Positions 1 to 32,459 of a stretch of 32,459 nucleotides of DNA are shown here, piece after piece; the first letter of the stretch is position 1; each line of letters begins with the position of its first letter. The translations under genes were made by a program, and so were the position numbers. This DNA comes from Vampirovibrionales bacterium. GTDB lineage: Bacteria; Cyanobacteriota; Vampirovibrionia; Vampirovibrionales; JAGQHJ01. The stretch covers positions 1-32,459 of the forward strand of contig JANWIO010000025.1 of the NCBI GenBank assembly GCA_025449835.1, written 5' to 3'. A model generated the notes under the pieces. It worked only from the letters and a program-made list of their open reading frames with translations, did no database searches and was not told the DNA's origin.

Positions 1-297
1 CCCGGTGCTTGCCGTCAGATCTCCAAACGTGGATGTGGTGGTATCGTTGGTAAAAGCACCGTTGGCGTAAAATTTCGTATACGTAATACTATTATTGGCC
101 GTGATATTCCCCAACGTCACATACCCTTGACCCTCTGTAATCGATACATTATTCCCTGTGATATTCCCCAGTGTTAAAACTTGTGAGGTAGCGGAAAACG
201 TCACATTTCCAGCCGCGTCCAGATTAATGGCATTACCACCTTTCGTTATCGTATTGTTGGTTGAAGTAATATCACCGCCATTATCCAGATTTAAAGT
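1..297 (-). pseudogene. Continuation of the haemagglutinin frame beyond the amber codon (partial)
   Basis: Translated in the same frame as the gene upstream, all 99 codons after the TAG at 298-300 are open to the window edge. They keep the same composition, with repeats such as VLTLGNITGNNVSIT and VTLGNITANNSIT. No frameshift is needed. The sequence is clearly the downstream part of the same beta-helix protein. It is separated by a nonsense mutation, or read by amber suppression, or is a sequencing error. The true 3' end lies outside the window. Confidence 0.8.
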
Positions 298-2565
298 CTA
301 TGCGCCTGCTGTTATACCCGCTGTACCTGTCACGTTGATGTTGCCGGAAACGGTCAACCCACCAGCAATGCCTGCACTACCGATTGTTAGGCTAGTAGCC
401 TTCACTCGGCCCAGTTCCGCTGAGGAGACATCCATCGTTCCACCACTGCCTGCATTGTCATTTTGATCTGTTGCACCGGCGACACTAATCGCTTTGGCTG
501 TAGTGGGTGTAATAGTCACTGTTCCTGCACCAGCATTAATGCTTCCAGTATTTGGAAGTGCAAATTCATCACCGGAAAATGTCATATTCCCACCATTACT
601 CGTAATTGCAGCAGCGATATTGATAACACCACTTCCATTAGCACTATTATCAGCATCCAAGATAATACTGAGCTTGCCTGAACCAGTGGTTGGCCCTGTG
701 ATGGCTGCGTTCACATTAATGTTTCGATAAGCCGACAGGGTCAATGTAGCGTTATTATTGGATGCGGTATTGAGTGTAATTGCACTGGAAACCGTAATAT
801 CCCCATTACTTGAACCGGGTGAACCATTTCCTCCCGTAGTAATATCAACATTTGTTCCAGCATTTAATGCGGTTTCAATGGTTGTATGTGAGATATTGGC
901 ATCTCCTGTGGGATTGCTACCTGTAATCGATCCATTCCCATCATCCGTCGTACCAATGGTTATGTTATAGGGGTCCATCAGCCAGGTTCCGGCAGTTCCT
1001 TTGGTGGCACTGGCATCTACCATACCGGTAACATTCAGGGTTTGCTTACCGGATGTTTCAACAAAGCCGCCATTACCACCATTTAGTCCACCCTTTGCCG
1101 AAATTGTGCCGCCAAAATCCGTTGTATTATCTGCCCAGACAACCACTTTCCCACCATCTCCATAGGTACCGGCATCCGCTTTCAGTGATACACCTGAATC
1201 AATGGTTGTCATGGTTGCGGTTCTGACATTATTGCCGCCGTGGGTATCTCCGCCAATCAAGGCGACCCCACCACCTTGATCACCTGACACATCGACCTGT
1301 GCTTGATCGAGCAGGCTGACCGTGTTCCCTAAAACTTCAATGGTTCCTCCTTTGCCACTGGTATCTCCTGTTGCCAGAAGATTACCCGTATTCACGACCG
1401 TATCGCCTTCCAAATGAACCAAACCACCATTGGGTGAAGCTTGGGTTCCACTGGCATCTATGGTCCCCGTGTTGGCAATGCTCCCTGTAATGCTGGTCAG
1501 CTCAATCACCCCATTGTGACTTTGGAATCCTTGAGCAGCAATTTCTCCGGTGTTATTCACCGCATGATCATAGAGCGCGTTGGCCAGCTCTGCCTCTGCA
1601 TGAATGGTTCCTCCTTGGGCATTTAATGTGCCAGAGTTTGAGATGGCATCATTGACTGCCGCTACTTTATTCTGTAGTGCCTGGTCAATGGTCACACTAA
1701 TCTGAAGGTTGTTATCCTCTGTCATTGTTACCTGATCGCCCACCGTGAGGTTAATCTGCCCCAATGGTGCCGTAATGGTCCCACTGTTGGAGATGGCACT
1801 ACCACTAAAGGCAATGAATCCCCCGGATTGGGCTTGAATGGTTCCCTCATTAATAATGGACGCCGGGGCGACATTGGGGTCTTTGCTAAAGGTCATCTTG
1901 CCATTGAGGAAGTCACTGTTTGAAATCCCTAAAGTGGTGGCAAAAAGAGAGCCCACATTCACCTGAGCAGACTGACCAAAGATAATGCCACTGGAATTAC
2001 TGAGAAAGACCTGTCCGTTAGAATGCATGGCCCCAAGAATTTGAGAAGGATTGCCCCCAACCACTCGGTTCAAGATCGCTGATTGAGAGCTGGGCAGATT
2101 AAAATTAACGGTTTCCCCCTGATTAATGTTAAAGCTTTGGTAATTGGCAATCGATCGCGTTGCCTGAGTGGTAACGTTTAAGGTGCTTCCCGTCTGGTTA
2201 AACTGAATATTCCCCGAAACCGATTGCATCCCCGTAGGTAACGCATAGGCTGAACCACTATTTAAGATAATAAACGCAAAAGCAGGCAATGCCAAAGACA
2301 GTGCCAGTCGAAAGGACTTTTTGGATTGAAAGAAATGACCCCGTTCCGGCGGGGGTAAATCCAAAGTCTCTAAAGATAGCACATTGGTAAGGTTTTGGGA
2401 CTCATAGCTGAGTAAGATACCCGGTCGAGATGATCCATCGGCAAATCCAAAGAGTTCTGCCAGAGACCGGAGTTCATGCTGGTAAAACACCTGAATGCGA
2501 TGCTGAAAGTAACCGATGAATCGGCCTTTGCAGAATCTGTCAATAACCAGGGTTTTCAGGAACAT
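298..2565 (-). CDS. Filamentous-haemagglutinin-like TPS secreted protein, ended by in-frame TAG
   Basis: This is a secreted adhesin-like protein of the two-partner secretion (TPS) class, expected to be exported by the Sec system and then by a TpsB/Omp85 pore (none is in the window). Numbered from the ATG at 2565, residues about 85-108 form a signal peptide ending in an A-x-A-like site. The haemagglutination-activity (TPS) domain follows at about 109-300, with the typical SNSSGIIFG and VNVGSLFATT segments. After it come Gly/Asn/Thr-rich beta-helix repeats, including GGFVETSGK and the family signature GTWLMDPYNITI. I chose 2565 because GGAG lies 7 bases upstream; a GTG at 2586 is also open but has no clear Shine-Dalgarno sequence. 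About 80 residues ahead of the signal peptide is unusually long. The frame ends at TAG (298-300), but the coding pattern continues beyond it, so this is a truncated or interrupted gene. Confidence 0.82.
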   Translation of the reverse strand: MFLKTLVIDRFCKGRFIGYFQHRIQVFYQHELRSLAELFGFADGSSRPGILLSYESQNLTNVLSLETLDLPPPERGHFFQSKKSFRLALSLALPAFAFIILNSGSAYALPTGMQSVSGNIQFNQTGSTLNVTTQATRSIANYQSFNINQGETVNFNLPSSQSAILNRVVGGNPSQILGAMHSNGQVFLSNSSGIIFGQSAQVNVGSLFATTLGISNSDFLNGKMTFSKDPNVAPASIINEGTIQAQSGGFIAFSGSAISNSGTITAPLGQINLTVGDQVTMTEDNNLQISVTIDQALQNKVAAVNDAISNSGTLNAQGGTIHAEAELANALYDHAVNNTGEIAAQGFQSHNGVIELTSITGSIANTGTIDASGTQASPNGGLVHLEGDTVVNTGNLLATGDTSGKGGTIEVLGNTVSLLDQAQVDVSGDQGGGVALIGGDTHGGNNVRTATMTTIDSGVSLKADAGTYGDGGKVVVWADNTTDFGGTISAKGGLNGGNGGFVETSGKQTLNVTGMVDASATKGTAGTWLMDPYNITIGTTDDGNGSITGSNPTGDANISHTTIETALNAGTNVDITTGGNGSPGSSNGDITVSSAITLNTASNNNATLTLSAYRNINVNAAITGPTTGSGKLSIILDADNSANGSGVINIAAAITSNGGNMTFSGDEFALPNTGSINAGAGTVTITPTTAKAISVAGATDQNDNAGSGGTMDVSSAELGRVKATSLTIGSAGIAGGLTVSGNINVTGTAGITAGA

Positions 2566-2952
2566 TAGGTGTCTCCAGAGCCACACATTTGGGTAATTAA
2601 CCTCAGAACATTCCAGGCCTCTTAGGTGAAATCCAGGTGATTCTGCCTGTTAAGGCTTTCATTGTCAGGCTTATCTCATCCTGGCAATTGAAAGTATTGA
2701 GTTGGTAAGTGTCTTACGGAAACTGGGTTTTAGGCCATAAGGCACTTTTAATCCATATCGGCAAAATCAATTAAGACTTAAGTGATGGTAAAAGTATCTT
2801 TAAATTTTCAATTTAAGGATGGACTAGTTCCCTTTATTTTGGAAAAAACGGATGAAATGATGTGAAAGCTTTTAAAATGCTGCAAGGGGTCTTTAAAATA
2901 CTTTTTTATGAACTATTATGAATGAACATGAATCTAATTTGGAGAAAACGCC
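2566..2952. other. Divergent intergenic region between haemagglutinin and GMK-like genes
   Basis: This gap of 387 bases separates two genes transcribed away from each other, so it should hold both promoters. I see a TATTAT box at 2914-2919, suitable as a -10 for the rightward gene but with no convincing -35. A small inverted repeat, GTAAG-TGT-CTTAC, lies at 2706-2718. The half near 2760-2920 is very AT-rich. No RNA gene or further ORF is supported. Confidence 0.5.
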
Positions 2953-3627
2953 ATGCGGGTGACGAGATTTGGAAGCAACCAATTTAATGTTGGTTATTAT
3001 CCTCAAATAGCTCAAGCAAAAGGACGTTTCATTCTTGTTTCTGGACCTTCTGGTGCCGGAAAGGGCACTGTAATTCAAGGAGCGCTTTTAGATCCCCAGA
3101 TACAATCAAAAATAACTCAGATTCCTTCGGTTATGACACGCTCGTTACGCCCTGGAGAACAGGCAGATGCCAGTCGGATACCGATCTCACGACAAGCTTT
3201 TCTTCAGAAAATGCAGAACGGAAAATTATTTCAATGGGCGTTTTACAATAACGAGTATTATGGAACAACCGTTAAGGATGTCTTGAAAGCGTTTCAATCA
3301 GGTCTTGACGTCATTTTGGAGTTGGCTGCACCGGATGCTTTGAAAATTCATAAGGCGTATCCCAACAAAACCACAACTATTTTTATTTCCCCCCCCCCTC
3401 CTGAAATGGTAACTCTAAGAAAAAGATTGATTCAACGTGGTACAGATACCAAGGCTTCTATTCGTACTCGTCTTAGGAAGGCGAAAGATGAGCTTGCGTT
3501 AAGACCACAGTTTCACAAAAATATTGTGAATCATGAAAATCAATTACCCCAAACCATTGATGCCTTAAAAGCTGCAATTCTGAATAAAATTCCCTTTGCT
3601 GGCAGAAAACGGCGAGAAATTGCTTAA
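2953..3627 (+). CDS. Divergent guanylate-kinase-like protein
   Basis: A GMK-fold P-loop kinase of 224 residues. The Walker A loop is GPSGAGKG (31-38). The GK-core arginines R63 and R66, the YYGTT motif (102-106) and the lid segment RGTDTKASIRTRL (162-174) are all kept. GMK normally phosphorylates GMP to GDP in the cytosol. However, three residues that bind GMP in the well-studied yeast enzyme (Tyr51, Glu70, Asp101) align by eye with R75, Q94 and A125. The usual D-x-Q-G after the central strand is also replaced (LAAPD, 124-128). Substrate or activity may therefore differ. The N-terminus is about 23 residues longer than usual and contains RFGSNQFN. The ATG has GGAG 8 bases upstream. A run of ten C (3389-3398) encodes the Pro stretch at 147-150. 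The gene converges on the kinase gene with a 7-base gap. Confidence 0.8.
   Translation: MRVTRFGSNQFNVGYYPQIAQAKGRFILVSGPSGAGKGTVIQGALLDPQIQSKITQIPSVMTRSLRPGEQADASRIPISRQAFLQKMQNGKLFQWAFYNNEYYGTTVKDVLKAFQSGLDVILELAAPDALKIHKAYPNKTTTIFISPPPPEMVTLRKRLIQRGTDTKASIRTRLRKAKDELALRPQFHKNIVNHENQLPQTIDALKAAILNKIPFAGRKRREIA
3389..3398. repeat. C10 homopolymer inside the GMK-like gene
   Basis: Ten consecutive C, followed by T then CC, encode Ser146 and Pro147-149 of the kinase-like protein. Family members have a short PP(S) here, so the position is natural but the length is not. A one-base slip would remove the lid and C-terminal third of the protein, making this a possible contingency tract or a spot prone to sequencing error. 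Confidence 0.95.
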
Positions 3628-3634
3628 AACGAGT

Positions 3635-6484
3635 CTAAGCAGAAAAGAGCGGTAGCTTAAAGGAAAAGATTGATCCCTTGTTTTCTTCGCTGGTGACATG
3701 AATTTCGCCACCATGCAATTCGATCAGTCGTTTTGTTAGGGCAAGGCCCAGTCCTGTTCCTTCGGCTTGACGTGAAAAAGAATTATCTACCTGATAAAAC
3801 TCGGAAAAAAGCTCTGGCAACTTATCCGCTGGAATTCCAATACCTGTATCTTCGATAGTGCAGATGAGCCATTTTTGATCGGCACTTTTTTCGATTTGCA
3901 GTTTTACTTCGCCTTCTGGGCGGTTAAATTTAATTGCGTTACTCAGGAGATTCAACAGAATTTGACGTAACCGACTGGGATCTGCCTGGATAAGTCCAAT
4001 GGAAGAATCCACATAAAAAGAGAGAAAAACATTTTTTTGAGCGGCAAGTTCTTTGATCAAGGCTTCGATACTATTGATGAGTGTGTGTATTTCGATTTCT
4101 TGCAAGGTTAATTTAAACGCACCCGCCTCAATTTTAGAAACATCCAAAATATCATTCACCATATCCAACAGGTGATGCCCACTAAAAATAACATTTTGAA
4201 CGTATTTAGACTGTTTTTTGTTGAGCACGCCGGCATAACCATTTTCCAACATCTCTGAAAAACCAATAATAGCATTCAAAGGGGTTCGAAACTCATGGGA
4301 CATGTTTGCCAGGAATTGGCTTTTCTTTTGGTTTGCAATCTCGGCGTCTTCTTTGGCTTGCTGAAGTTGGGTTTCCATATTCTTTCTTTCAGTAATATCT
4401 ACCCATGAGCCGATATATCCTGCAAAATTTCCATCGGGAGTTAATCTCGGTGCACCAGTTGCCAAAACCCACCGATATTCGCCATCAAAACGTTTTAAAC
4501 GATATTCCATAGATAATTTTTGCTGAACGTTCAGAGCGGTTAAATACGTTTTTTTCACTGTGTCTTGATCGTCTGGATAAACCTGTTCAAGCCAACTTAA
4601 GGTAACCTCATTTTCTTGTTTACGCCCCGTAAATTCTATCCAGGGCTTGTTAAAATAAATGCTTCGTCCTAATTTATCACCGACTCCGATCATGACCGGG
4701 GAACAATCCGCAATGGTTCTAAACCGTTCATCACTCTCCTGTAAGGCTTGTTCAATCCTTTTGTGATGCGTAATATCGATACAAGAACATATATAACCGT
4801 AGAACTCACCAGTTTCTGTGAATCGGGGTGTACCATTATCTAAAATCCAGCAGTAAACACCGTCTGCCCGTTTTAGCCGATATTCCATCTGAAAGTTTTC
4901 TCGAGCTTGAAAGGCTTTCAGATAAATATCAAAACAGCCTTGTAAGTCTTCTGGATGAATCCCTTCAGTCCATCCTGAACCGACCTCTTCTTCTAACGTT
5001 CGTCCCGTGAAATCCAGCCATTGCTTATTAAAATAGTTACATAAGCCGTCATTCCCGGCAATCCCGATCATGACAGGAGCAGTATCGGCCAAAATCCGAA
5101 AGCGTTCTTCACTTTCTTGAAGAATCTGTTCTGCAATCTTTCGGTCTGTGATATCAGTAACAACGCCTGAAATTCGCTTAGCATGGCCATTGCCATCACA
5201 TATTGCCTGCCCGCGTGCAAGACAACACCGATACTCTCCGGAAACGTGTTTAAGACGAAATTCAACCTCAAGCTTATGGTTCGGATCGGTTAAGTGTGCA
5301 TGAACAACTTCCTTAATATGATCAATATCATCTGGGTGAACCAACCGTAGTATCGACTCAATGGTGGGGGTATATGATTCTGGGGGATACCCAATCATTT
5401 GATATAACCGTTCACTCCAATACCCAATCGTGTGATTTAACTGAAAATCCCAAATTCCATCATTTGAGCCTTTTTCAATCAGTTTATATCGTTCTTTGAT
5501 AAACTCTGCTTCTTGTCGTGCTTGTCTTTCTTGCTCATACAGGTCTGCTTGGTAAAGTAGTTCTCCGAGATACGTTATAACCTTTTCCAACAAGTTTATT
5601 TCTTCATCTGTCCAAGAGCGTTGATACGAACATTGGTGCAGTGCCAATCGGCCGTAAGGATTGCCATGGTAAAAAATTTCATAAACCAGGGCTGATTGAA
5701 TCTGATACTTTTGCACAAAGGCTTGGAAAACTTCTGGAAATTCTGTTGGGTTAGAAGCGCTTAAAAAAAGAGACTCTGCAGGTTGTGTTCCTGTGCTATC
5801 CATTAAATAACTTGACTGGAATGGGATTTCAGACTTTGGAATTGGAATAATCGTTGGCGAATGATAATAGCTTCCAACCAACTCTGCCAAAATGGATTTT
5901 GAAGGAACCTCTGTCATGCAATTCTGGGGATCAATGTTTTTTTGATATTGAATGACATGGCAGCGATCCGCCTGGAAATATTCACCAATTAAAGCGGCCA
6001 GTGTATTTAATGTGGCATTAAATTCAGACGATTGGTGCATGATCGTTGCAATTTTTTGGAGCAAAAGTTCTTGTTGAAGAACTTGCTTTAACTTTTTGTT
6101 CTCGGACTCCAGGTTTTTTTGATGACCCACATCACGAATAAGAAAAGCATATTGGGGAATTCCGCTATCTTCCAATTGAAAAGAGTTGGTTTCAACAAAG
6201 CGTATCTCCCCATTTTTTCCATAAACTGTACACGGCAATGTTTTGTTGCAGTTCTGGATGCTCACTATTTCAGAGAGATCGGTATCGTTAAAAAGAGATT
6301 CTTTTAGGCTTTTACCCATCGTTTCTTTGGAACTGTATCCAAACAGCGTTTCAGCAGCGGTGTTCCAAAATGTAATGGTTTGCTCTGTATCAATAACAAT
6401 CATGGCCTCTGAAACATGATGAAGCATGGCCAAAGCCATGGCATTTTTATCAATTTCTGGAGAGAGACTGTTGTAATTCGGCAT
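3635..6484 (-). CDS. Multi-PAS/GAF sensor histidine kinase
   Basis: A cytoplasmic sensor kinase of 949 residues with no signal peptide or membrane segment. Order: PAS (about 15-120), coiled linker, GAF (about 145-315), three PAS/PAC units (about 335-450, 455-575, 580-700) each ending in a DITxxK/R-type PAC motif, HisKA dimerisation domain with phospho-acceptor His730 in MSHEFRTPLNAIIGF, and HATPase_c. The ATPase domain has the N-box (N845, N849), the G1 motif DTGIGI (879-884) and the G2 motif GTGLGL (909-914). All catalytic boxes are intact, so it should autophosphorylate. There is no receiver or output domain and no response regulator in the window, so its partner is unknown. The GAF domain keeps CHVIQYQ and WTDEEINLLE, common in light or redox sensors, but I see no obvious bilin-binding Cys motif. 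The ATG at 6484 fits the PAS start. Confidence 0.93.
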   Translation of the reverse strand: MPNYNSLSPEIDKNAMALAMLHHVSEAMIVIDTEQTITFWNTAAETLFGYSSKETMGKSLKESLFNDTDLSEIVSIQNCNKTLPCTVYGKNGEIRFVETNSFQLEDSGIPQYAFLIRDVGHQKNLESENKKLKQVLQQELLLQKIATIMHQSSEFNATLNTLAALIGEYFQADRCHVIQYQKNIDPQNCMTEVPSKSILAELVGSYYHSPTIIPIPKSEIPFQSSYLMDSTGTQPAESLFLSASNPTEFPEVFQAFVQKYQIQSALVYEIFYHGNPYGRLALHQCSYQRSWTDEEINLLEKVITYLGELLYQADLYEQERQARQEAEFIKERYKLIEKGSNDGIWDFQLNHTIGYWSERLYQMIGYPPESYTPTIESILRLVHPDDIDHIKEVVHAHLTDPNHKLEVEFRLKHVSGEYRCCLARGQAICDGNGHAKRISGVVTDITDRKIAEQILQESEERFRILADTAPVMIGIAGNDGLCNYFNKQWLDFTGRTLEEEVGSGWTEGIHPEDLQGCFDIYLKAFQARENFQMEYRLKRADGVYCWILDNGTPRFTETGEFYGYICSCIDITHHKRIEQALQESDERFRTIADCSPVMIGVGDKLGRSIYFNKPWIEFTGRKQENEVTLSWLEQVYPDDQDTVKKTYLTALNVQQKLSMEYRLKRFDGEYRWVLATGAPRLTPDGNFAGYIGSWVDITERKNMETQLQQAKEDAEIANQKKSQFLANMSHEFRTPLNAIIGFSEMLENGYAGVLNKKQSKYVQNVIFSGHHLLDMVNDILDVSKIEAGAFKLTLQEIEIHTLINSIEALIKELAAQKNVFLSFYVDSSIGLIQADPSRLRQILLNLLSNAIKFNRPEGEVKLQIEKSADQKWLICTIEDTGIGIPADKLPELFSEFYQVDNSFSRQAEGTGLGLALTKRLIELHGGEIHVTSEENKGSIFSFKLPLFSA

Positions 6485-6680
6485 TTTTTATAATCTTATG
6501 GCATTAATAAATTTAATTTTAATTAATGTAATAGTTATTACCGTAAATATTATCCCAAAAAAGATAATTTCCCTAACGGAAGAATAAAAATATATCGGTT
6601 GGACATATTTCAATTTTGAGAAAAACCTGGATTGATTTAAGATGATTGATGTCATTGGCATACAACCAGGAGGTTTGAAA

Positions 6681-6890
6681 ATGCAACAGTGTGAGGTCTG
6701 TGGTGGGCGTGTGATGCAGACATCCGAGGGCCATCGGTGTATGAATTCTCAATGTGAAGGTTCAAAAGAAAATAAACAGGAAGGGGTTATCTGTCGTCAG
6801 TGTGGTGAGCCTATGCATTATCGAGGTCTAAATTCTTGGGGCGAACCCAATTATTCTTGTTTAGAGTGCGGTGCAACGGTAAAATTATAG
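6681..6890 (+). CDS. Small double zinc-ribbon protein
   Basis: A 69-residue protein built from two tandem Cys4 knuckle pairs: C4/C7 with C20/C25, then C38/C41 with C60/C63. This spacing predicts two zinc ribbons. The start is decided by a perfect AGGAGG at 6668-6673, 7 bases before ATG 6681; a longer in-frame ATG at 6642 has no such site. Cys4 ribbons of this size occur in nucleic-acid-binding and scaffold proteins, but I cannot assign a specific role. It lies upstream of and co-directional with the aminopeptidase gene, though a separate promoter may serve the latter. Confidence 0.75.
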   Translation: MQQCEVCGGRVMQTSEGHRCMNSQCEGSKENKQEGVICRQCGEPMHYRGLNSWGEPNYSCLECGATVKL

Positions 6891-6948
6891 GTACTGCTAC
6901 TTTTTATAACACTTTAAATGAAGTGGTTTTGCGAAAAATAACTTACTG

Positions 6949-6977
6949 TTTTCATTTTTTTACTTTTTGTAGATAAT
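6949..6977 (+). promoter_or_regulatory. Possible sigma70-type promoter for M18 aminopeptidase
   Basis: TTTTCA (6949-6954), a 17-base spacer and GATAAT (6972-6977) give a moderate match. It would start transcription about 8 bases before the Shine-Dalgarno GGAGG (6992-6996). The weak -35 and short leader keep this tentative. Confidence 0.3.
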
Positions 6978-7005
6978 GATTTGAATATAATGGAGGTTGG
7001 TGAGC

Positions 7006-8535
7006 ATGCGGATTGCCTCAAGGTCTCAGCTAATGGGAATGAAGAAAAATCAAACGAAAACGACTAGAAATACCCAAAACGGTAAATCAGAAGAGACGTT
7101 AAAAGTTCGTTTTTCAGGTCAACCGCAGGTTAATGCAATGGAGTCCATGACTCAAGATGAGCGTAAGGCAGTTCAACAATACGGTAAAGCGTATCGCCAA
7201 TTTCTTCAGCAATCAGTTTGTTCTTCCTGGACAGCAAAAACCATTCTTGAATCGGCCCTAAAAGAAGGATTTAAACCCTACCCAATCGATGGTTCCCGGT
7301 TAAAACCAGGTGGAAAATACTATTTTAACAATAATGATGAATCTGTTGCCCTCGTTGTCATTGGAAAAGAAAATCCAGCCACAACGGGGTTTAATATCGT
7401 GGGATCGCATCTGGATAGCCCCCAGTTGGAGCTGAAGCCCAACACGTTGAATGAACAAAATCAGGTTGCTGAACTCAAAACAAAATATCGTGGAGGCGGT
7501 ACCTGGCTCACTTGGTTTAACCGTCCCTTGGGAATCGCTGGGAAAGTTTATGAAACAGTTTTGGATAATGATGGGCGTCCAAAGCTTCACTCACAAACAC
7601 ATTTACCCATGCAGAATGTCCGCCATGTTCGAATAGACTCGCCTTCAATTGTCATTCCCATTGAAGCCATTCATTTTAATCGAAAGCTTAACGAAGGTCG
7701 CGAGATTAACAAAGAGACAGACTTAAACCCCATTGCTGCCATTAGTAAACTGAATGGCAATGAGATTCAGGCTAGTATTCAAGACAATGTGATTGAAATC
7801 CTGAAAAAGCACCATATTGATCTCTCAAAGGCGGATCGAGCAGAATTATTTCTTTTTCCAACAGATCCGCCACAAGAAGTGGGATATGACAAAAGTATGA
7901 TTTTGGCACAAGGGCATGATGATCGCTCAATGTGCTTTGCTGCAATGCAAGCCTTAATGGAGGCTGCAAACAAAAGCGAGCCACCCGCCAAAACCAGTAT
8001 TGCTTACTTTTTTGATAACGAAGAAACCGGCAGTTTAGATAGAGGCAGTGCAACGTCAAAATGGGTTGAAAATGTTGCCAGTGATGTAATTCATTCCACA
8101 ACAGAAGATTCAATGATGACCTATTCGCAAATATTGCAATCTGCATTTTCCAAAAGCTTGATTATTTCAGCAGACGTGGCCCATGGGGTGATGCCGGCGC
8201 ATACGAAATATTTTGATATGCAAAATGCGCCGTATTTAGGACAAGGGCCTGCCATCAAAGTAGATTCCAGTGGACACTATGCAACAACGCCATTGGGGAC
8301 GGCGACCATTAAAGATATTTGTGAACGTGCCAAAATTCCTTACCAGGTGATGAGTACCCGACAGGATGTCTCCTGTGGAACAACCATTGGTCCTATGATT
8401 GCAGCTCGGACCAATGCATTAACGGTGGATATTGGGGCTCCTATTACGAGCATGCATTCCTGCCAAGAAATGGGGGCAACAGTCGATTTTTATCTCACCA
8501 AAGAACTTTTTCGACATTTCTTTTTGAATGATTAA
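7006..8535 (+). CDS. M18 family aminopeptidase
   Basis: A cytosolic dinuclear zinc aminopeptidase, expected to remove N-terminal residues (often acidic) from peptides as a large oligomer. Numbered from ATG 7006 (509 residues), the M18 hallmarks are GSHLDSP with zinc ligand H135, GHDDRSMC with the bridging Asp (305/306), DNEETGS with catalytic and zinc Glu 339/340, SADVAHGVMPAH with D390, and HSCQEMG with H484. All metal and catalytic positions look intact. The track of possible starts includes TTG 6997 and GTG 7000, but GGAGG at 6992-6996 is correctly spaced (9 bases) only for ATG 7006. The protein has a basic, low-complexity N-terminal extension of about 45 residues that is not part of the fold. 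It contains VRFSGQPQVN, resembling the RFGSNQFN segment at the start of the GMK-like protein. Confidence 0.9.
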   Translation: MRIASRSQLMGMKKNQTKTTRNTQNGKSEETLKVRFSGQPQVNAMESMTQDERKAVQQYGKAYRQFLQQSVCSSWTAKTILESALKEGFKPYPIDGSRLKPGGKYYFNNNDESVALVVIGKENPATTGFNIVGSHLDSPQLELKPNTLNEQNQVAELKTKYRGGGTWLTWFNRPLGIAGKVYETVLDNDGRPKLHSQTHLPMQNVRHVRIDSPSIVIPIEAIHFNRKLNEGREINKETDLNPIAAISKLNGNEIQASIQDNVIEILKKHHIDLSKADRAELFLFPTDPPQEVGYDKSMILAQGHDDRSMCFAAMQALMEAANKSEPPAKTSIAYFFDNEETGSLDRGSATSKWVENVASDVIHSTTEDSMMTYSQILQSAFSKSLIISADVAHGVMPAHTKYFDMQNAPYLGQGPAIKVDSSGHYATTPLGTATIKDICERAKIPYQVMSTRQDVSCGTTIGPMIAARTNALTVDIGAPITSMHSCQEMGATVDFYLTKELFRHFFLND

Positions 8536-8687
8536 AAGGGGATGGAAGTGGTTTTCGTTTGAGTTAAATTTTACATTTTCAACAAAGCGCTTGAATATCT
8601 GTATTTGTTTTTATAGAATTATATATAGGAGCGGATATAAGAAAGACTAATGGGAGACCTTGAACAAGAGGGTGGGGGATTTACAAA

Positions 8688-8882
8688 ATGATATTTAAAC
8701 CAGCTATTGATACAACAGAACTGTTAGGACTCTCCGAAAAAGAGTTATTGCTCAAATTTGGTTACCAACCACATCACATTGTGGAATTGCCAGATGGTAG
8801 TGCCATTTTGGACTATGAAAAAGTACGAAAAGACTGGCTCGTTCACTTAAAAGAAAAAGCTGCTGAAACTCTGGTTTCTTAG
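8688..8882 (+). CDS. Small hypothetical protein (64 aa)
   Basis: A soluble, charged 64-residue protein preceded by a G-rich stretch ending 9 bases before the ATG. The arrangement LGLSEKELLLKFGYQP then LPDGSAILDYEKV recalls the core of small SmpA/BamE-like domains (helix, then a strand with DGS-x-x-x-DY). There is no lipoprotein signal, and the match is too short to name a family. It sits between the aminopeptidase and a long gap ending in a terminator. Confidence 0.5.
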   Translation: MIFKPAIDTTELLGLSEKELLLKFGYQPHHIVELPDGSAILDYEKVRKDWLVHLKEKAAETLVS

Positions 8883-9165
8883 GTCACCTCCTTTCTCTTT
8901 ATATTTTCCGTCTTTGGTATTAAGACCACAGAGGGGTGCCTTTTTAAGCAAACTTGTTAAGATAGTTTTATTCGCTTGTTACGTGTGTCATCTCCAGAAA
9001 ATAAAGTTCAAAAACACGAATCCTTCTTAAATAGGTGTTCTTTCGTGAAAATTCTTCAATACCCATAACCCATTGGGTGCTTTTGGGATGGCCACATCAA
9101 ACAAATCTGTCACAAAGTCGTCCTCTTTCTCCTTCTATTACTCCTTTTTACACTCCATATTACAG

Positions 9166-9200
9166 ATGGCAAAGTTCTCTCTCTTTGCCATTTTATTTTT
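9166..9200 (+). terminator. Rho-independent terminator
   Basis: A perfect 9-base-pair stem, ATGGCAAAG (9166-9174) against CTTTGCCAT (9183-9191), closes an 8-base loop. It is followed at once by a T-rich tail (9191-9200, one A). This is the clearest intrinsic terminator in the window and points rightward. It would end transcripts from the 64-residue gene or from an unannotated small RNA. Confidence 0.75.
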
Positions 9201-9302
9201 GGGCGTTTTAGGAAGTGGCCGATTTCAATCTCCTGGGAGTTTGATACAGTATTAAACATAAAGTATGTTAAGATTTTATATGAGAATTTAAGGATTGATA
9301 CT

Positions 9303-9330
9303 TTGAGGTCAGACAGACTTTGGGTATACT
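9303..9330 (+). promoter_or_regulatory. Sigma70-type promoter for the ABC exporter
   Basis: TTGAGG (9303-9308), 16-base spacer, TATACT (9325-9330). It lies just after the terminator and 32 bases before the TTG start of the exporter, a sensible leader length. Confidence 0.5.
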
Positions 9331-9362
9331 AAGCTAAATTGCTTTTGTAGAAGGAGTTGATA

Positions 9363-11222
9363 TTGCGCAATCCATTGGTCATGGCCCTTCGTAATGGTCG
9401 AGCCTTTTTAAAATTGAAAAAACGGAAAATGTTTGGTGCTTCAACGGGCTTTTATTTGTATGGAAGGCTGTTTAGGTATGTTCGCCCATACCTTTTAAAA
9501 GCGATTGTGGCAACTATCATTACAATTCCCATTGGGGCTTTGGATGCCGCCGTTGCTTTTTCTTTAAGACCCTTCTTAGATGGCGTTTTGGTGAAACAAT
9601 CCACCCATTCAGTTGCTTATATCCCTTTTATTATTGTGGGATTCACGTGTTTGCAAGGCATTTTAACGTATTTTTCTCTCTATCTGAATGGCTGGATTGG
9701 CTGCCATATGGTTAATGATATTCGTGGGGAGCTGTTTCAGAAACTACAAACTTTGGATGTCGGCTTTTTTGATGAAAATTCTTCTGGAATGATCATTCAA
9801 CGATTCTATTCTGATCCCTCTACGTTGCAGACCAATGTTTTGGACAACATTAAAGTACTTTTGACCCGATTTTTCTCATCCATTTCCCTGGCCTGTGTTT
9901 TGCTATTCACATCGTGGAAACTAGCGATTGTGGCGATTTTTGTTTTGCTATGTATCTTACTCCCATCGACGCGGATTAAGAAATTGATGCGCTATATTAG
10001 CGTCAGGCTTACTGAAATTGGTACCGAAATGATTTCGTTTTATAACGAAACGGCATTGGGAATTCGTGTGATTTACGGATATGGATTATCTGAAAGGCGA
10101 GCAAAGCGTTTTTCTGTATTTCAAAAAGAATATATTCGCCCCAGTATGAAATATGTGAAAACCCAAGGTTGGATGACCCCATCGATGCATATTATTGCTT
10201 CTGTTGGGATTGCTATTATCATCTGGTATGGTAGCCATGAAGTTGTCAAAGGCCAAATGACAACGGGTGCTTTTGTTTCCTTTTTGGCGGCTCTCATTAT
10301 GCTTTATAACCCGGTTAAAAACATTGGTCATACTGTTATGGCAACGCAACAGTCGTTATTGGCAGCAGGTCGTGTGTTTGATCTCCTTGATATACATCCT
10401 AAAATCAATGATAGACCTGAAGCACAGGAGCTGAGAGGGATCCAGGACTCTATTATATTTGACCATGTGACTTTTGAGTATAGCCCGGGTAAGCCTGTTC
10501 TCAAGGATATGTCTATTCGGTTTAAAGCGGGTGAGACTGTTGCCCTGGTTGGTGATTCTGGTGGGGGAAAATCAACCATTGCAAGCCTTATTCCCCGTTT
10601 TTATGATGTTACAACCGGTGCCATACGCGTTGATGGAGTTGATATCCGAGATTTAACCTTAAAATCGTTGCGTGAGCAGATTAGTTTGGTAACTCAGGAT
10701 AACTTTTTATTCAATGGTACGCTTCGGGATAATTTATTGGTTGGGAATCCCGATGCAACTGAGGCCGAAATCAATGATGCCATTGAACGGGCCTATTTAA
10801 GACCTTTTGTTGATTCGTTAGAAGCCAAATTAGAAACCTTTATCGGAGAACGGGGTGTTCTGCTTTCCGGAGGACAACGACAACGGGTTGCCATTGCAAG
10901 GGCATTGTTGAAAAACACACCGATTGTGATTTTAGATGAGGCAACCAGTGCCTTGGATAATCAGTCAGAAGCGATTGTGCAAAAAGCCATTGAGGCCCTG
11001 ATGGAAGATAGAACGGTGATTGTGATTGCACACCGATTATCCACCATTCGCAATGCTGATCGGATCCTGGTGGTAAGCGATGGCCGAATTATTGAAGAAG
11101 GCTCACATGAAGACTTACTGGCACAGGATGGTACATATGCCATGCTGTATTACACGCAGTTTAAAACCAAAAAGCAGCAATCTGCCTCTTTAGAAGCATT
11201 AAATATAACTGCCTCTGTATAG
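9363..11222 (+). CDS. MsbA-like ABC exporter (fused TMD-NBD)
   Basis: A half-size ABC exporter that should homodimerise in the inner membrane and export a lipid or hydrophobic substrate, as MsbA flips lipid A. Residues about 30-330 are the six-helix exporter domain. The nucleotide-binding domain follows with Walker A GDSGGGKST (397-405), Q-loop LVTQDNF, signature LSGGQRQR (501-508), Walker B VILDEA (D525, E526) and the H-loop His557. All catalytic residues are present. Start: AAGGAG (9351-9356) lies 6 bases before TTG 9363, better than TTG 9357 (no spacing) or ATG 9381 (24 bases). The gene has its own promoter and no partner gene, so the substrate is not shown by context. The short basic N-terminus before the first helix is typical. 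Confidence 0.92.
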   Translation: MRNPLVMALRNGRAFLKLKKRKMFGASTGFYLYGRLFRYVRPYLLKAIVATIITIPIGALDAAVAFSLRPFLDGVLVKQSTHSVAYIPFIIVGFTCLQGILTYFSLYLNGWIGCHMVNDIRGELFQKLQTLDVGFFDENSSGMIIQRFYSDPSTLQTNVLDNIKVLLTRFFSSISLACVLLFTSWKLAIVAIFVLLCILLPSTRIKKLMRYISVRLTEIGTEMISFYNETALGIRVIYGYGLSERRAKRFSVFQKEYIRPSMKYVKTQGWMTPSMHIIASVGIAIIIWYGSHEVVKGQMTTGAFVSFLAALIMLYNPVKNIGHTVMATQQSLLAAGRVFDLLDIHPKINDRPEAQELRGIQDSIIFDHVTFEYSPGKPVLKDMSIRFKAGETVALVGDSGGGKSTIASLIPRFYDVTTGAIRVDGVDIRDLTLKSLREQISLVTQDNFLFNGTLRDNLLVGNPDATEAEINDAIERAYLRPFVDSLEAKLETFIGERGVLLSGGQRQRVAIARALLKNTPIVILDEATSALDNQSEAIVQKAIEALMEDRTVIVIAHRLSTIRNADRILVVSDGRIIEEGSHEDLLAQDGTYAMLYYTQFKTKKQQSASLEALNITASV

Positions 11223-11266
11223 GCGATTCTCAAGGTACAAAATAGCTTTAATACGCTTCCGATAAC

Positions 11267-12871
11267 CTAAAGATGAGCGGGGCGGTATAAACGAGTGTAA
11301 TACTCAATAATCATTCTCTCAGAGTGGAAATAAGCCTCACTAATCCGAATGGCGTTCATTGCTATCTTGGCCCATTGGGGTTTATCGGTATAGTACATGG
11401 GAATAATTTTCTCTTCGAGAATCTGCATCATCGACTCGTAATCCAACCGGTTATATTCTTCAAGGGAAAGATTGGCCTGATGATTATCTTCGTTAATAAT
11501 AAAACCATTAATGCCATGATAAGTCCCTTCAACGGACCAACCATCATTGGTGGTAAGGTGAATGGCTCCATTCATGTTGGCGGACATCCCAGAAGTGCCT
11601 GATGCTTCGAGTGGTCGAAGGGGCGTATTAAGCCAAACATCAGCACCTTTCTTTAAAATTTTACTGAGACTGAGCTCATAATTGGGTAAAATTACGATCC
11701 CTGATTGTGTTCTGGAATACTCAAGAATATAGTTAAACGTCTCCTGGCCAACGGTATCGCTTGGGTGAAATTTGCCCGCAAAGATTAGTTGAATTTTTTT
11801 GCCGTTGAGGAGCTTTTCCAAGCGTGCTAAATCTGAAAAAATGAGGTTACCCCTTTTGTATTGGGTAAAACGTCTGGCCCAAACGATGGTTAAGACATCT
11901 GGATCGAACATTTTACCTGTTTTCTGATGGATAAACTCGAACAGATCCTGTTTCATCTGCTTTTTAATCTTTAAAAGGTCATTTCCAGATTGTACATTTG
12001 CAATTTGAGGATTTTGCCAATAGTGAACGTTGACAGAGTTTGTGATGGCAATAATGGGGCACCGGCCATCAACCCATTGCCACATATTATTGGCAACAAG
12101 GCCATGAAGCTGAGAAACGCCATTGGCTAAGCGAGACATTCTTAAGGCCGCAACGGTTAACGAGAAATTTTCGCCGCCTAATGAAATGGCTCTGTCTAAA
12201 GGTGTTTTACCAAAGAATCCAGCTTCTGCCAAAAGGGAGGCTGCGTGAGACTCATTCCCAGCCGTGACAGGGGTATGCGTAGTAAACACGGAACGTTTTC
12301 GGACTTCTTCAAGATTTCCCTCATACCGATCCAGCATTTCAAAGAGAACCGGTAACGCATGTCCCTCATTAATGTGAATTAAATCGACGTTTTCTTTGGC
12401 CGCTTCCAAAACACGATATCCCCCTTGCCCCAGGATCATTTCTTGGGCAATCCGAACTTTTTGCTCGCTGTCATATAAAATATCGGTTAAGTGCCGATGT
12501 TCCTCTTTGTTTTCTGGAATATCTGTGGTTAAGAGATAGATGGGGACAGTTCCAAAGGTATCGGGTTCTAATTTAAGGGCTTTTACACTAATCGACTCAC
12601 CAAAAATGTTGAGTTTTACCACAATCCCTGTATCTTTCAGGAAAGGGTATTCTCGTTTTCGGTATACAATTTCAACTTTACCCTCACTATTAATTTCTTG
12701 ATCACCGTATCCGTTTGCCCACAATATGGTAACCCCGACCATAGGCAAATTAAGATGCCCTGTGGTTAACATATGGCTACCCGCTAAAAAACCCAATCCG
12801 CCCGAGTATATATGGAGCGAATCATCAATAGCCATTTCCATTGAAAAATATGCGACTTTTGGGAGAGACAT
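11267..12871 (-). CDS. Short GT35 alpha-glucan-phosphorylase-like protein lacking the PLP lysine
   Basis: A 534-residue protein of the short glycogen/maltodextrin phosphorylase group (GT35), which normally releases glucose-1-phosphate from alpha-1,4-glucans. The start VAYFSMEMAIDDSLHIYSGG is diagnostic. HINEGHA (166-172), THTPVTAGNE (198-207), the phosphate-site segment RRFTQYKR (333-340) and PLEASGTSGM are also conserved. The striking change is at 430. The segment GTSGMSANMNGA aligns without gaps to GTGNMKFMLNGA of classical phosphorylases, placing Ser where the PLP-binding Lys (Lys680 in rabbit muscle enzyme) should be. Classical catalysis needs that PLP phosphate. The gene may therefore encode a glucan-binding or regulatory relative, or a transferase working without PLP. 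ATG 12871 begins the conserved N-terminus exactly. It converges on the ABC gene and stands alone. Confidence 0.85.
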   Translation of the reverse strand: MSLPKVAYFSMEMAIDDSLHIYSGGLGFLAGSHMLTTGHLNLPMVGVTILWANGYGDQEINSEGKVEIVYRKREYPFLKDTGIVVKLNIFGESISVKALKLEPDTFGTVPIYLLTTDIPENKEEHRHLTDILYDSEQKVRIAQEMILGQGGYRVLEAAKENVDLIHINEGHALPVLFEMLDRYEGNLEEVRKRSVFTTHTPVTAGNESHAASLLAEAGFFGKTPLDRAISLGGENFSLTVAALRMSRLANGVSQLHGLVANNMWQWVDGRCPIIAITNSVNVHYWQNPQIANVQSGNDLLKIKKQMKQDLFEFIHQKTGKMFDPDVLTIVWARRFTQYKRGNLIFSDLARLEKLLNGKKIQLIFAGKFHPSDTVGQETFNYILEYSRTQSGIVILPNYELSLSKILKKGADVWLNTPLRPLEASGTSGMSANMNGAIHLTTNDGWSVEGTYHGINGFIINEDNHQANLSLEEYNRLDYESMMQILEEKIIPMYYTDKPQWAKIAMNAIRISEAYFHSERMIIEYYTRLYRPAHL

Positions 12872-13192
12872 GACTCTAAATCCTATCCACCATGATTTTA
12901 TCTTAGTTAATTATATGCAGAAGAGGTATCCAAAAGGGAAGCCCTTTCATGTTTGAAGAAGAGACCTCTTTCTATCTGATACTTACGGTAAGTGTTTTTA
13001 CTTGGAAACCTCCTCAAAAGCATCGGCTGTTTTTAAGAGAAGGACTTTATCTGAACCATCTGGTGATGCTGTATGCTTCGTGCCCCCTTACTTTTGGTTG
13101 ATACATTCCATTGAAATTATAGTGCGGTTATACGATGATTCCAGGACAAAGTCATTATCAGGCAACTTCTTAAAAACAGGACTCTGTTATTC
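12872..13192. other. Divergent intergenic region, 321 bases
   Basis: This stretch lies between the leftward phosphorylase-like gene and the rightward transporter. It holds a 6-base-pair inverted repeat AAAGGG-AAG-CCCTTT (12933-12947, no T-run, so not a clear terminator) and a near-perfect palindrome ACTTAC-G-GTAAGT (12981-12993) that could be a protein-binding site. No strong promoter stands out. Confidence 0.45.
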
Positions 13193-14122
13193 ATGAGGCA
13201 AACGCCAACGATTTCAACGCTAAAGCCTTACCTTGCATTGCTAACGGTCTATATCGTTTGGGGAACCACATTTGCGGCGATTCATATTGGCGTTGAAACG
13301 ATTCCCCCTTTGTTTTTTGCATGCTTACGCTTTCTCTTGGCCGGGAGTTTTTTGCTGTGTATCTGTCTCTTAAGAAAAGAGAAATTGCCTGATTTGAAAA
13401 CCCTAAAACAGCACTTTATTGTGGGTGTTTTAATGTATTATGGCGGGCAAACGTTAATTTATTGTGCTTTAAAAGATATTCCGACAGGTCTGGCGGCATC
13501 GATTAATGCAACAAGTCCCTTTTGGGCGCTTTGGTTTGCATCAATTTTGCCACCAAAGGAAAAGATTCCCTGGATCTCAATTCTGGGCATTCTCTTGGGA
13601 TTTATGGGCATGATGATTTTACTCTCCCCACAGTTAAATCAAACCTACCATGTGTCTCCCGTTTTTTGGTGGAGTGTGGTGTTTATGTTGTTAACCGGTG
13701 TCTTTGGCAGTGCCGGAGCCATTTATTTTCGCAAGCGGAATTTCACCAATTCGCTTTTGATGGGGGTGGCCTTGCAGTGCATTTTTGCCGGTTTGCTATT
13801 ATTGCCCACCAGTTTGTTAACCATTCATCCCTTTATCTTTAAACCTTCCATGGGATCCATTTGGGCACTAATATACCTGATTTTGGTGGCTACTACAGGG
13901 GCAATGACCTGTTATCTTTATATTCTTCATCGCTTACCGGTACCCCTTATCTGCACAATCGCCTATGTGACCCCTTTAATTACCATCTTCTTTGGGTGGT
14001 TATTCTTCCATGAGGCTGTTACGCTCACAACAATGACGGGTACTATCATCATTTTAGTAGGGGTGGTGTTGGTACAATGGGTTCAACCACGTCGAACCTC
14101 ATTGCAAACCACAGAAGTTTAG
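13193..14122 (+). CDS. DMT/EamA family transporter
   Basis: An inner-membrane carrier of 309 residues with ten predicted membrane helices arranged as two EamA repeats. The start of the first, LLTVYIVWGTTFAAIHIG, and the second half starting near VFWWSVVFMLLTGVFGSAG are typical of the drug/metabolite transporter superfamily. Members export amino acids, drugs or metabolites by proton exchange; substrate cannot be read from the sequence. ATG 13193 begins the first conserved helix after a short basic tail, though the Shine-Dalgarno sequence is weak. It is followed after 43 bases by the promoter of the pyrimidine operon, so it is probably not part of that operon. Confidence 0.88.
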   Translation: MRQTPTISTLKPYLALLTVYIVWGTTFAAIHIGVETIPPLFFACLRFLLAGSFLLCICLLRKEKLPDLKTLKQHFIVGVLMYYGGQTLIYCALKDIPTGLAASINATSPFWALWFASILPPKEKIPWISILGILLGFMGMMILLSPQLNQTYHVSPVFWWSVVFMLLTGVFGSAGAIYFRKRNFTNSLLMGVALQCIFAGLLLLPTSLLTIHPFIFKPSMGSIWALIYLILVATTGAMTCYLYILHRLPVPLICTIAYVTPLITIFFGWLFFHEAVTLTTMTGTIIILVGVVLVQWVQPRRTSLQTTEV

Positions 14123-14165
14123 CCGCCTTCTCAAAGTAAAATATCGATGTTCTCTATGGATAGCA

Positions 14166-14194
14166 TTGACAGAGCAGGGGTATGGTTGTACGAT
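14166..14194 (+). promoter_or_regulatory. Sigma70-type promoter of the pyrimidine-degradation operon
   Basis: Consensus TTGACA (14166-14171), ideal 17-base spacer, TACGAT (14189-14194, 4 of 6). It lies 115 bases before the first operon gene. The -10 side is embedded in the inverted repeat at 14180-14201, so a bound repressor would block polymerase. Confidence 0.6.
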
Positions 14195-14201
14195 GCCATA
14201 C
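14180..14201. promoter_or_regulatory. Inverted repeat overlapping the operon promoter (candidate operator)
   Basis: GTATGG (14180-14185) and CCATAC (14196-14201) are perfect inverted halves separated by 10 bases, centred on the -10 box. The size and 16-base centre-to-centre spacing suit a dimeric transcription factor. No regulator gene lies nearby. Confidence 0.45.
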
Positions 14202-14245
14202 GTGTTAAAGTAAATTGTCTAGATTCTTTAAGAGTCAACAGTCTT

Positions 14246-14261
14246 TTACCGTAGGCGGTAA
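14246..14261. promoter_or_regulatory. Second inverted repeat in the operon leader
   Basis: TTACCG (14246-14251), TAGG, CGGTAA (14256-14261): a perfect 6+6 palindrome in the predicted untranslated leader, 47 bases before the first ATG. It may be a second operator or an RNA hairpin; there is no T-run after it. Confidence 0.4.
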
Positions 14262-14308
14262 CATTCAAAATTAAATATTGTTATTTTTAAATCGGGGAGG
14301 GGCAAGCG

Positions 14309-15868
14309 ATGACCAATACCAGTAATTCTGACAATATATCATTTTCTAGTCGAGAATCCGTGGGGCTTTTAACGCCTGAGGCAGACACATCTTCAAGGGG
14401 TTTTCAACCAACGGTTGTCCAAAATTATATTGAAGGGCAATGGGTTTCTTCTTTGGGAACAGAATATGTGGACGTGATAAATCCAGCCACTGCCAAAGCG
14501 ATTGCAAAATGCCCACTTGGCACTCAACAAGATGTGAATACTGCGGTTAAAGCTGCTCAAAAAGCATTTCAAACCTGGCGACAAGTTCCGGCCATTGATA
14601 GAGTTCAAATTCTGTTTCGTTTAAAAGCACTGATGGAAGAAAACGCTGAGGAACTGGCTCGCCTGTGTACATTGGAACATGGAAAAACCCTGGTTGAATC
14701 CAGAGGAGATGTCCGTCGGGCAATTCAAATGGTTGAGATGGCGTGTGGCATGCCCTCCATTATGATGGGACAAGGCTCTGAAGATATTGCTGCTGGTATT
14801 GATTGCTATGCCATTAAACGGCCAATGGGCGTTTTTGCGGCCATTACACCGTTTAATTTCCCGGCAATGGTTCCATTTTGGTTTTGGCCTTTTGCTGTAG
14901 CCTCGGGAAATACCTTTGTTTTAAAACCCAGCGAACGGGTTCCTTTAACCCAGGTTCGTATTTTTGAGCTGATTGAAAAAGCGGGGATGCCTGCTGGGGT
15001 CATCAATATGGTCCATGGGAGTAAAGAGGTTGTGAATGCCCTTTGCACACACCCAGATATTCAAGGTGTCTCGTTTGTGGGCTCCACACCTGTTGCCAAA
15101 CACGTATATCAAACTGCAACGGCCACTGGAAAAAGGGTTCAAGCCTTAGGCGGCGCTAAAAACTTTATGGTTGTTTTGCCCGATGCACCCCAAGACTCCT
15201 CAGTGAAAACAGTCTTAGAATCTGTCATCGGTTGTGCGGGTGAGAGATGCTTGGCAGGTTCTGTTATTGTTGGCGTTGATGATGCTTACCCATGGCTTGA
15301 AGCTGGAATTGTAAGTGCTGCTAAGGCCGTTAACATTGGAGATGGGCTAGAACCCCAAGTGAATATGGGGCCATTAATTTCTCAACAGGCAAAAGAACGG
15401 GTGCTGGAACTCATTCAATCTGCCATTGACGAAGGCGCCAAAATCTTGGTGGATGGGCGAGAAGGGGTTGAGCATCTCGATGGCTTTTTCTTAAAGCCCA
15501 CTGTGTTGGCTGGAGTTACGCCTAATATGCGGATTGCCAAAGAGGAGGTTTTTGGACCTGTTGTTTGTTTGGCGCAAACCAAAACACTGGATGAGGCCAT
15601 TGCCTGGTTAAACAGTTCAGAGTATGGCAATACAACATCATTGTTTACCGCATCCGGTGCTGCTGCCCGAAAATTTATGTACGAGGCAGATCCCAGTATG
15701 ATTGGGGTTAACATTGGTGTGCCGGCACCGATGGCATTCTTCTCTTTTGGCGGCTGTAAAAACTCCTTTTTTGGTGACGTTAAAGCCCATGGCAAAGTCT
15801 CTGTTGACTTTTATACCGATACCAAAGTAACTGTGCAACGCTGGTTTAAAAATTCCAGTATTTGGTAA
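14309..15868 (+). CDS. mmsA: CoA-acylating (methyl)malonate-semialdehyde dehydrogenase
   Basis: An ALDH-superfamily enzyme of 519 residues of the MmsA/IolA branch. It oxidises malonate semialdehyde to acetyl-CoA, or methylmalonate semialdehyde to propionyl-CoA, with NAD+ and CoA and loss of CO2. Seen: TLEHGKTLVESRGDV (121-135), oxyanion Asn183 in ITPFNFPAM, the branch-specific GGAKNF (281-286) in place of the usual general-base Glu region, and nucleophile Cys314 in GCAGERCLAG. The first 35 residues are an extra tail before the fold. GGGGAGG ends 8 bases before ATG 14309. As first gene of the pyrimidine operon it fits as the last pathway step, consuming the semialdehyde made from beta-alanine or beta-aminoisobutyrate. 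A role in valine or inositol breakdown is possible in isolation, but nothing nearby supports it. Confidence 0.92.
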   Translation: MTNTSNSDNISFSSRESVGLLTPEADTSSRGFQPTVVQNYIEGQWVSSLGTEYVDVINPATAKAIAKCPLGTQQDVNTAVKAAQKAFQTWRQVPAIDRVQILFRLKALMEENAEELARLCTLEHGKTLVESRGDVRRAIQMVEMACGMPSIMMGQGSEDIAAGIDCYAIKRPMGVFAAITPFNFPAMVPFWFWPFAVASGNTFVLKPSERVPLTQVRIFELIEKAGMPAGVINMVHGSKEVVNALCTHPDIQGVSFVGSTPVAKHVYQTATATGKRVQALGGAKNFMVVLPDAPQDSSVKTVLESVIGCAGERCLAGSVIVGVDDAYPWLEAGIVSAAKAVNIGDGLEPQVNMGPLISQQAKERVLELIQSAIDEGAKILVDGREGVEHLDGFFLKPTVLAGVTPNMRIAKEEVFGPVVCLAQTKTLDEAIAWLNSSEYGNTTSLFTASGAAARKFMYEADPSMIGVNIGVPAPMAFFSFGGCKNSFFGDVKAHGKVSVDFYTDTKVTVQRWFKNSSIW

Positions 15869-15912
15869 GCCTCAACAACACGTTATTCGTTATGAAATGA
15901 GGATTTTGACAC

Positions 15913-17331
15913 ATGCATCGCGTTTTAATTCAACATGGAACCATTGTCACCGCAACCGATAAATTCGAAGCGGATGTTTATATTGAAGATGAACAGGTTC
16001 AAGCCATTGGCAAGAACTTGTCTTATGACGCAGATGAAGTGATTGATGCCAAGGGTTGTTACCTCTTTCCGGGAGGTATTGATCCCCATACCCATATGGA
16101 CCTCCCTTTTATGGGAACTTTTTCAAGTGATGATTTTGAAACCGGAACCTTGGCGGGGCTCCATGGCGGTACCACCACCATTATTGATTTTGCCATCCAA
16201 ACCCAGGGCAAGTCATTACAATCTGCTTTAGATGAATGGCATCAAAAGGCAGATGGGAAAGCTGTTGGTGACTATGCTTTCCATATGGGGGTTACCGATT
16301 TTAACGATAATACCCGTCAAGAAATTAAAGACGTTGTTGAAAAACACGGTGTTACTTCCTTTAAAACCTTTATGGCATATAAAGGCGCCTTTATGATTGA
16401 TGATCGTCAGATGTTGGGGTTGATGGATGAAGCTGGGAAATACGGTGGCATTGTGACCGCCCATGCTGAAAATGGCGATATGATTGATGAACTAACAGCA
16501 AAGCATAAAGCCCAAGGGAATTTGGCACCGAAATATCATGCTTTGTCTCACCCGGAGATAGCGGAAGCGGAAGCGTCTGGACGGTTTATTGATTTGGCTT
16601 ATAAAGGGAATCATCCTTGTTATATTGTGCATATGACGTGTGAGGGAGCGCTCAACCGGGTTCGAGAAGCCACCAAGCGAAATCAGACCGTGCATGTGGA
16701 AACCTGTATCCAATATTTATTGCTCGATGATTCTTTGTATGACAAACCCGGATTTGAAGGCTCCAAGTGGGTGTTTAGTCCCCCGCTTCGAAAACCCAAA
16801 GATCAGGAAGCCTTGTGGAGTGGGATTGACCAGAATTTAGTGCACACTGTTGGAACGGATCATTGTCCTTTCTGTATGGACCAAAAACGGATGGGTGAAA
16901 ATGACTTTTCGAAGATTCCCAACGGCGCACCAGGTGTTGAACATCGGATGGAGTTGTTATATTCGGAAGGGGTTGAAAAAGGCCGGATCTCCCTCAACAA
17001 GTTTGTGGAACTCACTGCGACAGCACCAGCCAAAATATTCGGCATGTTTCCCAAAAAAGGGACTATTGCCGTGGGGTCTGATGCAGATATCGTCATTTTT
17101 GATCCGAAGAAAGAGCATACGATTTCGGCAAAGACTCATCACCATCGCTGTGATTATTCCGCTTACGAAGGGTGGCAGGTTAAAGGCAAGGTACGTTCCG
17201 TGTTTTTAAGAGGTCATCTGGTAATTGATGACGGGAAGGCCTTGGTTGAAAAAGGATTTGGTCAATATATTGCACGCAAGCCATACCATCAGGAATTATC
17301 GGAATCTCCTAAACAGCTTGTCAATATCTAA
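15913..17331 (+). CDS. hydA: Dihydropyrimidinase
   Basis: A 472-residue cyclic amidohydrolase that opens dihydrouracil or dihydrothymine to the N-carbamoyl-beta-amino acid, normally a tetramer with two metal ions in the cytosol. The full metal set is visible: H59 and H61 (PHTHMDLPF), the carbamylated Lys151 in SFKTFMAYKG, H184 in TAHAENGD, H240 in YIVHMTC and D316 in GTDHCPF. Length and motif order match bacterial dihydropyrimidinase/hydantoinase. It is second in the operon, 44 bases after mmsA, directly before the enzyme for its product. The symbol hydA is used loosely for this family; context favours pyrimidines over other hydantoins. Confidence 0.93.
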   Translation: MHRVLIQHGTIVTATDKFEADVYIEDEQVQAIGKNLSYDADEVIDAKGCYLFPGGIDPHTHMDLPFMGTFSSDDFETGTLAGLHGGTTTIIDFAIQTQGKSLQSALDEWHQKADGKAVGDYAFHMGVTDFNDNTRQEIKDVVEKHGVTSFKTFMAYKGAFMIDDRQMLGLMDEAGKYGGIVTAHAENGDMIDELTAKHKAQGNLAPKYHALSHPEIAEAEASGRFIDLAYKGNHPCYIVHMTCEGALNRVREATKRNQTVHVETCIQYLLLDDSLYDKPGFEGSKWVFSPPLRKPKDQEALWSGIDQNLVHTVGTDHCPFCMDQKRMGENDFSKIPNGAPGVEHRMELLYSEGVEKGRISLNKFVELTATAPAKIFGMFPKKGTIAVGSDADIVIFDPKKEHTISAKTHHHRCDYSAYEGWQVKGKVRSVFLRGHLVIDDGKALVEKGFGQYIARKPYHQELSESPKQLVNI

Positions 17332-17346
17332 ACTCAGGAGGCGAAC

Positions 17347-18213
17347 ATGTCAAAGACAGTTAAAGCAGCAGTGATTCAAATGGCAAACAAGTTGCCGACA
17401 GAGGCTTCATGCGAAGAACATCGCAAGGCCATGCTTGAAGCCCATATTCCTTATATTGAGGAAGCCGGGCGTCAAGGGGTTCAAATGTTGTGTTTTCAAG
17501 AAATTTATACCGGCCCTTACTTTTGCCCTTCTCAAGATACCAAATGGTATGGTCTGGCAGAAGCCATCCCTGATGGTCACACAACCCGGTTGATGCAAGA
17601 GTATGCCAAAAAATATAACATGGTGATTGTAGTTCCCATTTATGAAGAAGAAATGACCGGCGTTTATTACAATACCGCTGCGGTGATCGATTCGGATGGG
17701 ACGTATCTGGGCAAATATCGGAAAAATCATATTCCTCAAGTGAAAGGTTTTTGGGAAAAATTCTTCTTTAAACCCGGAAATTTAGGGTATCCCGTTTTTA
17801 AAACCCAATATGGCAACGTCGGCGTATACATCTGTTATGACCGCCATTTCCCTGATGGGGCTAGATGTCTGGGCCTCAATGGCGCTGAAATTGTCTTTAA
17901 CCCGTCAGCAACTGTTGCAGGATTATCCCAATATCTCTGGGAAATTGAGCAGCCGGCCCATGCGGTTGCCAACGGTTACTTTTTAGCTGCCATCAACCGG
18001 GTTGGGTCAGAAGCACCCTGGAACATTGGTGAGTTCTATGGGTCTTCTTATTTCGTAAACCCACGGGGCAAAATTATTGCCCAAGCATCAAAAGACAAGG
18101 ACGAACTGCTGGTAGCGGATCTGGATTTTGATGAAATCCGAGAAGTTCGTGACTTGTGGCAATTTTACAGAGACAGACGCCCAGAAACTTACAAAGAATT
18201 AGTTGCGCTTTAA
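17347..18213 (+). CDS. Beta-ureidopropionase (nitrilase superfamily)
   Basis: A 288-residue C-N hydrolase of the nitrilase superfamily. The catalytic triad is E52 (CFQEIYTGPYF), K126 (YRKNHIPQVKGFWEKFFF) and C163 (GVYICYDRHFPDGAR). The segments around Lys and Cys are those of N-carbamoyl-beta-alanine amidohydrolase, which releases beta-alanine, ammonia and CO2. It has strong Shine-Dalgarno CAGGAGG and follows dihydropyrimidinase by 15 bases. N-carbamoylputrescine amidase is the closest alternative by sequence, but polyamine genes are absent nearby and the operon supplies the pyrimidine substrate. Confidence 0.92.
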   Translation: MSKTVKAAVIQMANKLPTEASCEEHRKAMLEAHIPYIEEAGRQGVQMLCFQEIYTGPYFCPSQDTKWYGLAEAIPDGHTTRLMQEYAKKYNMVIVVPIYEEEMTGVYYNTAAVIDSDGTYLGKYRKNHIPQVKGFWEKFFFKPGNLGYPVFKTQYGNVGVYICYDRHFPDGARCLGLNGAEIVFNPSATVAGLSQYLWEIEQPAHAVANGYFLAAINRVGSEAPWNIGEFYGSSYFVNPRGKIIAQASKDKDELLVADLDFDEIREVRDLWQFYRDRRPETYKELVAL

Positions 18214-18241
18214 GGCGTAACAGTATTGAAGGAGGCTCAAG

Positions 18242-19591
18242 ATGGTTAGTCAACATGAAGATTCTGTAGCGGTTTTACAACGAGAATATCCATCAAATTC
18301 GGAGATTCTGGAGACTCGAAAAAAACACTTTATCTCAACAGCGTACCCCTACTATAAAGAACCCCTTCAATTGGTTCGGGCGAGTGGTTGTTATGTTTTT
18401 GATGAAAAGGGAAACCGTTACCTGGATGTCATTGGTGGGATTGTTTGTATTTCGGCAGGGCATAACCACCCTAAAATCAAGCAAGCCTTGATTGACATGA
18501 TTCAAAGTGATGAAATTCAGCATACTAGTTTGCTGTATCTTAATCAGCATGCGACTAACCTTGCCCAAAAATTGGTTTCTGAAGCGCCTCAAGGGATTGA
18601 TAAGTGTGCTTTTACCAATTCAGGCTCAGAGGCCAATGAGCTCGCCTTTATGACAGCCCGTCATGCAACGGGTGAGAACATGGTGGTAAATCTTCGACAT
18701 TCATACCATGGCGGGACATCTGGTGCGTTGGCCAGTTGTGGACATCACTCCTGGCGATTCCGTTCACAACCGGTTGCTTCAGTAACTTCTGCATTAGAAC
18801 CTAACTGTTATCGATGCCCATTTAATCAAAAACCCGATAGCTGCCATCTGGAATGTGCCCAAAATGTAGAAACCACCATTCAAACATCAACCCATGGAAA
18901 GATTGCAGCCTTTATTGCAGAACCCGTTATGGGGGTGGGTGGTTTTATCACGCCTCCCAAAGAATATTTCACCGAAGTGGCCAAAATTGTTCATAATTAT
19001 GGCGGGAAATACATTAGTGATGAAGTGCAAACAGGGGCGGGCCGTTGCGGTGGTAATTTCTTGCTGACAAAAGAGCTTGGGATTGATGCCGATATGATTA
19101 CCATGGCAAAAGGTTTTGGAAATGGTGCAGCCATTGGCGGTGTCCTCATGAAGTCAGACATTTCAGATGCTTTGGCAGGAAAATTTTACTTTAATACATT
19201 TGCGGGTGACCCGTATCAAGCGATGCAGGCGCTCAAAACCATGGAAATCATTGAAGAAGAGCATCTGGTGGAAAACGCTCGGCAAATGGGCCAATACCTC
19301 AAAGACGGGCTGTTGGATCTGATGAAACGTCATACTTTAATTGGCGATGTAAGAGGTCGAGGACTGTTGATGGGCGTCGAACTGGTGAAAGATAGAGCTA
19401 CTAAAGCCTATGCCACTGAAGAATGTTCGCGATTAATGGAGCTTTGTAAAGAGCGCAATGTTCTGTTGGGGAAAGGTGGCTTGTTTGGGAACGTTCTGCG
19501 GATTGCGCCTCCCCTCTCCATTAACCGAGAGCAGATTGACACCTTGCTCAAAGTCTTAGACGAATCTTTCGCCGTACTGAGTCGTTCTTAA
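18242..19591 (+). CDS. Class III aminotransferase (beta-alanine type)
   Basis: A fold-type I, PLP-dependent aminotransferase of 449 residues. Seen: TNSGSEANELA (125-135) for the phosphate of PLP, SYHGGTSGA (154-162), D260 in SDEVQTGAGR, and the Schiff-base Lys290 in ITMAKGFGNGAAIGG. It is close to the AGXT2/beta-alanine-pyruvate group. In this operon it should convert beta-alanine (or beta-aminoisobutyrate) to the semialdehyde used by MmsA, with pyruvate or 2-oxoglutarate as acceptor; the acceptor cannot be read. A Cys-rich insert CYRCPF...CHLEC (189-205) is typical of this subgroup. AAGGAGG precedes ATG 18242 with good spacing. Confidence 0.9.
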   Translation: MVSQHEDSVAVLQREYPSNSEILETRKKHFISTAYPYYKEPLQLVRASGCYVFDEKGNRYLDVIGGIVCISAGHNHPKIKQALIDMIQSDEIQHTSLLYLNQHATNLAQKLVSEAPQGIDKCAFTNSGSEANELAFMTARHATGENMVVNLRHSYHGGTSGALASCGHHSWRFRSQPVASVTSALEPNCYRCPFNQKPDSCHLECAQNVETTIQTSTHGKIAAFIAEPVMGVGGFITPPKEYFTEVAKIVHNYGGKYISDEVQTGAGRCGGNFLLTKELGIDADMITMAKGFGNGAAIGGVLMKSDISDALAGKFYFNTFAGDPYQAMQALKTMEIIEEEHLVENARQMGQYLKDGLLDLMKRHTLIGDVRGRGLLMGVELVKDRATKAYATEECSRLMELCKERNVLLGKGGLFGNVLRIAPPLSINREQIDTLLKVLDESFAVLSRS

Positions 19592-19620
19592 CATCATTAA
19601 CGTATTTAAGGAGACCGCTA

Positions 19621-21144
19621 TTGGAAGCCACAACAGTAACGTTGGACTTAACCTTGCCCTCTGAAAATGGATCAAGCCTAATCAACCATGACTTGGCGCC
19701 AGTCTCGCACGAGGGGCGAACCTGGACAACCGTGAATTATCTTGCGCTTTGGGTCGGGATGTCTGTTTGCATTCCCACATACATGATTGCAGCATCCTTA
19801 ATTCAGGGTGGTATGAACGTTACTGAAGCGGTCTTAACCGTTTTCCTGGGCAATCTTATTGTTCTCATTCCCATGATTCTGAATGGCCATGTGGGGGCCA
19901 AGTATGGTATCCCCTTTCCCATATTTTCCAGAGCCAGTTTTGGGGTCAAAGGATCCAATATCCCTGCCATGCTTCGAGCCGTGGTGGCTTGCGGTTGGTT
20001 TGGAATTCAATGTTGGATTGGGGGTTCTACTCTATATACCATTCTCAAAGTGTTTAATCCTGCCATTGATACCTTTCCCAGAGTTTTGCCTGCTTTCTTA
20101 GGAGTCAGCCTGGTTCCCTTTCTCTGTTTTTTGGTGTTTTGGTCCATCAACGTTTTCCTGCTCTGGAAAGGGATTGAATCCATCAAGCGTTTGGAAACCT
20201 TCTGTGCCCCCTTTTTAATCTTGTGTGGTTTGGCCTTGCTCTATTGGGCCTATGTTCATGCCCATGGGTTTGGCACCATGTTGGCAACGCCCTCCAAATT
20301 TAAAACCAATGGTGAATTTTTCAAATTCTTTTTTCCAGCACTAACGGGAATGGTTGGTTATTGGGCAACCCTGAGCTTAAACATTCCTGATTTTACGCGG
20401 TATGCCAAGGATCAAAAATCACAGATGATTGGTCAGGCATTGGGTTTACCAACGACCATGACCTTATTTGCTTTTATTGGTGTGGCTGTTACCAGTGCTA
20501 CTGTGGTGATTTATGGTAACAGCATTTGGGACCCCATTGTGCTGATTGGGAAATTCCAAAACCCAGTATTGATTGTTTTTGCCATGCTGGCCATTTGTTT
20601 GGCAACACTTACGATGAATGTTGCTGCCAATGTGGTGGCACCCGCAAATGACTTTGCCAATCTGGCCCCTGCCAAAATTGATTTTAAAAAAGGTGGCTAT
20701 ATTGCTGCTGTAATTGGGATTTTGATGATGCCATGGAAGTTGCTAGCCGATCCAACAGGGTATATTTTTACGTGGCTAGTGGGGTATTCTGCCCTTTTAG
20801 GGCCTGTTGCTGGCATTTTGCTGACAGATTATTTCCTCTTACGTAAATGTAAGCTGGATGTTAATGATCTATACCAAGAGTCCGGTGTGTATTCATACCA
20901 GAATGGGGTGAATGTTGCAGCCGTGATTGCACTTTTATTAGGTGTTCTGCCCAATGTTCCTGGCTTTTTGGTTCAAATCAAAGCGATGGATTCTACAGCG
21001 ATGCCAGACTTTATTGTTGGCTTATACCACTATGCGTGGTTTTTAGGCTTATTCATTGCGGGGATTACGTATTTTCTACTGATGCGAAATCGAATTCAAA
21101 ATGGTGTTTTACAGGATAATCATGTTCTGGGGGGTGCTTCATGA
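19621..21144 (+). CDS. NCS1 nucleobase:cation symporter
   Basis: An inner-membrane permease of 507 residues with about 12 helices, of the NCS1 family (Mhp1, PucI, uracil and allantoin permeases). Family segments seen: WTTVNYLALWVGMSV, YGIPFPIFSRASFGVKGSNIPA with the helix-3 aromatic site, ACGWFGIQCWIGG, and the mid-protein FFPALTGMVGYWATLSLNIPDF. Such carriers import a nucleobase or related hydantoin with Na+ or H+. Given its neighbours, uracil or thymine is the likely cargo. The start is TTG 19621 with AAGGAG 7 bases upstream; there is no ATG nearby. Its stop overlaps the start of preT in ATGA. Confidence 0.92.
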   Translation: MEATTVTLDLTLPSENGSSLINHDLAPVSHEGRTWTTVNYLALWVGMSVCIPTYMIAASLIQGGMNVTEAVLTVFLGNLIVLIPMILNGHVGAKYGIPFPIFSRASFGVKGSNIPAMLRAVVACGWFGIQCWIGGSTLYTILKVFNPAIDTFPRVLPAFLGVSLVPFLCFLVFWSINVFLLWKGIESIKRLETFCAPFLILCGLALLYWAYVHAHGFGTMLATPSKFKTNGEFFKFFFPALTGMVGYWATLSLNIPDFTRYAKDQKSQMIGQALGLPTTMTLFAFIGVAVTSATVVIYGNSIWDPIVLIGKFQNPVLIVFAMLAICLATLTMNVAANVVAPANDFANLAPAKIDFKKGGYIAAVIGILMMPWKLLADPTGYIFTWLVGYSALLGPVAGILLTDYFLLRKCKLDVNDLYQESGVYSYQNGVNVAAVIALLLGVLPNVPGFLVQIKAMDSTAMPDFIVGLYHYAWFLGLFIAGITYFLLMRNRIQNGVLQDNHVLGGAS

Positions 21145-22541
21145 TAGAAATTTCAATAAAAGAAACCACTCGTCTTCTACCAATTCCTGAAGAGGCGACG
21201 TTGACAAAAAGCTTTTCCAATATTAAACCTGCATTATCCGCAGGAGAAGCAATGATTGAAGCTTCTCGATGTCTTTTTTGCCATGATGCGCCGTGTACTC
21301 AAGCGTGTCCTTCATCCATTGATATTCCCATGTTTATTCGACAAATTATGTCTCAAAACCCCAAAGGGGCGGCGAAAACAATTTTTACTCAGAATATTCT
21401 AGGCAAGTCTTGTGCATCGGTTTGCCCAACCCAAGTGTTGTGTGAGGGGGCCTGCGTATACAACGATATGAACGAAAAACCCATTGATATTGGGCGTTTA
21501 CAAGGCTTTGCCACCGATTATGCCATCGAGAACAATATTCGGTTCTTTCAAAAAGGTCAGCCGACTCGTAAAAAGGTTGCAGTCATTGGTGGCGGTCCAG
21601 CAGGCTTGGCCTGTGCTCACGAGCTTACGGTATTGGGTTATGAGGTGGTGGTTTATGAGGCCCACGAAAAAGCAGGCGGCTTAAACGCCTATGGTGTCGC
21701 TCCCTATAAATTCACCAATGCCGATGCCGCAGAAGAAGTGGATTATGTGTCTCAGATTGGGTTTACTATTAAAACCAAAACCCGGGTTGTTGCCCAGACT
21801 GAAGAAACAACATCAAGTTCTGACTACCATACTGTTTTGCTCAACGATTTGGAAAAAGACTATGATGCTATCTTTCTAGGGATGGGCTTGGGTGAATCTA
21901 AAAAGCTGGGGATTCCAGGGGAAAATTTACCTGAAGTTCAGGGTGCCGCTGAATTTATTTATCAGTTGCGAAAAGAAGAACAAAAAATTTCGGTGGGTCG
22001 GCGAGTTGTTGTGATTGGTGCCGGAAATACTGCCATTGATGCAGCAGTAGAAAGTGCAAAGTTAGGAGCAGATGTTCAGGTTCTGTATCATCGCACGGCC
22101 CAAGATCAAAGTGCCTATGACTTTGAAGTGGCGCATGCCAAAGCGGCCAATGTCAAATTTTGTTATTTGGTGACCCCTTCGGAAATTATTGGGAGTCAGC
22201 ATGTTGAGGGGGTTCGGTGCCTTCAAAATGAGGTAACCGGTGTGGATGATCGGGGAAAATCGAAAATTAATCCTATCCTCGGCTCTGAGTTTGTTTTACC
22301 GTGTGATATGGTGATTTATGCAACGGGGCAAGAGAAACAGGTCCGTTTCTATCATTCAATTTCTGGTTTAACGCTGGAACACGGAAAAATTTTGGTGAAC
22401 CCAAACTATCAAACCACCCATCCCAAATACTTTGCTGGGGGCGATTGCGTGAATGGCGGCAAAGAAGTGGTGAATGCCGTGGCGCATGGACGGGATGCTG
22501 CACGAGGTATCCATCGTTATTTGTTGGGTGAGAAAAATTAG
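21141..22541 (+). CDS. preT: Dihydropyrimidine dehydrogenase subunit PreT
   Basis: A 466-residue flavoprotein, the NAD(P)H-oxidising half of bacterial dihydropyrimidine dehydrogenase, related to the small subunit of glutamate synthase. The N-terminal Fe-S domain has C44, C47, C52, C56 and a second set C91, C95, C101, C105. The FAD Rossmann motif is VIGGGPAGLACAHEL (148-162) and the NAD(P)H site VVVIGAGNTAIDAAV (289-303). It passes electrons to PreA, which reduces uracil or thymine. The 4-base ATGA overlap with the permease indicates translational coupling, and PreA follows after 16 bases. The pairing with PreA rules out a simple glutamate-synthase assignment. Confidence 0.93.
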   Translation: MIEISIKETTRLLPIPEEATLTKSFSNIKPALSAGEAMIEASRCLFCHDAPCTQACPSSIDIPMFIRQIMSQNPKGAAKTIFTQNILGKSCASVCPTQVLCEGACVYNDMNEKPIDIGRLQGFATDYAIENNIRFFQKGQPTRKKVAVIGGGPAGLACAHELTVLGYEVVVYEAHEKAGGLNAYGVAPYKFTNADAAEEVDYVSQIGFTIKTKTRVVAQTEETTSSSDYHTVLLNDLEKDYDAIFLGMGLGESKKLGIPGENLPEVQGAAEFIYQLRKEEQKISVGRRVVVIGAGNTAIDAAVESAKLGADVQVLYHRTAQDQSAYDFEVAHAKAANVKFCYLVTPSEIIGSQHVEGVRCLQNEVTGVDDRGKSKINPILGSEFVLPCDMVIYATGQEKQVRFYHSISGLTLEHGKILVNPNYQTTHPKYFAGGDCVNGGKEVVNAVAHGRDAARGIHRYLLGEKN

Positions 22542-22557
22542 GAAGGAGGCGAAGACA

Positions 22558-23817
22558 ATGGCGGATTTAAAAATTAATTTTGCAGGCATTATAGCACCTA
22601 ATCCCTTTTGGTTGGCTTCTGCTCCTCCCACCAACACAGGCTACCAAGTAATGAGAGCCTTTGAAGCAGGGTGGGGTGGCGCTGTTTGGAAAACATTGGG
22701 GCAGCCTATTGTGAATGTTTCCAGTCGTTATGGGGCTTTAAACTACAAAAACGACAGGATGATGGGGCTGAACAATATCGAATTGATCACCGATCGCCCA
22801 CTGGAAGTGAATATTCGGGAAATGAAAGAAGTTAAGGAACGATTTCCGAATCATGCCCTGATTGCCTCCATGATGTTTGAAACCAAAGAAGAGTGGCATG
22901 ACTGCATTAAACGTTGTGAAGACGTGGGTGTTGATGGTTTTGAACTTAATTTTGGCTGTCCTCACGGGATGTGTGAGCGTGGTATGGGGTCGGCAGTCGG
23001 TCAAAACCCAGACGTGTGTGAAAAAATTACGAGTTGGGTTATGGAAGCTGCCACAAAGCCGGTGATTGTTAAGTTAACGCCAAACATCACTGATATTACA
23101 AAGGCTGGCTTAGCGGCCCAGCGAGGGGGGGCTAATGCGGTTTCTTTAATTAACACCATTAATTCTGTAACCCGAGTGGATTTAGAAACTTTTGAGCCCA
23201 TGCCTTCAGTGAATGGGTATTCAACCCATGGGGGCTATTGTGGGCCAGCGGTTAAACCCATTGCACTCAATATGGTTTCTGCTCTGGCGGCTCATCCCGA
23301 TTTTCATCTGCCTATTTCGGGTATTGGGGGTATTGAAACCTGGCGGGATTCCGCTGAATTTATCCTGATGGGGGCCTCTTCTGTTCAGGTTTGTACTGCC
23401 GTGATGCACTACGGTTTTCGGATTGTGACGGACATGATTACAGGGATGTCTGATTATCTTGATTCCAAAAATATGAAAGCTATTGAAGACCTTGTCGGTC
23501 ATACGGCGCATCGTGTAAAACGCTGGGAGGAACTGGATTTAAATTATAAGGTAGTCGCTCATATTGATCCTGGAACGTGCATCGGTTGCCAACTCTGTTA
23601 TATTGCCTGTGAAGATGGGGCGCATCAATCCATTGCGCTGCAAGAAGGAACCCGTGTTCCTGCCATTAAAGAAGAGTCTTGTGTCGGATGTAATCTTTGC
23701 AGTTTGGTTTGCCCAGTTGATGATTGTATTTCCATGGTCAAAGTAAATACGGGAAAAGAGAAGTTGGTTTGGGCGGAACACCCGGCTAATCCGCATCAAA
23801 TAGCCGCCATTCATTAA
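22558..23817 (+). CDS. preA: Dihydropyrimidine dehydrogenase subunit PreA
   Basis: The catalytic FMN subunit (419 residues) that reduces uracil/thymine to the 5,6-dihydro form. The FMN barrel carries SAPPTNTGYQ (21-30), the catalytic loop NFGCPHGMCERGMGSAVGQ with active-site C134, KLTPNITDI (172-180), and ISGIGGIETWRDSAEF (253-268). The C-terminal ferredoxin domain has two 4Fe-4S motifs: C341, C344, C347, C351 and C375, C378, C381, C385. The ATG 22558 is set by GGAAGGAGG, 8 bases upstream; the frame is open back to 22474, but that part overlaps preT. It is the last gene of the operon. Direction (reduction) follows from the downstream catabolic genes; the enzyme class is reversible in principle. 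Confidence 0.94.
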   Translation: MADLKINFAGIIAPNPFWLASAPPTNTGYQVMRAFEAGWGGAVWKTLGQPIVNVSSRYGALNYKNDRMMGLNNIELITDRPLEVNIREMKEVKERFPNHALIASMMFETKEEWHDCIKRCEDVGVDGFELNFGCPHGMCERGMGSAVGQNPDVCEKITSWVMEAATKPVIVKLTPNITDITKAGLAAQRGGANAVSLINTINSVTRVDLETFEPMPSVNGYSTHGGYCGPAVKPIALNMVSALAAHPDFHLPISGIGGIETWRDSAEFILMGASSVQVCTAVMHYGFRIVTDMITGMSDYLDSKNMKAIEDLVGHTAHRVKRWEELDLNYKVVAHIDPGTCIGCQLCYIACEDGAHQSIALQEGTRVPAIKEESCVGCNLCSLVCPVDDCISMVKVNTGKEKLVWAEHPANPHQIAAIH

Positions 23818-23885
23818 CGCCTTACACTGAAAGGTTGATCTCTTCATCGACCGATCCCCCTTAAAATGAAGGCAAACACTGAGAC

Positions 23886-26039
23886 ATGGTGGGATTTGTG
23901 TCGACCATTACAACACTTTTGACGCAAGCCGATGAGGCATTTCAGGCTGGTCATTTTACGCAAGCGGAAACATATTCCAGAGAGATTATTGGGCTAAATC
24001 CCACGGTGGCCTATGCTCACCGCATATTTGGCATGAGCTTAAAACAACAAGGCCAGGAACAGGAAGCCATTAATGCTTTCAAAAATGCATTGGCTTTGGA
24101 TCCCCTAGATTTGGAAGCGTGCTTTCAATTGGCACATTCCTTTCAACAATTATCCCAATGGCCGAAAGCACTTCAGTTTTATCAACATGCCCTATCCATT
24201 AAGCCGGATTCTCATGAAATTTATAACAACCTGGGATTTGTCCTTCAGCAAATGGGACAGATGGAAGAGGCTTTGGCTGCTTTTCAACAGGCACTAAAAT
24301 ATCTTCCCAATAATCCCATCATACTGGTTAACATTGGAGGGATTTATGAAAGTTTGGGGCAAAATGAGATTGCCGAAAAAACTTATGAAAGTGCGGTCAA
24401 TGCTGATCCGACTTTTTTAACGGCGCTGAATAAATTGGGTATTTTACAAACAAGACTTGGAAAATGGCAGGCTGCTTTGACCCAATTTCAAAAAGCCCTT
24501 GGCATGGAACCCAATGATCCCATTACCCAAAACAACCTTGGTGCGCTCTACATGGAGCAGTATCGCTTTAGCGAGGCTATGGCATGTTTTGAAAAAGCAT
24601 TAGAGCTTGAACCCGCGTTTTTTAATGCGTTGTCAAATCTGGCTTATGTTTATCAAACCCAAGGGTTCATTCAAGAAGCGATGGTGCTCTACCAAAAAGC
24701 CTATGAAATAAACCCCAGAGATGGCATTCGTCTGAAAATGGCAACGCTTTTGCCACCGATTTATCAATCTGTTGAAGAAATCCAGCAGTGGCGCAGTCAT
24801 TTAGTGGAGACGGTTGAATCTCTTCAGGGTTGCTCTCTCGATATTTCAGATTCAATTGGTTCACCCCCGTTTTTCCTGGCTTATCAGGGGTTGGATGACA
24901 GAGACATCATGCAAAAAACTTCATCGTTGTGCCAAAACATCAAAGCGTGGCCAAGTGTTCCGTTGGCAAAAAATCCAAAACCAAGGATTGGATTCATTTC
25001 TCGTTGTTTTTGGAAAAGCCACACCATTGGCCGAGTCTTTTTGGGTTTAATCGAACATCTGAATCGTGAATGTTTTGATCCTGTTGTGATTTCAATTGGG
25101 CCGGTTGAACTACCGCTTATGCAAACCCCATATGAACATTTGAATCTTCATCCCCAGGACTTTGAGCATGGCTGGCAAAAAATAGCCGATCTCAAACTGG
25201 ACGTTTTAATTTATACCGACATTGGGATGGATCCCATGACGTATTTTCTGGGATTCTGTCGCTTGGCTCGGGTTCAATGTGTGACGTGGGGGCATCCTGT
25301 CACCACGGGGATGGAAACAATAGACCATTATCTTTCCAGCCGGTTGTTTGAAACACCCGAAGCACCCGCACATTATACTGAAAACTTGGTGCTATTAGAC
25401 ACGATTCCCGCGTATTACAAAAAGCCTGTTATCGAGCATGAAATCAATGTAAAAGAAAAGTTGGGTTTGCCTCCCGATAAACACCTGTATTTGTGCTTGC
25501 AATCCCTTTTTAAGTTTCATCCGGATTTTGATCACCTGATTGGTGAAATCCTGCGACGAGATCCCGATGGAATTCTTTTAATGGCCAATGCCCTTTACTC
25601 CCATTGGACTGACTTATTGCTAGAGCGTTTTCAAGAAACAATTCCCGATGTTTTGGGACAAATAAGGATTTTAGAAAGATTGGATTTTAATACCTATCTC
25701 AACTTAGTGGCCGTTGGTGATGTAGCCCTTGATCCAATCCATTTTGGGGGAGGAAGTACCACTTATGAAGCCCTTGCCTTTGGGACACCTGTAGTTACAA
25801 AACCTTCAGCATTTTTAAAAGGTCGGATGACCTATGGCTGTTATCAGAAAATGGGTGTTGATGACTGTGTGGCCTCAAATGATGAAGATTACATCAATAT
25901 TGCTGTTCGGTTGGCCACTAATCCGAAGTATCGTCAATGTATTCAGAACAAAATATTGGATTCCCATCATGTCCTCTACGAAGACAAAGCAGCCGTGGAG
26001 GCACTCGAAACCTTTTTGTGGGAAGTCTTGAAAGACTAA
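23886..26039 (+). CDS. TPR protein with OGT-like (GT41) glycosyltransferase domain
   Basis: A 717-residue cytosolic protein. Residues about 6-280 are roughly eight TPR units of 34 residues (for example 109-142 and 177-210). A linker leads to a GT-B domain from about 366 resembling the eukaryotic O-GlcNAc transferase (GT41) C-terminus. Signs are PRIGFISRCFWKSHTIGR, WGHPVTTGMETIDHYL (like GYPGTSG of OGT), LFKFHPDF with K543 at the position of OGT Lys842, and HFGGGSTTYEALAFGTPVV for the nucleotide sugar. It probably glycosylates a protein (flagellin or surface protein), the TPRs binding the acceptor. This is inferred from family. The nonulosonate genes 5 kb away fit a surface-sugar theme, but donor and target are unknown. 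It follows preA by 68 bases and could be a distal read-through gene, though its job looks unrelated. Confidence 0.85.
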   Translation: MVGFVSTITTLLTQADEAFQAGHFTQAETYSREIIGLNPTVAYAHRIFGMSLKQQGQEQEAINAFKNALALDPLDLEACFQLAHSFQQLSQWPKALQFYQHALSIKPDSHEIYNNLGFVLQQMGQMEEALAAFQQALKYLPNNPIILVNIGGIYESLGQNEIAEKTYESAVNADPTFLTALNKLGILQTRLGKWQAALTQFQKALGMEPNDPITQNNLGALYMEQYRFSEAMACFEKALELEPAFFNALSNLAYVYQTQGFIQEAMVLYQKAYEINPRDGIRLKMATLLPPIYQSVEEIQQWRSHLVETVESLQGCSLDISDSIGSPPFFLAYQGLDDRDIMQKTSSLCQNIKAWPSVPLAKNPKPRIGFISRCFWKSHTIGRVFLGLIEHLNRECFDPVVISIGPVELPLMQTPYEHLNLHPQDFEHGWQKIADLKLDVLIYTDIGMDPMTYFLGFCRLARVQCVTWGHPVTTGMETIDHYLSSRLFETPEAPAHYTENLVLLDTIPAYYKKPVIEHEINVKEKLGLPPDKHLYLCLQSLFKFHPDFDHLIGEILRRDPDGILLMANALYSHWTDLLLERFQETIPDVLGQIRILERLDFNTYLNLVAVGDVALDPIHFGGGSTTYEALAFGTPVVTKPSAFLKGRMTYGCYQKMGVDDCVASNDEDYINIAVRLATNPKYRQCIQNKILDSHHVLYEDKAAVEALETFLWEVLKD

Positions 26040-26045
26040 AAGCGA

Positions 26046-26327
26046 TTATTTTCCGCAAGGATTTGCATCGGCAGGCGCAAAACAAGCACCCGATGGGGAT
26101 GGTTCTGAATCGCGAGAAACATTTTGGGGAGGCTTTTTTTCAAAGCTTAGGGGAATGGCTTTGCTTGCATTCACTTTCTGAACTTTATGCGGTGTGGCCT
26201 GCTGCACATGGGCATGGTGCTTCTGTTTAAAATGTGTGCTGGCCATACTGTAAGCGATAAGTGATGTGGCGGTAAACACCACAAATAAGAGAAGCATCTG
26301 ACGCAAATTCGGAGGAACGTTCTTCAT
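26046..26327 (-). CDS. Small single-pass membrane protein, hypothetical
   Basis: A 93-residue protein with one N-terminal membrane helix (about residues 10-27, LLLFVVFTATSLIAYSMA), then a His/Lys/Gln-rich and Pro/Ser-rich tail with two Cys near the C-terminus. The helix may be an anchor or an uncleaved signal. ATG 26327 has GGGAG 8 bases upstream; the frame is open from TTG 26342 without a better site. It is the third gene in a leftward series with the arginine dihydrolase, 93 bases downstream of it, and converges on the TPR gene with a 6-base gap. Function unknown. Confidence 0.5.
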   Translation of the reverse strand: MKNVPPNLRQMLLLFVVFTATSLIAYSMASTHFKQKHHAHVQQATPHKVQKVNASKAIPLSFEKKPPQNVSRDSEPSPSGACFAPADANPCGK

Positions 26328-26419
26328 GTAAGGAGCTCCCAATCACGGAGAAAAGTAATCTCTGACAGCATTATAACAGCCAACTCAAAAAATATCCTGT
26401 TGGGAAAGCATGAGGCAAG

Positions 26420-27274
26420 TTATGCAATCCGTAATGTCAAACACTTTGCAGAGCCACCAGATTTAAGGTATTCACTGAGATCAAGCTGAATCACTTGAAA
26501 CCCTTTTTCTTCCAGAACGCCCGCAAGACGATGGGAGCCTTGATTGAAGATAACCGTGTTGTTGATGTTAACGGTATTGCATGCAAAGCGGCTGGCTTCT
26601 TCAGCGGTCACCGGAATCCGTTTTTCCACTGGAATGTTGGCTTCAATAACCCGCTTTCCGTATTCATCAAACGCCTCTGGATAATACAGGAAATAATCGT
26701 TATAAAGGGGGCAAATACACACATCAATATGATAAAACCGGGAGTCGATTAACTCCATGGAAAGCACCGGCAAGCCGGTTTCTTTGGTGATAATGTGGTG
26801 AGAGAGAATATCTGTACGGGTTTTGTATCCTGCGAAAACACGATCTTTCCAAATTAAGGCATCGCCTGCACCTTCAAAAAACAAGTCTTCCGGCATGGTC
26901 ACGGTTCGATAGCCGTTTTCATTGAACCATTTTTCACAAAAAGGTTCTTCCGGCTGCCGTTCGGGATATTTGTAGTGAGCAATAATGGCGGTGTCTTTGT
27001 ACACAAAAGCAGCATTAGCCGTAAAAACCAAATCGGGTAATCCATCTACCGGCGGCATTAAATGAACCTGAGCGCCGGCCTTTTGGGTAATGGCGTGATA
27101 AAGGTTTTCCCATTGTTTTTTGGCTAAATCAACATCAACAGCCCCTTGGGTCATCCAGGGATTGATGGCGTACGCCACGGTGAAGTAATCCGGTGGGCTC
27201 ATCAGGATGTGGGGCTTGCTTTTGTCTTGTAGTAGACTTTTCATCACACAACTATCGGGCAACGGGTTGGGCAT
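26420..27274 (-). CDS. Arginine dihydrolase (ArgZ/AgrE N-terminal type)
   Basis: A 284-residue guanidine-group-modifying enzyme matching the N-terminal catalytic domain of cyanobacterial ArgZ/AgrE, which turns arginine into ornithine, CO2 and two NH3. Numbered from ATG 27274: MSPPDYFTVAYAINPWM near the start, D81 and N87 (PDLVFTANAA), E134 (FFEGAGDA), H182 (RFYHIDVCICPL) and nucleophile C278 in GGSAKCLTL at the very end. Asn in TAN is the residue tied to the dihydrolase rather than deiminase reaction in ArgZ (from memory of the family). Unlike cyanobacterial proteins it stops after this domain. AGGAG lies 9 bases before ATG 27274 (3 before ATG 27280). The first 20 bases overlap the end of the LOR-domain gene, implying coupled translation. 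Dimethylargininase is the main alternative. Confidence 0.8.
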   Translation of the reverse strand: MPNPLPDSCVMKSLLQDKSKPHILMSPPDYFTVAYAINPWMTQGAVDVDLAKKQWENLYHAITQKAGAQVHLMPPVDGLPDLVFTANAAFVYKDTAIIAHYKYPERQPEEPFCEKWFNENGYRTVTMPEDLFFEGAGDALIWKDRVFAGYKTRTDILSHHIITKETGLPVLSMELIDSRFYHIDVCICPLYNDYFLYYPEAFDEYGKRVIEANIPVEKRIPVTAEEASRFACNTVNINNTVIFNQGSHRLAGVLEEKGFQVIQLDLSEYLKSGGSAKCLTLRIA

Positions 27275-27776
27275 GAACATTTTCTCCTAAGGTGGGTAAT
27301 ATTTTAATTCCGTTATCCCCCACCACAACCAAATTGCCTTGTTTCACCTCTTTTGTTTTTTGTAAATGAGCTGATTTGGTTTTGGGATCAAGCACAATTA
27401 CCAAGTCAATACCTTGACGTTCAACGGGGAGCCATTGGTCTTGATATAGAATTTCGGTAGGTGGGTTTAAACGGATATAAGCATTCTCTGGAACAACACC
27501 ATCTTTCGGGCATGGTTCGAGATCAACGGCATGATCCATCAGTGTTTTAACACCGTAGGGTTTTAATTCCTCCAATAAGGTTGTTAATAGTGGTTGATCT
27601 TCTGTCCACACTGAAATTTGTGCTGTTGAGATATCATTTTTTTTCTGACCAATTTGAAGATCGTTGATTTGATACTCACACCCAGCCGCTTGAATCTTAT
27701 CTATCACTTTGGCCAGTGTAAGCGAATCAATGATATGGCCGGACAATTCAATAATCGTAAAATTTGAAGATGGCAT
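27252..27776 (-). CDS. LOR/SDH-type conserved-domain protein (stand-alone)
   Basis: A 174-residue protein resembling the LOR/SDH bifunctional-enzyme conserved domain that sits in the middle of cyanobacterial AgrE and at the front of archaeal ornithine cyclodeaminase. Seen: IELSGHIIDSLTLAKVIDKI (9-28), the YQINDLQIGQ and STAQISV segments, then DGVVPENAY and VVVGDNGIKILP near the end. The NAD-binding cyclodeaminase half that normally follows is missing. The gene overlaps the arginine dihydrolase start, so the two products are probably made together and may form one complex. Role is inferred: assembly, or regulation by an amino acid. ATG 27776 has GGAG 10 bases upstream. Confidence 0.7.
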   Translation of the reverse strand: MPSSNFTIIELSGHIIDSLTLAKVIDKIQAAGCEYQINDLQIGQKKNDISTAQISVWTEDQPLLTTLLEELKPYGVKTLMDHAVDLEPCPKDGVVPENAYIRLNPPTEILYQDQWLPVERQGIDLVIVLDPKTKSAHLQKTKEVKQGNLVVVGDNGIKILPTLGENVHAQPVAR

Positions 27777-27980
27777 CGCTAAAAAGCTCCAATTAACCCT
27801 TATTTCTTATTTAGGTTTAACAAAAATCTTTTTCTGCGTCCACCCTCAACAAAATTTAGGCATGTCTTACAAGGGGTTAGTGACATCTGTTGTATATATT
27901 TGTTACGGATTAAGCAATTTTGAGTTGCAAAATGTTTTTATTCAATTACGAGATGCAATATTTTAGGAGAGTGTGGAACC
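27777..27980. other. AT-rich divergent intergenic region
   Basis: A gap of 204 bases between the leftward arginine genes and the rightward small ORF. The broader stretch without a sizeable gene runs to 28229. It is AT-rich, with no clear promoter consensus on either strand and no hairpin with a T-run. Confidence 0.4.
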
Positions 27981-28148
27981 ATGTTTATGGACTTTGATAA
28001 ATCCAAATCAGACGATGGGAAGCAAGACGCAAAAAGCTTATCAAATCTGTTATCCAAAAAGCAGGAATACGGAAAAATCTTTTCACAGTATTCGCGATCG
28101 TGGCAAGCTTTGCAAACCATTTTTCTGGAGGATCTCATTTTATCCTAG
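27981..28148 (+). CDS. Candidate 55-residue protein upstream of the sigma factor
   Basis: ATG 27981 to TAG 28148 encodes 55 residues: an acidic/basic start (MFMDFDKSKSDDGKQDAKSL), a charged middle and a hydrophobic-aromatic end (SWQALQTIFLEDLILS). AGGAG at 27965-27969 lies 11 bases upstream, slightly long. It precedes the sigma-factor promoter. No family is recognised. Its sequence looks protein-like (helical, amphipathic), but the evidence is modest. Confidence 0.35.
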   Translation: MFMDFDKSKSDDGKQDAKSLSNLLSKKQEYGKIFSQYSRSWQALQTIFLEDLILS

Positions 28149-28150
28149 CT

Positions 28151-28167
28151 ATCCTATAAAATAGGAT
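28151..28167. promoter_or_regulatory. Palindrome at the sigma-factor promoter
   Basis: ATCCTAT-AAA-ATAGGAT is a perfect 7+7 inverted repeat whose right end overlaps the predicted -35 box by two bases. A related half-site ATCCTA starts 9 bases to the left (28142). It could be an operator, or a short terminator hairpin for the upstream 55-residue ORF, but no T-run follows. Confidence 0.5.
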
Positions 28168-28194
28168 GACGAGTTTTAAACTTTCATATACAAT
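28166..28194 (+). promoter_or_regulatory. Predicted promoter of the sigma factor gene
   Basis: ATGACG (28166-28171, 4 of 6), 17-base spacer, TACAAT (28189-28194, 5 of 6), 35 bases ahead of the ATG. Confidence 0.4.
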
Positions 28195-28229
28195 GGATTC
28201 ATCTCACGACGCGTTTATCGAAAGCAAAT

Positions 28230-28895
28230 ATGTCCTCTACATCAGCCAATACACCTGAACAACCCCAAAAACGTACAGTTTACGATTATGTTGAACTGAT
28301 TGAAACTGTTGCGCGTGTTGAATATAGCCGTTTACCGAATCATTTAATTGATTACAGTGAACTGGTGAATATTGGTGCTATTGCAGTTCATGTGCTCCTT
28401 ACCCAGAATCCTGATACAGAATACAATATTACCTATTTATCCACTGCCATTAAATGGGCGGTCCGAAATGAGTTACGATATCGGTATAAGTGGTATTCCT
28501 TAAAACAGACCAGTACCGATGAGTCTGACGATGACGCTCAATCCGATGATGATTCGGGTGCAGAAGTCTCCAAAGATCATGTGCGGGAAGCCGTATACGA
28601 AACAATTCTTTCCTCAGATGCTATGCAGGCAGCAGATAACCCGATGGAGCTTAGAGATGATTCTCAAGGTCCCGAAGAAAATGCAGAACTCACTGAAATG
28701 GCCATTGTTGTTCGAGAATCCATTGCCAAGTTGCCCCAACGAGAACGTCAAATTTTAGAGGCTCGATTTTATAAGAATATGAAAATGCGTGAAATTGGTG
28801 AAATCTATAATATTTCACCGTCTCGTATTTCCCGTATTCTGCAATCTGGGCTCAACAAGGTGAAGCGAGACCTTCAACGAAGAGGCTATGCTTAA
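28230..28895 (+). CDS. Alternative RNA polymerase sigma factor (sigma70 family)
   Basis: A 221-residue group 3-like sigma factor. Region 2 (about 20-90) shows VEYSRLPNHLIDYSELVNIGAI and the helix TYLSTAIKWAVRNELRYRYKWY, which resembles the FliA/WhiG layout. Region 4 (about 155-215) ends with LPQRERQILEARFYKNMKMREIG and the helix-turn-helix ISPSRISRILQSGLNKVKRDL. Between them is a very acidic linker (DESDDDAQSDDDSG, 97-110) and no recognisable region 3. It should direct core polymerase to a special promoter set; flagellar or developmental roles are possible by resemblance only. No anti-sigma gene is evident. The Shine-Dalgarno sequence is poor (GAAAG). It converges on the hypothetical membrane protein with a 4-base gap. 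Confidence 0.85.
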   Translation: MSSTSANTPEQPQKRTVYDYVELIETVARVEYSRLPNHLIDYSELVNIGAIAVHVLLTQNPDTEYNITYLSTAIKWAVRNELRYRYKWYSLKQTSTDESDDDAQSDDDSGAEVSKDHVREAVYETILSSDAMQAADNPMELRDDSQGPEENAELTEMAIVVRESIAKLPQRERQILEARFYKNMKMREIGEIYNISPSRISRILQSGLNKVKRDLQRRGYA

Positions 28896-28899
28896 AAAC

Positions 28900-29529
28900 T
28901 TATTCTAGATGGTCTAATTCAAAATAATTAAACGCATCTTCTTGATTTTCACCGGTTAACTCACATTTAAACCGATGTAAAGCATATAGGCAGATGCCAA
29001 GACTTGATGTAATAGCCAGGGTCCCCTTGTGTCCCACAGAAGGCATTCTGAAACAAGAGGCTAAATATTGCCTTGCGGGTCGGCTCACTTCCCAAACGGC
29101 TTTGCTTACATTGGCAACACCTCGCCATGAGTTTTTTCCGACAAAACGACCCGATATTCCTAAATTTCTGGCAATGCCCGTTAAACTTAGGTTGCAGCCA
29201 TACGTTAATCCGATGACAGCAAGAGATAAGGGGATTAGGTTATCTTTTAGAAGCCCTATAAAATGTTTGACGTGGATTATTGGTCGTCTAATGAAGTGAA
29301 AATTCCCCGGCTCAAAAAGCCGATGTTTAATCCTCGTTAACGTTTCATTCCCAGAATAATCCCGCATCTTTTCCATCATATGTTCAATGGAATCATCAAT
29401 AAACATCTGCTCTTCTTCCCGTGTAGATTCCTGGCTAGCCAGTTGCCTGTTGTCGTTAATCATCGTCAGTCCAAGAGCAGCTCCGCCAAAAGCTGCTATT
29501 TTCGAGATGATGCCTGGTGATGTACTCAT
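28900..29529 (-). CDS. Hypothetical membrane-associated protein (209 aa)
   Basis: A protein of no recognised family. It has a Gly/Ala-rich hydrophobic N-terminus (8-24), an acidic stretch (34-50), a basic middle (66-90), a probable membrane helix at about 97-119 and a weaker one at 170-186. The ATG shares four bases (ATGA, 29526-29529) with the stop of the Pro-rich gene upstream, so translation is coupled and the products likely act together. The end of the gene faces the sigma factor. Confidence 0.65.
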   Translation of the reverse strand: MSTSPGIISKIAAFGGAALGLTMINDNRQLASQESTREEEQMFIDDSIEHMMEKMRDYSGNETLTRIKHRLFEPGNFHFIRRPIIHVKHFIGLLKDNLIPLSLAVIGLTYGCNLSLTGIARNLGISGRFVGKNSWRGVANVSKAVWEVSRPARQYLASCFRMPSVGHKGTLAITSSLGICLYALHRFKCELTGENQEDAFNYFELDHLE

Positions 29530-30761
29530 GACGATAAGCCTCTTTCTGATGGTGCTGTGCTACTAAATCTTTGTCCAGGGTGTGGATACATTCCTGGAGG
29601 CATAGGGCCTGGTTGCATTGGCCCTGGGGTAAATCCTCTGTTTGCCACCAAGGGCCTTGGTGGCATCATTTGTGGCGGGTAAGGCAGTCCAGGTTTTTGT
29701 GTCATAGACATGGGATGATTTGCTTGTGTGAGGTTTGCTGCTGCTAATGCCTGACCTGGCGGTACCGGTGGCAGAATTTGTTGTTCCATGGGAGCCTCTT
29801 CTGGAAGATTCTCCGGTGGGCTAGGGAGCTTGGGAAATGTTAATTGTCTTCCTCCGGGTGGCTGCTTTGAGGCAAGGGCTTTTTCAAGACCCGCTTTTTG
29901 TCCATTTTTGTATTGGGCTAGGATGTCTTTAATATCGTTTGCTTCAAAACCATATAAGCCAGACCGTTTACTGAGGGTATTTAATTTTGACAGAATAGCA
30001 GGTGTTGGATCTTGAATATTATTGAGGCGCATCTGCATGATAATGGGTTGGCGCACGATTGAGCTTGGATCATCCAACACTTTCAGCAGTAGGGCCTCTG
30101 CATATTTGCGATACTGGGGCTTGGATAACAACTCTGGTGTGGTTTCAAAAATCTTACCCAGATCTGTGGCACCTTCTAAGCGTGTTTCTTCGCCATCTAA
30201 TCGGTTTTTATTGCTCAATTTTTCATTAATTTTTTGCACCATGGCTGGTGTTAGCTGGGCCGTGTCTTCAATGGATTTTGGTAAGGGTTCTGATTCTTTT
30301 TTGTTTGCGGGTTGCAGTGGTTCCGGTGGCTTATTTTGTGCTGCGGGTGATGCAATGGGTTGGGCAGCAGGAGGTTGATTGGGTTGTCCCCAAGAATAAT
30401 ACGACGTGGGGTTGTATTGGTAAAAATTTGACATCCCTGGCGGAATGTATCCATAGCCATAAGGCAGGTGCTTATTAAACAGACACGGTGCAATGGCATC
30501 TGGTGGTGGAATAACAGATGATAAAGGGCTCAATGGAACTGTTTGGGCTAATGGCCCGGCTGGTGTTTGGACAGGTCCTGGTGGAATTAATGGCTGCGCC
30601 TGCTGCATAATGGGTTGATAATAAGAATTCCCAAATGCATTTGAAGTAACCTGGGGAGACATACCCATTGGTGGCAAAGATAAGGCATTGGCGGCCGAAA
30701 TTCCCATGGTATTGAAACCCTGTGGTGTTATAGTTTGATAATTTGGTACTGCGTAATTCAA
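29526..30761 (-). CDS. Pro-rich protein with central helical domain, hypothetical
   Basis: A 411-residue protein with no signal peptide. Residues 1-165 are rich in Pro, Gln, Tyr and Asn (for example YQYNPTSYYSWGQPNQPP) and look disordered. Residues about 165-300 are charged and helical, with a HEAT-like flavour (YRKYAEALLLKVLDDPSSIV). Residues 300-411 are again Pro/Met/Gly-rich, with PGPMQPGPMPPGMYPHPG. It resembles a scaffold or condensate-type protein more than an enzyme; this is inference. The start is TTG 30761 with GGGGG 7 bases upstream. It is coupled to the membrane protein gene by an ATGA overlap. Confidence 0.7.
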   Translation of the reverse strand: MNYAVPNYQTITPQGFNTMGISAANALSLPPMGMSPQVTSNAFGNSYYQPIMQQAQPLIPPGPVQTPAGPLAQTVPLSPLSSVIPPPDAIAPCLFNKHLPYGYGYIPPGMSNFYQYNPTSYYSWGQPNQPPAAQPIASPAAQNKPPEPLQPANKKESEPLPKSIEDTAQLTPAMVQKINEKLSNKNRLDGEETRLEGATDLGKIFETTPELLSKPQYRKYAEALLLKVLDDPSSIVRQPIIMQMRLNNIQDPTPAILSKLNTLSKRSGLYGFEANDIKDILAQYKNGQKAGLEKALASKQPPGGRQLTFPKLPSPPENLPEEAPMEQQILPPVPPGQALAAANLTQANHPMSMTQKPGLPYPPQMMPPRPLVANRGFTPGPMQPGPMPPGMYPHPGQRFSSTAPSERGLSS

Positions 30762-30783
30762 AGATAGACCCCCAGCATTCCCC

Positions 30784-30810
30784 TATATATATAAAACCAA
30801 CTTGCTCCAA
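30784..30810 (-). promoter_or_regulatory. Possible promoter of the Pro-rich gene
   Basis: On the minus strand TTGGAG (30805-30810) is followed by an alternating TA run (30784-30793) at roughly -10 distance, with the TTG start 23 bases further. The spacing is ambiguous because the TA run offers several registers. Confidence 0.3.
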
Positions 30811-30986
30811 AAAGTTGCTGATTTTCCTATATCTATGTGAGGAAATTACTTTTAGAACCCTTTATGATGAGAGAGCTATAGAATGTCTCTTTAGCGGTGG
30901 CGTATTTTCCGGTTGATTGGGAAAATAAATGCCTGAAAAGAAAAAGAATATTGTTAAAATACACCAGAAACATTTTTATCGAAAAG

Positions 30987-32039
30987 ATGATGAAACCCCA
31001 CCTTCACTTACATACCGGTCGAATCATTGGCCCAGGACAGCCAGCCTATATTATTGCGGAAATTGGCAGTAATCATGATGGTTCTTTGGACAGGGCCAAA
31101 CAGCTTGTTGAGCAGGCTTATTCTGCTGGGGCAGATGCTGTAAAACTTCAATCTTTTCGGGTCAACACGCTGATTAATTCGTTTTGGAAACCTGATGGTC
31201 ATTGGGAAGCCCATCGAGCGTGGGATACCCTTGAGAAATTAACCGTTCCTGAAGCCTGGCATGCAACGCTTCAGGATTTTTGCCAGCAATTGGGCATTGA
31301 TTTTCTGTCGGCTCCTTTTGATGAAGACAGACTGGCTTTGCTGGAGGGTTTAAATGTTCCCTTGATCAAAATTGCCTCTGGCGATTTAACCTACCATCAC
31401 TTTTTACAGCAGGTTGGGCAATTAAAACGCCCTGTCATCTTATCCACAGGCTTATCCTATTTAGGTGAAGTAGAAAAAGCATTGCAGATTTTAGAGGACG
31501 CAGGTTGTGACCAAGTGGCATTACTGCATTGCGTATCTCTGTATCCACCCACTTTTGAAGATGCCAATATTCGGGCAATGGTAACCATGCATCAAGCATT
31601 TAAAGTTCCTGTTGGTTACTCTGATCACACGCCTGGAACGACTGTTCCAGTTGGTGCAGTGGCATTAGGTGCCTCAATTATTGAAAAACACATTACCGAT
31701 GACAAGACTCGTCCCGGTCCAGACCATCCTTATGCCTTAGATGTTCCTGAATTTACGCAAATGGTTTCTCAAATTCGACAATTGGAATTGGCACTGGGTG
31801 ATGGGATCAAAAGGCCAGCGCCTGGAGAAATTGGAGAACGTGTTGGTGCCAGACGTGGGCTTTATGCCAACCAAGATTTATCTCAAGGGCAAACCCTGAG
31901 TTTAGAAATGCTGAAGATTGTTAGGCATGCTTACCCGGAAGGGATTCCAGCAGAAAATTTTGCCATGGTGCAAGGCAAAAAGCTAAAACGGGATATTAAG
32001 GCTCATGAAATCCTCACTTGGGAGAGTCTTGCTCCATGA
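30987..32039 (+). CDS. neuB: NeuB-type nonulosonic acid synthase
   Basis: A cytosolic aldolase-like enzyme that condenses phosphoenolpyruvate with an N-acyl-mannosamine or related 6-carbon sugar to give a nonulosonic acid (sialic, legionaminic or pseudaminic). Seen from ATG 30987 (350 residues): YIIAEIGSNHDGSLDRAK, SAGADAVKLQSFR, the IKIASGDLTYHHFL and GYSDHTPG segments, EKHITDDKTRPGPDH with the metal and PEP site, and a C-terminal SAF (antifreeze-like) domain from about 285. The frame is open to GTG 30897, but the added 30 residues are not family sequence; neither start has a good Shine-Dalgarno site, and ATG 30990 is equally possible. The stop overlaps the cytidylyltransferase start (ATGA). 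Which acid is made cannot be read. Confidence 0.88.
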   Translation: MMKPHLHLHTGRIIGPGQPAYIIAEIGSNHDGSLDRAKQLVEQAYSAGADAVKLQSFRVNTLINSFWKPDGHWEAHRAWDTLEKLTVPEAWHATLQDFCQQLGIDFLSAPFDEDRLALLEGLNVPLIKIASGDLTYHHFLQQVGQLKRPVILSTGLSYLGEVEKALQILEDAGCDQVALLHCVSLYPPTFEDANIRAMVTMHQAFKVPVGYSDHTPGTTVPVGAVALGASIIEKHITDDKTRPGPDHPYALDVPEFTQMVSQIRQLELALGDGIKRPAPGEIGERVGARRGLYANQDLSQGQTLSLEMLKIVRHAYPEGIPAENFAMVQGKKLKRDIKAHEILTWESLAP

Positions 32040-32459
32040 CACAGGAAAAAACAATTGGCATTTTAATTGCCAGGATGACATCAAGTCGTTTACCCGGTAA
32101 GGCCTTACGGATGGTTGGCAATAAGCCGCTTTTGGCATATTCCTTAGAGCGTCTCAAAGCCGTGGAAGGAATTGATGAAGTCTGGTTAGCAACAACCCAA
32201 CATCCTTCAGACGAAGCACTTCTATTATGGGCCATTGAACAAGGTATTCAGCCTTTTGCATACGCTGGTGAAATCGATGATGTTGTTGGCCGGATTTCTG
32301 CTGTCGTGGAAAAAGCAGAGGCTCACCGATTTATCATGGTTTTAGGAGATACCCCTTTCCCCGATATCCGTTTAATGAATCGTTTCCTAAAAACAATGGA
32401 TGAGCATCCTGAATGGGAGTCTGTAGGTGTAAAATCTCTCAATGGGCAACCTTCTGTGC
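32036..32459 (+). CDS. SpsF-like cytidylyltransferase (3' partial)
   Basis: The first 141 residues of a nucleotidyltransferase of the SpsF/CMP-sugar group. It has IGILIARMTSSRLPGKALRM (7-26) for the CTP loop, a LATTQHPSD segment, DDVVGR and the acidic FIMVLGDTPFPD metal site. It probably activates the NeuB product (or a precursor) with CTP for transfer to a surface polymer or protein. ATG 32036 overlaps the neuB stop by 4 bases. The gene runs off the window. Confidence 0.82.
   Translation, partial: MTQEKTIGILIARMTSSRLPGKALRMVGNKPLLAYSLERLKAVEGIDEVWLATTQHPSDEALLLWAIEQGIQPFAYAGEIDDVVGRISAVVEKAEAHRFIMVLGDTPFPDIRLMNRFLKTMDEHPEWESVGVKSLNGQPSV

Follow-up and report, generated by a model that had tools for sequence, protein, structure and literature searches.

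The window, that is, the whole stretch of 32,459 nucleotides analysed here, carries two overlapping genes on its reverse strand. The first of them (27252..27776) encodes a protein of 174 residues with matches to PF04455, PF21571 and TIGR00300, referred to below as LOR, and the second (26420..27274) encodes an arginine dihydrolase (ADH) of 284 residues from the ATG at 27274, or of 286 residues from the ATG at 27280. The second ATG (27274) is favoured as the ADH start, because an AGGAG ribosome-binding site located within the LOR coding region (27284..27288, reverse strand) sits 9 nt upstream of it; use of the first ATG would leave a 3-nt spacer to AGGAG and an overlap of 29 bases. With the favoured start, the end of the LOR gene and the beginning of the ADH gene share 23 bases (27252..27274, reverse strand). 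The original prediction of a separate LOR gene, placed first and overlapping the ADH gene by 23 bases, unlike the order in the cyanobacterial enzyme AgrE, was thus correct provided that ATG 27274 is the start.

The LOR protein was expected to match the LOR/SDH (Saccharop_dh_N) profile, and it did so with an E-value of 1e-24 and 87.3 bits for PF04455, which exceeds the Pfam gathering score of 23.5. The profile match and an AlphaFold model placed this domain, which is predicted to be ACT-like, at residues 8-100 (27477..27755, reverse strand), and the solved LOR domains that matched the protein were 3mgj and 6lrf. The ornithine cyclodeaminase (OCD) profile TIGR00300, named nickel-pincer-nucleotide-dependent OCD in NCBIfam, was matched at 5e-37 over positions 5-159 of 407, but the 127.8 bits fall short of its full-length cut-off of 410.8 bits. 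According to the profile alignment, the LOR gene corresponds to the first 160 residues of an OCD of the archaeal type (MJ1480), whereas the remaining residues (about 245, with the catalytic part) are absent. The segment that follows the LOR domain in ArgZ, the first region of the ArgZ-like C-terminal part (PF21571), is specific to OCD and ArgZ; its start is kept in the window protein (3.5e-14, profile positions 1-57 of 84) and in the other long LORs. The retained part covers residues 106-162 (27291..27461, reverse strand) and was modelled by AlphaFold as strands with a block pLDDT of about 73-93. A GHIIDS motif at residues 13-18 (27723..27740, reverse strand) lies in the loop joining the first strand and the first helix; its G, H, I16, D and S are invariant among the long LORs. 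The GHxxD part is preserved in nearly all LORs compared, the following S being Ala in several AgrEs.

The ADH of the window aligned with positions 4-266 of 266 of the NCBIfam profile Arg_dihydro (NF052232; 6e-93, 310.9 bits), which is below the curated cut-off of 450 bits, a value that none of the 382 surveyed genomes of the class Vampirovibrionia reached. It also matched the ADH domain of the AgrE/ArgZ profile NF052231 (3.2e-93, positions 6-269); the cut-off of 1025 bits was not reached there, the match being divided between two genes, LOR first, with 313 bits for ADH and 78 bits for LOR. The best solved match was Anabaena AgrE (4e-77), and AgrE and ArgZ were the closest proteins. All the active-site residues compared are kept: in AgrE numbering, Asn22, Asp65, Asn71, Arg90, Glu118, Asp122, His168, Asp170 and Cys264. 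The equivalent of Asn71 (27014..27016) is invariant in 17 aligned ADHs, and the alignment to AgrE located Glu118 at 26873..26875, the catalytic His168 at 26729..26731 and the catalytic Cys264, the residue replaced in the C264A mutant of AgrE (PDB 6lrh), at 26441..26443, all on the reverse strand. Judging from its sequence, the enzyme should convert arginine into ornithine, two NH3 and CO2.

A search for relatives with the LOR protein alone found none, the protein being too divergent for the search patterns. The survey of the 382 Vampirovibrionia genomes revealed an OCD-less LOR in 29 of them, 27 of which also had an ADH, and in 26 of these 27 LOR either immediately preceded ADH as a gene of its own or formed the N-terminal part of a fused chain; in the remaining one (G190) both genes are present at contig ends. 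The suggested search for the same pair in relatives therefore returned more than two dozen genomes, and since the pair recurs in so many of them, it is not a product of chance (Fisher test of LOR/ADH co-occurrence in the 382 genomes, 2e-24, ignoring relatedness). Within the taxonomic order of the window, LOR was present in 13 of 18 genomes, in each of them directly before ADH: as a pair of the window type in eight (LOR of 159-182 residues), as a single LOR-ADH chain of 361-438 residues in four (a LOR of about 75 residues, a linker and ADH; one comes from 'Vampirovibrionales bacterium OFTM381'), and as a 75-residue LOR before ADH in one. The family member G001 lies on a contig of the MAG HKST-UBA04. 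Thirteen more genomes outside the order, the named ones belonging to Candidatus Gastranaerophilales, had ADH adjoined by a LOR of 73-96 residues or by a tandem-LOR gene of 156 residues. In two proteins with tandem-duplicated LORs that adjoin ADH (L040, 1034-1504; L043, 1001-1471), the GHxxDS motif of the first copy is altered. Outside the class, two Eremiobacterota genomes had a LOR of 160 residues with ADH, and OCD was not found in either. The two partners also occur apart: G247 and G252 have a lone 75-residue LOR with no ADH match detected, G011 and G358 have an ADH of the LOR-paired clade with no LOR beside it, and in G004 and G006 a more distant ADH occurs without LOR. Such stand-alone LOR genes for 75 residues were seen at L156 (7220-7447) and L157 (6957-7184), in two genomes of family f11 with no ADH detected.

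The NAD-binding OCD part had been described as absent, and our searches agree with this. The window LOR was the only PF04455 match and the only TIGR00300 match of its genome (2.9 Mb, 92% complete), so that the rest of OCD was not found there, and the other LOR+ADH genomes that we tested gave the same picture. Downstream of its stop codon the LOR frame contains many stops, and no OCD remnant was found in it. Among 15 other LOR+ADH or LOR-bearing genomes, TIGR00300 matched only the LOR part, except in one genome of family f4 with a broken OCD. Seven further genomes of the class have an OCD, all of them in family f4 and one of them broken. A family f4 OCD gene lying in two reading frames, which match TIGR00300 positions 4-212 and 211-403, was noticed at L188 (G082:C179:22111-23308). 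A full-length LOR-OCD of 404-489 residues is encoded directly upstream of ADH at nine loci (Nitrospirota, Planctomycetota, Chloroflexota and UBA2219). In cyanobacteria, a single chain of about 703 residues has the order ADH-LOR-OCD; in a phylum survey of 386 genomes, all 116 clear matches outside Vampirovibrionia lay in AgrE-sized frames of 679-751 residues, and one more match was a weak fragment.

The pair shares with AgrE and ArgZ (Alr4995, Sll1336) the ADH family with the compared active-site residues, the LOR domain and the start of the next region. AgrE, however, joins ADH, LOR and OCD in one chain, whereas in the window LOR is a separate gene before ADH and OCD is missing. The LOR-OCD + ADH operons of Nitrospirota, Planctomycetota and Chloroflexota are alike in gene order, tight spacing and protein families, and differ in that their upstream gene encodes a full-length OCD. 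In the ADH tree (62 rows, 275 columns), the enzymes of Vampirovibrionales and Eremiobacterota formed one clade (96/89), those of the small-LOR types a second (99/96, G358 included), while a third (100/98) consisted of ADHs from other phyla, both operonic and stand-alone. All three joined at 91/91 with AgrE outside, the joining branch not being starred, which makes the operon type the nearest branch. The groups in the LOR tree (72 columns) matched those of the ADH tree, with a weak backbone. The original prediction of a split and reordered AgrE was accurate as to the arrangement, but an origin by splitting AgrE is unlikely, because the ADH tree joins these enzymes to the operon type, apart from AgrE, and the gene order is that of the operons as well. 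Since LOR-OCD precedes ADH elsewhere, the window pair can be read as the OCD + ADH operon order minus the catalytic half of OCD. As the LOR protein keeps OCD residues 1-160, the simplest reading of the sequences is that its gene is the OCD gene of such an operon after loss of the catalytic half; this direction of evolution is what we infer.

The LOR gene is under purifying selection: dN/dS was 0.02-0.14 in eight close pairs from four genera, each pair with more than 10 synonymous changes, and 0.01-0.09 for ADH in the same pairs where ADH was present. LOR evolves faster than ADH (54% and 76% identity, respectively, between G000 and G003). The AlphaFold model of the window LOR (pLDDT 79) had as its top fold matches the LOR domains of AgrE, ArgZ and MJ1480 (among them 3mgj), and in Foldseek the best matches outside its own family included an ACT domain (3ibw) and the NIL domains of MetN (2qsw, 2qrr); a comparison with viral models gave no significant match. 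ACT and NIL domains are ligand-sensing domains. The matches to isolated ACT/NIL domains were weak in E-value (2e-3 to 1e-2), with a TM score (target) of 0.52-0.58, and LOR has no sequence-family match to them; the similarity to the RelA ACT domain and the C-terminal domain of MetN lies in the predicted beta-alpha-beta-beta-alpha core. The predicted fold makes a sensing role plausible, and LOR is probably an amino-acid-sensing subunit of ADH. An AlphaFold model of the natural LOR-ADH fusion L015 (four sequences) reached a pLDDT of 60, at which no usable interface could be made out. The conserved adjacency, the gene overlap and the four fusions point to a shared LOR-ADH complex.

For the fate of ornithine we scored the ornithine aminotransferase RocD by the TIGR01885 cut-off, with 20 hand-picked LOR-less genomes of the class as controls. 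Every one of the 13 LOR+ADH genomes from the order had RocD above the cut-off, the window genome (C160) among them, as did nine of the 14 others, in total 22 of 27, and none of the 20 controls did. In the five pairs without RocD above the cut-off, ornithine must go elsewhere. The window genome also encodes an ornithine carbamoyltransferase. Ornithine aminotransferase and glutamine synthetase are recurring neighbours of the pair in relatives: in G212 the gene that follows ADH is RocD, in G010 RocD adjoins LOR in divergent orientation, in G220 it is close by, and in G174 ADH is followed by a glutamine synthetase gene. A Gastranaerophilales MAG (L066, 2264-6183) has, in this order, a divergent RocD-like gene, LOR, ADH and a gene for a protein resembling the G174 glutamine synthetase. 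It is likely from these gene contents that RocD takes over from OCD, and that arginine would be converted through ornithine to glutamate semialdehyde, with the ammonia captured by glutamine synthetase.

Taken as a whole, we find it fairly probable that the catalytic ADH and a non-catalytic LOR subunit form one functional unit, in which LOR is a remnant of OCD and RocD replaces OCD. An OCD gene would once have stood directly upstream of ADH and lost its catalytic half, and the LOR half would have been retained because ADH needs it. As the overlapping genes and the fusions in relatives suggest, LOR most likely binds ADH and either assembles the enzyme or tunes it to an amino acid, for instance arginine or ornithine. 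The module would no longer turn ornithine into proline; ornithine would pass to glutamate semialdehyde via RocD in most carriers, or back into arginine synthesis. The expectation that LOR is a dedicated partner of ADH fits the conserved adjacency and the four natural fusions. Against the subunit model, the LORs of G247 and G252, with no ADH detected, may have another role, the ADHs of G011 and G358 indicate that ADH does not strictly depend on LOR, the sequence of LOR changes faster than that of ADH, and the ACT/NIL matches are weak. More tentatively, and with rather less than an even chance, LOR could be an exchangeable amino-acid-sensing subunit, retained and refined after the loss of OCD, that gates nitrogen release from arginine in these non-photosynthetic relatives of cyanobacteria.

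The lone LOR genes and the ADHs without LOR could also mean that LOR serves mainly another target, for example by binding amino acids as a free regulator or by partnering RocD or a different nitrogen enzyme, and that it adjoins ADH only through a common arginine/ornithine operon. LOR is indeed also part of the full OCDs of family f4 and of archaea, and RocD and GlnA are neighbours too; however, these are near only sometimes, whereas ADH is the constant and immediate partner in 26 genomes and is fused to LOR in four, and we regard this explanation as unlikely. There is a small chance that the stand-alone LOR and ADH are ancestral, as the original prediction had proposed for a two-subunit state, and that OCD and AgrE arose later by addition of a catalytic domain. 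Over much of the class, small LOR and ADH are encoded separately, and the OCD-less LORs are weakly set apart in the LOR tree (56/79). Loss of the catalytic half of OCD is nevertheless the more likely course: what the LOR gene encodes is a truncated OCD, the long LORs bear the start of the OCD/ArgZ-specific PF21571, full LOR-OCD occurs in archaea and several bacterial phyla, and the order LOR-OCD then ADH matches the window, minus the catalytic half.

A real pair with a different enzyme, an arginine deiminase or a dimethylargininase-type hydrolase, would be in line with the 311 bits against the Arg_dihydro cut-off of 450 and with a score of 251 of 300 for the mycobacterial dimethylargininase model. 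This is improbable, given that the AgrE active-site residues compared are all conserved, Asn71 included, that AgrE is the best solved match, and that ornithine- and ammonia-handling neighbours are found in several relatives. As a truncated OCD that evolves faster than ADH, the LOR gene could be taken for a functionless, decaying leftover, which has hardly any chance of being correct: it is contradicted by the dN/dS values in close pairs of four genera, on which a pseudogene status was rejected, by the open frame in 29 genomes and the kept GHxxD motif, and by the reduction of LOR to a clean 75-residue domain, its tandem duplication and its fusion to ADH in separate lineages.

To our knowledge, the LOR domain is known solely from ornithine cyclodeaminases and AgrE, and we know of no explanation of its role in AgrE or in archaeal cyclodeaminases. 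A search of the open-access literature found no paper on a LOR+ADH module or on the nickel-pincer-dependent OCD, and a conserved ADH variant, two-gene or fused, in which LOR is separated from OCD and kept with ADH, is apparently undescribed there. The pair corresponds to the fused enzyme of cyanobacteria put together in the opposite order, and amounts to a natural domain-deletion experiment, in which OCD is gone and LOR remains with ADH. Because its usual partner has been lost and the pairing or fusion with ADH kept, this suggests that the LOR domain works for ADH. Small proteins and natural fusions thereby allow the purpose of LOR to be tested directly, and a route from arginine through ornithine to glutamate semialdehyde is suggested in gut and environmental Vampirovibrionia.

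The link to a pyrimidine operon that had been proposed for the released nitrogen was not borne out, as such an operon was absent from all the neighbourhoods of relatives that we read, where RocD and glutamine synthetase recur instead. In the window, a reductive pyrimidine-degradation cluster occupies 14309-23817 on the forward strand, with genes for an aldehyde dehydrogenase, a dihydropyrimidinase, a class III aminotransferase, an NCS1 transporter, a GltD-like subunit and PreA, together with a carbamoyl-hydrolase resembling N-carbamoylputrescine amidase (below cut-off); it was not seen next to the pair in the relatives whose neighbourhoods we read. A gene for a sigma-70 region 4 protein lies near the pair, divergent from LOR, in the window (28230-28895, forward strand) and in G003 (L158, 5611-6300, reverse strand). 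The window also encodes a TPR protein whose glycosyltransferase domain belongs to family 41 (O-GlcNAc transferase-like; 23886-26039, forward strand) and an exoprotein with a TPS domain (two-partner secretion, haemagglutinin-like; 298-2586, reverse strand).
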